Shown here: one piece after another, positions 1 through 64,000 of the stretch
Numbering within the stretch: position 1 is the first letter of the stretch
How the letters are laid out: each line of letters starts with the position of its first letter
NCBI RefSeq assembly: GCF_000012085.2
Contig: NC_008710.1
Coordinates: 372,001-436,000 of the forward strand
Origin: Borrelia turicatae 91E135
GTDB taxonomy: Bacteria; Spirochaetota; Spirochaetia; Borreliales; Borreliaceae
Length of the DNA stretch: 64,000 bases
Reading direction: 5' to 3'
Program-made: the position numbers and the translations under genes
The notes under the pieces: model-generated
The model's database searches: none
The model's input: only the letters and a program-made list of their open reading frames with translations
Told to the model about the DNA's origin: nothing

Positions 1-22
1 AAAAAAGACTAAGGAGAAAAAA

Positions 23-982
23 ATGCCGAATTATATAAATTATCCTAGTTGGTTACATCCTGAAATAATTAAAGGTATTCCAATTACATGGTATAGCCTA
101 TCTTATATTATCATAATAATAATTTCTTACAAATTCATTTGGTATCAAATACAAACTGATAAAATTAACATAGAAAAAAGTGATTATGAAAAACTAATGT
201 TTTCGCTTGTTATGGGAGCAATAATTGGCGCAAGACTAACATCTACTTTGATTTATGATAGAAGTGGCATTTACTATACACACCCATGGCTCATCTTTCT
301 GCCATTCGATCGAAACTGGAATTTCACAGGTTTTAGAGGAATGGCAATACACGGAGGATTTTTCGGAGTAATTATTGCACCAATAATAATGATAAATACC
401 AAACTTAAAAACACAAATATAAAAAAATACTTCAGAAAGATAACTGATTACGGAGCAATAGCCTTCTCTTCAGGATATATACTTGGAAGATTTGCTAACT
501 TTGCAAATGCAGAACTTTATGGAAGACCAATGAAAGGCGGTATAATATTTCCCAATGCAGAACTTTTTAAAGTAAGTCAGAAAGGAGTAAGAGAATTTGC
601 AGAATCAATTGGACTAGAAATATTACCTCACGACTTGTTTATTAACCTACCGAGAATTCCATCACAACTCATTGAGGGATTATTTGAGGGAACTGTAACC
701 TTTTTATTACTATGGTTTATTTTTAGGAAAATAAAAAGATATGACGGTTTTATCTTTGGAGTATACATAATTCTTTATGGACTATTTAGATTCTTTATCG
801 AGTACTTAAGAGAGCCAGACAAGGAAATAGGTTTTGTTATAACTTACAAAAAACCTGAGAGCATATTAGATTTCTCATTTTTAAACATATCAATAGGACA
901 AATATTTTCATTAATTTTAATATTATCTGGAATAATTTGGCTATCATGGGCCAAAACAAGATCGGAAAAATTAAAGAAATAA
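23..982 (+). CDS. lgt: Prolipoprotein diacylglyceryl transferase (Lgt)
   Basis: Inner-membrane enzyme that moves a diacylglyceryl group from phosphatidylglycerol to the lipobox cysteine of prolipoproteins, the first step of lipoprotein maturation. The 319-residue protein has about seven hydrophobic segments. Its signature GRFANFANAELYGRP (residues 155-169) holds the essential Arg and Asn, and the HGG motif with His110 matches the conserved MxxHGG element. The ATG is preceded by AAGGAG at good spacing. It lies upstream of pdeA with a 50-nt gap. Many window products (four Bmp proteins, the cyclophilin-FKBP protein, and the products at 37.7-40.1 kb) have lipoboxes and would be its substrates. 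Confidence 0.95.
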   Translation: MPNYINYPSWLHPEIIKGIPITWYSLSYIIIIIISYKFIWYQIQTDKINIEKSDYEKLMFSLVMGAIIGARLTSTLIYDRSGIYYTHPWLIFLPFDRNWNFTGFRGMAIHGGFFGVIIAPIIMINTKLKNTNIKKYFRKITDYGAIAFSSGYILGRFANFANAELYGRPMKGGIIFPNAELFKVSQKGVREFAESIGLEILPHDLFINLPRIPSQLIEGLFEGTVTFLLLWFIFRKIKRYDGFIFGVYIILYGLFRFFIEYLREPDKEIGFVITYKKPESILDFSFLNISIGQIFSLILILSGIIWLSWAKTRSEKLKK

Positions 983-1033
983 ATCACAAAATATAGATTT
1001 ATACCAAAATTAATATAAATTTATTTAAATAAG

Positions 1034-3025
1034 ATGAAAAATCCAAATGCAATTGTAATATCTGAAGGAACAATTAATGATAATGATATTACAAAGATCA
1101 AATCTATTTTTAAAATATCACAAATAGTAAAATCTAGAAAAAATATCTCTAGCGAATACATCAAACAAAGTAATATTAAATTTGCTATTATTTATAACCA
1201 CAAAAGACCAATAGATTTTTCAATCAATATGGCAAATGACTTAAAAAGCATTAATAACATTCATTCTATTATCATAGACAACAAATCTATAGACGAAGCA
1301 ATATATAGACCAAATTACATAGAAATATTAAAAAATATCAGTGAATTAAACGATAAAAACAAACTAATACAACAAAAAAAACTTTATTATGACAATAACA
1401 ATGCTAATCTTGATTTTTTCTTAAATCTATCTGAACTTATTCAAGAAATAGTGATCATTACAAATACTGACAATGATATCATTTATATTAACGAAAAAGG
1501 AAGCAAAGAACTTGAACTCCCAATAAAGATTGGAGGCAAAACAAATAAAATAAGTGACATCAATATCATGGATTTAGAAAAAAATACAAAAATAGATTTA
1601 AGTTACAATATAAACGATATTCCCGAATTCAAAAACATACTAATAACCGACTGCCTTTTAAAGATTAAGAATAACAAAAAATTAATAGTAGACTTATTTA
1701 TCAGTACAATTGCTCAAAACAATATTGATAAATTAATTACAATAAAAGACATATCAGAGTTAAAATCTAAACACAATATTCAAGATCTCACAATTATCGA
1801 TCAACAAACAGATCTGTATAACATTAAAGGACTTGAAAAGCTATTGATAAATCAAATTGAATCTTCTTATAAAAAAATATATTTATTTGATCTGGATTTA
1901 CACATAAATACAGAATGTAAATATAAAGACAAGAAAGCCAACTCCGACTTAAAGATACTTAAGAAAATTACTTCGAGAATAATGTCATTTTATTCAGAAT
2001 ACATATTTAGATTAAAAGACAATAATTTAATAGTCATTATATCCACAAGAGGAGGGGAACAAAGACTAATTTCAATTGCAGAAGAAATCAAAAAAACCAT
2101 TTCAAGAGAACTTAAAAAAGAAGGCCTCATAATATTTAAATTCAACATAGGAATAATAGAAGTAAACCTAAAAGAAGATATAGAGACAAAGATTTCAAAA
2201 TTAAAAATAGCAACAAAAATATCCGATGAATATAAAGATTCTACGCCTATTTTATACAAAGATGAATTACCAGAAACAATACTTATCAAAAAACAAAATA
2301 AAATATTTGAATATATAGTAAAAGCAATAAAAAATGACTTTTTTAGTCTATACTATCAAAAAATTACTCCCCTTAAAAAAGATCTAAAACCCAAAATTGA
2401 AATATTAACAAGACTTTTTGACTATACAGGAACTCCTATCCCAAACGGCAATGTATTTAGCTTAATAGATAAGTATAATTTAACTGTTGAAGTGGATAAG
2501 CTGGTAGTTACTAAAGCACTAAGAGAATATACAAATTTTGTAGCAAAAAATGGTGCTCATATCTTTTCAATAAATATTTCACCATACTCACTCAAGTCCA
2601 AAAATTTCAGAATGTTCTTAAAAGAAACACTTCTTACAAGCCATGTTCCACTTCAAAACATATGCTTAGAAATAACAGAAACTGGAATTTTAGAAAATTT
2701 TGAATTAATCAACACATATTTCAACGAACTTAAAACCTTTGGAATTAAACTTGCACTTGACGATTTTGGCAGCGGATATACGTCACTTTCATACATTAAA
2801 ATCTTGCCAATAGATATCATCAAAATAGATGGTTCTTTCATTCAAGTAATAAATTCTAGTCAAACAGATCTCGTAATAATAAAATCAATAAAAGACATTG
2901 CTGACACAAAAAAAATAAAAATTATAGCTGAATTTGTATCGAATGAAGAAATACTTAAAAAGATAAACGAGATAGGAATAGATTATGGACAAGGATTTCT
3001 GTGGCATAAACCAGAACCAATCTAA
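1034..3025 (+). CDS. pdeA: EAL-domain c-di-GMP phosphodiesterase (PdeA)
   Basis: Predicted phosphodiesterase hydrolysing c-di-GMP to pGpG. The C-terminal ~230 residues form an EAL domain: the EAL signature reads E-I-L, followed by the NISPYS asparagine, the CLEITETG glutamate, the DDFGSGYTSL metal-binding aspartates with a downstream KID lysine, an AEFVSNEE segment in place of AEGVE, and a QGFLWHKP end. The middle region resembles a GGDEF domain with a corrupted site (RGGEQ), so it probably makes no c-di-GMP. Roughly residues 130-240 look PAS-like. No transmembrane segment is obvious. The start lacks a strong Shine-Dalgarno sequence. It matches B. burgdorferi PdeA (BB0363, from memory) in domain order and position. 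Confidence 0.9.
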   Translation: MKNPNAIVISEGTINDNDITKIKSIFKISQIVKSRKNISSEYIKQSNIKFAIIYNHKRPIDFSINMANDLKSINNIHSIIIDNKSIDEAIYRPNYIEILKNISELNDKNKLIQQKKLYYDNNNANLDFFLNLSELIQEIVIITNTDNDIIYINEKGSKELELPIKIGGKTNKISDINIMDLEKNTKIDLSYNINDIPEFKNILITDCLLKIKNNKKLIVDLFISTIAQNNIDKLITIKDISELKSKHNIQDLTIIDQQTDLYNIKGLEKLLINQIESSYKKIYLFDLDLHINTECKYKDKKANSDLKILKKITSRIMSFYSEYIFRLKDNNLIVIISTRGGEQRLISIAEEIKKTISRELKKEGLIIFKFNIGIIEVNLKEDIETKISKLKIATKISDEYKDSTPILYKDELPETILIKKQNKIFEYIVKAIKNDFFSLYYQKITPLKKDLKPKIEILTRLFDYTGTPIPNGNVFSLIDKYNLTVEVDKLVVTKALREYTNFVAKNGAHIFSINISPYSLKSKNFRMFLKETLLTSHVPLQNICLEITETGILENFELINTYFNELKTFGIKLALDDFGSGYTSLSYIKILPIDIIKIDGSFIQVINSSQTDLVIIKSIKDIADTKKIKIIAEFVSNEEILKKINEIGIDYGQGFLWHKPEPI

Positions 3026-3166
3026 AAATATACAAAAATATTTCTTAATACTATAACAACATTTAAACTCATTTTATCTTAAAAATAATTGTAAGTTCAA
3101 ACTCACAAATCCATTACACCCTATTTTCTATTATTATTAAACTGCATTTAAAAAAGAATAGAATGT

Positions 3167-3172
3167 TATAAT
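3167..3172 (+). promoter_or_regulatory. -10 box upstream of the aminopeptidase gene
   Basis: A perfect TATAAT lies 24 nt before the ATG at 3197, with no good -35 hexamer at 17 nt. The 171-nt gap between pdeA and the aminopeptidase is otherwise featureless and AT-rich. Confidence 0.35.
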
Positions 3173-3196
3173 AAGTAATCAGGAGGAGAAATTTCA

Positions 3197-4573
3197 ATGA
3201 CAAAACAAAATCCTTGGACTTCTTTAAACGAAGAAGATAGAAATAATATTTTAGAATTTACTCAAAAATACAAAAAATTTTTAAGCACAGTTAAAACTGA
3301 AAGAGAAGCCACCAACTATGCTACACAAAGGGCAAAGGAAAAAGGTTTCATTAATGCCTGTGAAAAACAAGAACTCAAAGCTGGAGATAAAATCTTTTAC
3401 ACATGTCGCAATAAAAATATTGCTCTTGTATTTATCGGGAAAGAACCTATTGAAAACGGAATGAATTTCATTGTATCACACACAGATTCACCAAGACTAG
3501 ATGCCAAACCATCACCAATTACTGAAGAGAATGAATTCACAATGATGAAGACAAATTATTATGGTGGTATCAAAAAATATCAATGGTTATCCCTTCCTCT
3601 ATCAATACGAGGAATAATATTTTTGCAAAACGGAGAGAAAGTAGAGATTAACATCGGTGATGATAAGAATGATCCCGTATTTGTAATTCCCGACATCCTG
3701 CCACATCTCGACAGAAAAGTACAAAGAGATAAAAAAGCTGATGATATCATTGAAGGTGAAAATTTAAAAATCATAATTGGAAGCCTACCTATTGAGACTA
3801 AAGAAAAAGAAAAAGTAAAATCTGCTACTCTAAAGTTAATAAAAGAAAAATACAAAATAGAAGAAGATGATTTCGTTTCAGCAGAAATAGAAATAGTACC
3901 AGCAGGAGAAGCAAAAGACGTAGGATTTGATAGAGCACTAATTGGTGCTTATGGTCAAGATGACAGGGTGTGCGTTTACACTTCACTAGAAGCCATCCTA
4001 AATTTAGAAGAAACACCAAGCAAAACCGCTATATGTTTTCTAGTTGACAAGGAAGAGATTGGATCTACTGGATCAACCGGGCTAAACTCAAGATATCTTG
4101 AATACTTCGTATCAGACATAATATTCAAACTTGAACAGAACAAATATAATAATCTCTTTGTTCAAAAAGTATTATGGAACTCAAAAAGTATATCTGCTGA
4201 TGTTTGCGGTGCAATAAATCCATTATTCAAATCAGTTCATGATGAACAAAACGCACCCAAATTGGGATATGGAATATCTATCATGAAATATACAGGTCAC
4301 GGGGGTAAAATCATGGCAAGTGATGCTGATGCTGAACTTGTCTCTTATGTTAGGAATTTACTAAATAAAAATAAAATAGCTTGGCAAGTAGCAACACTTG
4401 GAAAAGTAGACGAAGGTGGTGGAGGAACTGTTGCAAAATTCTTAGCACATTATGGCATAAGAACAATAGACATAGGACCTGGTGTAATTAGTATGCACTC
4501 ACCATTTGAAATAACCTCGAAATTTGACATATATACTTCTTATACGGCTTATCAAGCATTCTTTAAAGGATGA
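3197..4573 (+). CDS. M18-family aminopeptidase
   Basis: Cytosolic zinc metallo-aminopeptidase of the M18 (aspartyl aminopeptidase/yeast aminopeptidase I) family, cutting N-terminal residues from peptides. Its 458 residues contain the family metal ligands and active-site segments: VSHTDSPRLDAKP (first His and Asp), DDRVCVYTSLEA (bridging Asp), DKEEIGSTGSTG (catalytic and metal Glu), DADAEL, and a GGGGTVAKFLAHYGI stretch near the C-terminus. AGGAGGAG lies upstream of the ATG. It is followed by a small PTS EIIB-like gene whose coding start lies just beyond the stop, so the two are probably co-transcribed. Specificity cannot be read from sequence; it fits a peptide-scavenging auxotroph. Confidence 0.92.
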   Translation: MTKQNPWTSLNEEDRNNILEFTQKYKKFLSTVKTEREATNYATQRAKEKGFINACEKQELKAGDKIFYTCRNKNIALVFIGKEPIENGMNFIVSHTDSPRLDAKPSPITEENEFTMMKTNYYGGIKKYQWLSLPLSIRGIIFLQNGEKVEINIGDDKNDPVFVIPDILPHLDRKVQRDKKADDIIEGENLKIIIGSLPIETKEKEKVKSATLKLIKEKYKIEEDDFVSAEIEIVPAGEAKDVGFDRALIGAYGQDDRVCVYTSLEAILNLEETPSKTAICFLVDKEEIGSTGSTGLNSRYLEYFVSDIIFKLEQNKYNNLFVQKVLWNSKSISADVCGAINPLFKSVHDEQNAPKLGYGISIMKYTGHGGKIMASDADAELVSYVRNLLNKNKIAWQVATLGKVDEGGGGTVAKFLAHYGIRTIDIGPGVISMHSPFEITSKFDIYTSYTAYQAFFKG

Positions 4574-4578
4574 CAAAC

Positions 4579-4845
4579 ATGAATAAAGAAACAATAAAAA
4601 CATCAGAACACATTTTAGAATGCTTTGGGGGCATTGCAAATATCAAACAAGTAGACAAAGATCTAACTAGAATAAAAATATTAGTTGACAGCAATTCTCT
4701 AGTTAAGAGAGAAAATTTAACAGAAGATCACAATATTATAGGAGCAATTAAGTCAAATGAATTCACAGAAATTGTAATGAACTTTGAAATAATTGATGAC
4801 GTCTATAGCAATATCGTATATATGATGAACAAAAAAATACAATAG
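4579..4845 (+). CDS. Small PTS EIIB-like protein lacking the active cysteine
   Basis: An 88-residue protein resembling the EIIB domain of glucose/sucrose-type phosphotransferase systems: the segment GGIANIKQVDKDLTRIKILV aligns with the EIIB core GGxxNIxxxxxCxTRLRV. The phosphorylated cysteine before TR is replaced (KDLTR), so it cannot be an ordinary phosphocarrier. I chose the ATG at 4579 rather than 4570 because AAGGA sits 8 nt upstream of it, inside the end of the aminopeptidase gene, while 4570 has no room for a ribosome site. No EIIC or EIIA is adjacent. A regulatory or sugar-binding role is possible but is inference. Confidence 0.7.
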   Translation: MNKETIKTSEHILECFGGIANIKQVDKDLTRIKILVDSNSLVKRENLTEDHNIIGAIKSNEFTEIVMNFEIIDDVYSNIVYMMNKKIQ

Positions 4846-4861
4846 GACCCGTTTGGGTCCT
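4844..4861. terminator. Bidirectional hairpin between EIIB-like gene and gpsA
   Basis: A perfect 7-bp stem AGGACCC/GGGTCCT with a GTTT loop, in the 14 nt between two convergent genes. It overlaps the last base of gpsA's stop codon. A run of seven T on the minus strand lies about 10 nt beyond the stem; the plus side has only CTTT. It is probably a shared terminator. Confidence 0.7.
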
Positions 4862-5912
4862 AAACTTTAAAATTTCTTATATAATCAATGACAGCTTCAG
4901 GTCTTAATTCTTTATTTAAAATTTTATACACTATGCTCGCTAAATTATGATAACTTGAATCACTACCTAAACATTTAAAAAGCAAAGCAACTTCATTAGC
5001 AGCAATTACTCCCTCTGGCAAATAACCAATTTTATGAATATTATTTATCAAATCATTTATACCAGCCAAACCTTCTAAGATATTTTTACTAACAATTTCA
5101 CGACCAAATCGTCTATTTCTTCCAAAAATACTTCTACAAGTAACATCTAAATCCCCAGAACCAGCTAAAAATAAAAATGTTTCCGCATTGCAAGAACCAA
5201 GCTTAAACGCAATATTTTTCATGTCATTTAAAGAAACTGAGAATAAAAAAGACTCCGTGTTATTGCCTATTAAATTTGGATTTTCAATTTTATACTCATC
5301 CAAAATTCCAAATGCAATGGCAAATATATTTTTCAAAGCCGATGCTATTTGAACCCCAAGAATATCATCACTATAAAACATAGAAATAGAAGTATCACTA
5401 AATAAATTAATAAATTCAAAAGCATTGGCTCTATTCTTACTGGCAGCAACAAGTCCTGTAATAATTCCAAGTCCAACTTCTTCAGCATGACTTGGCCCTG
5501 CAATATAGGTAATTTCATCTTTATAGTCACTTAAAATACTCTCTGCAACATCTATAATCGTACAAGGCCTCCCATCAATTGTTATAAAACCTTTTGTAAG
5601 TATTGCCAAATTAAACTTTTTAGTAGTGTACATACCTTTCAATTTATTCAAAACATTTAAAGTATAAAGAGAAGGTGTCACAACAAAAACATAATCGGCT
5701 TGATCTACAACATCATGCAAATCAGAACTTGCAACCAAATTATCTGCTAATTTAATATCCTTTAAATACTTGACATTTTCATGATCATTATTAATGCTAT
5801 CTCTAACATCTTCTTCAAAAGACCATATTAAAACATTATCTTTAAATTTATCCGACAAAACCTTAGCAATAGCAGTTCCCCAAGCCCCTGCTCCTACTAT
5901 AGATATTTTCAT
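4860..5912 (-). CDS. gpsA: Glycerol-3-phosphate dehydrogenase [NAD(P)+]
   Basis: Reduces dihydroxyacetone phosphate to sn-glycerol-3-phosphate for phospholipid and lipoprotein synthesis. The 350-residue protein starts with the Rossmann motif GAGAWGTA (residues 7-14), and carries GPSHAEEVGLG, the catalytic lysine region ALKNIFAIAFG, and GSGDLDVTCRS with a following GRNRRFG, which match the GpsA C-terminal domain. AAGGAGG precedes the ATG. It is the last gene of a minus-strand cluster with clpA, tyrS, glyS and gltX. It links sugar metabolism (FruA/ManA in this window) to lipid synthesis. Confidence 0.95.
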   Translation of the reverse strand: MKISIVGAGAWGTAIAKVLSDKFKDNVLIWSFEEDVRDSINNDHENVKYLKDIKLADNLVASSDLHDVVDQADYVFVVTPSLYTLNVLNKLKGMYTTKKFNLAILTKGFITIDGRPCTIIDVAESILSDYKDEITYIAGPSHAEEVGLGIITGLVAASKNRANAFEFINLFSDTSISMFYSDDILGVQIASALKNIFAIAFGILDEYKIENPNLIGNNTESFLFSVSLNDMKNIAFKLGSCNAETFLFLAGSGDLDVTCRSIFGRNRRFGREIVSKNILEGLAGINDLINNIHKIGYLPEGVIAANEVALLFKCLGSDSSYHNLASIVYKILNKELRPEAVIDYIRNFKV

Positions 5913-5936
5913 ATATACCTCCTTATAATCATGAGT

Positions 5937-8225
5937 TTACAACAACTCATATTTTATTGTTTCGTCCAGGAAAACTCTAATCTTATCATTCTCTTTGAAT
6001 TTTTTTGAAATCATGTCATTGACTAATAAACCTCCAATTTCCTTGAGCACAATTTTACGCACACTCTTAATGCCAAGCCCACTTCTATAAGTCTTATTTT
6101 GAAAATAATCGACAATATTTTCTTCAAAAAAAACATCGACTTTTTCATTTTTTAGTATCTTAATAAAACTATTCATCTCTTCAATAATAACTTTTTCAAA
6201 ATCATCTTCACCCACAGGCTTAAAGAAAAAAATATGATCCACAAGATCCAAAAGCTGAGTAGAAAAACGTTTCTCTAGCAAACTTCTACCATCGATTGTT
6301 TCGGTTTTAAATCCAATACCATCAAATTCCCTATGTTTTATATCAATATCTAGTATTATTATACTATCTGATAAGCTTACACTTCTACCAAGACTATCAA
6401 AAAGCCTACCCGTATTAAATCCTTCAAAAAAAAAATCTATAACCCTCTTGGAAGATTTATCAAAATCAGACAGGACAATAATTGAACTTGAAGATTCACT
6501 TAAAAATTTAAAAAACTTAGTAGGTTCATCATAAGATTCAGATCCATATACAGGTCCTATTAATCTATTAATGCCATCAAAATCACCATATTCACTCATT
6601 CCCAAAGTCAATTTAGGTATCTTAAGTTCTTCTGATAAAATACATGAAAGCTTATTCTTATCTACATCAGAAGAACCCATCAAAATGAAGATACCAAGAG
6701 TATTATTTTTTAAGAGAAATTTAATCCTTAAAAGTTTGATGTTTAATATCAAATCAGATAAAATATTCTCATCAATTATCATACTCTCTCTTATTTTACG
6801 CTCCAGATTAATGAGTAAGTTTTGATCATAATCATCAAAATTAAAAACATTAGTTCCAATCATGGACTTAACAAAAATTTTTACATCATCGCCCGTTATA
6901 ACTTTCTTATTGCCCTCAAGTTTAAATTTAGCCCCAAGACCATCTAATAGGTCAAAAGCTTTATCGGGAAGAAATCTGTCTTTAATATACTTAGACATAG
7001 TAATTGAAGCCCATATGGCCTCATCTGTGTACCCCACATTATGATGTTTTTCATATTGTTCCTTACTCCCTTTTAAAATAAGATAAGTATCCTCAAAACT
7101 TGGTTCTTTAAGCTCTATGCTATGAAATCTTCTCATTAAAGCTTTATCTCTCAAAAAGAATTTTTGGTATTCATATTTGGTAGTAGCACCAATTAATTTT
7201 ACTTTACCTAAAGTTAATATAGGCTTTAACAAATTTGAAACATCTATGTTACTAAAAGACGTAGCCCCAGCTCCAACTATCATATGAATTTCGTCGATAA
7301 AAAGAATTACTTTTTTTTTTAAATATAAAAAATCTAAAAGTTTATTTACTCTATCTTCAAGATCTCCTCTATACCGAGTTCCAGATATAAGTCTCCCAAT
7401 ATCAAGAGAATAAACCTCATAACCTACCAATTCCTGAGGCACTTGGCCTACCTTTATCATATAAGCAAGTCCTTGCAATAATATTGTCTTCCCAACTCCA
7501 GGCTCTCCAAATACAATTGGATTACTCTTATATTTACGAAGCATCACTTGAGTCAACTCGCACAACTCTTCCTCGCGGCCAATCAAGGGGTTTTTATCTA
7601 AGCTTGGCTCTAAACTATCAATAACATTAACTAAAAAATCTTCAACCAAATTATCATTATCAGACAAATCATCACTTTGCTCTAACTTTAAATAATCTTC
7701 TTCAAAAATACTCAAACCCCCATCCTTATCTATCTCTTTACCGAAAAGATCATTTGCAATAAATTTTTCATTTTCACTAGAGTTTAAATCTAAGTCTGAA
7801 CCTAAGTAATCATAAACTTCAATTATCTTGTCAAAGATAGTCAAACTAAAACCTGATTTTAATAAAGCATCTAAAATTATATTTTTTCTTTTCCTAATTA
7901 ATACCCATAACAAGTCTTTCTCTTGCAACCTATAAGGCTTCTTATAATAAAAAATTGTATCGACTATCTCTTGATATAAATCATTCATCTTAAAAAGATA
8001 ATCTGAAATATCAGAATCTCTTAAAGGAAGCTTTTTAAAGAACTTTTCCAAAATTTTATTAAAACTATAAAAATCAAGTGTACATAAACTAAGCAACTCT
8101 TTAATTTTTTCATCGCTAATTAAACTGTAAAAAATATGCTCTTCAGTAAAAACAAGATGCTTACGTTTCATAAAAAACAGAAATGATTTAAAAAATAAAT
8201 TATTTAAAGCTCTTCTGTTATACAT
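5937..8225 (-). CDS. clpA: ClpA-like AAA+ unfoldase with a degenerate second ATPase module
   Basis: A 762-residue Hsp100/Clp ATPase expected to feed substrates to ClpP. The divergent N-domain covers roughly residues 1-210. The first AAA+ module is intact: GREEEL, Walker A GEPGVGKT, pore-region GTRYRGDLE, Walker B ILFIDEIH, and arginine-finger region DKALMRRF. The second module aligns end to end with E. coli ClpA D2, but its Walker A is GSSDVDKN, its Walker B reads IVLSDFDKS, the RNRLD arginine finger has become LDLVD, and sensor-2 GARPM has become GIKSV. The ClpP-docking tripeptide survives as IGF in EFDGIGFKT. D2 therefore probably cannot hydrolyse ATP, while ClpP docking may persist. The gene sits 10 nt downstream of tyrS. 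Confidence 0.88.
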   Translation of the reverse strand: MYNRRALNNLFFKSFLFFMKRKHLVFTEEHIFYSLISDEKIKELLSLCTLDFYSFNKILEKFFKKLPLRDSDISDYLFKMNDLYQEIVDTIFYYKKPYRLQEKDLLWVLIRKRKNIILDALLKSGFSLTIFDKIIEVYDYLGSDLDLNSSENEKFIANDLFGKEIDKDGGLSIFEEDYLKLEQSDDLSDNDNLVEDFLVNVIDSLEPSLDKNPLIGREEELCELTQVMLRKYKSNPIVFGEPGVGKTILLQGLAYMIKVGQVPQELVGYEVYSLDIGRLISGTRYRGDLEDRVNKLLDFLYLKKKVILFIDEIHMIVGAGATSFSNIDVSNLLKPILTLGKVKLIGATTKYEYQKFFLRDKALMRRFHSIELKEPSFEDTYLILKGSKEQYEKHHNVGYTDEAIWASITMSKYIKDRFLPDKAFDLLDGLGAKFKLEGNKKVITGDDVKIFVKSMIGTNVFNFDDYDQNLLINLERKIRESMIIDENILSDLILNIKLLRIKFLLKNNTLGIFILMGSSDVDKNKLSCILSEELKIPKLTLGMSEYGDFDGINRLIGPVYGSESYDEPTKFFKFLSESSSSIIVLSDFDKSSKRVIDFFFEGFNTGRLFDSLGRSVSLSDSIIILDIDIKHREFDGIGFKTETIDGRSLLEKRFSTQLLDLVDHIFFFKPVGEDDFEKVIIEEMNSFIKILKNEKVDVFFEENIVDYFQNKTYRSGLGIKSVRKIVLKEIGGLLVNDMISKKFKENDKIRVFLDETIKYELL

Positions 8226-8235
8226 GAAACACCAA

Positions 8236-9456
8236 CTACAAAATAACCCTCAAAATCCTCTTTTTGCCAATTTTAAGTTCAATTTCACCATTGATAAAAT
8301 TATCCTTATTAAGACAATAATCTTGATCCCCTATTCTCACCTTATCTATATAAACTCCACCAGAATTAATAAGCCGCCTAGCCTCTGACTTACTAGATAC
8401 AACTTTAGAGAGAACCATTAGGTCAATTAATAAAATACTTCCTTCTAAACTATCTAATGCCAATTTAAAGAAAGGAATATCTGCTCTATCCCCTTCACTT
8501 CCTTTAAATGCTGCTCGAGCTGCTGAGGATGCCTTTAAAGCTGCATCTTCTCCATGAACAATTTTTGTTATTTCAAACGCCAAGGTTTCTTTTGCCTTAT
8601 TTAACAAATACCCTTTAACACTTGACATATGTTCGATTTCATCATCGCCCAAAAAAGTAAATAAATACAAAAAATTCTTAACATCCAAGTCTGGAACATT
8701 CCTAAAATATTGATAAAAATCATAAACACTGTAAAGCTCTGCATCGAGATAAACTGCTCCCTTTTCTGATTTGCCCATCTTTTTACCATCACTTCTTGTA
8801 ATAAGCGGCAATGTAAGTCCAAAAACTTCTGTTCCCAACTTTTTCTTAATTAAATCAACACCTGAGACAATATTTCCCCATTGATCATCGCCCCCAATCT
8901 GAAGCTTACAGTTCTTAATTTTGTTTAACATATAAAAATCATATGACTGCAAAAGTTGATAATTAAATTCAATAAACGAAAGACCATCCTTAATTCTTCT
9001 CTTATAAGTTTCAAAACCCAACATACGATTAACAGAAAAGCAAACCCCAATATCTCTTAAAAACTCAATATAATTAATATTATCAAGCCATGCTGAATTA
9101 TCTAGGATATACCCGTGACTAAAATCTATTATTCTAAGCAATTGTGCTCTTATTGCCTTAACATTTTTTTCTATATCCTCTTTTGACAAAATTTTTCGCA
9201 TTGCATCCTTACCTGAAGGATCTCCTATCTTTGTAGTTCCACCACCAACCAAAGCAATCGGAATATGACCTTGCCTTTGAAGGTGTGCCATTACCATAAA
9301 AGGAATCAAATGTCCAATATGCAATGAAGTAGAAGTAGCATCAACACCAACATAAAAAACTACTCTCTCCTTATCCATTAATGTACTTAAAGCTTCCAAA
9401 TTTGTACACTGTTTTAAGAATCCTCTTTTTTCCAAAATCTCTAAGGCAAGATTCAT
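8236..9456 (-). CDS. tyrS: Tyrosyl-tRNA synthetase
   Basis: Class I aminoacyl-tRNA synthetase charging tRNA-Tyr. The 406-residue protein has the HIGH-type motif HIGHLIPFM (about residues 46-54), the tyrosine-pocket segment YQLLQSYDFYML with GGDDQWGN, the KMSKS-type loop GKKMGKSEKGA, and a C-terminal S4-like RNA-binding domain (SKSEARRLINSGGVYI). Its ATG overlaps the glyS stop codon (ATGA), so it is translationally coupled within the glyS-tyrS-clpA run. Length and motifs are normal. Confidence 0.96.
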   Translation of the reverse strand: MNLALEILEKRGFLKQCTNLEALSTLMDKERVVFYVGVDATSTSLHIGHLIPFMVMAHLQRQGHIPIALVGGGTTKIGDPSGKDAMRKILSKEDIEKNVKAIRAQLLRIIDFSHGYILDNSAWLDNINYIEFLRDIGVCFSVNRMLGFETYKRRIKDGLSFIEFNYQLLQSYDFYMLNKIKNCKLQIGGDDQWGNIVSGVDLIKKKLGTEVFGLTLPLITRSDGKKMGKSEKGAVYLDAELYSVYDFYQYFRNVPDLDVKNFLYLFTFLGDDEIEHMSSVKGYLLNKAKETLAFEITKIVHGEDAALKASSAARAAFKGSEGDRADIPFFKLALDSLEGSILLIDLMVLSKVVSSKSEARRLINSGGVYIDKVRIGDQDYCLNKDNFINGEIELKIGKKRILRVIL

Positions 9457-10790
9457 CTATTTGCAACTCCCTTATAATTTAGAATTTCAGTTCTAATATA
9501 TGAATATAAATCATCAATAGGAATCCTTATTTGAGCCATACTATCTCTATCCCTTAAAGTAACCGTTCTATTTTCAATAGTATCATAATCTACTGTTACA
9601 CAATAAGGTGTACCAATCTCATCTTGACGCCTGTAACGTTTGCCTATTGTACCATTGTCATCATAAAACATGTAAAAATCATCGCTAAACTGCATAAACA
9701 CCTTTCTGGCAAGCTCAGGAAGCCCATCTTTTTTTACAAGAGGAAGTATTGCAACCTTATAAGGAGCAAGTTTAGGATGCAAACGCAGAACTATTCGTTT
9801 ACCTTCTCCCTCAAGTTCCTCATGAGCATAAGCATCACAAAGAGTCATTAAAACGCTCCTTGTAAGTCCAAGAGACGTCTCAATAACATAAGGAATATAT
9901 TTATCACCGCTTGTTAAATCATGATATTCAAACAATTTAGGCTTACCACAAAACTTTGCATGCTGAGACAAGTCGTAATTACCTCTATTATGAATTCCTT
10001 CAATTTCTTGAAAACCAAATGGAAATTTATACTCAATATCAACTGCTGCTTTAGCATAATGAGCAAGTTCATCCCCTTTATGTTCTTTAAACCTAAGATT
10101 ATCAGATCTTATTCCAAGAGTTTCAATAAAAAAATTCATTCTCTTTTGCTGCCAATAATAATACCAATCACTCATCTGATTAGGATGTACAAAAAATTGC
10201 ATTTCCATCTGTTCAAATTCACAAGTCCTAAATATAAAATTCTTAGCTACTATCTCATTCCTAAAGGCCTTACCAACCTGAGCTATGCCAAAAGGAACTT
10301 TGAGTCTTGTAGAATCTAACACATTGCGAAAGTTAACAAAAATACCCTGAGCAGTTTCCGGCCTTAAATAAATTTCATTAGAACTATCCTCAACAGCTCC
10401 AATATTAGTCTTAAACATTAAGTTAAAACTTCTTGGGGCTGTAAACGTACCTATAGAATTACAACTAGAACAACCATTAGACAAATCAATAGAATCTATT
10501 CTAAATCTATTCTTACAATTTTTACAATCCACTAATAAATCTAAAAAACTATCAACATGTCCTGATGCTTCCCAAACCTCAGGTCTCATTAAAATCGAAC
10601 TATCTAATCCTACCACATTTTCATGTAAGTAAACCATGGTGTTCCACCATTCTTTTTGTATGTTTTTCTTAAGCTCAATACCCAAAGGTCCATAATCCCA
10701 CACACCTGAGAGTCCCCCATAAATTTCTGAGGATTGAAATACAAACCCTTTTCTTTTAGCAAGCGAAATAATATCTTCTATTTTAATCAT
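9453..10790 (-). CDS. glyS: Glycyl-tRNA synthetase, alpha2 type
   Basis: Class II synthetase of the single-chain homodimeric kind, not the bacterial alpha2beta2 enzyme. The 445-residue protein contains the family's KRKGFVFQSSEIYGG start and WDYGPLGIELK, motif 2 in the VGKAFRNEI segment, a CKNC...CSSC pair suggesting a zinc-ribbon insertion, and motif 3 near ETSLGLTRSVL. I chose the ATG at 10790 because AGGATG lies about 7 nt upstream; the ATG three codons earlier has no ribosome site. It overlaps tyrS by 4 nt and follows gltX. Confidence 0.93.
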   Translation of the reverse strand: MIKIEDIISLAKRKGFVFQSSEIYGGLSGVWDYGPLGIELKKNIQKEWWNTMVYLHENVVGLDSSILMRPEVWEASGHVDSFLDLLVDCKNCKNRFRIDSIDLSNGCSSCNSIGTFTAPRSFNLMFKTNIGAVEDSSNEIYLRPETAQGIFVNFRNVLDSTRLKVPFGIAQVGKAFRNEIVAKNFIFRTCEFEQMEMQFFVHPNQMSDWYYYWQQKRMNFFIETLGIRSDNLRFKEHKGDELAHYAKAAVDIEYKFPFGFQEIEGIHNRGNYDLSQHAKFCGKPKLFEYHDLTSGDKYIPYVIETSLGLTRSVLMTLCDAYAHEELEGEGKRIVLRLHPKLAPYKVAILPLVKKDGLPELARKVFMQFSDDFYMFYDDNGTIGKRYRRQDEIGTPYCVTVDYDTIENRTVTLRDRDSMAQIRIPIDDLYSYIRTEILNYKGVANR

Positions 10791-10821
10791 ATTAAACATC
10801 CTAAAAATTTATTCCAAACAC

Positions 10822-12300
10822 TTATTTACATTCATGTCTTCTTAAAAATTGCTGTGCTTGATTTATTCTATTAAAAACTTTGGTTTTACCAAGTAATTGC
10901 AAAGAATCAAAAAGAGGCGGTGATACCTTACTTCCAAGAACTGCTATTCTAATTGGAAGAAGTACTTCTCCTATTTTTAGATTATTTTCCTTAGCAAAAT
11001 TATAAAAAATTTTTTCGTTTTCAGACAATATTCTTGTTTCAAATCCTTCTAATAGTGGCTTAATCTTTTCTAAGAGCAAACAAATATCACCCGCTGTTTT
11101 TTCCTTACCTAAAAACTCGTCTAAATTCCACGTTTTAATATCTTCATAAAAAAACTTAAGCATCGTAACAGACTCACTAAGTTTTCTAATTCTTGGCTTT
11201 ATTAGAGAAACTAAAAGAATTAATTTTTGCTCATCAAAAGAATTAATATCTTCTTTAATATAGCCTGCTTTTTGCAAGAATGGAATTATAAGCTTGGCTA
11301 ACTCATTATTTCCTTTCTCCCTAATATAATGGCTATTAAAAAAATCTAATTTATTATAGTCAAAAACAGCAGGGGATTTATTGACTCTCTCAATAGAAAA
11401 TAACCTTCGAAGTTCATCTTTTGTAAAAAATTCACTCTTATCATCATAAGACCAACCAAGTAAAGTAATGTAATTAATAATGGCTTCCGGAAGATATCCA
11501 TCATCAATAAATTGTTTTAAAGCTGTAGCACCATGTCTCTTACTTAATTTTTGCCCATCACTTCCCATGACCATTGGCAGATGACAATAAATGGGAGGAT
11601 TCCATCCAAAAGCACTATAAAGAAGTACATGTAAAGGACCTGAGGAAATCCATTCTTGAGCTCTTAATACATGAGAAACTTCCATCAAGTGATCATCAAT
11701 AACATTGGCAAGATGATACGTTGGAAGCCCATCGGATTTAAGAAGCACAGGATCAGGACTAATATCCTTATTTGCCCACGTAATTTTATCAAGTAAAATA
11801 TCATTAAAACAAGTCTCCCCGTCAAGAGGAATCTTAAATCTAATAACAGGAGTGATTCCTAAACTTAAAACATCTCTCACCTCACTCTCACTTAAGTTCC
11901 TACAATGTCTATCATAACCTGGTGCCATCTTGTTAACAGTTTGAATTTTTCTAATTCTCTCTAGTCTCTCAGGCGTGCAATAACAATAATAAGCACTTCC
12001 CAATTCAACCAATTGTTTAGCATATTTTTGATATATTTCTGTTCTCTGTGACTGAACATAAGGTGCATAAGGACCACCACAAGTAGGACCCTCATCAAAA
12101 TCAATGCCAAGCCACTCTAAACTTTGATACAGATCCTCTTCTGCTTCTTTAAAATACCTAGTTTGATCCGTATCTTCTATTCTAAGCAAAAATTTCCCAC
12201 CACAAGATTTAGCAAAAAAATAATTGAATAAAGCTGTTCTAATTCCCCCAATGTGCTGTAAACCAGTTGGAGAAGGTGCATATCTAACTCTTATATTCAC
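10822..12300 (-). CDS. gltX: Glutamyl-tRNA synthetase
   Basis: Class I synthetase. The 492-residue protein begins [15 protein letters not shown] (HIGH-type motif), has DTDQTR in the glutamate pocket, a CYC/C zinc-like region near residues 100-125, and the KMSKS-type loop KLSKRHG. The first open codon lies 45 nt upstream, but the GTG at 12300 is preferred: AGAGG sits 7 nt before it and conserved sequence starts only three codons later. No glutaminyl-tRNA synthetase is visible here. If none exists elsewhere, this enzyme would also mischarge tRNA-Gln for GatCAB, which is known for many bacteria. Confidence 0.93.
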
Positions 12301-12313
12301 AACATAACCTCTT

Positions 12314-13093
12314 TTAGTAAAAGATATCCTTTTTTGAAATATCATAAATGTAGTAAAATACTACAAAAAATAAGTTTGAATTAAGTAACCTTGTATGCTT
12401 AACATTTAGCCGATCTTTATATTTAAAATATTTATCTCTAATCTCAAGTCTATTTTTTTCAACCAATTGGTACTCTAAATTTGATCTTTTTAAGACATAA
12501 TAAAAATAAACTGTAAAAATAGGATCTCCTCTTAAAAAATACCTTTTTAAAAAGTTTATTTCATTACTCAACTTTTCATAATCTTCATCGGCAATAGTAT
12601 TAAGTGCCACACAATACCTTAACCATTTATTTTTACTGTATGCATGATTGGCAATTAAACCAGAAGCCTTCTCTTTCTCCCTAAAACTAATACATATAGA
12701 GTAAAGTTCTATAATTGTCTTATTACTCATTTTAGTATCTTTTAAATAAAAATAAATCTCGTCAAGACTCTTTTTATCTTGTTTAATTAAAATTATTTTT
12801 AAAAGAAGAGAAATATCAAATACACTCTTAAGTGTTTTGCGTAATATCTTAAGCTTTAAAAAAGTATAAGTATGCTCTATGCCATTCAACATAAAATATA
12901 ATCTTGAATATAAAAATTTAGAATAAACAATATTAAAAATAAATATAAATACAATAAAAGTTAAAATAAAAGAACAATGTAAGAAAATAAAGTCTAAAAA
13001 ATTTGAAAATTTGAAAATTTCTAATAAATAAACAAAATACAAAAAAGCAACAAAAAATATGATATTAAAAATAAAAAGTATTCTGTCAACCAT
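12314..13093 (-). CDS. Hypothetical membrane protein upstream of gltX
   Basis: I do not recognise a family. The 259-residue protein has two strongly hydrophobic N-terminal segments (about residues 5-28 and 34-58), then a Lys/Ile-rich cytoplasmic-looking region with helical spacing that could be TPR- or HEAT-like, and a short hydrophobic stretch near the C-terminus ([14 protein letters not shown]). It ends 13 nt before the gltX start and is the first gene of the gltX-glyS-tyrS-clpA-gpsA run. Its start is divergent from pdeB at 13224 across a 130-nt AT-rich promoter region. Confidence 0.7.
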
Positions 13094-13223
13094 TAAAGAT
13101 CTCTTATAATAAAGTTCAATGTTAAAATTAATGCATACATGTAGTATTATACTAAATAGATATACAATTAATAAATAATATGCGATAGATGCTTATTATT
13201 AAGTTTGCAGCTTAAGGGGGAAA

Positions 13224-14363
13224 ATGCAAAATTTTGATAACCTAGCAAAAGATATAAAAAATTTTTCGTACATAATAGACAAAGACTTTCTAGTATGGCC
13301 TCAAAATTCGCTCTTACAACCCGTAAACACTGAACTTATTGAAAAATGGGACTTAAAGAGTTCACTCAAAATACAAAGAACATTCTTTAATGAAACATTA
13401 ATACGAGAAACAAAAAAGCTTATTAATGTAGAATATGATGAAGAATCAATTGCCAACTATCACATGCTAATAAACAATTTAGAAGAAATATATGAAAATT
13501 GCAAGAAAAATAAAAAAATCTACTATCAAGACGTCCTTCCAGCCGTCAAAAAGGTAATGGAATTTTATAAAAAAAATCAACAAACATTCATCAAATATAT
13601 GAAACTACCTAAGCTCCTATCCGATTATCATATCGTTCACTCAATAAATACCGCAATACTAACCGTCGCACTTGGAAACGAGATGAATTTAAATAATCAC
13701 AAAATGGTTGAACTCTGTACAATAGCTATTCTGCACAAAATAGGTTTCCTATTTATCCCCTTGCAAATAAGTGAAAAAAAAGAAAAATTAAGTAACGAAG
13801 AATTTGAAATAATAAAAAAATATCCCGTACTTGGTCATAAAATACTCTCAACCACTAATTTTTCACAATCTATCTGCTCAGCAATACTAAATCACAAAGA
13901 AAACTTAGATGGTTCAGGATATCCTAATAAACTCAAAAGTGAAAATATAAATATCGAGTCTAATATAATAGGCGCTGCTAGTGCATACAGCGCAATCCTT
14001 CTAGATAGAACATATAAAGGGGCTTTAAATTCTGGAGCATCTCTTATTGAACTAATACAAGATGCTGATAAGAAATTTGATAAAAGAGTTTTAAAACTAA
14101 TAATTAAGGTTCTCTCTCAATGCCCTCTGGATTTTATTGTTGAACTCAATGACAACTCAATTGCCAAAATAACAAAAATTAACGAAGATAATATTAATGT
14201 CCCATATATAAAATACATAATAAAAGATGACAAAATTGTACCTCCTAGTGAAAATAAAAATTATGTCAAGTCCATACCCAAAACAGAAACAGGAATAAAA
14301 AAAATACTAAGACAAGATGAAATAGAATTTATTTCAAAAAAATATGGATTAAAGGAAATATAA
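13224..14363 (+). CDS. pdeB: HD-GYP family protein (PdeB) with altered metal motif
   Basis: HD-GYP domain protein expected to degrade c-di-GMP. The 379-residue protein has an uncharacterised N-terminal ~130 residues, then the HD-GYP region: HSINTAILTVALG, AILHKIGFLFIP, a KYPVLGHKIL segment, and NHKENLDGSGYP. In canonical enzymes the third of these is HDIGKIGIP and the GYP helix starts HHE. Here the HD aspartate is lysine (ILHKIG) and HHE is NHK. The GYP signature DGSGYP is intact. AAGGGGG precedes the ATG. It is followed 12 nt later by pfs. It matches B. burgdorferi PdeB (BB0374) in position and from memory in sequence. Confidence 0.88.
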   Translation: MQNFDNLAKDIKNFSYIIDKDFLVWPQNSLLQPVNTELIEKWDLKSSLKIQRTFFNETLIRETKKLINVEYDEESIANYHMLINNLEEIYENCKKNKKIYYQDVLPAVKKVMEFYKKNQQTFIKYMKLPKLLSDYHIVHSINTAILTVALGNEMNLNNHKMVELCTIAILHKIGFLFIPLQISEKKEKLSNEEFEIIKKYPVLGHKILSTTNFSQSICSAILNHKENLDGSGYPNKLKSENINIESNIIGAASAYSAILLDRTYKGALNSGASLIELIQDADKKFDKRVLKLIIKVLSQCPLDFIVELNDNSIAKITKINEDNINVPYIKYIIKDDKIVPPSENKNYVKSIPKTETGIKKILRQDEIEFISKKYGLKEI

Positions 14364-14375
14364 AAGGAGTAAAGT

Positions 14376-15089
14376 ATGATTTTAATAACATCTGCAATGG
14401 ATGAAGAATCGATAGAAATAAATAAAATTATCGAGAACAAAGAAGAAATTATATTAGACGATTATTCAGGTGAGAAGAAAATTTATAAGGGAGAAATTGC
14501 GGGTCACAAGGTAATCTCTTTAACTACTGGCATTGGAAAAGTAAATGCCGCCATGTGGAATAGTTACATTATATCAAAATATAAAATCACTCACATAATC
14601 AACTCAGGAACTGCTGGTGGGCTTAAAGAATCTGAAGATCTTAAAATAACAGACATCATAGTATCATCAGAAACGGCATTTCATGACTTTAATTTAACTA
14701 AATTTGGACATAAAATAGGACAAGTACCAGGCTTTCCACAAAAATTTAAAGCAGATGAAAATTTATTAAACAAAGTTGTTAATATTATTGAAGACAAACT
14801 TAAAAATATTAGTGTTCATATTGGTCTAATACTTACAGGTGATCAATTTATTGGAGATAAAAAACAATTAGAAGAAATTAAAAATAACTTTGCAGATGCT
14901 TTAGCTGTAGAGATGGAAAGCGCTGCAATTGCCCAAGTAGCACACACATTCAAAATACCTTTCATTATTACTCGCTCTGTATCTGATTTACCAAATATCA
15001 AAGATAATCACATAGACTTCAATAAGTTCCTACAAGATGCATCAATGAATTCAGCTAAGATAGTAAAGGAATTAATTAAACTCATATAA
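14376..15089 (+). CDS. pfs: 5'-methylthioadenosine/S-adenosylhomocysteine nucleosidase (Pfs)
   Basis: Cleaves adenine from S-adenosylhomocysteine, giving S-ribosylhomocysteine for LuxS, and from methylthioadenosine. The 237-residue protein has the family's N-terminal AMDEES, the TGIGKVNAA and SGTAGGL phosphorylase-fold loops, and the catalytic region ALAVEMESAAIAQVA followed by RSVSDL with the catalytic Asp. There is no signal peptide, so it is the cytosolic form. AAAGGAG lies upstream of the ATG. It sits between pdeB and metK with 12- and 18-nt gaps, in a pfs-metK-luxS methyl-cycle operon. Confidence 0.95.
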   Translation: MILITSAMDEESIEINKIIENKEEIILDDYSGEKKIYKGEIAGHKVISLTTGIGKVNAAMWNSYIISKYKITHIINSGTAGGLKESEDLKITDIIVSSETAFHDFNLTKFGHKIGQVPGFPQKFKADENLLNKVVNIIEDKLKNISVHIGLILTGDQFIGDKKQLEEIKNNFADALAVEMESAAIAQVAHTFKIPFIITRSVSDLPNIKDNHIDFNKFLQDASMNSAKIVKELIKLI

Positions 15090-15107
15090 CTTAAATAAGG
15101 TGACAAT

Positions 15108-16277
15108 ATGCTCAATAATAATTTAACATCAACATCTGAAGCCGTATCTGAAGGACATCCCGATAAAATTGCGGATCAAATCTCTGACGCTATACTTGAT
15201 GAAATACTCAAAAGAGATAAAATGGCAAAAGTCGCATGTGAAACTTTAGTTTCACAAAATTTAATAATCATAGCAGGAGAGATAAGCAGCAAAGCAAAAA
15301 AAGAAATAAATATAAAAGAAATTGCAAAACAAACAATAAAAAATATTGGATACACAAATATAGAATATGGACTTGACTACAAATCTGCCACAATAATTGA
15401 TGCTATTGGCTCTCAGTCAATTGACATTACAAATGCGGTTGAGAAAAAAGATACAAACGATATAGGAGCAGGTGATCAAGGAATAATCTTTGGTTATGCA
15501 TGCAACGAAACTAAAAATTTCTTGCCCATAGCATACGAATTATCTAACTTAATCCTGCAAAAAGCTAGTAAACTTAGAAAATCAGGTCAAATTAAATGGC
15601 TACGCCCCGATGCAAAATCCCAAGTTACCATTGAATATGATTCTAATAAAAATCCTATTAGAGTCAATAATATTGTTGTATCTCATCAACATGATCCTGG
15701 TATTCCCCAAGATTTTCTAAGACAAACAATCATTGAAAAAATTATCAAACCTATCCTTCAAAGTAAATCAATGCTTGATGAAAACATCAAATATTATATT
15801 AACCCCTCAGGCAACTTCGTCATCGGTGGCCCTACTGGAGATACGGGCCTTACAGGGAGAAAGATTATCGCTGACAGTTATGGTGGATTTGCAAGACATG
15901 GTGGTGGTGCTTATAGCGGCAAAGATGCTACTAAAGTTGACAGATCAGCAGCTTACATGGCAAGATACATTGCTAAGAATATGGTGGCAGCAGGAATTTC
16001 TAAAGAATTTGAAATGCAACTTGCTTATGCTATTGGAATCCCAAATCCAATATCCATTAAAATAACTACAGGCATAAATAACAACGAATATGAAAAAAAA
16101 ATATTAAGTTTCATCATCAATAACTTTGACCTAACTCCCAACGGCATAATTAAAAAATTAAAATTAAGAGAGCCCATTTACTCTAAGACATGCACATACG
16201 GACATTTTGGAAAAAATGAACTAGAATGGGAAAAACTAGATTTCGTAGACACAATAAAAAAGGAGTTCAAAATATGA
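15108..16277 (+). CDS. metK: S-adenosylmethionine synthetase
   Basis: Makes SAM from methionine and ATP. The 389-residue protein shows the standard landmarks: [17 protein letters not shown] near the N-terminus, [12 protein letters not shown], the phosphate-binding [14 protein letters not shown], and [18 protein letters not shown] with the following [12 protein letters not shown]. Length is normal. Its last codons overlap the luxS start (ATGA at 16274-16277), implying coupled translation. It supplies SAM for methylation and, through Pfs and LuxS, completes detoxification of the by-product. Confidence 0.97.
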
Positions 16278-16747
16278 ATAAAATACCAAGCTTTACAATT
16301 GATCACACAAAACTAAAACCTGGCATATATGTTTCAAGAAAAGATATATTTGATAATTTAACATTCACTACTGTAGATATTAGGATGAAAGCTCCTAATA
16401 GAGAACCTGTAATTAACAATGCAGAAATGCATACAATCGAACACATAGGAGCAACATTGCTTAGAAACAATAAAGTCTGGGGCGACAAAGTATTATACTT
16501 TGGACCAATGGGTTGCCGGACTGGATTTTACCTAATCCTTTTGGGTAATTATGAGAGCAAAGATCTAATTGATTTAATATCTTGGCTCTTTCATGAAATT
16601 GCAAATTTTCAAGGAAATATTATAGGCGCAACTGAAAAGGAATGTGGAAATTACCAAGATCATAATCTAAACATGGCAAAATATGAATCTAATCGATATT
16701 TAGCAATACTAGCTAACATAAAAGAAGAAAACTTAACATATCCTTAA
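16274..16747 (+). CDS. luxS: S-ribosylhomocysteine lyase (LuxS)
   Basis: Converts S-ribosylhomocysteine to homocysteine and 4,5-dihydroxy-2,3-pentanedione, the precursor of AI-2. Taking the ATG at 16274, which overlaps the metK stop, the protein is 157 residues, normal for the family. Metal ligands are intact: His53 and His57 in HTIEH and Cys124 in ECGNYQDH. The catalytic cysteine Cys81 in PMGCRTGFY is also present, so the enzyme looks active. An upstream in-frame ATG at 16226 lies inside metK and would add residues with no family match. It is the last gene of the pdeB-pfs-metK-luxS run. Confidence 0.96.
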
Positions 16748-16889
16748 AGTAAAAATTTATTTACAATTCAGAAATATTATATCTTTGAAAAATCTAAGCA
16801 AAATACTCTACAACATATAATAAAATTAAAAAGACATAATAATCAAATTATGCAGCAAATTTTTATAAAATCCATTTTAAGAAAAAATC

Positions 16890-17309
16890 TCAAATATTCT
16901 GGCTTATATGCTTAGATAAGTCTAAAAACTCATCTCCTGAAAGTTCAATATTACTGCCTCTCGTAAAACCAAAATTATCTCCCTTAAATCTTGGAACCAC
17001 ATGAAAATGGGTATGAAAAATAACTTGTCCCGCGTCAGAGCCAATTGCACTATAAATATTAATTCCGTTACAAATATTTGAACCTAACTTTTTTAAAGAG
17101 AGAGCTACTTTCTTACAAACCTTCAATATTTGTCCATTAAGTTCGTCGCTCATACCCAAAGCATCATTGCTATGCTGTTTTGGAATAACAAGAGTATGTC
17201 CAACATTTAAAGGATTAATATCGAGAAAAGCAAGCACCAACTCATTCTCATAAACCTTATAACAGGACATTTCATTTTTTACTATCTTACAAAAAATACA
17301 ACCACTCAA
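16890..17309 (-). CDS. HIT-family nucleotide-binding protein
   Basis: Histidine-triad protein, probably a purine nucleoside phosphoramidase or AMP-lysine hydrolase of the Hint branch. The triad HTHFHVVPR lies near the C-terminus, and the N-terminal CIFCKIV and the DINPLNVGHTLVIPKQH segment are typical of Hint. I chose a TTG start at 17309 because GGAG lies 6 nt upstream. The longest frame begins at another TTG at 17321, which has no ribosome site. The 142-nt gap to luxS (convergent) shows no clear hairpin. It is followed by mgtE on the same strand, 50 nt upstream. Confidence 0.88.
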   Translation of the reverse strand: MSGCIFCKIVKNEMSCYKVYENELVLAFLDINPLNVGHTLVIPKQHSNDALGMSDELNGQILKVCKKVALSLKKLGSNICNGINIYSAIGSDAGQVIFHTHFHVVPRFKGDNFGFTRGSNIELSGDEFLDLSKHISQNI

Positions 17310-17371
17310 AATTGTCTCCAATTTAATTCTGTCTTAATCTCAACTTTAATTTTACTAAAAATAGATCATAC

Positions 17372-18733
17372 TTAAAAATAATTGGTTAATACTAATCTTG
17401 CTATATTAAAATAAGCAATTAAGGTAACAACATCAGCAATAGTAGTAATTAAAGGTCCAGCCATTAAAGCTGGATCTATTCTTATAAACTTGGCTAAAAT
17501 GGGTAAAAGACCGCCCAATATTTTTGCTACCATCAACCCTATCATTAAACATGCAGAAACAACAAAAGCTATTTTGAATTTTTCATTATGCTCAGGAATT
17601 ACAAAAAATACAATTCTTAAAAAATTAATACCGGCAAGAATTGAACCAACTAGAATACTAACACATACTTCCTTAAGTAACACCTTGAAAAAATCCTTTA
17701 CCTTAAGAGTTCCAAGAGCAAGTTCACGAATAATCAATGCAGATGCCTGAGAACCAGCATTACCCGAAGTATCCATTAAAAGTGGAATAAAGCTGGTTAA
17801 AATAACCAAAGATAAAACCAAATGCTGATAATTAGTGATTATAGTGGCAGTTAAGGTAGAAGATATCATAAGAATCAAAAGCCAGATTATTCTATTTTTT
17901 GTCATATCAAAAATAGAAGTATCAAGATAAGATTTACCTAAAGGAGTAACTGCAGCCATTATCTGGAAATCTTCAGTATTTAAATTCTGAATAACTTCAA
18001 GAATATCATCAATAATAATAACTCCTATCATTCGCCCTTCATTATCAACAACAGGAACACTTGAGATATCATGATTCTGAAAAAGAAGAGCAACATCTTC
18101 CTTTTCATCACCAACTTTAACAATATAAAATCCGCTAGTCCTCATTATTGCAGAAATAATAACATCATCACCAGATAACATCAAATCTTCAATTTTGATG
18201 ACACCTTTTAACCGTTTTTCTTCATCTGTAATATAATAGGTATAAATGTCTTCCTTCGTTTTTGCAACCCTTCTAATATAATCAAGAGCTTCTCCAACAC
18301 AAAAATAATCTTTAAGCTCAATATATTCTATCGTCACAATTGAACCAGCAGAGTCATCACTGTAAGACAAGAATTTATTAATAATTTCCCTATTCTCCTC
18401 AGTAGAACTTGCTAAAAATCTTTGCACAACATTTGCTGGAACTTCTTCTAAGAGATCAATAACATCATCAAGATTTAATTCATCTATCATCTCTCTTATT
18501 TCTCTGTTTGTAAAGGAATTAGCCAATTTATTTTTTGTGCCTTGATCAAAATTAGAAAAAGCTTCAACAGCAACCTTTTTGGGGAGGAATCTATAAAGTA
18601 AAATCAAATCAGAACCATTAAGTTTTTTTAAAGCTTCACTAATATCAAAAGCATCGTATTTTAAAAGCTCTTCCTTTATGTCAGAATATTTCTTCTCTTC
18701 AAGCAAGGTTCTTAAAAATACAACATCTATCAT
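17372..18733 (-). CDS. mgtE: MgtE-type magnesium channel
   Basis: Magnesium-gated inner-membrane Mg2+ channel. The 453-residue protein has the MgtE N domain (about 1-125, with LLEEVPANVVQRFL), two CBS domains (about 130-250, including DISSVPVVDNEGRMIGVI), a connecting helix, and five membrane segments from about residue 280. The pore signature PLLMDTSGNAGSQAS and later MAGPLITTIADVVTL place it firmly in the family. A GGAG ribosome site precedes the ATG. It lies between the trehalase-like gene and the HIT gene on the minus strand. Confidence 0.94.
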   Translation of the reverse strand: MIDVVFLRTLLEEKKYSDIKEELLKYDAFDISEALKKLNGSDLILLYRFLPKKVAVEAFSNFDQGTKNKLANSFTNREIREMIDELNLDDVIDLLEEVPANVVQRFLASSTEENREIINKFLSYSDDSAGSIVTIEYIELKDYFCVGEALDYIRRVAKTKEDIYTYYITDEEKRLKGVIKIEDLMLSGDDVIISAIMRTSGFYIVKVGDEKEDVALLFQNHDISSVPVVDNEGRMIGVIIIDDILEVIQNLNTEDFQIMAAVTPLGKSYLDTSIFDMTKNRIIWLLILMISSTLTATIITNYQHLVLSLVILTSFIPLLMDTSGNAGSQASALIIRELALGTLKVKDFFKVLLKEVCVSILVGSILAGINFLRIVFFVIPEHNEKFKIAFVVSACLMIGLMVAKILGGLLPILAKFIRIDPALMAGPLITTIADVVTLIAYFNIARLVLTNYF

Positions 18734-18787
18734 ATCAATATCTCCAAGATTTTAATTTTGAATAAATGTTTATAGCCAAATTATTAA

Positions 18788-20212
18788 TTAAAGCTTATCT
18801 AAAAGCATCGAACATCTACCTGAAGGTATAGGCAGAGTCTTTTCTTTTTTATTCAATATATTTATTGTAAAGTAATAAAGTTTTTCAGACTCCATCTTGA
18901 TCTCCCAGCCCCTCTTGCCCTTATTACATATAATTGTGGTTTGATTTTTTTTAAGTGATAAACTCTCTATTCCCATAACTTCAAGAGCAGGAATATTCCA
19001 ATAGACTGTTTTATCGGGCAGACTAATTGTAAGTCCAATAATATTTTCTATCATCAGGCTAATACTAAAAAGTGCAAGATAACAAATAACATCTTTTTCT
19101 GGAAGAATCTTTTTCTCAACATCTAAATATGCAGGTCCCTCTTTCATTGGCTTATAAGCCTCCCAAACATGTCCCTTAACTTTGCCATCAGGCAATAGAG
19201 TATCTAATATATAATACAGATGTCTTATGGTAAATTCTCTTGCAATATTTGAACGTCTACAATATTCAAGTCCTTTAATAACAAAAAAATTCATATAAGT
19301 ATAAACAGAACCATAATATCCATTTCCATCTAAATTAAAGCTAGGATCATTAGCTGAAAGAGTAGGAAAAGGATTTGGAGTTCCAAAGTGTTCATGACTC
19401 TTTAAATAAAAAATCATTCTCTCTATTCTATCTTCACTTGGAATTTCGGAAAGCAGTGGTAAAAATCCTACTATTGTCTTACACCTAACAATATTTTCGT
19501 TAATATCAAGATCATAATAAAAACCATCTTTTTCATCCCACATCAATGAGTTAATTTTAGCCTTAAGAGAAAAAAATCTTTTTTTATACTCAAGGGATAA
19601 ATTTTTATCATTTAATATGTCTGCCAATTTTGCAATACAATATGCACTGTGTACCTGAAGTGAATTAAAATCTATCGGGTAATAAGCATCATTTCTGGGA
19701 GAATTTTTATAAAAAATCTTATTCATATCAATTGAATAAAGACCATTTGCTTTTAAAAACTTTTTCTCTATCCACTTATAATACTTATCAAGAACTGGTA
19801 AAACATCACAGATACGTTTCTTATTGCCTGTTTTATGATATAAATTGTATTCAACCCAAGCAAAAATGGGCAAGCCAATACCATCATCATTTCCTTCTAT
19901 ATGAACAATATTATTATTGCGGTCATAACGAGCTCTAATTGCACCAGATGCCTCTTGAAGTTCATAAAATTTATCAATAGTAGATGTGGGAGAATATTCC
20001 CCATTACTATAAACAAGAAAAAAGCTTGAAAGACAAGCTTGAAGTTGATCTATAAACTCAAGGTTTTCAGAATAATAGTTTTTATCCTTTCTACCCCTTT
20101 CCAAAGCTTGAGGAAAAACAATTTTGTCTCGAATCCAAGAAAGACTCTTATTATAAATATCAATAAAATCCTGATCGTAATAATAAATTTTGGGAAACAC
20201 ACTCTTATTCAA
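18788..20212 (-). CDS. Trehalase-like (alpha/alpha)6-barrel glycoside hydrolase
   Basis: Related to GH37/GH63-type glycosidases. Motifs such as PRNDAYYPIDFNSLQVHSAYC, LMWDEKDGFYYDLD and NGYYGSVYTYMNFFVIKGLEY are typical of the superfamily. Borrelia orthologues are annotated as trehalase, but classic trehalase signatures (PGGRFREVYYWD, QWDYPNGWAP) are absent, so the substrate is uncertain. No signal peptide is visible, so it is probably cytosolic. The longest frame opens at TTG 20245, directly against an AGGAG with no spacing. I prefer the TTG at 20212, which has AGAGG 8 nt upstream, giving 474 residues. Two TATAAT boxes lie just upstream (20255-20260 and 20262-20267, minus strand). Confidence 0.72.
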   Translation of the reverse strand: MNKSVFPKIYYYDQDFIDIYNKSLSWIRDKIVFPQALERGRKDKNYYSENLEFIDQLQACLSSFFLVYSNGEYSPTSTIDKFYELQEASGAIRARYDRNNNIVHIEGNDDGIGLPIFAWVEYNLYHKTGNKKRICDVLPVLDKYYKWIEKKFLKANGLYSIDMNKIFYKNSPRNDAYYPIDFNSLQVHSAYCIAKLADILNDKNLSLEYKKRFFSLKAKINSLMWDEKDGFYYDLDINENIVRCKTIVGFLPLLSEIPSEDRIERMIFYLKSHEHFGTPNPFPTLSANDPSFNLDGNGYYGSVYTYMNFFVIKGLEYCRRSNIAREFTIRHLYYILDTLLPDGKVKGHVWEAYKPMKEGPAYLDVEKKILPEKDVICYLALFSISLMIENIIGLTISLPDKTVYWNIPALEVMGIESLSLKKNQTTIICNKGKRGWEIKMESEKLYYFTINILNKKEKTLPIPSGRCSMLLDKL

Positions 20213-20400
20213 TGCTCGAACCTCTGAAAAACAAATATCAATCAACTCCTATTTATTATACATTATAATAATAACAAAATGAGACTGAAAACCAAAAATT
20301 TTAATATTAAACACAATTCTAAAGCTAAGCAATACCCAAGCAAAATAAATTAGTTAAAACTATATATTGCAACAACAGATTGATGTAACTTAAAATAATT

Positions 20401-20439
20401 AAAAAAGCTTAGGCCTAAATGATAATCACACAAGCCTAA
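20401..20439 (-). terminator. Terminator-like hairpin downstream of bmpA
   Basis: On the minus strand, TTAGGC and GCCTAA form a 6-bp stem around a 19-nt loop (the loop can fold a small TGAT/ATCA stem), followed by GC and six T. It lies about 50 nt past the bmpA stop and before the trehalase-like gene, so it probably ends the bmp transcripts. The rest of the 20213-20489 gap shows only AT-rich sequence and the two -10 boxes noted for the glycosidase. Confidence 0.6.
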
Positions 20440-20489
20440 CTGATATTAAAGATGAAAATATATTTCTCAATAATTACTTAAAATAAAAA

Positions 20490-21503
20490 CTAATTAACAA
20501 ATTCTTTCAGGAATTTATTATAAGTACTCTCATTATTTGGAACAACAATCTTCCTGTTAATTATCTTTTCAGAAATATCATCTAATTCCTTTTCAAGCTT
20601 GAAAGAAATCATCTTAGGATTTTTAACAAAATCTAAAAAGCCCTCCCTTAACCCATAATTTAATATACGGCCCCCTTCAAAAGCATTAATTTTTAAGTAA
20701 TTAGAAATTATAATATTCAAAATTCGTCCAATATCTTTGATTGAAGATGTAATTACACTATCAGGGGCAAGATGTGATTGATCCTGATCAACTCCAATAA
20801 CATAAGACTCATCTCCAAAGTTGTGAGCAGCCTCAATAACTCCAAGTCCAGCTAAACCCGCAACATGATAAATAATGTCTACTTTATCTACATACATCTC
20901 ATTTGCCATGTTTCTTCCAGTATTAATATTAACAAAACTGCCAATATACTTATTATCAATATTGATATTTCTATTTGCATACATAGCACCAGCCTCATAT
21001 CCATACCTAAATGCATTAACAATTACATTATCAACTCCACCTAAAAATCCAATTTTACCCGTCTTAGATATCTTAGCTGCAATATAACCTACCAAAAATG
21101 CTCCTTCTTCATTTCTAAAAGTTATGGCTGATAAATTTTCAGGGATGACCAAATCACTATCATAAACAGGATCAATAATTACATATTTAATCTCTGGATT
21201 TTTTAAAGCAACAATAATAGCAGAATCACTAAGCTTATATCCAATTAACCAGATAAAATTTGAGCCATTATTCTTTAATGACTCAAGATCGGCTAAATAA
21301 GAATTTGAATTAGATTCCTTCATAACTATTTCCAATCCAAATTCTTTTTCTACTTTCTTAGCACCATCCCAAGCACCCTTATTAAAAGTCTTATCATCAA
21401 AGACTCCATCAACTAAAACGGCAATCTTAGCAAGATTACCATTAACTTTAGAATTAAAACATGAACAACACAACATACATAAAATTAAAAATAAATTCTT
21501 CAC
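20490..21503 (-). CDS. bmpA: Basic membrane protein A (BmpA/P39) lipoprotein
   Basis: Surface lipoprotein of the Bmp/PnrA (Med) family, periplasmic-binding-protein fold related to purine-nucleoside receptors. The 337-residue protein has a lipoprotein signal ending LCCSC (Cys16). It carries the family repeats VDGVFDDKTFN, GSNFIWLIGYKLSD, GKIGFLGGV, FRYGYEAGA and GVDQDQSHLAPD. C-terminal sequence (FEGGRILNYGLREG, NPKMISFKLEKEL) matches remembered B. burgdorferi BmpA closely, the basis of the assignment. The start is GTG at 21503 with AGGGAG 7 nt upstream; the overlapping ATG runs straight into TGA. It lies 36 nt after bmpC, so is probably co-transcribed. BmpA is P39, a serodiagnostic antigen. 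Confidence 0.92.
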   Translation of the reverse strand: MKNLFLILCMLCCSCFNSKVNGNLAKIAVLVDGVFDDKTFNKGAWDGAKKVEKEFGLEIVMKESNSNSYLADLESLKNNGSNFIWLIGYKLSDSAIIVALKNPEIKYVIIDPVYDSDLVIPENLSAITFRNEEGAFLVGYIAAKISKTGKIGFLGGVDNVIVNAFRYGYEAGAMYANRNINIDNKYIGSFVNINTGRNMANEMYVDKVDIIYHVAGLAGLGVIEAAHNFGDESYVIGVDQDQSHLAPDSVITSSIKDIGRILNIIISNYLKINAFEGGRILNYGLREGFLDFVKNPKMISFKLEKELDDISEKIINRKIVVPNNESTYNKFLKEFVN

Positions 21504-21539
21504 ATAATATCTCCCTTTAAACCAATCTAATTAAAAAGT

Positions 21540-22610
21540 TTATAATCTTGCCTTAAATAAATCAAATTCATGTTCAGTAGAAGGTATAATAAGTTGCCCA
21601 TTAACTATCTCAGTCTGAATCTTTGTCATGGTATCAAATAAATTATTGCCAATAATATTAGGATCTTTGACAATATCTATAACGCCTTCTTTTACTCCTT
21701 CTTCAATTATTCTACCACCATTAAATTTGTGTTTTTTTATAGCATCTAATGAAAAATTATATATTGTCTTTCCAACATCCTTAAGCACAGAAGTAATAAC
21801 ATGCCCAGGTGCAAGAGATGACTGATCCTTATTAATCCCAATGACGTAATGACCAGCTCCAAGCTTCTTTGCAGCAGAAAACACACCAAGTGCAGCAGGA
21901 CCCATTACAGGAAAAATAACATCAACACCGTCCTCAATATACATATGCTCGGCAACAGATTTACCAGAAGCTTCGCTAAATTCGTCTAAAACTCTCTTTA
22001 CAATCATTCTTGTTTTAGGTTCTGCGTAAAAAGCCCCTGCTCTAAAGCCGACTAAAAATCTCTCAACATATTTAATATTAACACCAGTCATAAATCCAAT
22101 CCTATTACTCTTACTCATCTTAGCAGCAAGATAACCAGCTAAAAATGCTCCTTCCTCAGCTTTAAAATTAATAGCTAAAAAATTCTTAGGAATTAAAATA
22201 TTATCATCATAACCAAAAGAATCTATAATGCCATAAGAAGTATTTGTATTTTCATGAGCAAGTCTTAAGGCAGAATCTGAAAAATGGGCACTAATAAACC
22301 AAATAAGATTGGCACCATCCTTTTGCAATGTGTAAACATCTTCTTCTAATACTTCACTAGCCGTCATTAACCTTTTGCCTTCAACAGGATAAGGTGTTAA
22401 AACTTTTGGAAGAAGCTTAATTTCAAATTCATTTGTTATTTTAACGGCACCCTCAAAAGCATTTTGGAAATATCCTTTATCATCAAAATTACCTGGAAAC
22501 ATGATTCCCATAATAATTTGTCTGTCAACAAAAGAAGAAGACTCTTTTGAAGAAAAACAAGATACAAACAATAAAATAAATAAAATTATAAAACATAAAT
22601 TATTTGACAC
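21540..22610 (-). CDS. bmpC: Basic membrane protein C (BmpC) lipoprotein
   Basis: Bmp/PnrA-family lipoprotein of 356 residues with signal peptide and lipobox LFVSC (Cys18). It differs from its neighbours by an insertion-like segment TPYPVEGKRLMTASEVLEED, which matches remembered B. burgdorferi BmpC, and by GINKDQSSLAPGHV in place of GVDQDQSYLAPD, a change in the ligand-facing loop. The start is GTG at 22610 with AGGAGAGG upstream. A perfect 11-bp hairpin separates it from the upstream bmp gene, so bmpC-bmpA may form a unit partly independent of bmpD. It probably binds nucleosides; a different ligand is possible given the loop change. Confidence 0.88.
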   Translation of the reverse strand: MSNNLCFIILFILLFVSCFSSKESSSFVDRQIIMGIMFPGNFDDKGYFQNAFEGAVKITNEFEIKLLPKVLTPYPVEGKRLMTASEVLEEDVYTLQKDGANLIWFISAHFSDSALRLAHENTNTSYGIIDSFGYDDNILIPKNFLAINFKAEEGAFLAGYLAAKMSKSNRIGFMTGVNIKYVERFLVGFRAGAFYAEPKTRMIVKRVLDEFSEASGKSVAEHMYIEDGVDVIFPVMGPAALGVFSAAKKLGAGHYVIGINKDQSSLAPGHVITSVLKDVGKTIYNFSLDAIKKHKFNGGRIIEEGVKEGVIDIVKDPNIIGNNLFDTMTKIQTEIVNGQLIIPSTEHEFDLFKARL

Positions 22611-22695
22611 AACCTATCCTCTCCTTATAAAATAGCTTTAAACATTTTTTAATTTTTAACAAACTATCAACAATAATAATAAGTTATAAATATCA

Positions 22696-22727
22696 AAATT
22701 TACCTTACATAAAATAAAGGTAAATTT
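22696..22727 (-). terminator. 11-bp hairpin between two bmp genes
   Basis: AAATTTACCTT and AAGGTAAATTT pair perfectly over 11 bp with a 10-nt A/T-rich loop, about 45 nt beyond the stop of the gene at 22772. On the minus strand the 3' arm ends in TTT, then TTGATATTT, a weak U-tract. It could be a terminator, attenuator or mRNA-stabilising stem between the bmpD-side genes and bmpC-bmpA. Confidence 0.6.
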
Positions 22728-22771
22728 AAAAAAATAAACATTAATGAAATTGCCTCTCTCTAAGCAAGAAA

Positions 22772-23803
22772 TCAATTCAATAGATTATAAATATCTAAAA
22801 ACTTATTATATTCGTCAAGATTACTTGGAACTGAAATATCGCCACTAACTATTTTATCTTCTATAGTTTCAATCTCGACTTTAATATCATCCTTGATGGA
22901 ATCATGCTTAACAATACTTACAGAACCGTTTTTAAGTCCTAATTTTAATACTTTTCCACCATCAAAATCATTCGTATTCAAATAATTCTTTGTTATTTCA
23001 TAAATAGAATTCCCAACATTTTTAACAACTGACGTTAAAACATTATCAGGTGCAAGATATGACTGATCTTGATCAACTCCAACGATATAATATCCAGCTC
23101 CAAGTTCCTTTGCAACCTCAATAGCACCAAGACCTGCAAGGCCTGCTGCTACAAATATGACATCGGTACCATCTTCGTACATCTTCAAAGCAATAGTCCT
23201 AGCTAAAGATAAATCCACAAATGATTCCAAATACTGAGAATTCAACTCAATATCTTTATTTGCATATTTAGCACCAGCTTCATATCCATATCTGAAGGCA
23301 TTAATAACTACACCTTCCATTCCACCTAAAAACCCAATTTTACCTGTTTTAGATGTCTTAGCAGCTAAATATCCAGCTAAAAATGAAGCCTCTTCAACTT
23401 TAAACGAGAGGCCAAGAAAATTATCAGGTAAATTTATATCATCTTCATAAGTAACATCAATCATTCCATAATTAACATCTTTATTAAGGGTAGCGGCCTG
23501 CTCAGTAGCTTCTTGAAGTCTAAAACCAACTCCCCAAATAATGCTGGAACCTTTATCTTTAAGATCTTCTAAATCACTCGCATAAGCAGTACTTGTTGAA
23601 GCTTTGCCAATAATCTCAACTCCAAAACCTCCTTCTAACATTTGAGAACCTTTCCAAGCATCCTCACCAAATGATTTGTCATCAAAAGTTCCATCAACTA
23701 TCAGAGAAATTATGGGCTTTGCCAAAGATTTAGAAGTCAATGATTTTTTATCACAACCTAAAAAAGTTAACACAACAAAAATGAACATTACGAATTTATT
23801 CAT
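22772..23803 (-). CDS. Fourth Bmp-family lipoprotein, orthology unclear
   Basis: Bmp/PnrA-family lipoprotein with lipobox FLGC (Cys18 from the chosen start). The ATG at 23803 is selected because GAGGAG lies 7 nt upstream; an in-frame ATG five codons earlier has no site. Family landmarks are complete: VDGTFDDKSFGED, GSSIIWGVGFRLQE, KTGKIGFLGGMEGVVINAFRY, GLAGLGAIEVAKELGAG and GVDQDQSYLAPDNVL. It is closest to its neighbour BmpD, sharing a 77-nt identical stretch, and does not look like a clear BmpB counterpart. By position it lies where Lyme species have bmpC, yet a true bmpC follows. It may be a duplicate of bmpD or a homogenised bmpB. Confidence 0.88.
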   Translation of the reverse strand: MNKFVMFIFVVLTFLGCDKKSLTSKSLAKPIISLIVDGTFDDKSFGEDAWKGSQMLEGGFGVEIIGKASTSTAYASDLEDLKDKGSSIIWGVGFRLQEATEQAATLNKDVNYGMIDVTYEDDINLPDNFLGLSFKVEEASFLAGYLAAKTSKTGKIGFLGGMEGVVINAFRYGYEAGAKYANKDIELNSQYLESFVDLSLARTIALKMYEDGTDVIFVAAGLAGLGAIEVAKELGAGYYIVGVDQDQSYLAPDNVLTSVVKNVGNSIYEITKNYLNTNDFDGGKVLKLGLKNGSVSIVKHDSIKDDIKVEIETIEDKIVSGDISVPSNLDEYNKFLDIYNLLN

Positions 23804-23845
23804 ATAAAAACTCCTCATAGTTATATTGTTATATTAGCTCTTATG

Positions 23846-24859
23846 TCACAGATTAACAACAAAGTCACCATAAGATTTTTCGTCTTTAGGAACTTTAATC
23901 TCATTACCAACTATTTTGTTTTTAATTTCTGAAAGAAAATCATAATCTTTGATTAAATCTAAACTTATTGATTTATTAAGAATCAAATCAAGTGCTCCAT
24001 CTTTAAGTCCAAATTCTAAATTATCTCCACCATTCCACTTGCCAAAGTCTAGATAAGATCTCATCAAATCTAACATAACTAAGTCAACCCTCTTAACATA
24101 TGATAAAAGTACATTATCAGGTGCAAGATATGACTGATCCTGATCAACACCAATAATGTAATGTCCATTTCCAAGCTCTTTTGCAACCTCAATAGCACCA
24201 AGACCTGAGAGGCCTGCTGCCGTAAATATAATATCAACCCCAGAAGCATACATCTTACTTGCCATTAAATGGCCAAGAGAGAGATCCGAGAATGTCCCCA
24301 CATACTGGGAATTCAACTCAATATTCTTATTTGCATATTTAGCACCAGCTTCATATCCATATCTGAAGGCATTAATAACTACACCTTCCATTCCACCTAA
24401 AAATCCAATCTTACCTGTTTTAGATGCATTAGCGGCCAAATACCCAACTAAAAACGCTCCTTCCTCAGATCTAAAATTTACATTCACTAAATTTTTGGGC
24501 AACTCAACATCTTCTGAGTAAGCACCTTCAATAATCCCATAATGCACATTGGCATTTTCAAGAGATTTTCGCAAAAACGTATCTGTAAACTTAAAACCAA
24601 CTCCCCAAATTAAACTAGAACCACCTTCTTCCAATATTCCAATATCTGCTAAATAATCAGAAACCTTGGATTCTTTCCGAATTATATTAACTTTAAACTC
24701 TTCTTTAATTTGAGCCATTGCATTGGAAGAACTCTCATTAAAACCTCTATCATCAAAAGTCCCATCGACAATGACAGAAATAGTATCAGAAAGTGAAGTT
24801 TGATCTCGTGAACCTGAACAACCTAGAATAAAAAAAAACAAAAAAACCTTTTTTAACAT
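23846..24859 (-). CDS. bmpD: Basic membrane protein D (BmpD) lipoprotein
   Basis: Bmp/PnrA-family lipoprotein, 337 residues from the ATG at 24859, which has GAGGGG 7 nt upstream. The longer in-frame start at 24877 falls inside the -10 box and is unlikely. The lipobox is ILGC (Cys14). VDGTFDDRGFNESSSNAM and the IIEGAYSEDVELPKNLVNVNF region resemble remembered B. burgdorferi BmpD, a purine-nucleoside-binding protein. Ligand-loop sequences GLSGLGAIEVAKELG and GVDQDQSYLAPDNVL are canonical. It is the first bmp gene after rpsG with its own strong promoter. Confidence 0.9.
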   Translation of the reverse strand: MLKKVFLFFFILGCSGSRDQTSLSDTISVIVDGTFDDRGFNESSSNAMAQIKEEFKVNIIRKESKVSDYLADIGILEEGGSSLIWGVGFKFTDTFLRKSLENANVHYGIIEGAYSEDVELPKNLVNVNFRSEEGAFLVGYLAANASKTGKIGFLGGMEGVVINAFRYGYEAGAKYANKNIELNSQYVGTFSDLSLGHLMASKMYASGVDIIFTAAGLSGLGAIEVAKELGNGHYIIGVDQDQSYLAPDNVLLSYVKRVDLVMLDLMRSYLDFGKWNGGDNLEFGLKDGALDLILNKSISLDLIKDYDFLSEIKNKIVGNEIKVPKDEKSYGDFVVNL

Positions 24860-24876
24860 ATAGATACCCCTCATCA

Positions 24877-24905
24877 ATTATATCTAAGATCAACAAACCT
24901 CACAA
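24877..24905 (-). promoter_or_regulatory. Sigma-70-type promoter of bmpD
   Basis: On the minus strand TTGTGA (24905-24900), a 17-nt spacer and a perfect TATAAT (24882-24877). Predicted transcription starts about 10 nt before the bmpD ATG at 24859, leaving a very short leader with the ribosome site. It separates bmp expression from the rpsLG operon upstream. Confidence 0.7.
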
Positions 24906-24933
24906 CAATATGTATGAAAAAGGTGTTTTACTA

Positions 24934-25407
24934 TTACCATCTGTAATGTGTGAAGGCTCTATTTGCCTCTGCCATTCTGTGAGTATCTTCTCTCTTCTTA
25001 AAAGCAACACCTGTTGAATTATAAGAATTAACAAGTTCATTTCCCAATTTTTCTTGCATTGATTTTCCACTTGCTTTTCTGGCAGCTGCAATAATCCACT
25101 TCATTGCCAATGCCTCACGCCTTTCCTCTCTAACTTCAACTGGAACTTGATAAGTGGCACCACCAACCCTTCTACTTCTAACCTCTACCAATGGCTTAAC
25201 ATTATCTAAGGCCTTACTAAAAGCAGCAACCTTATCAACCTCCTCAGTTTTTTCTGCAAGAAGATCAATTGAATTATAAACTATGGCTTCACTGATGGAT
25301 TTTTTTCCATCATACATCATTCTATTCACAAATTTAGCAATAACTTGAGAATCATACTTAGAATCTTTAAAGACCTTCTTTTTAATTTTTTTACTCTTTC
25401 TTGACAT
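24934..25407 (-). CDS. rpsG: 30S ribosomal protein S7
   Basis: Primary 16S rRNA-binding protein that nucleates the 30S head. The 157-residue length is normal, and it contains the conserved [16 protein letters not shown]-like segment and the [12 protein letters not shown] loop, with a basic C-terminus rich in [13 protein letters not shown]. It follows rpsL with a 14-nt gap, the usual str-operon order. No fusA or tuf follows; bmpD comes next instead. Confidence 0.97.
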
Positions 25408-25421
25408 ACAATTTATACCTC

Positions 25422-25796
25422 CTAAGCTTTTGGTTTCTTAGTTCCATACTTAGAACGACCTTGCTTCCGATTATTAACACCAAGAGTATCCTTAGCTCCT
25501 CTGATGATATGGTACCTAACACCTGGCAAATCTTTAACTCGTCCACCTCTAATTAAAACAACTGAATGCTCTTGTAAATTATGTCCAATTCCTGGAATAT
25601 AAGCTGTTACTTCAAATCCATTTGAAAGCCTAACACGGGCTACTTTTCTTAAAGCTGAATTAGGTTTCTTAGGTGTAACCGTCATTACACGAGTACAAAT
25701 TCCTCTTCGTTGAGGACAATTTTGAAGCGCAGGAGATGCTGTCTTTTCTTTTTGACTCTTTCTTGGCTTCCTAATTAGTTGATTGATTGTAGGCAT
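25422..25796 (-). CDS. rpsL: 30S ribosomal protein S12
   Basis: Decoding-centre protein, 124 residues. The loop [17 protein letters not shown] and the [31 protein letters not shown] segment are canonical, including the lysines (TPKKPN and VKDLPG) whose replacement gives streptomycin resistance in other bacteria, so this allele reads as streptomycin-sensitive. It lies 62 nt after rpoC on the minus strand. Confidence 0.98.
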
Positions 25797-25858
25797 CTAT
25801 GCTCCCTTTTTCCTAATTTTACCAATAAATGGTATCAAATATACAATTTATTTTCAAG

Positions 25859-28800
25859 CTACATTTCAGAGCTTGAATTTTCCCTCACCTTAACTCTTTT
25901 ATATAAATTCATACCTGTTCCGGTAGGAATTAAATGTCCAATCACAACATTTTCTTTAAGACCTTTAAGATCATCGACACTACCTGCAATTGAAGCATCT
26001 GTTAACACTTTAGTTGTTTCTTGGAAAGAAGCAGCTGAAATAAATGAATCGATATTAAGAGATGCCTTTGTTATCCCAATAAGGATTGGACTAGCTACTG
26101 CAGGCTCACCACCCTGTTCAATTACCCTTTTATTTTGCTCATAAAAAGTATGCTTATCCACCTTTTGATTATAAACAAAATTAGTATCACCTACAGACAC
26201 AATCTTAACTTTCTTCATCATCTGTTTAATGATCACACCAATATGCTTATCATTAATACTTACACCCTGCTTCCTATAAACATCCTGAATTTCTGCTAAT
26301 AAAAATTCTTGCAAACTAATTCCACCAAGGATTTCAAGAACATCATGAGGATTAATTCTTCCATCACAAAGCATATCTCCAGCCTTAACAACGTCTCCAT
26401 CCCTAACTAAAAGATGTTTCCCAGCAGGAATATAATGCTTATGCTCAACTCCATACTCATCTAAAACATTAATGAGTCTTTTACCTTTTTGAATCGCTTT
26501 AAACTGAACAACTCCACTTACCTTAGCCATCTCAGTCAAATTCTTTGGAATTCTTGTCTCAAACAAATCATTAACCCTAGGAAGACCACCAGTAATATCT
26601 TGAGTTTTTTCAGAACCTTTGGAAAGTTTAGCAATGATATCTCCTATATCAATGTCTTGTCCATCCTCAACTTGCAGATAAGCATCTCCAGGAAGAACAT
26701 AAGATGCAATCTCAATTCCTCTATCATTAATAATTAAAATCCTAGGATCAAGAGACTCAAAAACTTGATCCGTAATTCTCTTTTCAATATTTCCTGTTTC
26801 AAGGTTTATTTCTTCTTTAAGAGTTGTTCCTAAAATAATATCTTTAAATTTAACTTTTCCCCTAACTTCAGCAATAATTGGTTCCGCAAATGGATCAAAT
26901 GTTCCAATTACACGCCCAGCCTCAACATAATCACCCACATTTACCTCAAGTTTCGTACCAGTCTTGAGAGATATCTCCTGCTCTTCAGAGACAATCATCA
27001 GCTTGTTATCTTTAATTCTAACATAACCAATATGAGATGATAATACATCAATACCATCCTTGCTTGTAAACAAAGGCATTCCCTTAATTACCTTTTGAGA
27101 ATCTAATACCTTAAACTCTTTAATATCCTTAATATCTTCTTCATAAATAACATTTATTACTCTTAAAGTTCCTTTTCTTGTAAAAAGCAATCCACCATCA
27201 ACTTGCACATTAAATCCCTCTAGTCCATTAAGAATAAAAGAGTTCTTAAGCGCAATCTTATCATCTTCACTACCAGCCTGTGCAACTCCCCCAATGTGAA
27301 AAGTTCTCATGGTAAGCTGTGTTCCTGGCTGACCTATTGACTGAGCTGCTATTATCCCAACAGCTTCTCCAATATTAACAGGCTTATTATTTGAAAAGTC
27401 ACGTCCATAACATTTTTGACAAACTCCATGCTCAGCTTCGCAGGTCAAAACAGATCTAATTACAAGCTTGTCAATACCAACGGTTTCCAATAACTTTATC
27501 TTATCCTCTGTAATTTCTTCATTTACATCTAAAATAATCTCGCCCGTAATAGGACTTTTTATTCTCTCAATTGAATAACTACCAACGGCTTTTTCTCTTA
27601 AAGGCTCAACTATTTCTTCACCATTCTTTAAAGCCTCAACTTTTATACCATTAATAGTTCCACAATCTTCTATTCTAACAACAACATCCTGAGCAATATC
27701 TACCAATCTTCGCGTTAAATATCCGGCATCCGCTGTCTTAAGAGCTGTATCTGCAAGTCCCTTTCTTGCACCATTTGTAGAGATAAAGAACTCTATAACA
27801 GAAAGCCCTTCTTTAAAATTAGAAATAATTGGAAGTTCAATAATATCTCCAGAGGTTTTAGCCATCAATCCTCTCATTCCCGCAAGCTGTCTTATCTGAT
27901 TTCTACTTCCACGAGCACCAGAATCAGCCATCATATAAATCACATTAAATCCATCTCTATCTTTTTTAAGAATTTCCATCATCTTATTGGTAAGCTCTTC
28001 ATTTGTCTTTGACCAAACAGAAACAACATTGTTGTATCTCTCTTCTCCAGTAATAACACCTTTAGTATAATCATTCTGAATTTTTGCAATTTCTCTATTA
28101 GCCTTATCCACATATACTTTCTTCTCTTCAGGCACAATAATATCGCTCATACTTATTGTACATCCAAATTTAGTAGCATATTTAAACCCAAGCTCCTTAA
28201 TAATATCCAACATTTCAATTACAATAGAGGAACCATATACAACATAAACTTCAGAAATCAAATTCTGTAACTCATAATCACTAAGGGTTTTATTTACAAA
28301 TGAAATTTTACCTGGTAAAGCCTCATTAAATACAACACATCCTGCCGTAGTTTCTATATACTCACCATCAACCTTTACATAAATCCGTGCATTATAGTCT
28401 AGACTTTTATTATTAATCGCAAGAAGAACATGATTGAAATTAGAGAACTTACGCCCTTCTCCCACTACATTTTTCCTCTCCATGGTTAAGTAATAAAGAC
28501 CTAATACAATATCTTGAGATGGAAATACAATAGGATGTCCGTTTGCAGGATTTAACAAATTATTAGTTGACAACATCAAAGCCCAACTTTCAGCCTGTGC
28601 TGCAGGTGTTAAAGGAACATGTACAGCCATCTGATCACCATCAAAATCAGCATTATATGCATGACAAACAAGAGGATGTAATTTAATTGCCTTACCTTCA
28701 ACTAACACTGGTTCAAAAGCTTGTATTCCCAGCCTGTGAAGTGTTGGGGCCCGGTTTAAAAGCACAGGATGCTCTTTAATAACATTGTCTAAAATCTGCC

Positions 28801-29992
28801 ATACTTCATCTACTTCTTGTTCAATTAGACTCTTTGCTCGCTTTATGTTAAATACGGATTCACTCTCAATCAATTTTCTAATTACAAATGGCTTAAAAAG
28901 CTCAAGCGCCATCTTTGCAGGAATACCACATTGATGTAGCTTAAGTTCAGGTCCCACAACAATTACAGAACGACCTGAATAATCAACTCTCTTTCCAAGA
29001 AGGTTTTGCCTAAATCTACCTTGTTTACCCTTTAGTGCATCAGAAAGAGATTTAAGAGGTCTATTGGATGTACCCTTCACAACCTTTCTCTTATGAGAAT
29101 TATCAAAAAGAGAATCAACTGATTCTTGTAACATTCTTTTTTCATTTCTGACAATAATCTCAGGGGCATTAAGAAGCAAAAGTTTTCTTAACCTATTATT
29201 TCTATTTATTACTCTTCTATAGAGATCATTGAGATCAGAAGTAGCAAATCTTCCACCATCAAGCTGAACCATTGGTCTAATTTCTGGAGGAATAACAGGA
29301 AGAACATCCATAATCATCCATTCTGGCTTATTTCCAGAAACTTTAAAATTTTCAATGATCTCAAGACGTCTTAAAAGTTTTTTATCTGTCTTATCATCTT
29401 TATCAATCATCTGAAGTCTAAGCTTAGATGAAAGTTCATCAAGATCAAGGTTCTCAAGTAAAGTTTTAATGGCCTCAGCACCCATTGAAGCACTAAAAGA
29501 CATCCCATATCTCTCTTTTGCTTCAGAGTATTCATCTTCATTTAAAAGTTGCATCTTTTTAAGATCAGTATCACCTGGCTCAATTACGATATACTTTTCA
29601 TAATAAAGAATAGAGTTTAAATTAGAAGCCGTAATATCAAGTAAAAGACCAATTCTAGAAGGAATATATTTATAATACCAGATATGAGCAACAGGAGCTG
29701 AGAGTTCAATATGCCCCATTCTCTCACGCCTAACTTTAAAATGAGTCACCTCAACATTACAACGATCACAAATAATACCCTTATACCTTATTGACTTAAA
29801 CTTTCCACAATAACATTCCCATTCTTTAGTAGTTCCAAAAATTCTCTCGCAAAAAAGACCATCTTTCTCAGGTCTCAAAGTTCTATAGTTAATAGTTTCA
29901 GATTTTTTAACCTCTCCATAAGACCAACTCCTAATTTGATCAGGAGATGCTATCTTTATTCTTATCTTTTCAAAATCTTTTATCTCTTTCAT
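25859..29992 (-). CDS. rpoC: RNA polymerase beta' subunit
   Basis: Largest RNA polymerase subunit, 1377 residues. Landmarks are intact: the N-terminal zinc ribbon [19 protein letters not shown], the active-site [12 protein letters not shown] that chelates Mg2+, the trigger-loop region [10 protein letters not shown], and the second zinc site [15 protein letters not shown]. It follows rpoB by 14 nt and is part of the rplKAJL-rpoBC run. No insertion of the gammaproteobacterial SI3 size is evident from the length. Confidence 0.98.
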
Positions 29993-30006
29993 AAAACCCT
30001 CAAAAC

Positions 30007-33000
30007 CTAAGTTTTATTAATTAATTCCTCTTCCTTTTCTGTTAAAGGAATTTGATTGCCATTATCATCATAAATTGATAAATCAAAACCAAGACCTCTT
30101 AGTTCTTGCATCAAAACATTAAAAGATTCAGGAATTCCAGATACATTGGTAGGAATACCTTTAACAATATTCTCATATATTTTAACTCTACCTGACATAT
30201 CATCTGATTTCACTGTTAAGAGCTCTTGAAGAGTATAAGCAGCTCCATAAGCTTCAAGTGCCCAAACTTCCATCTCTCCAAGTCTTTGACCACCAAATTG
30301 TGCCTTTCCTCCAAGAGGTTGTTGAGACACAAGTGAATAAGGACCTGTAGATCTTGCATGCATCTTATCGTCAACAAGGTGATGCAGCTTAAGCATATAT
30401 ATAATTCCAACCATTACCTCATTCTCAAATGGTTCCCCTGTATATCCATCATATAAAATTGCTTTTGATGTTTCATTAAATCCGGCTTTTTTCAACTTTT
30501 CTTGAATACATTCATTTGTAGCAGATTCAAACACAGGAACATCATAATATTCACTAAGATATTTACCAGCAAGACCAAGCTGAGATTCCATCAATTGCCC
30601 AATATTCATACGAGAGGGTACTCCTAAAGGATTTAGACATATATCAAGAGGGGTTCCATCTGCAAGATATGGCATATCTTCAACAGGAAGGATCTTTGCA
30701 ACTACACCCTTATTTCCATGTCTTCCTGCCATTTTATCACCCTCTTTAAGTCTCCTTTTCTTGGCAACATAAACCTTTAATATTTCGTCAACACCAGGTG
30801 GAAGATTACCAACATCATTCTTAGTAATTCTTTGAACATCAATTACAGTACCCTCAGTACCATGTGGTACTTTGAGTGAATTATTCTTAACATCTTTAGC
30901 CTTTTCACCAAAAATAGATGTCAAAAGTTTAAATTCAGGAGTAATATCTCCCTCTGATTTTGGTGTAACCTTACCAATTAAGATATCACCCGGCTTTACA
31001 TAAGTACCTATCCGTACAATTCCATTTTCATCAAGTTTATTTAATATCTTTCCACTAACATTGGGAATATCAGCTGTAACTTTCTCAGGTCCAAGCTTAG
31101 TCTCCCTTACCTCAATACTAAATTCTTTAATATGAATTGAAGTGTAAAGGTCTTCCTTTACAATTCTCTCCGAGATTAATATAGCATCTTCATAATTGAA
31201 TCCATTCCAAGGGATAAAACCAACCAACAAATTGTTCCCAAGGGCCAGTTCTCCATATCTAGTAGCAGGACCATCAGCTATTATTTCACCCTTATTAACT
31301 ACTTGGCCTTCCTTAATTAAAACTGAATGGTTAAAAGAAGTGTCCTGATTTGTCCTTTCATATTTTGCAAGTTCATATTCATCTAAATCATGCTCATCAT
31401 CAGCATTATCAGGTCTGATAACTATTCTTTTGCTCGTTGCCAATACAACTGTACCTGATCTTTTTGCCTTAATAACAACACCAGAATCCTTTGCGACTAT
31501 TCGCTCCATACCAGTACCAACAATAGGGGGTTGTGGAAATAACAAAGGAACTGCCTGACGTTGCATATTTGAACCCATAAGGGCACGGTTTGCATCATTA
31601 TGTTCAAGAAAAGGTATTAATGCCGAAGAAACAGAAATTAACTGTCTAGGTGAAACATCCATATAATCAATATTCTTAGGAATCATTGTAGTATAATCAC
31701 CAGACACTCTAACGGAAATTAAATCATCAATATAATTACTCTCAGCATTAACAGCAGCATTTGCCTGAGCAATACATTTTTTCTCCTCATCAATTGCAGA
31801 CAAATACTCGATCTCATCAGTAACCTTGCCATTAATTACTTTTCTATAAGGGGTTTCTAGGAACCCATAATCATTTACCTTTGCATAAGTAGCTAAAGAA
31901 ACAATAAGACCAATATTTGGTCCCTCAGGAGTTTCAATAGGACACATTCTACCATAATGGGTATAATGCACATCCCTTACTTCAAAACCTGCACGATCTC
32001 TTGAGAGTCCTCCGGGTCCTAAAGCATTAAGACGCCTTTTATGCGTCAATTCAGCTAAAGGATTAACCTGATCCATAAATTGTGAAAGCTGACTAGTTGC
32101 AAAAAATTCTTTAACAGCAGAAACAATAGGCTTAACACTTATTAATTCTTGGGGTTTAAGATTAAACACTTCTTTATTAGACATTCTATCTTTTGCAATT
32201 TTCTCTACCCTTGACATTGCGCCTTTATATATATTTGTAAGCAATTCACCAACAGAACGAACTCTTCTATTTCCAAGATGATCAATGTCATCAAGAACAT
32301 CATGCCCATCATATATTCTTAAAAGATGAGATATCGTATTTACTATATCTGTCATAGTAAGAACTGAAGTCGTTAAGTCATTAAGACCAAACTTTTTAGA
32401 AAGCTTATATCGTCCCACATGACCAAGATCATATCTCTTCTCTGAAAAAAACACAGTTCTTAAATCATTCTCAGCATTATCAATGGATATTGGCTCTCCA
32501 GGTAAAAGCACACTATAAACCGCAAGCATCACAGATTCCCTTGAAAGCTCCTTAAATCCATCCTTTAAAGAAAAATAAGCATCTTCCTTCTCGAAACAGT
32601 TCAAAATAACATCAGAACTGATAAAATGTTTCCCAGGAACACTATCATATCCATCAAAATCAATAAGGTCTATTTCTTTTACCCCATTTTGCAAGAAATC
32701 TTCAATATCTTGCAAAGTTATTTTATCACCTGCACGATAAGTCATATTTTCTTTTATGGTAATGTTTACTGCTAAATATTGCCCTGTAATTTCTCTTTTA
32801 GTATCTTCATTTACTTCAATTTTTTTAATCTTATAAAAAGTTTCAATTATCTTTTCTCTAGTATCAAGACCTAAAGCTCTTAAGAAAAGAGTAACAAGTA
32901 TTCTTTTTTTTCTGTCTATCTTAACATAAAGGTAATCTTTTTTTGAATCAATCTCAAATTCCAACCAAGAACCACGATAAGGAATAATACGAGCATAATA

Positions 33001-33474
33001 TAAGTCTTTTTCCTTGTAAAAAACAACCCCAGGAGATCTATGAATCTGCGACACAATTACTCTCTCAGCACCATTAACAATAAAAGTTCCTCTATCAGTC
33101 ATTAAAGGAATAGTCCCCATATAGACATCTTTTTGTCTTATCTCTCCTGTTGTTAGAAACTGCAAATTTAATCTTATTTTTAAAACCGCCTCATAACTTT
33201 GGCCCTTTCTTTTGCATTCCTTTTCAGTAAAACTAAGAGAATCATATTCAACATAGTATTTCTCATATTCAAGCGCAACTTCACCATTGCTACTTTTCAT
33301 AGGAAAAACATCCCTAAAAACAGATTCAAGGCCTTCATTAAGCAAAGGTTTATTATTCTTTAATCTATCAAGCTGCAAAAATTTTTCATAAGAATTCAAT
33401 TGTATTTCTATTAGGTTAGGTAAGTCTAAGATTTCTTCGGCTTTTCCTTGTCCTAGATGAACCCTTTTTATCAT
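30007..33474 (-). CDS. rpoB: RNA polymerase beta subunit
   Basis: 1155-residue catalytic subunit. The rifampicin-resistance cluster reads [21 protein letters not shown] followed by [16 protein letters not shown]. At the position of E. coli Ser531 there is Asn (codon at 32026-32028), a change I recall as the accepted cause of natural rifampicin resistance in Borrelia. Other landmarks are the C-terminal [24 protein letters not shown] and [15 protein letters not shown]. It lies downstream of rplL with an 85-nt gap holding a hairpin. Confidence 0.98.
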
Positions 33475-33504
33475 TAAAAGACTCCTTTTTTAAGACACAA
33501 TAAA

Positions 33505-33530
33505 CCACATGCCACTAAAATGACATGTGG
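33505..33530 (-). promoter_or_regulatory. Hairpin in the rplL-rpoB gap
   Basis: CCACATG and CATGTGG pair over 7 bp, then after one mismatch CA/TG add 2 bp, closing a 6-nt loop. It is in the 85-nt gap between rplL and rpoB. In E. coli this gap holds an attenuator and an RNase III site that set the ribosomal-protein to polymerase ratio; a similar role here is inference. Confidence 0.5.
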
Positions 33531-33559
33531 AATAACAAATCTGGCATATTTTTAATGTT

Positions 33560-33931
33560 TTATTTAATTTCAACTTTTGCACCAACTGCTTCTAGTTTCT
33601 TCTTTATATCCTCAGCATCTGCTTTTGAAACACCTTCCTTAATTGCCTTAGGTGCAGCTTCAACTAAAGCTTTAGCCTCTCCAAGTCCAAGTCCAGTAAC
33701 AGCTCTTACTTCTTTAATAACGTTTATTTTACTATCTCCAAAAGACATAAGCATTACATCAAATTCAGTTTGTTCTTCAGCATCAACTGAAGCAGGCCCA
33801 GATCCAGCAGCAACAGCAACTGCAGCAGCAGTAACTCCAAATTTTTCCTCAATAGCTGTTATAAGCTCAACGACTTCAGATGTCTTGGCTTCCTCAAGCC
33901 ATGTTAAAATATCTTCTTTACTTAGTGCCAT
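33560..33931 (-). CDS. rplL: 50S ribosomal protein L7/L12
   Basis: Stalk protein, 123 residues. It has the N-terminal dimerisation domain ([24 protein letters not shown]), an Ala-rich hinge, and the C-terminal factor-binding domain with [23 protein letters not shown] (Ile/Val replaced at the first position, IKEVRAV). AAAGGAG lies upstream. It follows rplJ with a gap holding alternative hairpins, consistent with the need to make four or more copies of L12 per L10. Confidence 0.97.
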
Positions 33932-33963
33932 ATTAACTTAACTCCTTTCATTTACATTATTTC

Positions 33964-34003
33964 AAACAGTGATAGCATGCACTGTATTAAGACTAACACT
34001 GTT
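33964..34003 (-). promoter_or_regulatory. Alternative stem-loops in the rplJ-rplL gap
   Basis: On the minus strand one arm (CACTGTT complement, AACAGTG at 34003-33997) and a second copy ACAGTG (33985-33980) can each pair with the same downstream arm CACTGTTT (33971-33964). The first gives a 7-bp stem with a large loop, the second a 6-bp stem with an 8-nt loop. The two structures exclude each other. It lies just before the rplL ribosome site. Confidence 0.5.
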
Positions 34004-34007
34004 CTGA

Positions 34008-34505
34008 TTAAACTTTAACATCTTTAACATCAGACAAAGCCTTTAAAGTTCTTGCAAGTTTTGAAATTGGTGCTTTAAGCACATTCATAAACAAAGAAAT
34101 AGATTCCTTTTTAGTAGGAAGTTTACTATACGCATTAAGTTTAGCTTCATCATAAACCTCTCCTAAAACAAAACCTCCCTTAACTTTTAAAGAGCTAGTT
34201 TTAACAAACTCATAAAAAATTTTTGCAATCACATTAGCCTCATCAACAGCGGTAACAACAGCTGTTGGTCCTAAAAGATAAGAATCAAGACCTTCCATAT
34301 GTTTATCTTTTAGAACTCGCTTCATTATATTGTTTTTTACAACCTTTAATTCACCCTTCTCATTTTCAACTCTATTTCTCAACTCAGTAAGCGTTGCTAC
34401 TGTTAAACCCCTGTAATCTAGAAAAAAAACACTATCCTTACCATCTAAAAACTCTTTCAACAAATTAAACATTTCAACCTTTTTAGGATTTATCTTTGCA
34501 TGCAT
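34008..34505 (-). CDS. rplJ: 50S ribosomal protein L10
   Basis: Anchors L7/L12 dimers to the ribosome and, in many bacteria, represses its own operon. The 165-residue protein has the conserved [20 protein letters not shown] and [12 protein letters not shown] segments, and a C-terminal helix for L12 dimers. It follows rplA by 10 nt. The upstream start has a normal ribosome site (AGGAGTT). Confidence 0.96.
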
Positions 34506-34515
34506 AATTCAACTC

Positions 34516-35190
34516 CTAAACAAAATCAATCTTCACAGAAGGTCCCATGGTAGATGACATATACACACTATCCACAAAAGTACCTTTTAAATCGCTTGGG
34601 CGTCTTTTAAGTAATTCCTTAATAAATTCATCATAATTTTCCTTCACCTTATTGTTATCCATAGAAGACTTACCAACAGAAAAATTGATAACACCATTTT
34701 TATTTGCCCTAAACTCTGTACGTCCCTTCTTAAGACTAGCTATTGTACCCTTTAAATCATTTGTAATCGTTTGTGTCTTAGGATTTGGCATTAAACCTCT
34801 CTTACCTAATATAGGACCAAGTTTCCCCACATCTTTCATCATATCAGGTGTTGCAACAACAACATCAAAATCACTAAAACCACCTTTAACCTTATTAATA
34901 AGATCATCATCTCCAACATAAACAGCACCAGCTTCCCTTGCTTCCTCAGCTTTATCACCCTTTGCAAAAACAAGTATTCGCTTTTCTCTCATAAACTGAT
35001 TTGGCAAAACAACTGTATCTCTAACTGTATGATTCTTCTTTAAATTGAGATTAACAGATACATCTATAGTTTCATCAAATTTAACAAATTTGATCTCTTT
35101 TAATAAAGAGATTGCATCATCTATGCTGTAAGATTTAAGCTTATCTACCTTAGATAAAGCCTGAATATATTTTTTTCCACTCTTAGCCAT
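34516..35190 (-). CDS. rplA: 50S ribosomal protein L1
   Basis: 224-residue L1-stalk protein binding 23S rRNA and, in E. coli, its own mRNA leader. Conserved segments include [13 protein letters not shown], [17 protein letters not shown] [16 protein letters not shown], and [20 protein letters not shown]. Its first base overlaps the last base of the rplK stop codon, so the pair is translationally coupled. In E. coli L1 represses the L11 operon; the same is plausible here. Confidence 0.97.
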
Positions 35191-35624
35191 TATTTTTCCA
35201 CCTCAACACCCATAGAACGAGCACTTCCTGCAATGATTTTAAATGCAGCAAGTTCAGTTTTTGCATTTAAATCAGGCATTTTAACTCTTGCAATTTCCAT
35301 TACTTTTTCTTTTGATATAGTTCCAACCTTTTCTGTATTTGATTTTTTAGAACCTGTCTCTATACCAACAGCCTTCTTAATCAAAACTGAAGCCGGAGGA
35401 GTTTTTACAATAAATGAAAAACTCTTATCAGCATAAACAGTAATAATAACAGGAACGATAATTCCTGGCTCCATTTTTGCTGTTCTCTCATTAAATTCCT
35501 TAACAAACTGAGGCCCACTAACACCATGAGGTCCAAGGGCTTGACCTATTTTAGCTCCTGGAGCAGCTTGAGCAGCTGGAACTTGAAGCTTAACCCAAGC
35601 AATTTCTCTTTTTTTCTTAGACAT
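35190..35624 (-). CDS. rplK: 50S ribosomal protein L11
   Basis: GTPase-centre protein of 144 residues. The N-terminal proline-rich linker region [20 protein letters not shown] and the C-terminal rRNA-binding domain with [10 protein letters not shown] are canonical. It is the first ribosomal gene after nusG, with a 53-nt gap and an AAGGAG ribosome site. Confidence 0.97.
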
Positions 35625-35677
35625 AAATAACTCCTTATGGTAATAACGCCTTTAAGCTCCCATTAATATACTAATTA

Positions 35678-36232
35678 TTAAACTTTCTCTATATGCTGAA
35701 AATCAACCTCAACAGGAGTTGATCTCCCAAAAATTTGAACTGCAACCTTCAATTTCTTTTTTTCATAGTCGATAGATCCAATAACACCCTCAAAAGAATC
35801 AAAAGGACCTCCTTTAATTCTAACTCTCTCACCTTCTTCAAAATCATAAAGTATAAAAATAGATTTATCTGCCTTAATCTCGCCAGCAAGCATAAAAACA
35901 CTCTTAACTTCCTCATCACTAATTGGAAAAGGTTTTTGCTCTTTATTAGTACCAACAAAATTGACAACACCGGGTATCTTAATAATATTAGCTACAGTGC
36001 TTTTCCACTCCTGTTCAGGCAAATCTAACTCAATGAGAATATAACCCGGCCAAATTCTTCTCTCCCGTATCCGCTTTTTCCCGTTTTTTATCTCTTCTAC
36101 CCTTTCAATAGGGGCCTTAACATCTAAAACATTACTACCAAAAACGCCCTCACTGATCAAAAGTTTTATCTCTTGTTCTACCTTTCTCTCATACTGAGAA
36201 AAAGTCTGTAACACATACCAGGCCCTGGACAT
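35678..36232 (-). CDS. nusG: Transcription antitermination/pausing factor NusG
   Basis: 184-residue NusG. The NGN domain starts RAWYVLQTFSQYERKV and contains RIWPGYILIELDL. The C-terminal KOW domain has FEEGERVRIKGGPFDSFEGVI. It binds RNA polymerase and, by analogy, Rho or S10. It follows secE with a 9-nt gap, the conserved secE-nusG-rplKA order. Confidence 0.97.
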   Translation of the reverse strand: MSRAWYVLQTFSQYERKVEQEIKLLISEGVFGSNVLDVKAPIERVEEIKNGKKRIRERRIWPGYILIELDLPEQEWKSTVANIIKIPGVVNFVGTNKEQKPFPISDEEVKSVFMLAGEIKADKSIFILYDFEEGERVRIKGGPFDSFEGVIGSIDYEKKKLKVAVQIFGRSTPVEVDFQHIEKV

Positions 36233-36241
36233 AATCTTTCC

Positions 36242-36412
36242 TTAAAATACATAAGTTATAGCAAGATACATGATATAATCTACTATACCTAAAAAAATAG
36301 AAATAAAAACAACCAACCAAAAAACCTGTTTTCCGCTGCCTATTACTTCACCATACTTAGGCCATGTTATTTTTTTAAGTTCCAAAACACTCTCTTTAAC
36401 AAATTTAAACAT
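36242..36412 (-). CDS. secE: Preprotein translocase subunit SecE
   Basis: A short gene of 56 residues: a cytoplasmic amphipathic helix with the SecE hallmark ELKKITWPKYGEV, followed by one transmembrane helix (about residues 31-52, FWLVVFISIFLGIVDYIMYL). SecE clamps SecY in the protein-export channel. It lies between tRNA-Trp and nusG, as in other spirochaetes. The single-helix form is normal outside enterobacteria. Confidence 0.95.
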   Translation of the reverse strand: MFKFVKESVLELKKITWPKYGEVIGSGKQVFWLVVFISIFLGIVDYIMYLAITYVF

Positions 36413-36442
36413 TTAAAAGCCTCTCTTTAACAATACAGACAA

Positions 36443-36514
36443 CAGGCCAGGAGGGACTCGAACCCCCAACATGCGGTTTTGGAGACCGCCGTTCTGCCCT
36501 TGAACTACTGACCT
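36443..36514 (-). tRNA. tRNA-Trp (anticodon CCA)
   Basis: A 72-nt cloverleaf. The acceptor stem AGGTCAG pairs with CTGGCCT (one G-U), with discriminator G. The anticodon stem GCGGT/ACCGC encloses the loop CTCCAAA, giving anticodon CCA. The T-arm contains GGTTCGAGTCC. CCA is not encoded. It lies between rpmG and secE, so the transcript must be processed. Confidence 0.95.
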
Positions 36515-36524
36515 ATCACTTTAA

Positions 36525-36704
36525 TTATTTTATTTTACCTTCTTTATGAAGAGTATGCTTCCTGAGAATTGGACAATACTTCATTAATTCTAATTTTTCT
36601 TGTTTATTACGCCTATTCTTAGTAGTCGTATAATTTCTAATTCCTGTTTCCTCACATACTAAAGCTATAAGCTCAACAGCACCTTTACCTTTCTTCTTGC
36701 CCAT
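36525..36704 (-). CDS. rpmG: 50S ribosomal protein L33
   Basis: A 59-residue L33 with the signature [25 protein letters not shown]. Zinc-ribbon forms have two CxxC pairs; here the first pair is CEET (Cys17, Thr20) and the second is CPIL, so only one cysteine of each remains and zinc binding is probably lost. It sits between tRNA-Thr and tRNA-Trp, the usual L33-tRNA-secE order. A CAGGAGT ribosome site precedes the ATG. Confidence 0.94.
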
Positions 36705-36726
36705 AATAATACTCCTGACTACAAAA

Positions 36727-36799
36727 AGCCCTCAATCGGATTTGAACCGACGACCGCCACCTTACCATGGTGGTGCTCTACCACCTGAGCTATAAGGGC
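36727..36799 (-). tRNA. tRNA-Thr (anticodon GGT)
   Basis: A 73-nt cloverleaf. The acceptor GCCCTTA pairs with TGAGGGC (one G-U), with discriminator T. The D-arm has AGCTCAGGTGGTAGAGC. The anticodon stem CCACC/GGTGG encloses ATGGTAA, giving anticodon GGT. The T-arm has GGTTCAAATCC. CCA is not encoded. It is the first gene of the rpmG-tRNA-Trp-secE-nusG-rpl-rpo run. Confidence 0.95.
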
Positions 36800-36809
36800 A
36801 TTACTTCCC

Positions 36810-36837
36810 TTTATAATAAACTCTTATATCATGTTAA
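36810..36837 (-). promoter_or_regulatory. Promoter upstream of tRNA-Thr and the rpl-rpo block
   Basis: On the minus strand TTAACA (36837-36832), a 16-nt spacer and TATAAA (36815-36810). Predicted start is a few bases before the tRNA at 36799. With no strong terminator seen until the rpoBC-rpsLG end, it may drive a very long transcript, with internal promoters not excluded. Confidence 0.55.
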
Positions 36838-36884
36838 TTTATTATCTTAAAAAAGACAAGCCCCCAAATTATATTTTCAGACTC

Positions 36885-37736
36885 TTATTTAATAATAACA
36901 AGCTTACCCTGTCTTAAAAGATTAACATTATTTTTATTTGAAAATATCTTATTAATAGAATACTTATCAAGTATGATATCTGAATGATTTTTACCATACA
37001 CTCCTTTAGCAATTAACCTTAAAGGATAATTTCCAACTCTATCTTTATTCTTATAAGAGATGTCATTCGTATATTCAAGCATCCCCCACTTCCTAAGTGC
37101 ATCTGGCTCAACCATTTTCTTATCAAAATAAAGCTTAATATCTTCATCATAAATCCTAATAAAAAAAGCATCCGTTAATTTTACAACGCCACCTGAGGAA
37201 AATTGATAATCATCACCCGCATAAATAATGATTCCAGTATAAACAAACTGATCAACACTTGTATCCATCAATGGATAAAAAGCCATATAAGGCTTACTAT
37301 GAGCTATAAACAAGTTCACAAAATCAGGAAAAAGACAAAGCTCATACCTAACAGTTATGCTTTTCAAATCTTCTGAATATTTCGTATATCCTCTCTTTAA
37401 AATGCTATCAAGTCCTGAAAAATAAAGTATTAAATGGGGATCAGAATCAAAATAATCCTTAAAAGTATTATCAGAATCAATTATCATTTCAAAAAGAGAC
37501 TGTCTTATTAAAGTATCCTTAAAATCATTAACACTAAACACTAATCTAGACGTAGAATCAAGCCCAACTCTGCCAAATTTATCCTCATCTACCGGTTTAA
37601 TAATATCAAAATAAATGATCTTTGTATCCCAATCAATCGTTCTCTTTATGCTAGACTTAGATAAAGAATCATTTACAATAGAGACATTAGAATAAAATAA
37701 AAATAAAAAACTCAAAAGTCTACTTAGTAAATTCAC
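36885..37736 (-). CDS. Hypothetical exported protein
   Basis: No family recognised. From the GTG at 37736 the 283-residue protein opens with a clear signal-like segment (MNLLSRLLSFLFLFYSNVS) and then a soluble, charged domain with beta-rich patterning. A longer frame reaching 37784 would overlap the upstream gene by 37 nt and bury the signal. GGGAG lies 7 nt before the GTG and overlaps the upstream stop. The start context is ATGTGA, an out-of-frame ATG directly into a stop. It is probably co-expressed with the lipoprotein upstream, and is likely periplasmic or envelope-associated. Confidence 0.72.
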   Translation of the reverse strand: MNLLSRLLSFLFLFYSNVSIVNDSLSKSSIKRTIDWDTKIIYFDIIKPVDEDKFGRVGLDSTSRLVFSVNDFKDTLIRQSLFEMIIDSDNTFKDYFDSDPHLILYFSGLDSILKRGYTKYSEDLKSITVRYELCLFPDFVNLFIAHSKPYMAFYPLMDTSVDQFVYTGIIIYAGDDYQFSSGGVVKLTDAFFIRIYDEDIKLYFDKKMVEPDALRKWGMLEYTNDISYKNKDRVGNYPLRLIAKGVYGKNHSDIILDKYSINKIFSNKNNVNLLRQGKLVIIK

Positions 37737-37747
37737 ATTAAAACTCC

Positions 37748-38770
37748 CTACTTTTTCCCCAGATAAACACCTATCCAAGCCCAACCATTATTAATTTCTG
37801 GATCTTTTGGATAAGAAATTTTTTTAAAGACAAAATACCATTCCCAAATGTGCTCCCAACCACTAGATCCAAGATAAGATATATCATCACTAGAATCAGC
37901 CTCAAAACTACTTGCAAACTGTATCCCATTCTTTCGCCTACTTCCAAGCTTAATCATCGTTGTTAAAAAACTGTTTGTATTAATTGAATTGCTTTTACCA
38001 CCCCTTTGATCCCAACTTTGAATAAAAAAATTATGCTTATCCCTTATACTCAATAATTTTGTGGTATTCCCAGAAAAAATATATCTTTTAACATCTTGAA
38101 TCAAGTCATTTAAATTTCTATAAATTATAAAATCTGGATTATTATAATAATTAACCTTAGTAATCACACCAGAATAGTCTATTGAATCTATTCTTAAGTC
38201 TGACCTTGGAATTGAAAGCAATTTATTATAATAAAAATACGCCTCATCATAATTTTGAATACTCTCTAAACTTAAAGCAAGATTGTAATAATAATTACCC
38301 CTATCTGAATTAGTAAGACTTTCTGCATGATCATCAAGCAATAGCTTATAATAACGTATTTTGTGTCCAGCTTCAATATTTAAATTGATAACTCTTTTTG
38401 CAATATCTAATTTTACAGAGCTATTTTCATAAATGTAATCATCAAAATTATCAACAACATATCTATAATAGGTAAAAGCCACTAAGTCTTCCTTAATGGA
38501 AGAATATATATTACCCATCAAATAAAAATATAAAGGATAATATTCTCTACTCTCATAATGAGCAATTTCTTGATTTACAGACCTTAAAGCATCTTGATAA
38601 TCTTTATTGCGCATATGAATGTCGACTATCCTATCAACAATAAGAAATCTATCTAAACCTTTTTTACTTGACTCTTCTAAAAGACTTACGAGACTTTGAA
38701 TTTCGCTCTGCTTAATCTTACAACAGCTAAAAACCAGCATTAGTCCAAACGCTTGAATTAATAACTTCAT
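37748..38770 (-). CDS. Hypothetical lipoprotein with TPR-like repeats
   Basis: 340-residue lipoprotein: the signal MKLLIQAFGLMLVFSC ends in a lipobox (Cys16). The first ~190 residues are helical with TPR-like spacing (YQDALRSVNQEIAHYES, YYPLYFYLMGNIY, YNLALSLESIQNYDEAYFYYNKLL). The C-terminal part is Trp/Ser-rich with SSGWEHIWEWYFVFKK and GWAWIGVYLGKK. No catalytic motif seen. Paired with the downstream exported protein and divergent from another lipoprotein at 38846. Confidence 0.75.
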   Translation of the reverse strand: MKLLIQAFGLMLVFSCCKIKQSEIQSLVSLLEESSKKGLDRFLIVDRIVDIHMRNKDYQDALRSVNQEIAHYESREYYPLYFYLMGNIYSSIKEDLVAFTYYRYVVDNFDDYIYENSSVKLDIAKRVINLNIEAGHKIRYYKLLLDDHAESLTNSDRGNYYYNLALSLESIQNYDEAYFYYNKLLSIPRSDLRIDSIDYSGVITKVNYYNNPDFIIYRNLNDLIQDVKRYIFSGNTTKLLSIRDKHNFFIQSWDQRGGKSNSINTNSFLTTMIKLGSRRKNGIQFASSFEADSSDDISYLGSSGWEHIWEWYFVFKKISYPKDPEINNGWAWIGVYLGKK

Positions 38771-38845
38771 TATTTTTATTATATAATAAAGGTCATGTAT
38801 AACAAAACATACCTTAGGGTCAATAAAAACTATCAGGATTTTAAC

Positions 38846-40153
38846 ATGAATAAAAAATTAATTTATATCTTATTGCTAATATTATTTCTATCTTGTTTTA
38901 ATAAAAACAACAAATATGGTATTGTCCTAGACTCAAAAAATAGAGAAAAATTGCCAAATGGATCACTTGTCAAAATAGAAGATGCTAATCAAGAGAAAAA
39001 AACAGTAACAATAAACTATAATGGAATAAAATTTATCGTACATAAATTTACGATAGAAGAGTTTCAAACAAAAAAAGAAGCAGAAAATTTCAAGCTAAGT
39101 ATTCAACCATACGTAAACAAATATGCCATAAGTAAAAAAGATCTCTTACCTTTAAGAACATCTCCAGACAGTTATAGAGAAAACATAATATATAGAATTT
39201 CGAAAGAATCTATATTGAAAATCATACACATTGGGAAAGACACAGAAGTAGGCTCACTTAAAGGAAAATGGCTATACGTTTTAACAAAAGATGGACACAA
39301 AGGTTATGTTTTTGATTATGCACTTGAAGTTTTCGATAATATTACAGGTACAATACTCACAAACCCACTAGATCAAGTCTCACAGAATGACATAATCAAT
39401 ACATTTAATAATATTAAATACTTAAGACCACTTTACTATGAAAAAATGATCGCCTATAACACTTATAACACTAACTTACTAAGAGAAGAGTATGGGTTGT
39501 TTTTTACTCCCAAAAATGAAATAATAATCAATATACCCGAATTAAGCTTACATTTCAAATTCGATATTGTTGAGGAAGTAAAACCTAATGGGTTTTTATT
39601 TAGATCTAAAACTTCAGAGGAAGATTTTATTCTCTTAACAAAAGAAACTCAAAATTACTACAAGTCAATCATAAAAGTTAAAGAACATAATTTTGAGTCA
39701 AAATTCGTTATTATTGAACAAAATGTCGAAAAAATTATCCTTGAATCAAAAAAACAAAATCAAAATCTAATAAATAGATTAATATCTTATGGAACATTAA
39801 TAAATACACAATACGGAAATATTGAATTTAAGAGCGATCAAACTTTCATTTGGAAAGTAGACAAAAAAATTTATAATTTTCCAAGTTCTGGAACATTTGA
39901 AATAATAGGGCTTAGTCCAAATTTACAAATTTCATATAAAAAAGCTATCAAATTAATGACTAAGGAAAGAGAAAAATATTTTTGTCTACTAGACTATACA
40001 GACAATGCCTTACAACTCATATTTATATCTCCTAAAAATGTTAAAGACGATTTAATAATAATTGATGACAAGGATAAAATTGCGGTTATACTGTTTAATA
40101 ATGCTCAGTCTAATCAAGAGATAATTAAACAACAATCTCAGAAAACTATTTAA
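38846..40153 (+). CDS. Hypothetical lipoprotein with an SH3-like domain
   Basis: 435-residue lipoprotein from the ATG at 38846: signal MNKKLIYILLLILFLSC with lipobox (Cys17). A longer frame starting 51 nt upstream would bury the signal. Residues about 90-165 (LLPLRTSPDSYRENIIYRISKESILKI...KGKWLYVLTKDGHKGYVFDYAL) look like a bacterial SH3 (SH3b) domain, a fold that binds peptidoglycan or peptides. The rest is beta-rich and of unknown function. It is followed 12 nt later by an ankyrin-repeat protein, probably as an operon. Role is probably in the periplasmic or outer leaflet envelope. Confidence 0.75.
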   Translation: MNKKLIYILLLILFLSCFNKNNKYGIVLDSKNREKLPNGSLVKIEDANQEKKTVTINYNGIKFIVHKFTIEEFQTKKEAENFKLSIQPYVNKYAISKKDLLPLRTSPDSYRENIIYRISKESILKIIHIGKDTEVGSLKGKWLYVLTKDGHKGYVFDYALEVFDNITGTILTNPLDQVSQNDIINTFNNIKYLRPLYYEKMIAYNTYNTNLLREEYGLFFTPKNEIIINIPELSLHFKFDIVEEVKPNGFLFRSKTSEEDFILLTKETQNYYKSIIKVKEHNFESKFVIIEQNVEKIILESKKQNQNLINRLISYGTLINTQYGNIEFKSDQTFIWKVDKKIYNFPSSGTFEIIGLSPNLQISYKKAIKLMTKEREKYFCLLDYTDNALQLIFISPKNVKDDLIIIDDKDKIAVILFNNAQSNQEIIKQQSQKTI

Positions 40154-40165
40154 AGGTAAAAGTCA

Positions 40166-40822
40166 ATGAAAATAATATTCATACTACTATTAACACAATT
40201 TATTACATTCTTAAATGCAAATGAAAACACAAAAATAATAAAAGAATTATCAAAAACAATTTACAATCTTAGCAATAAAGAATATGAAATAGATAAAGCA
40301 AAGCTAGACAGTTTTATAGAGTCAATAGATCTAAATAATACCAATATTTTAAAAGAGTTACAAAAAATAAAAAATGATTTTCTAATCACATCTGTATACT
40401 TCCAAAATATAAAGGGTACTTTAATAGCCCTAAACCTCTCAGCAGAAATAAATTTTCAATACAAAATATCTCCGCTATCAATTTCAATAATCAATAATGA
40501 TTTTCAGACTACCAAAACATTAATAGACTACGGAATTAAAATCAACCAAATAGACGAAACAGAATATCCATCAATATTTTGGGCAATATACCTAAACAAT
40601 GAAAAAATATTTAATCTTTTAAAAGAAAAAGGAGCCGACTTAAGCCTTGCTCTCAAAAATGGAAAAACACCTATACAAGCTGCAATAGAAATTGAAAATA
40701 TTAATTTAATTGAGCTACTACTTAAAAAAAATGCTTATATTAAAGATAAATACAAAAAAGAAATTAAGAATTTAAAAAATAAAAATATAAAAGATATTCT
40801 AAAAAAGTACAAAGTAATATAA
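40166..40822 (+). CDS. Exported ankyrin-repeat protein
   Basis: 218-residue protein with a signal peptide (MKIIFILLLTQFITFLNAN). Residues about 95-205 form three ankyrin-like repeats: SPLSISIINNDFQTTKTLIDYG, YPSIFWAIYLNNEKIFNLLKEKGADL, and TPIQAAIEIENINLIELLLKKNA. AGGT lies upstream of the ATG. Ankyrin repeats bind proteins; the partner is unknown. It ends 11 nt from a convergent gene. Confidence 0.78.
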   Translation: MKIIFILLLTQFITFLNANENTKIIKELSKTIYNLSNKEYEIDKAKLDSFIESIDLNNTNILKELQKIKNDFLITSVYFQNIKGTLIALNLSAEINFQYKISPLSISIINNDFQTTKTLIDYGIKINQIDETEYPSIFWAIYLNNEKIFNLLKEKGADLSLALKNGKTPIQAAIEIENINLIELLLKKNAYIKDKYKKEIKNLKNKNIKDILKKYKVI

Positions 40823-40833
40823 AATGATTAATA

Positions 40834-41109
40834 TTAACTTGACATTTTAATATTTTTATCTTTATCAAAAAACTCCTTATATGCAAAAGATTTCTTACTA
40901 AACTCCTCCTTTAAATCTTTATAAAAAAGAGCATTGCGCCACATTATTCCGCAAACCATCTTCTCAATTTTTTGAATTACTTTGCTTTCTTTATCTAACC
41001 AAAGAAAATAATCATCTAAAAAGAAATTTTTATCATTTTCTTCTAATGAATTAATTTCTGGTAACTTTAAATTCAAATCTGTATTGACTAATTCAGGATA
41101 CTTATACAA
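40834..41109 (-). CDS. Hypothetical 91-residue protein
   Basis: Not recognised. It is soluble, charged and probably helical (FFLDDYFLWLDKESKVIQKIEKMV, WRNALFYKDLKEEFSKKSFAYKEFFDKDK), with no signal peptide. GGAAAG lies upstream of the ATG. It is convergent with the ankyrin gene and divergent from the symporter gene at 41248. Its coding-like composition and ribosome site support it as real. Confidence 0.65.
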   Translation of the reverse strand: MYKYPELVNTDLNLKLPEINSLEENDKNFFLDDYFLWLDKESKVIQKIEKMVCGIMWRNALFYKDLKEEFSKKSFAYKEFFDKDKNIKMSS

Positions 41110-41177
41110 GAACTTTCCTCTCCAAAATCGGACTTACTTATATGTTTTGATAATAAATAATATTACCAAAGTTTATA

Positions 41178-41207
41178 TTTACAAAAAAATCTAGTAAGAT
41201 TTATTAT
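41178..41207 (+). promoter_or_regulatory. Promoter candidate for the symporter gene
   Basis: TTTACA (41178-41183), 18-nt spacer, TATTAT (41202-41207). Transcription would start about 30 nt before the ATG at 41248. The 138-nt gap otherwise shows nothing notable. Confidence 0.4.
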
Positions 41208-41247
41208 GCTATAAATACTATTTTTCAAACTCGCAAAGGAACAATTT

Positions 41248-42438
41248 ATGAATACAAAAGTAAAATTTTCTCTAATTATACCTATTGGAATACTGCTTGG
41301 ATTATTTTTTCCTTCTGGAGCTTACAACATACTCTCACATATCTTCATAAGATTAGGCTATCTTTCCTTAATTCCTTTTTTAATATTCTCAATTCCACTT
41401 GGTATAGAAAACATTATTGAAAATAAAAAATTCAGAAAATTATTTGGAAAAACAATCTATTATGGAATCTTAGTTAACATTATGGGAATAATCATATCAA
41501 TTGTAATTGCAACAATATATTTACCACAAAGAATTCCAATATTAGACAAAAACATTCAAAATACATATACATTTGATCAAAAAGTATTTCTTGAAACATT
41601 TTTCCCAAAAAATATTTTTATAATATTTACAAATAACAATCCAAATCTTTTAAGTATTTATATTGTATCAATAATTATTGGTGCTAGTCTTTATTATGCA
41701 AAACAAAAGGGAAGAATTGCTAGAGAACTTATTTTAAGCTTTTCAAATCTTTTTTATCATGCAAACGGGATAGTTGTTAAAATATTACACTTCGGGATTA
41801 TCTTTATTACAGCAGCATATACTACTAACTTAAAAAATTTTAAAAATTATCAATACTACATAGATAGCATAATTTTTTTATCATTATGGACAATCACTAT
41901 TATCCTAATAATAATTCCAATGATTAGCTATCGATTAACCAAAAATTTTAAATTATCATATAAGAACATACTAATATCCATCCAAAATATAATATTTGCG
42001 GGTTTAACAATGGATGCTTATGCCCCTTATTCTATCTTAATAGAAGATATTAAAAATGAAAGAATAAATATAAAAAAATCAATAATCACAAACATACCAA
42101 TAATCAACTTTATCTCTAAATCTGGAACAATTTTTATTGCAACAATTTCATTTTTTATTATTTTAAAATCTTATTCTAGCTTGCCTATATCAATTTACGA
42201 AATAAGTTATATGAGCATATTGGCATTTCTTTTTATTTTCGCATTCCCACACATACCAAACAGTTTGATTTATATAATTACAATGCTATGCTCAACTTAT
42301 ACAAAAGGAATTGAACTTAGCCACTCTAACATAATTCCAATTCTTCCAATTTTAACATCTCTAGCTTTAATGATCGATTTCACCTCTAATATTGCAATAA
42401 TACAAATAATAGATTTCAATGAATTAAAAGATACCTAA
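41248..42438 (+). CDS. Dicarboxylate/amino acid:cation symporter (DAACS) homologue
   Basis: 396-residue membrane protein of the GltP/DctA family with about eight hydrophobic segments. Alignable elements include the N-terminal PIGILLGLFFP, SLIPFLIFSIPLGI, a degenerate HP1 region and, in HP2/TM8, MIDFTSNIAIIQIID where family members have DMxRTxxNVxGD. The substrate-coordinating Arg of TM8 and the NMDGT motif of TM7 are not seen (FISKSGTIFIATISF instead). The fold is thus recognisable but substrate and coupling are uncertain. AAAGGAA lies upstream of the ATG. It is probably the Borrelia 'glutamate transporter' at this locus. Confidence 0.8.
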   Translation: MNTKVKFSLIIPIGILLGLFFPSGAYNILSHIFIRLGYLSLIPFLIFSIPLGIENIIENKKFRKLFGKTIYYGILVNIMGIIISIVIATIYLPQRIPILDKNIQNTYTFDQKVFLETFFPKNIFIIFTNNNPNLLSIYIVSIIIGASLYYAKQKGRIARELILSFSNLFYHANGIVVKILHFGIIFITAAYTTNLKNFKNYQYYIDSIIFLSLWTITIILIIIPMISYRLTKNFKLSYKNILISIQNIIFAGLTMDAYAPYSILIEDIKNERINIKKSIITNIPIINFISKSGTIFIATISFFIILKSYSSLPISIYEISYMSILAFLFIFAFPHIPNSLIYIITMLCSTYTKGIELSHSNIIPILPILTSLALMIDFTSNIAIIQIIDFNELKDT

Positions 42439-42467
42439 TGTTTAGTTTTTAAATAAACGAAACATTA
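42436..42467. terminator. Hairpin spanning both stop codons of convergent genes
   Basis: TAATGTTT and AAACATTA pair over 8 bp, then after one A-G mismatch GTTT/AAAC add 4 bp, closing the loop TTAAAT. The left arm begins with the symporter stop TAA and the right arm ends with the proS stop (TAA on the minus strand). It is a compact bidirectional terminator candidate. Confidence 0.65.
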
Positions 42468-43931
42468 ATAAGATCTTGCAAATAAAACAAGATGCTTGGC
42501 TGTTGTATTGCAATAAATACAAGTTAAATTATTTAAAGACCTATTTTGAAAATCTTCAGGAATGCATCGTATTGTAGCTTTTGTATCATTTTTAATACTC
42601 TCTTCACACACTTCATTTCCACACCATGAAGAGAGTACAAATCCTAAATGCTCATTGATATAAGTCTTAAAAGTATCATAGTCATTCTCTTTAAACCCAA
42701 TAATTTCTTTGGTATGCAAATTTCTAAACTTTAATGCTCTATTAAATAATTCACATTGCATAGTTTCAAGCTCATGTCTCATTTTTGATGGCAACTCTTT
42801 AACTGATACTTGATACTTAGAGTTTTTATCTTGATCCCTTCTTGCAACAGTGACACAGTCCATAAGAATATCATTAGAACCTACCTCAATTCGTATTGGG
42901 ATTCCTTTAAGTTCCACAGCAGCAAATCTAAATCCTGGCGAATTTTTGATATCTCTATCAAGCTCAACTCTAAACTTTGCTTCTTTTAAGATATTAAAAA
43001 TAGTAGTAGCATACTCAATAATTTTTTTATTAACTTCATCATCTCTTTTAAAAATAGGAACAATAATAATTTCAATTGGTGCTATCTTTGGTGGCAATAT
43101 TAAACCCTTACTATCAGAATGAACCATAATCAATGCCCCAATTAACCTAGTCGAAACTCCCCAACTAGTAGCAAAAACATAATCCATCTCACCTTTCTTA
43201 TTTTGGAACTTAACATCAAAAGCCTTGGCAAAATTTAATCCCAAATAATGAGATGTTCCTGCTTGCAAAGCTTTCTTATCTTGCATTAATGCTTCAATTG
43301 TGTAAGTAGACACAGCACCTGCAAATTTTTCTCTTTCTGTCTTTTGTCCACAAAATACAGGAATAGCTAAGTAATCTTCAATAAACCGCTTATAAAGGTT
43401 TAAAATAAACAAAGTCTCTTCCAAAGCTTCTCCAGCAGTTTCATGTGCAGTATGACCTTCTTGCCATAAAAATTCAGTGGTACGAAGGAATGGTCTTGTT
43501 CTTTTTTCCCAACGGACAATATTTGCCCATTGATTTATTTTAACAGGCAAATCTCTATAAGATTTTATCCATTTGCTATACATGTTCCAAATAATTGTCT
43601 CAGAAGTGGGTCTTAAAACCAAAGGCTCTGCTAATTCTTCACCACCAGCAGTTGTTATAACAGCAAGTTCCGGTGAGAATCCCTTAACATGTTCTTTTTC
43701 TCTCTCCAAAAACTCATAAGGAATAAGCAATGGGAAATATGCATTCTCATGCCCTGTTTCTTTAAATTTATTATCAAGTATGCTCTTAATTTGTTCCCAA
43801 ATAGCATACCCATAAGGCATAATAACCATACAACCTTTAATAGGACTATAATCAACAAGTTTTGCCTTTTGTACTATATCTAAGTACCACTTAGAAAATT
43901 CCTCTTCCTTTGAAGAAATAAAATTACCCAT
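42465..43931 (-). CDS. proS: Prolyl-tRNA synthetase, archaeal/eukaryotic type
   Basis: Class II synthetase of 488 residues from the ATG at 43931, which has GGTGAGG 4 nt upstream. The frame extends 13 codons further, but that start has no ribosome site and the conserved sequence begins at SKEEEFSKWYLDIV. Landmarks: motif 2 RPFLRTTEFLWQEGHTAH, TSHYLGLNFAKAF, and a C-terminal domain with four cysteines (WCGNEVC, CIPED, CIYC) ending in a terminal tyrosine (ARSY). These mark the archaeal-type ProRS without the bacterial editing insertion, as known for Borrelia. Confidence 0.95.
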   Translation of the reverse strand: MGNFISSKEEEFSKWYLDIVQKAKLVDYSPIKGCMVIMPYGYAIWEQIKSILDNKFKETGHENAYFPLLIPYEFLEREKEHVKGFSPELAVITTAGGEELAEPLVLRPTSETIIWNMYSKWIKSYRDLPVKINQWANIVRWEKRTRPFLRTTEFLWQEGHTAHETAGEALEETLFILNLYKRFIEDYLAIPVFCGQKTEREKFAGAVSTYTIEALMQDKKALQAGTSHYLGLNFAKAFDVKFQNKKGEMDYVFATSWGVSTRLIGALIMVHSDSKGLILPPKIAPIEIIIVPIFKRDDEVNKKIIEYATTIFNILKEAKFRVELDRDIKNSPGFRFAAVELKGIPIRIEVGSNDILMDCVTVARRDQDKNSKYQVSVKELPSKMRHELETMQCELFNRALKFRNLHTKEIIGFKENDYDTFKTYINEHLGFVLSSWCGNEVCEESIKNDTKATIRCIPEDFQNRSLNNLTCIYCNTTAKHLVLFARSY

Positions 43932-43960
43932 AAACCTCACCCTTTTTGAAAAATTCATCA

Positions 43961-44224
43961 TTATAGACAAAATGTCATTAATTTATAAAATAAAAAGAGA
44001 TTCTTTGCTCTTAAAGGCAAATCGTATTGTTTCTTATACTAATTATCCAAATCAATGCTATTTAGATCTCTAATATGAATATCGTAATCTTTAACTAATA
44101 AGAAAATAGTAAAATCACCAAATAAAGATCATACATTAAAATGTATCTTTAAAAACCATGCGAAAGAGCAAAGAATAGCCTTATCAACCTGCAAATCAAA
44201 TCTATACTTAAATTTATATTTATA
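43961..44224 (-). pseudogene. Possible gene remnant with two in-frame stops
   Basis: One minus-strand frame reads protein-like for 88 codons with only two internal stops. It gives KYRFDLQVDKAILCSFAW...HFNV, TGA, SLFGDFTIFLLVKDYDIHIR...LDN, TAG, then YKKQYDLPLRAKNLFLFYKL. In sequence this AT-rich, more stops would be expected by chance. It fills the space where B. burgdorferi has a small gene between proS and the outer-membrane pair (from memory), so it may be its decayed relic. No start codon with a ribosome site is seen. A chance open frame cannot be excluded. Confidence 0.35.
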
Positions 44225-44258
44225 TTAAAAATATGTCAAATATATTTTTAATATAAAT
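44218..44258. repeat. 17-bp perfect inverted repeat
   Basis: Arms 44218-44234 and 44242-44258 are perfectly complementary (17 bp, all A/T) around the 7-nt loop GTCAAAT. The loop and adjacent bases contain TTGACA on the minus strand (44239-44234). It could be a cruciform, protein-binding site or RNA hairpin. Confidence 0.75.
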
Positions 44259-44517
44259 CTTTGCTCTAATATTTATTTTTATAAGTTACAAAAATATGTT
44301 TGTATTTCACAATAGATGTTTGAAAAAAATGTGTAGAAAAATATTTATGGGTTTAACTTTAATAGTATACCAAAAATTGACATCAATTAAAACAAATCCA
44401 ATTTTTATAACTCAAAATCATTAAAAACATGTTGAGATAAAAAAATTTTTTACATTTTATGAAACATAATTTTAAAAATTGTGCACATCTAATCGAACAT
44501 AAGTTGAAGGAGAATTT
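44225..44517. other. Gene-poor segment before the outer-membrane pair
   Basis: No convincing coding frame on either strand. It holds the right arm of the 17-bp inverted repeat, a TCTTTGCTCT motif (44258-44267) repeated from 44001-44011 and inverted at 44165-44176, and a plus-strand TTGACA at 44377-44382 without a well-placed -10. The last 60 nt lead to the 44518 gene with a GAAGGAG ribosome site. With the preceding remnant this forms the largest stretch without an intact gene in the window. Confidence 0.6.
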
Positions 44518-45117
44518 ATGAAGACATTGTTAAAACTGATTATGGTTTTTTTAACAAGTTTATCTGTTGCGACAACAATTAATACATCAAATCTTAATAA
44601 AATATTAAATAAGCAACAAACCCAATTTAGATCATTTGGAATAGGGTTTGGAATTGGCAACCCTATCACTAATATCATAATTAATTTCCCATATGTAGAC
44701 ATAGATATTGGATATGGGGGCTTTAATGGATTACATCCTAACAATTTCATACCTTATATTGTTTTTGGAACTGATATCCTATTTAAAGAAGAAATTTATC
44801 AGAGTATAATGCTCACCGGTGGGCTTGGCATAGGTATCGACTTGTCTCAAATAAAACCAGACGAACAAAATAGTTCAAACATAAAACAAGAAAATACTCA
44901 AGACAAACAAGAAGAATTTTCAATAGCCTCATCTAACAATAGGTTAGGAATTGTGTTTAGACTTCCTATTATATTAGAATACAGTTTTTTGACAAATGTT
45001 GTAATAGGCTTCAAAGCTATAACAACAATTGGAGGAACAATGATATTTCAACCTACATCAATGGAAGGAATAAGATTTGGATTTTTTGGTTTTGGATTCA
45101 TAAAAATATACATTTAA
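44518..45117 (+). CDS. Outer-membrane beta-barrel protein (BB0405-like)
   Basis: 199-residue protein with signal peptide (MKTLLKLIMVFLTSLSVATT). The mature part has alternating hydrophobic strands: RSFGIGFGIGNPITNIIINF, PYVDIDIGYGGFNGLHPNNF, YSFLTNVVIGFKAITTIGG, and a C-terminal FGFGFIKIYI that looks like a terminal barrel strand. It matches remembered B. burgdorferi BB0405, reported as a surface-exposed porin-like protein needed in mammalian infection. A charged Asn/Gln-rich loop (about residues 115-140) looks surface-exposed and variable. It is followed 10 nt later by a paralogue. Confidence 0.85.
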   Translation: MKTLLKLIMVFLTSLSVATTINTSNLNKILNKQQTQFRSFGIGFGIGNPITNIIINFPYVDIDIGYGGFNGLHPNNFIPYIVFGTDILFKEEIYQSIMLTGGLGIGIDLSQIKPDEQNSSNIKQENTQDKQEEFSIASSNNRLGIVFRLPIILEYSFLTNVVIGFKAITTIGGTMIFQPTSMEGIRFGFFGFGFIKIYI

Positions 45118-45127
45118 AGGAAAATTG

Positions 45128-45955
45128 ATGAAAAACAATACTCAAAAAATATTTATATTATTGTTAATATTTAATTTACACCATTTTGCGTTCTCCAAAT
45201 CTAATAATAATTATTCCATCAGATGCAAACAAGAAGATGATGGAACAACCTGTATCACAAATGATAAACCTATCATTGAAGAACCTAAACTTACCCTTGA
45301 AGAACCTAAACTTACCCTTGAAGAACCTAAGCCTATCATTGAAGAACCTAAGCCTATCATTGAAGAACCTAAACTTACCCTTGAAGAGCCTAAACCCATC
45401 TCTGAAGAACCTAAACTTATCCTTGAAGAGCCTAAACCCATCTTTGAAGAACCTAAACCACAAATCATTACAAATTTTCACGCAATACACAGGGAAAAAA
45501 ATCCTTACTCATTTGCAGCGGGAATAGGAACTGGAAATCCTCTTATCAATCTTTTAATCTCAGTTCCATATGTAGACATAGATATTGGATATGGTAGTTT
45601 CTTATACTTTAATCCTACAAATTTTAAGCCTTACAATTTAATTGCCATCGATCTAATTTTTAAACAACAAATAGGAGAATATTTAATAGTTGGAGGAGGC
45701 GTTGGAATTGGAACAGACTGGTCCCAAGCAAATTTAACTTCCCTTGGAACTACACAACCCTCTCCTTATGATAGGATAGGAATAGTAACCAGATTACCTT
45801 TATCAATAGAACATAAAATTATAAAAAATTTATCATTAGGATTTAAAGTTTATCCTACACTTGGTCCAACAATATTTCTCACAAAACCAAAAATAGTATT
45901 TGAAGGGATAAGATTTAAATTCTTCGCAATCGGGTTTATTAGAGTTTTCATGTAA
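45128..45955 (+). CDS. Outer-membrane protein with EEPK repeat domain (BB0406-like)
   Basis: 275-residue paralogue of the preceding gene. The ATG at 45128 is chosen (AAGG 7 nt upstream; a TTG lies one codon earlier). A signal peptide (about residues 1-23) is followed by a short linker with two cysteines. Then come nine 7-residue repeats EEPKxxx (residues 51-113), then the barrel domain: FAAGIGTGNPLINLLISVPY, VDIDIGYGSFLYFNPTNF, FKVYPTLGPTIFL, and end strand FFAIGFIRVFM. Remembered B. burgdorferi BB0406 is about 203 residues, so the repeat block accounts for the extra ~70. It could span the periplasm or be surface-exposed. Confidence 0.85.
   Translation: MKNNTQKIFILLLIFNLHHFAFSKSNNNYSIRCKQEDDGTTCITNDKPIIEEPKLTLEEPKLTLEEPKPIIEEPKPIIEEPKLTLEEPKPISEEPKLILEEPKPIFEEPKPQIITNFHAIHREKNPYSFAAGIGTGNPLINLLISVPYVDIDIGYGSFLYFNPTNFKPYNLIAIDLIFKQQIGEYLIVGGGVGIGTDWSQANLTSLGTTQPSPYDRIGIVTRLPLSIEHKIIKNLSLGFKVYPTLGPTIFLTKPKIVFEGIRFKFFAIGFIRVFM
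45278..45466 (+). repeat. 21-bp tandem repeat, nine copies
   Basis: Nine in-frame copies of a 21-nt unit (GAAGAACCTAAACTTACCCTT and variants) encode EEPKLTL, EEPKPII and related heptads. Copies differ mostly at codons 5-7 and in GAA/GAG. The two main unit types alternate in blocks, suggesting slippage or recombination. Being a multiple of 3, gain or loss of units keeps the frame. Confidence 0.95.
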
Positions 45956-45994
45956 ATGATAGTTCCTTACTAAAACCAAAAGACTAACTTCTCA

Positions 45995-47110
45995 TTATAA
46001 AGAGAGTGCAATAAAAATTTCTCCATTTCCACAAATTAATAATTTTTCATCATAATTTCCTATAAATACGCTTTCGCCCCTCTTAAGGCAAACTCCATTA
46101 TTAATCTGAATTTCTCCATTCATAACCAACAATATCATTACACCATCCTTTTTAAAGCAGATCTTTTCATTTATATTTCTTTGAAATAAACTTAAATTAG
46201 TATCTGGAAGCTTAAATACATTAAAACCATCAATTTCCTTACCCCTCAATAATGAAAATACTCCCTCTTCAAATCTACCAACCTTAAGCATCTCATCTTT
46301 ATCAATATATTTAGTAGTAAGACCTGCCCTAATCACATTGTCAGAATTAGTCATAAGTTCAAGACAATCACCCTGAAGATAAGCATGAACTTCTTGACTC
46401 TCTGTATAAAGTACTTCACCTGGACTTAATTTAAAAATATACATCCCTAAAAATACCAAAAGACCAATATCTGCCCCATAAATCTCATAAATTTCATTAA
46501 ACCAATAAGCTCTAAAATCATTTATGAAACTTAAATTTTTTTTCACTCGACTAATAGCATCCTCAATTTCAAACTTTTGCAAACTAAATATAATTTTTAT
46601 AAATTCTTTATGGGTTGCAAAATGAAAATCTAATTTCAATTTTTTATATATACTCTTGATTTCAAAAATAGGAAGAAATCCCTTAAGAGCATAAAAATCA
46701 CTTAATGCATAAACAAGTTCTATCTTTGGATTTTTATCCTTATAAATTCGCTTAGAATCATTAATATCTATCCCCTTATCATTCTCAAGTTCAAAGCCTT
46801 TTAAAGCAATATCTTTTGAAGGATGTATTTGAATTGATAAAGGCTTTTGAGCTGAGAGAACTTTCAATAAAAATGATAATTCACTCTCACAGCCCAAAAG
46901 CTCTTTATGATTTTCTAAAAAATCACAAAGAAAAACGTACTGACCATCAACTAATATTTTACTAGAAAATGTCTTATGTGCTCCAAGCCACATCTCAGCT
47001 TTAGGCAACCCATCTTCTCTTTGTCCCAAAAGAGAAGGGATGAAACTAGTTCCACCCCAATCATATTCCTTAATTTTATTTTTCATCAAAAATATATTAT
47101 CAGATCTCAT
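45995..47110 (-). CDS. manA: Mannose-6-phosphate isomerase, class I
   Basis: Zinc-dependent isomerase linking mannose-6-P to fructose-6-P. The 371-residue protein has the N-terminal YDWGGTSFIPSLLG and AEMWLGAHKTF, the metal-site region QKPLSIQIHPSKDIALKGF with KNPKIELVYAL, and the ESQEVHAYLQGDCLELMTNSDNVIRAGLTTKYID motif. Its ATG overlaps the fruA stop (ATGA), with AAGGAA upstream, so the pair is coupled: FruA imports the sugar as a phosphate and ManA feeds it to glycolysis. Confidence 0.94.
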   Translation of the reverse strand: MRSDNIFLMKNKIKEYDWGGTSFIPSLLGQREDGLPKAEMWLGAHKTFSSKILVDGQYVFLCDFLENHKELLGCESELSFLLKVLSAQKPLSIQIHPSKDIALKGFELENDKGIDINDSKRIYKDKNPKIELVYALSDFYALKGFLPIFEIKSIYKKLKLDFHFATHKEFIKIIFSLQKFEIEDAISRVKKNLSFINDFRAYWFNEIYEIYGADIGLLVFLGMYIFKLSPGEVLYTESQEVHAYLQGDCLELMTNSDNVIRAGLTTKYIDKDEMLKVGRFEEGVFSLLRGKEIDGFNVFKLPDTNLSLFQRNINEKICFKKDGVMILLVMNGEIQINNGVCLKRGESVFIGNYDEKLLICGNGEIFIALSL

Positions 47111-48975
47111 TTAGATTCCTTCACTTTTAAAGATTTTAGAAAAATAACCAAACTTGTTGCAACGACAACACCAACGGCTATTGCAATAATAAAGCCCAAT
47201 TTGTTATCAACAACAGGAAGAACTATTGGCCCTCCATGCGGAGCATGGTCTGCAACACCCAAAAATGCCGCAATGATACTTGCAACAGCACCTCCAAGTA
47301 CTATTGAAGGCAACACCCTCGCCGGATCACTGGCAGCAAAAGGAATAGCACCTTCACTAATACCAATAAACGAAATTAAGAACGATATTTTTCCAGACTC
47401 TCGCTCTTCCTCTTCAAATAATTTAGGCATAATTAGAGTAGCAAGCCCCATAGCCATAGGAGGAACAGGAATAGCTGATGCAACCATACCCATTATTTGT
47501 GGAACTTGGGGAATCATACCAACACCAAAAAGAAATGCAACTTTATTAAAAGGCCCTCCCATATCAATTGCTACCATAGCACCAAGTATTAATCCAAGAA
47601 ATAATTTCCCTATAATACCATAAGTTTCTGAATTATTTTGAAGAGATTTAAGGCCATTCTCAAGCAATGCCATGAATTGGCCAATATAAACACCTACATA
47701 AATCATGAAAAATCCAACAATAACAGTACTTATTAACGGAATTACAAATATAGGCATCACGGGTCTAAGCCATTCAGGAATCTTTCTCTTTGCTATCCAT
47801 TTAGCAACAAAACCCGCCATAAACCCTACAAGTATTGCCCCTAAAAATCCTGCTTTAACATCTCTGGCAAGCACACCCCCCACAAGACCTGGTGCAAGAC
47901 CTGGCTTATCGGCAATTGCCATAGCAATAAACCCTGAAAGTATTGGCAACATCATGCCAAAAGCCACACCACCAATATCTGTAATTGTTTTATAAAAAGG
48001 ATATTTATCAAAATTTGGACCATCAGAACCAATCCCTGCCAAGGATATACCAAGCGCTATTAAAATACCACCACTTGCCACAATTGGAATCATAGGAGAG
48101 ACACCACTCATTAAGTACTTATAAAAACCAGTTCTACTACTACCAGACTTATCTTTAATAGAATGAACATTTTTATAATTCAATATGGGAGCACTAAATG
48201 CTTCTTTAATAACATTTTCTACATTGTTGATAGCCTTTGCAGTTGAGACCTTATAAACTCTCTTGCCATCAAATCTTTCTTCATCAACATCCTTATCCAC
48301 CGCAAGTATTATAACATCAGCGTCTTTAATCTCTGTCTCTGTTAAAGGATTATCAATACCAATAGAACCTTGGGTCTCAACTTTAAGGATGTACCCTTGT
48401 CTCTTAGCCTCAACTTCGAGCTTTTTAGCAGCAATATATGTATGAGCAATTCCCACAGGACAAGCACAAACAGCCACTATTTTTTCTGATTTAGAAACAC
48501 TTGTGGTATCATCTGTAGATGACCTCTCAACATTTTCTATATAAGAATAAATTTCATCGGTACTCTTCATAACTTTTAATATATTTTTAAAATCATCACT
48601 CTCAAATAATTTAGCTATGAAAGCTATCGACTTAATATGATCATTACCTTGTTGACTTTTCGACATACAAATTAAAAATATTAAATTAACAGGGGGATTA
48701 TCATCAGACCATTTTATGCCATCGCCTTTTATGTAAAGCAATGAAATAAAACTTGATTTAACAACATCTCCTATAAAATGTGGAATAGCAACTCCATTTT
48801 CCCAAGATGTATCACCAATATTTTCTCTCTCAAATAACCCCTGAAGGAATCTTGTTTTATCATGAGTATAACCTCTTTTACTCACTTGATCAACTAAAAA
48901 ATTAATTGCTTCTTCCTTAGAATTTATTTTATCAGATATAAAAATAAGCTCCTTTTTTAAAAATTTTAAAAACAT
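47107..48975 (-). CDS. fruA: PTS fructose/mannose-family EIIABC transporter
   Basis: 622-residue sugar permease with three fused domains. EIIA (about 1-150) has phosphorylatable His66 in GVAIPHF. EIIB (about 165-265) has the active cysteine Cys172 in CACPVGIAHTYIAA. The EIIC membrane domain (about 290-615) contains ARDVKAGFLGAILVGFMAGF and GAIPFAASDPARVLPS. It phosphorylates a hexose, probably fructose or mannose, during import. AGGAGG lies 9 nt before the ATG. It is coupled to manA. Confidence 0.94.
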   Translation of the reverse strand: MFLKFLKKELIFISDKINSKEEAINFLVDQVSKRGYTHDKTRFLQGLFERENIGDTSWENGVAIPHFIGDVVKSSFISLLYIKGDGIKWSDDNPPVNLIFLICMSKSQQGNDHIKSIAFIAKLFESDDFKNILKVMKSTDEIYSYIENVERSSTDDTTSVSKSEKIVAVCACPVGIAHTYIAAKKLEVEAKRQGYILKVETQGSIGIDNPLTETEIKDADVIILAVDKDVDEERFDGKRVYKVSTAKAINNVENVIKEAFSAPILNYKNVHSIKDKSGSSRTGFYKYLMSGVSPMIPIVASGGILIALGISLAGIGSDGPNFDKYPFYKTITDIGGVAFGMMLPILSGFIAMAIADKPGLAPGLVGGVLARDVKAGFLGAILVGFMAGFVAKWIAKRKIPEWLRPVMPIFVIPLISTVIVGFFMIYVGVYIGQFMALLENGLKSLQNNSETYGIIGKLFLGLILGAMVAIDMGGPFNKVAFLFGVGMIPQVPQIMGMVASAIPVPPMAMGLATLIMPKLFEEEERESGKISFLISFIGISEGAIPFAASDPARVLPSIVLGGAVASIIAAFLGVADHAPHGGPIVLPVVDNKLGFIIAIAVGVVVATSLVIFLKSLKVKESK

Positions 48976-49090
48976 AACCTTAAACCTCCTAAGTACTTAA
49001 ATTAATTCTATCATAATACAAACATTAAACACCGATTCCCTCCTCTTCTTTATTTTCAAATTATTTTATATTATTTAAATGAATTTAATT

Positions 49091-49738
49091 ATGAAAAAAC
49101 TAATCGAATTTTGCTTTTTATTGCTATGCGCCAGCTTATATTCTTCAAATAATGAGGGACACAAAAAAAATGAAATAAATAATAAAAAAAGTATATTATT
49201 AAAAGAAAAATCAACTAATCATGAAAATGATTTTTTCTCAGTAAAGAGAGGATTTATCTATTCAACAGGAACAGGACTTGGAACAGGATTTTTTTTAAAT
49301 TCAAAAGTCAATCACATAATATTTAGACCTTATTACATATTTGCCATCAACAATTTTGATTTTCTGGTTGTTTGTATGATCCTAATGATTAAAGAATATA
49401 ACATCTCTAAAAAAGTTAAATATTCAAGCTCTTACATTGGCACAGGAATAAACTGGCATATCATAAATTTGTCTAAAAAAATGAAATATTTATCTTCTAC
49501 CACGGGTATTGGGGGACGACTTTACCTTTCAACAAACTTAATAGGGGATTTCAAATTCTATGACAAATTACCTTATGTAATAGAACCATATATATTTTTT
49601 GAATTCTCTACAAAAAAAGCTACACCTTACTTAAACATATATTCAAAAATTGAGTGCTTATTTCTTGATACATTCAATATTTCTTTTGATTTCGGAATCA
49701 GATATAATCTTAAAAATAGCAACGAGGTAAACTCATGA
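49091..49738 (+). CDS. Hypothetical exported, possibly outer-membrane protein
   Basis: 215-residue protein from the ATG at 49091 (a longer frame starts at 49079; neither has a strong ribosome site). Signal peptide MKKLIEFCFLLLCASLYSS. The rest shows alternating strands (FIYSTGTGLGTGFFL, YIFAINNFDFLVVCMILM, YVIEPYIFFEF, IECLFLDTFNISFDFGIRYNL) consistent with a small beta-barrel. The GTGLGTGFFLNS segment resembles the GIGTGNPL of the pair at 44.5-46 kb, suggesting a distant relative. It overlaps nucA's ATG at its stop. Confidence 0.7.
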   Translation: MKKLIEFCFLLLCASLYSSNNEGHKKNEINNKKSILLKEKSTNHENDFFSVKRGFIYSTGTGLGTGFFLNSKVNHIIFRPYYIFAINNFDFLVVCMILMIKEYNISKKVKYSSSYIGTGINWHIINLSKKMKYLSSTTGIGGRLYLSTNLIGDFKFYDKLPYVIEPYIFFEFSTKKATPYLNIYSKIECLFLDTFNISFDFGIRYNLKNSNEVNS

Positions 49739-50616
49739 ACAAAAGACTAAAAATTTTATTCTGTTTTTACATATTAATCTTATTGGGCTTTTTATTCTTA
49801 TATCAAAATCCTAAAATCTTAAATAACATAAAAGAAATAGCCTACAATTATTTAAGCAAACTCAAAGATAAAATTTATGAACCCGAAATCTCAACTGAAT
49901 TAAAAGAAGAATACCTCTTACCAAAAGGATATCTTACTACCCAAATAATACATAAAAAATACTACTCTTTAGGGTATGCTGAGAGTGCAAGACAATCAGA
50001 ATGGGTAGCCTACCAATTAAAAAGAGAAATGGTTGAATTAGCTTTAACCTTGCTTAGAGAAAAAAAAATAACGAGAAGTAAAAATTTTTTCGAAGACCAA
50101 GATATTAAGGGAATTGCTCCCAAACTAAGTGATTACCTAAAAAGCGGATATGATAGAGGGCATATCGTCAGTTCTGCTGATATGTCTTTTTCCAAAGATG
50201 CAATGCTAGATACCTATTTTCTCTCAAATATATCTCCTCAACAAAGAGAATTCAACTCAGGAATCTGGCTCAAACTTGAACAATTAGTTAGAAAATGGGC
50301 TATCTTAAAAGAAAAAATTTATATTGTTAGTGCAGGAATTTTAACAGAAAATAAAGGATTTATTGGAAAGAATAAAATTCTAGTCCCAAAAAATTTTTAT
50401 AAAATAGTGCTATCATTAAACAATAACAACTTTTATGATATATTGGCTTTTATCATTCCAAATGAAAAGGCTCAGGACTTAGAACTTAGAAATTACGTTG
50501 TAAACGTTAATTTAATTGAAGAAAAAACTAAAATAAATTTCTTTGCAAAACTTGATGCTGAAATAAAAAAAATAATTAAAATGAAAAAAGACGTACGTTC
50601 TTGGAAATTCAGATGA
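49735..50616 (+). CDS. nucA: DNA/RNA non-specific endonuclease (NucA/NucM family)
   Basis: 293-residue nuclease with an N-terminal hydrophobic anchor (about residues 9-24). The catalytic DRGHIVSSADMSF matches the family DRGH motif with active His, and SNISPQQREFNSGIWLKLEQL provides the metal-binding Asn. It would act in the periplasm or extracellularly on DNA and RNA, for nutrient salvage or immune-trap degradation. It overlaps the preceding gene by 4 nt and the next membrane-protein gene by 4 nt (ATGA at 50613), so three genes are coupled. Confidence 0.92.
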   Translation: MNKRLKILFCFYILILLGFLFLYQNPKILNNIKEIAYNYLSKLKDKIYEPEISTELKEEYLLPKGYLTTQIIHKKYYSLGYAESARQSEWVAYQLKREMVELALTLLREKKITRSKNFFEDQDIKGIAPKLSDYLKSGYDRGHIVSSADMSFSKDAMLDTYFLSNISPQQREFNSGIWLKLEQLVRKWAILKEKIYIVSAGILTENKGFIGKNKILVPKNFYKIVLSLNNNNFYDILAFIIPNEKAQDLELRNYVVNVNLIEEKTKINFFAKLDAEIKKIIKMKKDVRSWKFR

Positions 50617-51377
50617 AAACACTCTTTGCAAAACTAAATATTTTCCTGTTAACAACCTTTGTTTTAGGAATAATTATTATATCAATATTCATGTATTATA
50701 TAAACTTTAATATAAACTTCTATACCTATATTATTAAAATATATAATAAGAATTTATTGATTTTAGTCAATAAATTTTTTATTTTCAGCATTGGAATCAT
50801 AGGATCTATTTGGACATGCATCAACTATAAAAGAACAAATAATATACAATTCGTATTCTTTTATTGTTTCATTCTTTCATATATACTTGAACCTATTTCA
50901 ATTTTTAAATATTATTTTTTAAGTAATATATTAAGCCTAGAATTTTATTATTTTATGAAATTTTATCACTTAATAACCGTATTTTCATTACTAAATTTAT
51001 TCTTCTTAAGCCTATATATATGTGATTTTCAAATAAAATCAATAACCTACGCTATTTACTTAATTTTCACCTTTGCAATGGTCTATAACTCTTTAGCCCC
51101 TATTAATGCATATGAATACACAAAGGATTTTCTCTCTCCAACAGCAAACAATAGATTTTATGTTTATTTGTTTTTATTACTAATACCTATAAACTTTTTA
51201 GTATCATGCTTAAGGAAAAAAAACCTAAGCTACTTTTTACTTTTTATATCAATATCACTAATAGTATCAGGAATTTATCTCAATTTTATAGAAATAACCT
51301 ATGCATTCATACCAATCTCAATAGGAGCACCAATGTACTTAAAAGAATCAGGAAAAGTTTTCTTCTATTGGCTATAA
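50613..51377 (+). CDS. Hypothetical polytopic membrane protein
   Basis: 254-residue protein with seven or so hydrophobic segments. I do not recognise the family; the layout (N-terminal loop, then 7 TM) recalls 7TM receptor-like bacterial proteins, but no motif supports this. The ATG at 50613 overlaps the nucA stop, with GGA 7 nt upstream, and is preferred to 50601. It ends 3 nt from a convergent gene. Confidence 0.7.
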   Translation: MKTLFAKLNIFLLTTFVLGIIIISIFMYYINFNINFYTYIIKIYNKNLLILVNKFFIFSIGIIGSIWTCINYKRTNNIQFVFFYCFILSYILEPISIFKYYFLSNILSLEFYYFMKFYHLITVFSLLNLFFLSLYICDFQIKSITYAIYLIFTFAMVYNSLAPINAYEYTKDFLSPTANNRFYVYLFLLLIPINFLVSCLRKKNLSYFLLFISISLIVSGIYLNFIEITYAFIPISIGAPMYLKESGKVFFYWL

Positions 51378-51380
51378 AAC

Positions 51381-51977
51381 TTAAGCAATCAATACAAAAG
51401 ATAAAGTCGCTACACCTAAAGGCAAAAATAAATTATCGTATTTTTCAAAATCAAAAAGCTCCACAAGCACAGCCCCCATACCAACAACTGATGCTATTAT
51501 AAAGTTCGGAAAGAAGTAATAACAAACAATAAAAGCAACCAAAAAAACAGCAACACTACCTGAGAATGTTTTATTATTTACAAGTTTAAAAGATGGTATT
51601 AGTTTTCCAACAAGACTTGCAAGACCATCTCCAAGACATGCGGAAAATATCCCAATATAACTAAAAGGCTTATCTATAAGAAAATAAGTACAAAAAATAC
51701 TCACTACCAAAAATATTGGAGAGAGAGATATTTTATACGAAGATACCTCCCTAGACTTTATTATTATTTCTGATATACCTCTTAAAAAGAATAAATTTAT
51801 TTCCATGATTCTAAATATTTCCAAAATTAAATATGCAAACATAAAAAATAGACTAGATACAAGACCTACCCAAAAATTTAACTTATAAAAGAATAAAAAT
51901 ACTAAAGTAGAAATATGAAAAAATTTTCTATAAAGCTCATATTTAACATTTTCGTTATAAAAAACTTGATCAAACAT
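51381..51977 (-). CDS. Dolichol/phytol-kinase-like membrane protein (SEC59/VTE5 family)
   Basis: 198-residue integral membrane protein with about six hydrophobic segments. The motif FSACLGDGLASLVGKLI followed by NKTFSGSVAVFLVAFIV matches the CTP-dependent kinase family of dolichol/phytol kinases and related diacylglycerol/phosphatidate CTP enzymes. A role in lipid carrier or isoprenoid phosphorylation is inference. The start overlaps the upstream PPIase stop (TAATG). Confidence 0.75.
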   Translation of the reverse strand: MFDQVFYNENVKYELYRKFFHISTLVFLFFYKLNFWVGLVSSLFFMFAYLILEIFRIMEINLFFLRGISEIIIKSREVSSYKISLSPIFLVVSIFCTYFLIDKPFSYIGIFSACLGDGLASLVGKLIPSFKLVNNKTFSGSVAVFLVAFIVCYYFFPNFIIASVVGMGAVLVELFDFEKYDNLFLPLGVATLSFVLIA

Positions 51978-52996
51978 TAACTAATTTTCCTTAAAATAAT
52001 ATTAAACTTCAAAAAAGAATTTGGTTTTATAACGTTACCAATACTTCTCTCTCCATAAGCAAGATTTGGTGGAATGATTACTACCCTCTCCTCTTCCTCG
52101 CACATATCTGACAACATTACGTCCCAACCTTCAATCACTTGACCACTCCCAACCACAAACTCTATTGGCTTGCCTCTGTCAATTGAACTGTCAAATTTTA
52201 TTCCACTTAGTAAAAATCCCTCATAGTCTACTTTTACAATATTGCCACTTTTAACATTTTTGCCATTTCCTTGTTTATTTATCTTATATAAGATACCACT
52301 TTCATCTTTTTGAAAATCTTTGTAATCTTTGTCAATTATTTCAAGTTGAGAAGCCATGTATTTTTTAACCTCAGCAATCTTCCTTGCCTCATAACTTTTT
52401 TTTAATTTTAAAAATTCTTCATTGTCAACTTTAAAAGCTTTTGCATCCTCACCAACACGAATAATCCTTACTTTCTCTATTTTATCTCCTTGACGTATAT
52501 TACGAACTGTATCCATTCCCGCAACTACCTTACCAAAAATTGAGTGCTTAAGATCAAGATAAGTAAGATTATCTGCAAGAGTAATAAAAAACTGACTCCC
52601 ATTGGTATCAGGACCTGAATTAGCCATAGAAACAATTCCTGGTTCATTATGACTCAAATTTTTGTTTAATTCATCGGGAAAAACATAACCAGGACCTCCA
52701 GTACCCGTTCCGGTAGGATCTCCTGTCTGAATAACAAATTCATCAACAACCCTATGAAAAATAATATTTTCAAAATAAGGCTGACTTGTAACAGAATTTT
52801 TAATAGTACCTTCACTAAGACCAATAAAATTCATGACTGTCAGAGGTGCAATTTTATAGTAAAGTTCAATCTCTATATTTCCTTTATTTGTATCAATTAA
52901 TGCAAATATTCCTTTTTTTTCCACTAAATCTTTCCTTTTGCTATCACAAGTTATTAGCATTAAAATCAATAAAAAATATAATAAACATCTCTTCAC
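51977..52996 (-). CDS. Dual-domain peptidyl-prolyl isomerase lipoprotein (cyclophilin-FKBP)
   Basis: 339-residue lipoprotein with signal MKRCLLYFLLILMLITC (Cys17). Residues about 28-190 are a cyclophilin: NKGNIEIELYY, FHRVVDEFVIQTGDPTGTGTGG, SMANSGPDTNGSQFFI and HSIFGKVVAGMDTV. Residues about 225-339 are an FKBP: VKVDYEGFLLSGIKFDSS, GSGQVIEGWDVMLSDMCEEEERVVIIPPNLAYGER. Both active-site regions look intact. It would fold exported proteins in the periplasm. GTG start at 52996 with AAGGA 8 nt upstream. It is divergent from cheR. Confidence 0.93.
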   Translation of the reverse strand: MKRCLLYFLLILMLITCDSKRKDLVEKKGIFALIDTNKGNIEIELYYKIAPLTVMNFIGLSEGTIKNSVTSQPYFENIIFHRVVDEFVIQTGDPTGTGTGGPGYVFPDELNKNLSHNEPGIVSMANSGPDTNGSQFFITLADNLTYLDLKHSIFGKVVAGMDTVRNIRQGDKIEKVRIIRVGEDAKAFKVDNEEFLKLKKSYEARKIAEVKKYMASQLEIIDKDYKDFQKDESGILYKINKQGNGKNVKSGNIVKVDYEGFLLSGIKFDSSIDRGKPIEFVVGSGQVIEGWDVMLSDMCEEEERVVIIPPNLAYGERSIGNVIKPNSFLKFNIILRKIS

Positions 52997-53042
52997 AAAT
53001 GTATTCCTTAAATTAATATTTAAATTAAGCTATCAGTTCTAA

Positions 53043-53073
53043 TTGTACAATTTTTCCACAAAAATTGTATAAT
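53043..53073 (+). promoter_or_regulatory. Promoter candidate for cheR inside an inverted repeat
   Basis: TTGTAC (53043-53048) and perfect TATAAT (53068-53073), 19-nt spacer, so slightly long. The inverted repeat at 53046-53069 fills the spacer. Predicted start is about 60 nt before the ATG at 53143. Confidence 0.4.
53046..53069. repeat. 10-bp inverted repeat upstream of cheR
   Basis: TACAATTTTT and AAAAATTGTA, perfect, 4-nt loop CCAC. It lies within the promoter candidate of cheR and the divergent region to the PPIase gene: possible operator. Confidence 0.6.
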
Positions 53074-53097
53074 TAATTAGTCATTTATACTAATTAA
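53073..53097. repeat. 8-bp inverted repeat upstream of cheR
   Basis: TTAATTAG and CTAATTAA, perfect, 9-nt loop. It begins 4 nt after the preceding inverted repeat and covers the predicted transcription start of cheR. Confidence 0.55.
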
Positions 53098-53142
53098 GTA
53101 ATAGTATTTATTAAGGAAATTTACAAAATTTGGATCTTATAA

Positions 53143-54003
53143 ATGTTAAATATTAGCAATGAACTTCTTCTGAAATTCTGCAATTTTATATATGAAAATA
53201 GCGGAATTCGATTTGATGAAAAAAATAAAGTTGTATTACAAGGCCGAATTAATGATGCAATACATGAGCTTGAAAATATCAATACTCCAGAACAATTATA
53301 TGACTTAATAAATTCGGACAAATTTCAAAAAGAATATTTCTTAGATCTAGTTACTACTAATCTAACACGATTCTTTAGAAATGAAGCCCATTTTGCAACT
53401 TTTGAAAGATTTATAATTCCAAACTTAATAAACATTAAAACTCAAGAGGGCAAAAATAGAATTATTATATGGTCTGCTGGATGCTCAACTGGAGAAGAAC
53501 CATATTCACTGGCATTTGTTCTTAAACACAATCTTCCAAAGAATTTTGACTTTATTATTATTGCCTCCGATTTAAGTTTAAAATCTCTAATGATAGCAAA
53601 AGAAGGTTATTATTCTGTAAAAAAATGCGAACACATCCCAATACAATATAAAATATATATCAAACCTCACATGAATGGTTACAAGGTAATAGATGATATA
53701 AAAAAACACATACGATTTGACTATCATAACTTAAATTTTGAAAGTGGCTTTTCAGAAATGGACGTTATTTTTTGCCGTAATGTACTCATATATTTCGATG
53801 AAAAGTCTAAAATAAGGGTCTTAAAAAAATTTTATTCCTCTATGGCTATGAAAAGTTATTTATTTATTGGTCATTCAGAATCCCTTTTTGGTCTCAATCT
53901 TCCTTTTAAATTTTTAAGAACACCCTGGGCCATAATATATGAAAAGGATGATAAGGATGTTCCCAAAAAAAAGTTTCAGTTCAAAAACAAATACAAATTA
54001 TAA
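53143..54003 (+). CDS. cheR: Chemotaxis methyltransferase CheR
   Basis: SAM-dependent methyltransferase for glutamates of methyl-accepting chemotaxis proteins. The 286-residue protein has the N-terminal helical domain with FYENSGIRFDEKN-like region and TTNLTRFFRNEAHFATFE, the SAM motif WSAGCSTGEEPYSLAF, and DVIFCRNVLIYFDEKSKIRVL, all canonical. It is followed 35 nt later by cheB, so the adaptation pair is together. Borrelia has two CheR; by position this is the one called CheR2. Confidence 0.94.
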   Translation: MLNISNELLLKFCNFIYENSGIRFDEKNKVVLQGRINDAIHELENINTPEQLYDLINSDKFQKEYFLDLVTTNLTRFFRNEAHFATFERFIIPNLINIKTQEGKNRIIIWSAGCSTGEEPYSLAFVLKHNLPKNFDFIIIASDLSLKSLMIAKEGYYSVKKCEHIPIQYKIYIKPHMNGYKVIDDIKKHIRFDYHNLNFESGFSEMDVIFCRNVLIYFDEKSKIRVLKKFYSSMAMKSYLFIGHSESLFGLNLPFKFLRTPWAIIYEKDDKDVPKKKFQFKNKYKL

Positions 54004-54038
54004 TTTGATATAAACAGACCCATAGGAGCAAAACAGAA

Positions 54039-55175
54039 ATGCAAATAAAAATTTATGTACTCGTCATTGAAGCTTCTTCTGTTAATAGAAAGACTATATC
54101 AGACATTATAAATTCATCTTTAAAGCTTGAAGTTATTGCAACTGCAGCCAACACAGACTTCGCCCTTAAAAAACTTAAAAAACACCCAGATGTAATACTA
54201 CTCAGTTTAGAAGAAGAAACAATCAAAGAAATTACTCTCATAAAAAAAAAGGAAAATATAAACAACAAGCTCCCTGTTATTATCCTCTCATCAAACAAAG
54301 ACATAGCAAAAAATGCTATCTTAAAAGGTGCTGATGACTTTATAATAAAAACTGATAACAAATTAGAAAGCATAAAAGATAAAATTATTGATTTACTCTC
54401 AATTTACGGCAATAAAACCATAAAAAACAAAATCATAACTGACATCAATTTCAAATTCAAAACAAATCAATATTTGATAAATAACAAAGTCAACAAAGAA
54501 AATTCAAATACAACAAAAGCAACAGATAAAAATGAAAATACAAACCTTAATCAAGAAAAAATAATAGATGAAAAAGATTTAAAAAAACTTAAAAACAGAA
54601 AATTTGAAATAGTTGTTATTGGAATATCTACAGGAGGCCCTGCGGCACTAAAGACAATACTACCAGAAATTCCTAAAAATTTTCCTTTACCAATAATAAT
54701 TGTTCAACATATGCCAAAAGGATTTACAACAGAATTCGCAAAAAGCCTTAACAATATTTGCAACTTAACTGTCAAAGAAACAAGTAATAAAGAAATACTT
54801 CAAAAAGGATTCATATACATAAGTTCTGGGGGATACCATACAAGAATTAATAAAATAAACGAAAACTATCAAATAGAAGTCTTCGATGCTGAGAATGTAA
54901 ATGGACACAAACCTTCTATAGGAGTACTCTTTAAGTCAATATCAGAAAATGTGAAAGACAAAGCAATAGCTTTAATAATGACTGGAATGGGAAGTGATGG
55001 CTCTAGAGAAATTGGAGAGATTAAAAAAGCTGGTGGATTAACTATTGCACAAGATGAGAAAAGTTCAGTGGTTTTTGGAATGCCCAAAATAGCAATAGAA
55101 GAAAATAATATAGACTATATAGTTTCAATAAGTCATGTGGTAAAATTATTAAAAGCCATTCTTCTTGATGGTTAA
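54039..55175 (+). CDS. cheB: Chemotaxis methylesterase CheB with degenerate receiver
   Basis: 378-residue CheB. The C-terminal methylesterase domain (about 185-378) has the catalytic triad: Ser in GISTGGPAAL, His in IIVQHMPKGFT, Asp in MTGMGSDGSREI. The N-terminal receiver domain keeps the fold and the IIKT lysine, but the phosphoacceptor Asp is Ser56 (PDVILLSLEE) and the acidic pair is IEASS. It probably cannot be activated by CheA phosphorylation. A long Asn/Lys linker (about 130-180) joins the domains. By position it is CheB1 of Borrelia. Confidence 0.93.
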   Translation: MQIKIYVLVIEASSVNRKTISDIINSSLKLEVIATAANTDFALKKLKKHPDVILLSLEEETIKEITLIKKKENINNKLPVIILSSNKDIAKNAILKGADDFIIKTDNKLESIKDKIIDLLSIYGNKTIKNKIITDINFKFKTNQYLINNKVNKENSNTTKATDKNENTNLNQEKIIDEKDLKKLKNRKFEIVVIGISTGGPAALKTILPEIPKNFPLPIIIVQHMPKGFTTEFAKSLNNICNLTVKETSNKEILQKGFIYISSGGYHTRINKINENYQIEVFDAENVNGHKPSIGVLFKSISENVKDKAIALIMTGMGSDGSREIGEIKKAGGLTIAQDEKSSVVFGMPKIAIEENNIDYIVSISHVVKLLKAILLDG

Positions 55176-55198
55176 ATTTTTAAAGACAAGGATCGCAT

Positions 55199-56407
55199 TT
55201 GGACATCACAAAAGAGAATACTGAAGATTGTTTTTTACACGTTAGCACTCTTGACACAGACCATGACAAAATATATGTACTAGGAACAGCACATGTATCA
55301 AAAAAAAGTTCACAAGACACAGCTACTTTAATCGAAACATTAAAGCCAGACTTTATTGCCGTTGAACTTGATGAGGCTCGTTACCACGCAATCCTAAAGA
55401 CAGATGAAAACGAAAAATGGCGCAATTTAGATATATATAAAGTAATCAAACAAGGAAAAGCATTTTTACTAATAGTACAAATCATTTTAAGTAATTTTCA
55501 AAAAAAATTAGCAAAAGAACAAGGAATTAATCCTGGAGAAGAGATGAAAACGGCGATTTTAAAAGCTAAAGAGCACAACATACCGTTAATACTCGCGGAC
55601 AGAAAAGTTGAGACAACTCTAAAGAGAGCATGGAACTGTGTCCCAACTTTTGAAAAAGTCAAAATAATATCAAGCTTGTTTTCATTCTCAGACGTAAAAG
55701 TCACACAAGATGAAATTGAAAAACTCAAAGAACAAGATGTTCTATCAAATATGATGGAAGAACTTGCAAAAGAAATTCCTACTGTAAAAAAAGTTTTAAT
55801 TGATGAAAGAGATGAATTTATAGCAAGTAAAATACTTGAGGGTTCAGGAACAATTCTTGCAGTTGTTGGAGCTGGTCATGTAAAGGGCATAATAGCAAAT
55901 TTAAAAGAAATTAAAGAAAACAAAAAGATTGTCAACATTGACAATCTCAATACCATACCTAAAAATACTTTCTCGGTGAGTAAATTAATATCTTACTTTA
56001 TAGCAATCTCAATTGTCATACTGATGGCAAGTTCATTCTACTTTAAAGGCTTTGATTTTGCATACAAAAATTTAGAGTTTTGGATAATATGTAACTCTTT
56101 ATTTGCGGGTCTTGCTGCTCTTTTACTAAGAGCTAATATTATAACGATAATAACAGCATCAATTGGTGCTCCAATATTTTCCCTAATTCCATTTATTGGA
56201 ACAGGTATGGTTGCAGGTCTTGTTGAAGCTTACATAAATAAACCAAAAATAAAAGATTTTGAAAAACTACAAGAAGATTTGGAAAACATAAAAGGATATT
56301 TTAAGAACAAAGTTACAAAAATTTTATTAATAGTATTTTTCGTAAACATTGGGTCTGCAATTGGAACAATTGTTGGATTTAAATTCTTGTTAAATATCTT
56401 TAGCTAA
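55199..56407 (+). CDS. TraB/PrgY-family membrane protein
   Basis: 402 residues; TTG start with AAGGA 6 nt upstream. The N-terminal TraB domain (about 20-240) has LGTAHVSKKSSQD, FIAVELDEARYHAIL, and VVGAGHVKGII, motifs shared with the Tiki/TraB metalloprotease clan. The C-terminus has about four membrane segments. Family members are annotated 'pheromone shutdown', but no pheromone system is present here. Function unknown; possible membrane protease. Confidence 0.85.
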   Translation: MDITKENTEDCFLHVSTLDTDHDKIYVLGTAHVSKKSSQDTATLIETLKPDFIAVELDEARYHAILKTDENEKWRNLDIYKVIKQGKAFLLIVQIILSNFQKKLAKEQGINPGEEMKTAILKAKEHNIPLILADRKVETTLKRAWNCVPTFEKVKIISSLFSFSDVKVTQDEIEKLKEQDVLSNMMEELAKEIPTVKKVLIDERDEFIASKILEGSGTILAVVGAGHVKGIIANLKEIKENKKIVNIDNLNTIPKNTFSVSKLISYFIAISIVILMASSFYFKGFDFAYKNLEFWIICNSLFAGLAALLLRANIITIITASIGAPIFSLIPFIGTGMVAGLVEAYINKPKIKDFEKLQEDLENIKGYFKNKVTKILLIVFFVNIGSAIGTIVGFKFLLNIFS

Positions 56408-56444
56408 ACCAAAAAGAAAAATAAGAGTATACAGGAGTTACATT

Positions 56445-57077
56445 ATGAAACTTGTTTTTTTAGGACCTCCGGGTTCTGGAAAAGGCACAATTGCCAAGAT
56501 CTTATCAGGCAAACTAAATTACTATCATATTTCAACAGGAGATCTATTTAGAGCAAACATATCAAATGCTACACCTCTTGGTAAGGAAATCAAACAAATA
56601 GTTGAAAATGGACAATTAGTACCCGACTCAATTACAATCAAAATTGTTGAAGATAAAATCAATACCCTTGCAAATAAGGATAATTTTATTCTTGACGGAT
56701 TTCCTAGAAACATCAATCAAGCTAAAGCTCTAGATACGTTCTTGCAAAATATTCAAATAATAAACTTTTTACTTGATGAAGCGATACTAATAAAAAGGCT
56801 TTCTGGAAGAAGAATATGCCAATCCTGCGGCGGAATATTTAACATATATACACTTCCTACAAAAGAAAAGGGTATTTGTGATCTTTGCAAAGGAAGCCTT
56901 TACCAACGAAAAGATGACGTAGAAGAGTCTTTAAAAATCAGACTTCAAGAATATCATTTACAGACAAAACCTCTAATAGATTTTTACTCAAAAAACAACA
57001 GGCTTAATAACATAAATGCATCAAAGGATATTGATGGAGTAGAAAAAAGCTTAATAGAAATAATATCAAAGTATTAA
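56445..57077 (+). CDS. adk: Adenylate kinase
   Basis: 210-residue nucleotide kinase (ATP + AMP to 2 ADP). P-loop GPPGSGKGTIAK (residues 7-18), AMP-site ISTGDLFRANI and DGFPRNINQA, and a LID domain with four cysteines CQSC...CDLC that form a zinc site (canonical of long adenylate kinases). AGGAGTTACATT precedes the ATG. No relation to neighbours is evident. Confidence 0.96.
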   Translation: MKLVFLGPPGSGKGTIAKILSGKLNYYHISTGDLFRANISNATPLGKEIKQIVENGQLVPDSITIKIVEDKINTLANKDNFILDGFPRNINQAKALDTFLQNIQIINFLLDEAILIKRLSGRRICQSCGGIFNIYTLPTKEKGICDLCKGSLYQRKDDVEESLKIRLQEYHLQTKPLIDFYSKNNRLNNINASKDIDGVEKSLIEIISKY

Positions 57078-57120
57078 AAAATATTAATTTAAAATAATAA
57101 TGATAATTATTTATAAATAA

Positions 57121-57149
57121 TTTATATTTAAAAAAAAATAAGGTATAAT
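57121..57149 (+). promoter_or_regulatory. Promoter candidate of dipA
   Basis: Perfect TATAAT at 57144-57149; the hexamer 17 nt upstream is TTTATA, a weak -35. An A9 tract lies in the spacer. It places transcription start near 57156, so the open frame's first ATG at 57150 is not used. Confidence 0.5.
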
Positions 57150-57182
57150 GTGAGAAAGTATTTTATGGAAGAAAGAATTTAT

Positions 57183-58205
57183 ATGATAAAAAAACTATTC
57201 ATGGTATTGATATTTTTACAGACTATCTTAATCTATTCAAAAGAAAATCAAGATGAAATGGGATATTTTTATGTCAACTCTCAAATGGCTTATTATCCAT
57301 CACATGCACTAGGAACTTCAGGAAGCAAATTTTCTCCAAGCTTCATATCCCCTCAATTTAAATCAGTATCACCAAACAATCAGATTTCACCTAGTTCTTG
57401 GGGAAGTATAAAACTAATATCAAATTTAGGTTACTATAAATTTTTTAAAATCTTAAAAAATCCCGATCCACATTCACTTTTACTTCAAAATACTGGAATA
57501 GACGTTGATTTTAAAATCGGACTCTCACCTGTTGTTGCACTACTTAAAGGAAACATCGGTTTCACTCCCATTGCATTTATTAATCTATATACAGGAATTG
57601 AAATTGGAATAGGTTGGCAAGGATTTGGATTTAAAGGTATTGGGATACACGTGGGCAATGGGCGATACTCAAGTAAACCTGAACTTTATTCTGAGGTAAC
57701 AATGGGAGGTAGGCTACAATTTGATCTAAATGCTGTGTTTGGTGGAGACTGGACTCACATTATTACAGTAGTTGGAAATAATATTCTTCATATAAAAAAT
57801 CCACATGCTAAGGACAATCAACTTTGGAAATATAAAGCTGATGAAGGTAAAAATATAAATGGATTTACAATAAACCCTTATGCACTCCTAGCTTACAAAA
57901 TGCCAATACCTCTTAATATAATTGGGCTGTTATACGAAGGCCAAACATACATTGGACATGCAAGAAACGTAAGCACAACACAAAATCAAGGATGGGGCAG
58001 TGATTTCTTTTATCACAATTTCTCCCTTATTTCAAAAATTGAAATCATAGAAAATTTAACACTAGACATGCAATTCAAATTCTCAACAGCACCCATTTAC
58101 ACAGTAAACACAATGGGAATGGCCGATATCTCAAAAAGAATAAGTACAAATAATTCATATATTTACTACGATTCTATTGGATTTTCTTTAACTTATAAGA
58201 TCTAA
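57183..58205 (+). CDS. dipA: DipA-like outer-membrane porin
   Basis: 340-residue outer-membrane protein with signal peptide (MIKKLFMVLIFLQTILIYSK). It is rich in alternating beta strands: LSPVVALLKGNIGFTPIAFI, LYTGIEIGIGWQGFGFKGIG, LYSEVTMGGRLQFDLNAVF and the C-terminal SIGFSLTYKI. It matches B. burgdorferi BB0418 (DipA) in position, a dicarboxylate-specific porin. The ATG at 57183 is chosen because earlier in-frame ATGs fall at the -10 box or would extend before the signal. It ends 2 nt from the rrp1 stop. Confidence 0.85.
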   Translation: MIKKLFMVLIFLQTILIYSKENQDEMGYFYVNSQMAYYPSHALGTSGSKFSPSFISPQFKSVSPNNQISPSSWGSIKLISNLGYYKFFKILKNPDPHSLLLQNTGIDVDFKIGLSPVVALLKGNIGFTPIAFINLYTGIEIGIGWQGFGFKGIGIHVGNGRYSSKPELYSEVTMGGRLQFDLNAVFGGDWTHIITVVGNNILHIKNPHAKDNQLWKYKADEGKNINGFTINPYALLAYKMPIPLNIIGLLYEGQTYIGHARNVSTTQNQGWGSDFFYHNFSLISKIEIIENLTLDMQFKFSTAPIYTVNTMGMADISKRISTNNSYIYYDSIGFSLTYKI

Positions 58206-58207
58206 CT

Positions 58208-59140
58208 TTAATATTTACATTGATTGCGACCAGAGATCTTAGCTTCATATAATTTGTCATCAGCAAGTTTAATAATATTGGTAAAATTGGAATCATAAGG
58301 AATTTGTTCAGCAAGACCAATTGAAACTGTAACAAAATTAGAAATATTACTGTACTCATGAACTATTTCCAAATTCCTAATATCTTCAATTAAAATACTA
58401 ACAATCTTAATCACTTCGTTCAAACTCTTATTTACAGAAAATAAAATAAATTCCTCACCACCATAACGAGCAATATCTATCTTATATTTAATGGCAATTT
58501 TATTCAAACTCTTTGCAATCAACCTAAGACATTCATCACCATTGGTATGTCCATAGTTATCATTATATTTTTTAAAATAATCAATATCTAACATCCCCAC
58601 AATAACGTTCTTTTTATGCTCCAAAGCTTGCATCCAAGACTTAGCAAACTTATCTGTAAAAAACCTTCTATTAGGAATTTGAGTTAGACCATCAATTCTT
58701 GCAAGATTCTTAAAATAGTCCCTAAGTCTTTTAAGCTCAAGATGGGTTTTAATTCTTGCATCAATTATCCTGCCATTAAAAGGTTTTAAAATATAATCCA
58801 CCCCACCAACACTAAATCCTTCAAGTTGAGCATCAGTAGAATCGCTTGAACTGATAAAGATTACAGGAATATCTTTAGTCTCAGGATCATTTTTAAGCCT
58901 TTTGCAAACCTCATAACCGCTAACATCTGGAAGCAATACATCAAGAAGGATCAAATCAGGACTAGCAATCTCAACCTGTTTTAAAGCATCAAACCCATTT
59001 AATGCAACCCTAATCTCATACTTATGTTGCAATATATCTATTAATAAATCTAAATTTGTGGGTGTATCATCCACAAGTAGCAATTTCTGAGGTTCAACTG
59101 AAATTTCCTCAAAATTATCCAAAATCATACCTTTAGTCAT
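58208..59140 (-). CDS. rrp1: Response regulator diguanylate cyclase Rrp1
   Basis: 310 residues: receiver domain (about 15-135) with the acidic LLVDDTPTN, phosphoacceptor in LILLDVLLPDVSG and IFISSS; then a GGDEF domain (about 150-305) with active site RYGGEEFILF. It makes c-di-GMP when phosphorylated by Hpk1 and is the sole diguanylate cyclase known in Borrelia, needed in the tick. It lies 11 nt downstream of hpk1. No I-site (RxxD) upstream of GGEEF is evident. Confidence 0.95.
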   Translation of the reverse strand: MTKGMILDNFEEISVEPQKLLLVDDTPTNLDLLIDILQHKYEIRVALNGFDALKQVEIASPDLILLDVLLPDVSGYEVCKRLKNDPETKDIPVIFISSSDSTDAQLEGFSVGGVDYILKPFNGRIIDARIKTHLELKRLRDYFKNLARIDGLTQIPNRRFFTDKFAKSWMQALEHKKNVIVGMLDIDYFKKYNDNYGHTNGDECLRLIAKSLNKIAIKYKIDIARYGGEEFILFSVNKSLNEVIKIVSILIEDIRNLEIVHEYSNISNFVTVSIGLAEQIPYDSNFTNIIKLADDKLYEAKISGRNQCKY

Positions 59141-59151
59141 GACTTCCCTAT

Positions 59152-62100
59152 TTATCTAAGATTTATCATACGTTTAACAATATTAGCGCTCTCTTTGAAA
59201 TTATATACTCTTAAATATTTAATAAGAGAATCAAATAATATAATATTATTGTCATCTAAACTATACCTTTTAAGCACCTCAAGCACTTCCTTATACTCTT
59301 TTGGATTTCTATCTTCTATGCCATTTAAAAGCTTTTGCATAAGACTCAAAAATTCATCATTGCTTTTAAATTTTAATTTTTCCTGATCGTAAGTTTCGAT
59401 AACATCTAAAATCTGCTCCCTTATGTTCTTAATGAGTACAATCAAACCCTTACGCGCTTCAGAATACAATATTTTTAATTCATGTATTGAACCTGTATTT
59501 ATCTCAATCTGTTTAAAATTCCCAAATAAGTTACTACGCATATTACCAAGAGCTCCCGCTATTGAATGTGCTAATTCTTTTACTAATTTTATATTATTTA
59601 AATTAAAAGCCTCATCCAAATCACGTATCAAATTATCGCTCATGTTAACAAATCCCCTGCACAAATCAACATACATATCATATGAGATATTTAAATCTTT
59701 TAAAGCATTATTAATATCTAAATTGGGTAAATTAGAAAACCCATCGAATGTCTTATCTGCTATAATTTTATTATCTTCAACCTCAATATGTAAATATTTT
59801 TTTAATATATACTTAATCGAACTAATGTGTATCGGTTTCGCAAGATAATCATTCATTCCATTTTCTAAACACCTATCTTTATATTCTCTTAATGCATGTG
59901 CAGTAACAGCTATTAATACACATGGATTTAAGTTATTCTGGCTTTCAAATTTGCGTATTTCTTTAGATACCGTAAGTCCATCACAATTTGGCATTCTTAT
60001 ATCAATAAAAGCCATATCATATTTATTAGTTTTTAAAAATTCAATAGCCTTAACACCATCATCAACAATATCAATAGAATCTTCTTTGACACCTATAACA
60101 ATCAAAACATTTTTTAAAATCTTTTGATTAATTTCATTATCCTCAGCTATTAAGATACCAACATTATTTTTAAGCTTAAGAGTATTAGACTCATTTATTA
60201 TTGGAACATCTACAATTGCACCATTTTTAATCCAATCAGAATAAAAATCCCACCTTTGAAAAGGTTTTTGCATGTATTCATATTTAAAATCAATGATCTC
60301 ATCACTCTTTAAACAATAAAACACAAAAACTATTCTTACATTAGAATTCAAACTTTCAATCTTCTCAGCAAACTTAAGACCTTCTTGTAAACCAAAATCG
60401 TCGACATTTATAAAAACAAAATCATAATAAGGATACCTATAAAAGGCCTTATAAGCATGCTCATAAGAATAAAAATAATGTATATCCTTATAATCAAATA
60501 TCTTACTTATGTCTCTTAATACTTCAACGGTCTTTTTACTTAAAAATAAACTTAAAATCTTTTTATTTGTCACCAATTCCAATTTATTTACTTCTTTATC
60601 TTTAATCTTATGACCTAAAACAAAAGGCAACATAAATGAAAAAGTTGTTCCCTTGCCTACCTCACTCTCAACTGCGATACCAGGACCGCCCATTAAACTA
60701 ACAAGCTTCCTAGATATTGCAAGTCCAAGACCGCTTCCCTCATACTTTTTTGAATCAGAATCATTGCCTTGTCTAAATAACCCAAATATTACAGGTATAT
60801 TACTTTCTTTAATTCCTTTACCAGTATCAGTCACTTTAAACTCAATAGTAATTATTTTATTACCATCATTATCTTCTGTACTGCGGATCATCTCATAGTT
60901 TAAAACTATGATTCCATCTGTAGTAAATTTAAAAGAATTTCCTATTAAATTAATCAGTACCCTCTTAAGTCTAGCTCTATCCCCTATTAAGTAATTTTCT
61001 AAATCTGATTTTGAATAAAAAATTAAATCAATATTTTGTTTTGCACTTTGCGACTGAAAACCTTTCAAAACACATTCAATTTCATGCTCCAAATCTATTT
61101 CATTATTGTCAATATAGATTTCATTCATATCTATTTTAGAGATATACAATATTTCATCAATTAAAGAGAGTAATGAAATAGATGAATAATTTATCATCTG
61201 CACATACTCTTTTTGCACACCCAAAAGATCAGTATTTTCCAAAAGTTCAGTAGCTGCTATTATGCCATTAATGGGGGTACGAATATCATGGCTCATACTT
61301 GCTAAAAAAATAGTTTTGGCAGCAATAGCATTCTCAATAACCTTTTTCTCACTGATTGCAGAAGAATACATTTTTTTCCTAAATCCTATCTCCTTCCACA
61401 AATTAAATAGGCAAAACATAAAAATAGTAAAAACAAACATACCCATGGTTAATACTGCTATACCAGACTTTTTTAGCCTTAGATCTTTAAAACTTTCATG
61501 AACGTTGAATACCCAATCATCAAAATATAATTTATTATTAACATTTGTACGAAATAAAATCTTTTGTATAATTCTTCTTAAAATATAATCCTGGTTATGA
61601 ACTGCAATATTTAAATCAAATGTTAGATTCGGAACAGTAAAAATTTTCTTAATATCCCTAATATTTAAGTCTTCAAAATTAATAGTAGCAGTATATTCAT
61701 CGCTAACAATCCCACTAACCTTGCCCCTATAGAGAAGATCCAAAGCATCTGTAAAGCTATCCACTTGCACCAGTCGTGTTCCTATTTTGGTTTCCAATTT
61801 TTTGGTATACAAAAACTTAAGTACCGCAATACTATTAAACGACCTAGAAGTAAATAGTCTAGTTTTATTTGAAAAAAGATGTAGTGGAATTCCTGATACT
61901 GCTTTGATGTTAAAAATATAATCTGAATTCGCATCATCTAAATTAGCAGACAATATATCTATTTTCCCTAATTTCATTAATTCTTCAATATCTCTCTCAT
62001 GCACACTTATAATATTGAAATCCAAATTTGTCAATCTTTTTATTTTCTTAATTAACCACTCATTTACTCCCTTATAACGACCCGAATTAAAATAATCAAT

Positions 62101-63585
62101 AGGATACCAATCTTTAACAGCAAGGGTTAACCTCTTATTGTTTTGTAACCAAATTTTTTCCTCAATATTAAAGTTACCGCTATTTATATGCCCATAAAAA
62201 TTATTTTGATAATCTTCAATCTCATCTTGCCCAAGCCAATTTTTACCTATTTGTAACAAAGTGTCGAATAAAATGTTTTCTGTCAACGCATTAAGCATAT
62301 ATGCAAACAATTGCAATCTCTTATTATTAGCAGCTAATACCAAAAATTTACCTTTACTTAAACTTGAATCCTGCAATTTCAATATATTATTGTATCCATG
62401 CAATTTTAATAAATAGTTTACGGTAATTGAATTTTCTACAAATCCATACGAATGATTGACTATATCTAAAAAATTATTTACTATGTCTGTATTTTTATCT
62501 AATTGAATATCATTTAAACTTAAACCAATAACTTGTGAATTTATAACTTTATTACTATTTTTAGCATTTGTAAAATACAAATTAAAATTAAGTGAACATA
62601 TCGGAGCAGTTGCTTTATACTTTTTAGAAGTCAAAATATTATCATCTTCAATAATTCCACCCCAAACAGACACATCCTTATCATCCAGGCTTCCTTTAAT
62701 GCTCTCCTTTGGAAATCCTACAAATTTAACTGAAAAACCATATTCTCTAGCAAGAGTATTCCACAAATCAACTAAAATGCCTGCAAATTGACCTTTAGAA
62801 TTAATAAAACTAAAAGGAGGATAATCATTATATATTCCAACATCCAGCTTAAATAAAAAATCGAATTCTTTAAAAGAAGCATATTCCTCTCTAGAGAGAG
62901 ATTGCATATAACTTAAAAGATCAACATTTAAGTCTCTTAGTTGACTAATAGCATTCTTGCTAATAGCAGCTCTTATGCCAAAACTATAAAAATACTCAGA
63001 ATTAAAAACTTTCATAAAAGATGGATAAAAAGAACTATACCATACACAAGATAATGACTTATAACTCCCATATACTAAATCAATCTTATTACCTCTTAAT
63101 GCCAAGAGTAATTTTTCAGTATCTGGAAATAAAAAAATATTATCATTATGACCATGAAATCTTAAAATATCTTCATATATAGTATTCTTTACAACACCTA
63201 CACGTAATTCGTTTGAAAAAAATAAATTGGAAGGTTTTTGCTCTTTTTCTGAATCATAAATAAATGCGGTTACACATTTGCCAATCTCATTCTTAAAATA
63301 AAGGTATTCATTTAAGTCTGAATTATAAGTTAATCCCAAATAAACTACATCATCTTCAATTTTATCTTTATTAAGATAATCAATAGCTTCTATACTAATG
63401 TCATAATCATTATCTTGTGCCCACTTGTCTAGAAGATAAAAAATCATACCAACCATCTTATTTTCTTGATTTTTATAATAAAGCGGATAATATTGATCTA
63501 CAAGTTTAAATTTCAAGGTTTCTTTAGCGGGTAAACTGACATGAGAGACAAAAAATAAAAACAAAAATAAACTCAAACCACGCAT
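59152..63585 (-). CDS. hpk1: Hybrid sensor histidine kinase Hpk1
   Basis: 1477 residues: signal peptide; three periplasmic SBP_bac_3-like sensor domains (about 25-235, 245-460, 485-695, each starting with the LKFKLVDQYYPLYY, LDVGIYNDYPPFSF and LTLAVKDWYPIDYF type of motif); TM near 700-725; HisKA with SMSHDIRTPINGI; HATPase (NLIGNSFKF, GSGLGLAISRKL); a degenerate receiver-like region (about 960-1080); a true receiver (ILIAEDNEINQKI, AFIDIRMPNCDG); and an Hpt domain with ELAHSIAGALGNMRS. It senses amino-acid-like ligands and activates Rrp1 via the phosphorelay. Confidence 0.94.
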   Translation of the reverse strand: MRGLSLFLFLFFVSHVSLPAKETLKFKLVDQYYPLYYKNQENKMVGMIFYLLDKWAQDNDYDISIEAIDYLNKDKIEDDVVYLGLTYNSDLNEYLYFKNEIGKCVTAFIYDSEKEQKPSNLFFSNELRVGVVKNTIYEDILRFHGHNDNIFLFPDTEKLLLALRGNKIDLVYGSYKSLSCVWYSSFYPSFMKVFNSEYFYSFGIRAAISKNAISQLRDLNVDLLSYMQSLSREEYASFKEFDFLFKLDVGIYNDYPPFSFINSKGQFAGILVDLWNTLAREYGFSVKFVGFPKESIKGSLDDKDVSVWGGIIEDDNILTSKKYKATAPICSLNFNLYFTNAKNSNKVINSQVIGLSLNDIQLDKNTDIVNNFLDIVNHSYGFVENSITVNYLLKLHGYNNILKLQDSSLSKGKFLVLAANNKRLQLFAYMLNALTENILFDTLLQIGKNWLGQDEIEDYQNNFYGHINSGNFNIEEKIWLQNNKRLTLAVKDWYPIDYFNSGRYKGVNEWLIKKIKRLTNLDFNIISVHERDIEELMKLGKIDILSANLDDANSDYIFNIKAVSGIPLHLFSNKTRLFTSRSFNSIAVLKFLYTKKLETKIGTRLVQVDSFTDALDLLYRGKVSGIVSDEYTATINFEDLNIRDIKKIFTVPNLTFDLNIAVHNQDYILRRIIQKILFRTNVNNKLYFDDWVFNVHESFKDLRLKKSGIAVLTMGMFVFTIFMFCLFNLWKEIGFRKKMYSSAISEKKVIENAIAAKTIFLASMSHDIRTPINGIIAATELLENTDLLGVQKEYVQMINYSSISLLSLIDEILYISKIDMNEIYIDNNEIDLEHEIECVLKGFQSQSAKQNIDLIFYSKSDLENYLIGDRARLKRVLINLIGNSFKFTTDGIIVLNYEMIRSTEDNDGNKIITIEFKVTDTGKGIKESNIPVIFGLFRQGNDSDSKKYEGSGLGLAISRKLVSLMGGPGIAVESEVGKGTTFSFMLPFVLGHKIKDKEVNKLELVTNKKILSLFLSKKTVEVLRDISKIFDYKDIHYFYSYEHAYKAFYRYPYYDFVFINVDDFGLQEGLKFAEKIESLNSNVRIVFVFYCLKSDEIIDFKYEYMQKPFQRWDFYSDWIKNGAIVDVPIINESNTLKLKNNVGILIAEDNEINQKILKNVLIVIGVKEDSIDIVDDGVKAIEFLKTNKYDMAFIDIRMPNCDGLTVSKEIRKFESQNNLNPCVLIAVTAHALREYKDRCLENGMNDYLAKPIHISSIKYILKKYLHIEVEDNKIIADKTFDGFSNLPNLDINNALKDLNISYDMYVDLCRGFVNMSDNLIRDLDEAFNLNNIKLVKELAHSIAGALGNMRSNLFGNFKQIEINTGSIHELKILYSEARKGLIVLIKNIREQILDVIETYDQEKLKFKSNDEFLSLMQKLLNGIEDRNPKEYKEVLEVLKRYSLDDNNIILFDSLIKYLRVYNFKESANIVKRMINLR

Positions 63586-63640
63586 AATTCATAATATATG
63601 TCTAATACATATTAAATATATCAAAATGCAAACAAAAAAA

Positions 63641-63752
63641 CCCTGGCAATAACCTACTCTCCCGCGAACTCGCAGTACCATCAGCGAATAAGAGCTTAAC
63701 TTCTGTGTTCGGAATGATAACAGGTGTTTCCTCTTTTCTTTAATCACCAGGG
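63641..63752 (-). rRNA. rrf: 5S rRNA
   Basis: 112 nt. The two ends pair (CCCTGGTGATTAAAG at the 5' end with the CCAGGG-type 3' end), and the conserved CGAACTCGC-type loop (CCCGCGAACTCGCAGTACC on the plus strand) and GGTGTTTCC are present. It lies 22 nt after 23S on the minus strand. Confidence 0.9.
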
Positions 63753-63774
63753 TATATAAGGAAGACAAAAATAT

Positions 63775-64000
<226 letters not shown>

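Follow-up and report, generated by a model that had tools for sequence, protein, structure and literature searches.

A tandemly repeated, proline-rich linker and candidate periplasmic stalk ahead of the predicted barrel of the BB0406 orthologue in Borrelia turicatae

The window analysed here, a stretch of 64,000 nucleotides from Borrelia turicatae 91E135, harbors two neighbouring genes on the forward strand, both encoding DUF3996 proteins. The downstream gene (45128..45955, ATG at 45128, stop codon TAA) encodes the orthologue of the outer-membrane barrel protein BB0406 (275 amino acids) and is preceded by a Shine-Dalgarno-like aaagga at 45116-45121. Its product matches DUF3996 (PF13161) over residues 123-272 with an E-value of 4e-44 (150.5 bits versus a Pfam cut-off of 22). 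The upstream gene (44518..45117) encodes the BB0405 orthologue, a DUF3996 paralogue (Pfam E-value 2.4e-41) without a cysteine pair and, as originally predicted, free of the repeat. Since the gap between both genes measures 10 bp, they are probably co-transcribed here, as has been shown for BB0405 and BB0406 of the Lyme group (PMC4939628). Promoter and terminator signals predicted around the genes did not rise above chance level. Between a proline-tRNA-ligase-like ORF and the bb0405 orthologue, approx 550 bp (43971-44517) contain no forward ORF of at least 80 amino acids, whereas in B. burgdorferi an overlap of bb0404 with bb0405 has been reported (PMC4939628).

Residues 1-23 of the BB0406 orthologue (45128..45196, ending in HHFAFS) were assigned to a signal peptide by inspection, and residues 2-23 form a helix in the AF2 model. 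The peptide reads as a type I signal rather than a lipoprotein signal, since the first cysteine is residue 33, is preceded by arginine and lies well beyond the hydrophobic stretch. A lipobox with a cysteine at the end of the signal peptide, the criterion for Borrelia surface lipoproteins, was absent on inspection. An N-terminal C-x8-C segment follows (residues 30-45, 45215..45262; orthologue alignment), which is predicted by AF2 to form a beta-hairpin; the codons of its cysteines, C33 and C42, are located at 45224-45226 and 45251-45253. The linker from the second cysteine to the barrel anchor (45254..45502) comprises 83 amino acids with 18% proline and a net charge of -8, and contains the tandem array (45265..45459). 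It leads into the DUF3996 domain (45494..45943), a predicted OmpA-like barrel (Pfam, AF2, Foldseek). In the original prediction the heptads were placed directly after the signal peptide; the intervening cysteine segment had been overlooked.

The array was reported by TRF as 9.3 copies of a 21-bp period at 45265-45459 (84% matches, score 257), with a 63-bp super-period (score 292). It consists of nine KxxxEEP units (45266-45454) and a partial unit. Read as EEPKxxx, the nine predicted heptads at 45278-45466 are found on translation in the reading frame that starts with the ATG 45128. The nucleotide self-identity of the linker at a lag of 21 is 0.706, far above the values obtained in 5000 codon shuffles (0.323 +/- 0.036, maximum 0.474), so that the array is not due to chance. 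Two kinds of unit, with proline or leucine at position 2, are present as described earlier, but they alternate only in part (order P L L P P L P L P). Pairwise comparison of the units gives 28 synonymous and 0 nonsynonymous codon differences at K, E, E and P, compared to 6 and 65, respectively, in the other three columns of the unit; as the units are not independent and approximately eight changes underlie these counts, the exclusively synonymous change at K, E, E and P is suggestive only. When the whole chromosome (917,330 bp) was scanned, the array ranked fifth among the tandem-repeat loci. The four stronger arrays (210540-211468, 570020-570756, 523105-523614 and 854558-854941 on contig G000:C1) have periods of 36, 63, 99 and 135 bp. 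A mobile or dispersed element was rejected, the repeat being single-copy in the genome with only a 20-bp match elsewhere.

Orthologues were drawn from 36 Borreliaceae genomes, one per species (18 Borrelia and 18 Borreliella). In all 36, the BB0406-type gene lies directly downstream of the bb0405-type gene, and the reading frame of every BB0406 orthologue is intact. The linker following the second cysteine is 36-147 amino acids long and contains proline (13-40%) in 18/18 Borrelia species, whereas it is 12 amino acids long and proline-free in 18/18 Borreliella. This bears out the expectation that the Lyme-group orthologues lack a stalk before the barrel, and the B. burgdorferi counterpart, described as approximately 70 residues shorter, fits as well (203-204 amino acids in Borreliella orthologues versus 275). 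The linker is, however, genus-wide and not an insertion particular to the B. turicatae genome. Repetitive arrays are present in 12 relapsing-fever-type genomes, which form a well supported branch of the barrel tree. The unit comprises seven residues in nine of these and differs in the remaining three (G005, G007 and G009, the last being B. persica). The linkers of the other six Borrelia genomes are shorter, mostly non-repetitive and proline-containing. A nine-copy block shared by all species including the Lyme group was not found at the species level, where the linkers differ. The barrel tree, taken as unrooted, is compatible with gain of the stalk in Borrelia as well as with its loss in Borreliella. 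In the linkers of G009 and G003, shorter 12-bp sub-units (KPEP, EPEI) either replace the 21-bp unit or are found inside it, which indicates that the repeat period itself shifts between lineages.

The available part of PMC4939628 states that the relapsing-fever orthologues do not cluster with those of the Lyme group, and does not mention the repeat. The openly licensed literature yielded neither a paper on the relapsing-fever BB0406 orthologue or its repeats nor experiments on this protein. DUF3996 has been called unique to Borrelia (PMC8409650); in a class-level search, weak matches above the Pfam cut-off were obtained outside the Borreliaceae (G040, G065, G069, G087, G097, G100, G134 and others). 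NCBIfam contains no family for the window protein, and the longest repeat protein gave only weak matches below the cut-off.

The arrays differ even between close relatives. B. turicatae and its sisters G008 and G010 share barrel DNA of approximately 97% identity, but their arrays are built from different units in different numbers (KPII/KLTL-EEP in B. turicatae, KYTL/TTSL-EEP in G008 and 11 identical KPILEEP units in G010). In G003 and B. recurrentis (G004), the 126 bp that precede the linker and the 450 bp that follow it (576 bp of coding sequence) match without a difference, while the linkers differ by 27 bp and several substitutions. Since the linker alone differs between identical flanks, the array is a fast, homogenising coding VNTR. 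Within-array identity reaches 1.000 in G010 and 0.990 in G001, which has 18 near-identical units, with synonymous sites included. Homogenised units and diverging sister arrays are what the slippage or unequal recombination proposed earlier would leave behind, and the pattern reads as concerted evolution by either process with the frame always kept. The barrel is conserved (dN/dS 0.02-0.35 in the tested pairs), while linker units differ between sisters. The length variation anticipated between strains is found between species (linkers of 36-147 amino acids in Borrelia). The acidity attributed to the stalk turned out to be lineage-specific, as the net charge of the linker ranges from -11 to +22 across Borrelia species, which weakens a specific role in binding through acidic residues. 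Hydrophilicity, a proline content of 13-40% and near-absence of glycine (0-1 residues) persist throughout. With proline and hydrophilicity retained while the sign of the charge flips, a spacer is favoured over a specific ligand site.

In the AF2 model, residues 44-122 have pLDDT values below 50, and the linker is predicted to be disordered, while most of the barrel scores 70-95. No solved structure matched the window protein by sequence. The best Foldseek matches are outer-membrane barrels including CarO, NspA, OprF and OmpA, all with E-values above 0.001 and probabilities near 1; the TM-scores to the target are roughly 0.5-0.6 for NspA, OprF and OmpA (0.61 for 1qjp, 0.60 for 4rlc). DSSP assigned nine strand segments to the domain, or eight if the break at 150-151 is a kink, a count to be read alongside the Foldseek E-values above 0.001. 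With eight strands, the termini would lie on the side of the short turns and the longer loops (86-92, 131-138 and 179-182) on the opposite side. The N-terminus of an even-stranded outer-membrane barrel is periplasmic. From eight strands and this outer-membrane convention, we infer that the N-terminal stalk would be located in the periplasm. An 8-stranded barrel has also been proposed for BAPKO_0422, a protein of the BB0405 type (review PMC6627623).

The C-x8-C segment upstream of the linker is invariant in all 36 BB0406 orthologues, with the consensus Y-x-I/V-x-C-x-x-E-x-D-G/S-T-T-C. By inspection, the BB0405 paralogues lack the cysteine pair, and no N-terminal pair is present in three other ORFs of the DUF3996 family in the B. 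turicatae genome (bb0562-564 cluster). AF2 predicts two strands joined by a two-residue turn in both the window protein (30-36/39-45) and a Lyme-type protein (27-34/37-44). In the predicted register the cysteines are set opposite each other (33+42 = 36+39 and 31+40 = 34+37, respectively); the pLDDT there averages 42-70 per block, which corresponds to low to moderate confidence. DsbA, DsbB, VKOR and Thioredoxin_4 gave no match in the B. turicatae genome, whereas the same searches were positive in control genomes. The conserved cysteine pair of BB0406 was not found mentioned in the openly licensed literature.

These features are best explained, at somewhat better than even confidence, by an OmpA-like barrel with an N-terminal, proline-rich periplasmic stalk that bears the cysteine hairpin at its tip and serves as a spacer. 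A small barrel would sit in the outer membrane with its N-terminus in the periplasm, and a hydrophilic, proline-rich and largely disordered stalk would link it to the short hairpin. The stalk might allow the hairpin to reach off the outer membrane toward peptidoglycan, the flagella or another periplasmic partner; it would set the reach while avoiding sticking or folding. Fully extended, at 0.31 nm per residue, it would measure at most approximately 26 nm in B. turicatae and 11-46 nm across species. Slippage or unequal recombination would add, remove and homogenise 21-bp units and in this way adjust stalk length, with selection presumably keeping the frame, proline and hydrophilicity but not the exact sequence. 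Among the roles originally offered, the periplasm-spanning stalk fits best. As a counterpoint to a stalk made for reach, the Lyme version with its 12 residues must do without one.

The chief rival is a neutral VNTR, in which a permissive disordered linker between folded parts is merely tolerated and drifts in length by slippage. We consider it possible, although clearly less probable than the spacer. The units vary in sequence and number, the charge varies too, Borreliella lacks the stalk, and mouse infection by B. burgdorferi is reported to need bb0405 but not bb0406 (PMC8409650, PMC6545822). Drift is harder to reconcile with a linker that is present in 18/18 Borrelia, is never frame-broken or shorter than 36 amino acids, and always contains proline with little or no glycine. 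The 28:0 ratio of synonymous to nonsynonymous differences at the K, E, E and P codons, versus 6:65 elsewhere in the unit, also points away from neutrality, within the limit set by non-independent units and approximately eight changes.

A surface-exposed variable antigen, with the stalk outside the cell and its turnover evading antibodies, is less likely and on the whole improbable. Repeats are typical of such antigens, and the array turns over quickly between close relatives even where the flanks are 100% identical. The immunogenic proteins BB0405 and BB0406 are targets of borreliacidal antibodies (review PMC6627623), and laminin binding has been reported for BB0406 (review PMC10566445). Laminin binding and borreliacidal antibodies imply that some part of BB0406 must be accessible, which counts against a periplasmic reading. 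On the other side, an even-stranded barrel would put the N-terminus in the periplasm, and the protein has no lipoprotein signal. Furthermore, the Lyme orthologue BB0406 resists proteinase K on intact cells (PMC4939628). The host-facing antigen suggested at first is therefore the less likely of the roles, and the locus is better described, as a predicted function, as a periplasmic spacer with a conserved hairpin than as an antigen.

Also improbable is a barrel-tethered periplasmic thiol hairpin that would work, depending on redox state or metal, as a sensor or clamp between the outer membrane and a periplasmic partner. A tethered plug or threaded tail, in which the hairpin inserts into the barrel from the periplasmic side and gates the pore, or is threaded through it to the cell surface while the stalk serves as a leash, is very unlikely. 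Pore formation in liposomes is described for the outer-membrane proteins BB0405 and BB0406 (PMC4939628), and a precedent is provided by the lipoprotein RcsF, with its proline-rich disordered N-terminal region that becomes partly surface exposed in complex with outer-membrane proteins (PMC9907809). The lumen of an 8-strand barrel is, however, narrow and filled with side chains, as in OmpA, and nothing can be read from the models on how the hairpin would pack against the barrel. An assembly or annotation artefact is highly improbable: perfect arrays such as the 11 identical units of G010 or the 18 near-identical ones of G001 might have been miscounted during assembly, but the units in the window are heterogeneous, the ORF is intact and a linker occupies the same place in 17 other Borrelia.

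The putative periplasmic spacer can be compared to several known systems. BB0406 and BB0405 of B. burgdorferi share the gene order and the barrel domain, and BB0406 also the C-x8-C segment, but the linker of Lyme BB0406 is short and proline-free, and BB0405 has neither cysteine pair nor stalk. OmpA and OprF resemble the predicted barrel in Foldseek (E-values above 0.001), and OmpA possesses a proline-rich linker from the barrel to its C-terminal domain (PMC9560509). The linker of B. turicatae is instead N-terminal, long and tandem-repeated, and the predicted cysteine hairpin takes the place of the peptidoglycan-binding domain. A C-terminal domain of that kind is absent (Pfam, AF2), DUF3996 being the only domain and the protein ending with the last barrel strand. 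Domain II of TonB and TolA is a proline-rich polyproline-II spacer that spans the periplasm and varies in composition and length among species (PMC12204202). TonB and TolA, however, have an inner-membrane anchor and are driven by a motor, whereas the B. turicatae stalk would hang from an outer-membrane barrel with no known motor partner. Their architecture (inner-membrane helix, domain II and globular C-terminal domain) was not found, as the protein ends in the barrel with DUF3996 as its sole domain and the N-terminal helix, on inspection, looks like a signal peptide that is cleaved off. RcsF with OmpA, OmpC or OmpF combines a disordered proline-rich region, disulfides (in RcsF) and an outer-membrane barrel (PMC9907809); RcsF is a separate lipoprotein, while here stalk and barrel form one chain and the cysteine part is a tiny predicted hairpin. 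The stalk would work on a principle similar to that of the OmpA and TonB linkers, but the protein is a member of neither family.

The coding VNTR separates close relatives, here B. recurrentis from its nearest neighbour, and might be used as a typing marker. The conserved cysteine pair of BB0406 is flagged in a genome without a match to four disulfide-forming families. For the Borreliaceae, the locus provides a natural comparison of one outer-membrane protein with a long, a short or almost no stalk (relapsing-fever species, other Borrelia and the Lyme group, respectively), and the two groups with and without the stalk constitute a natural test of its role.
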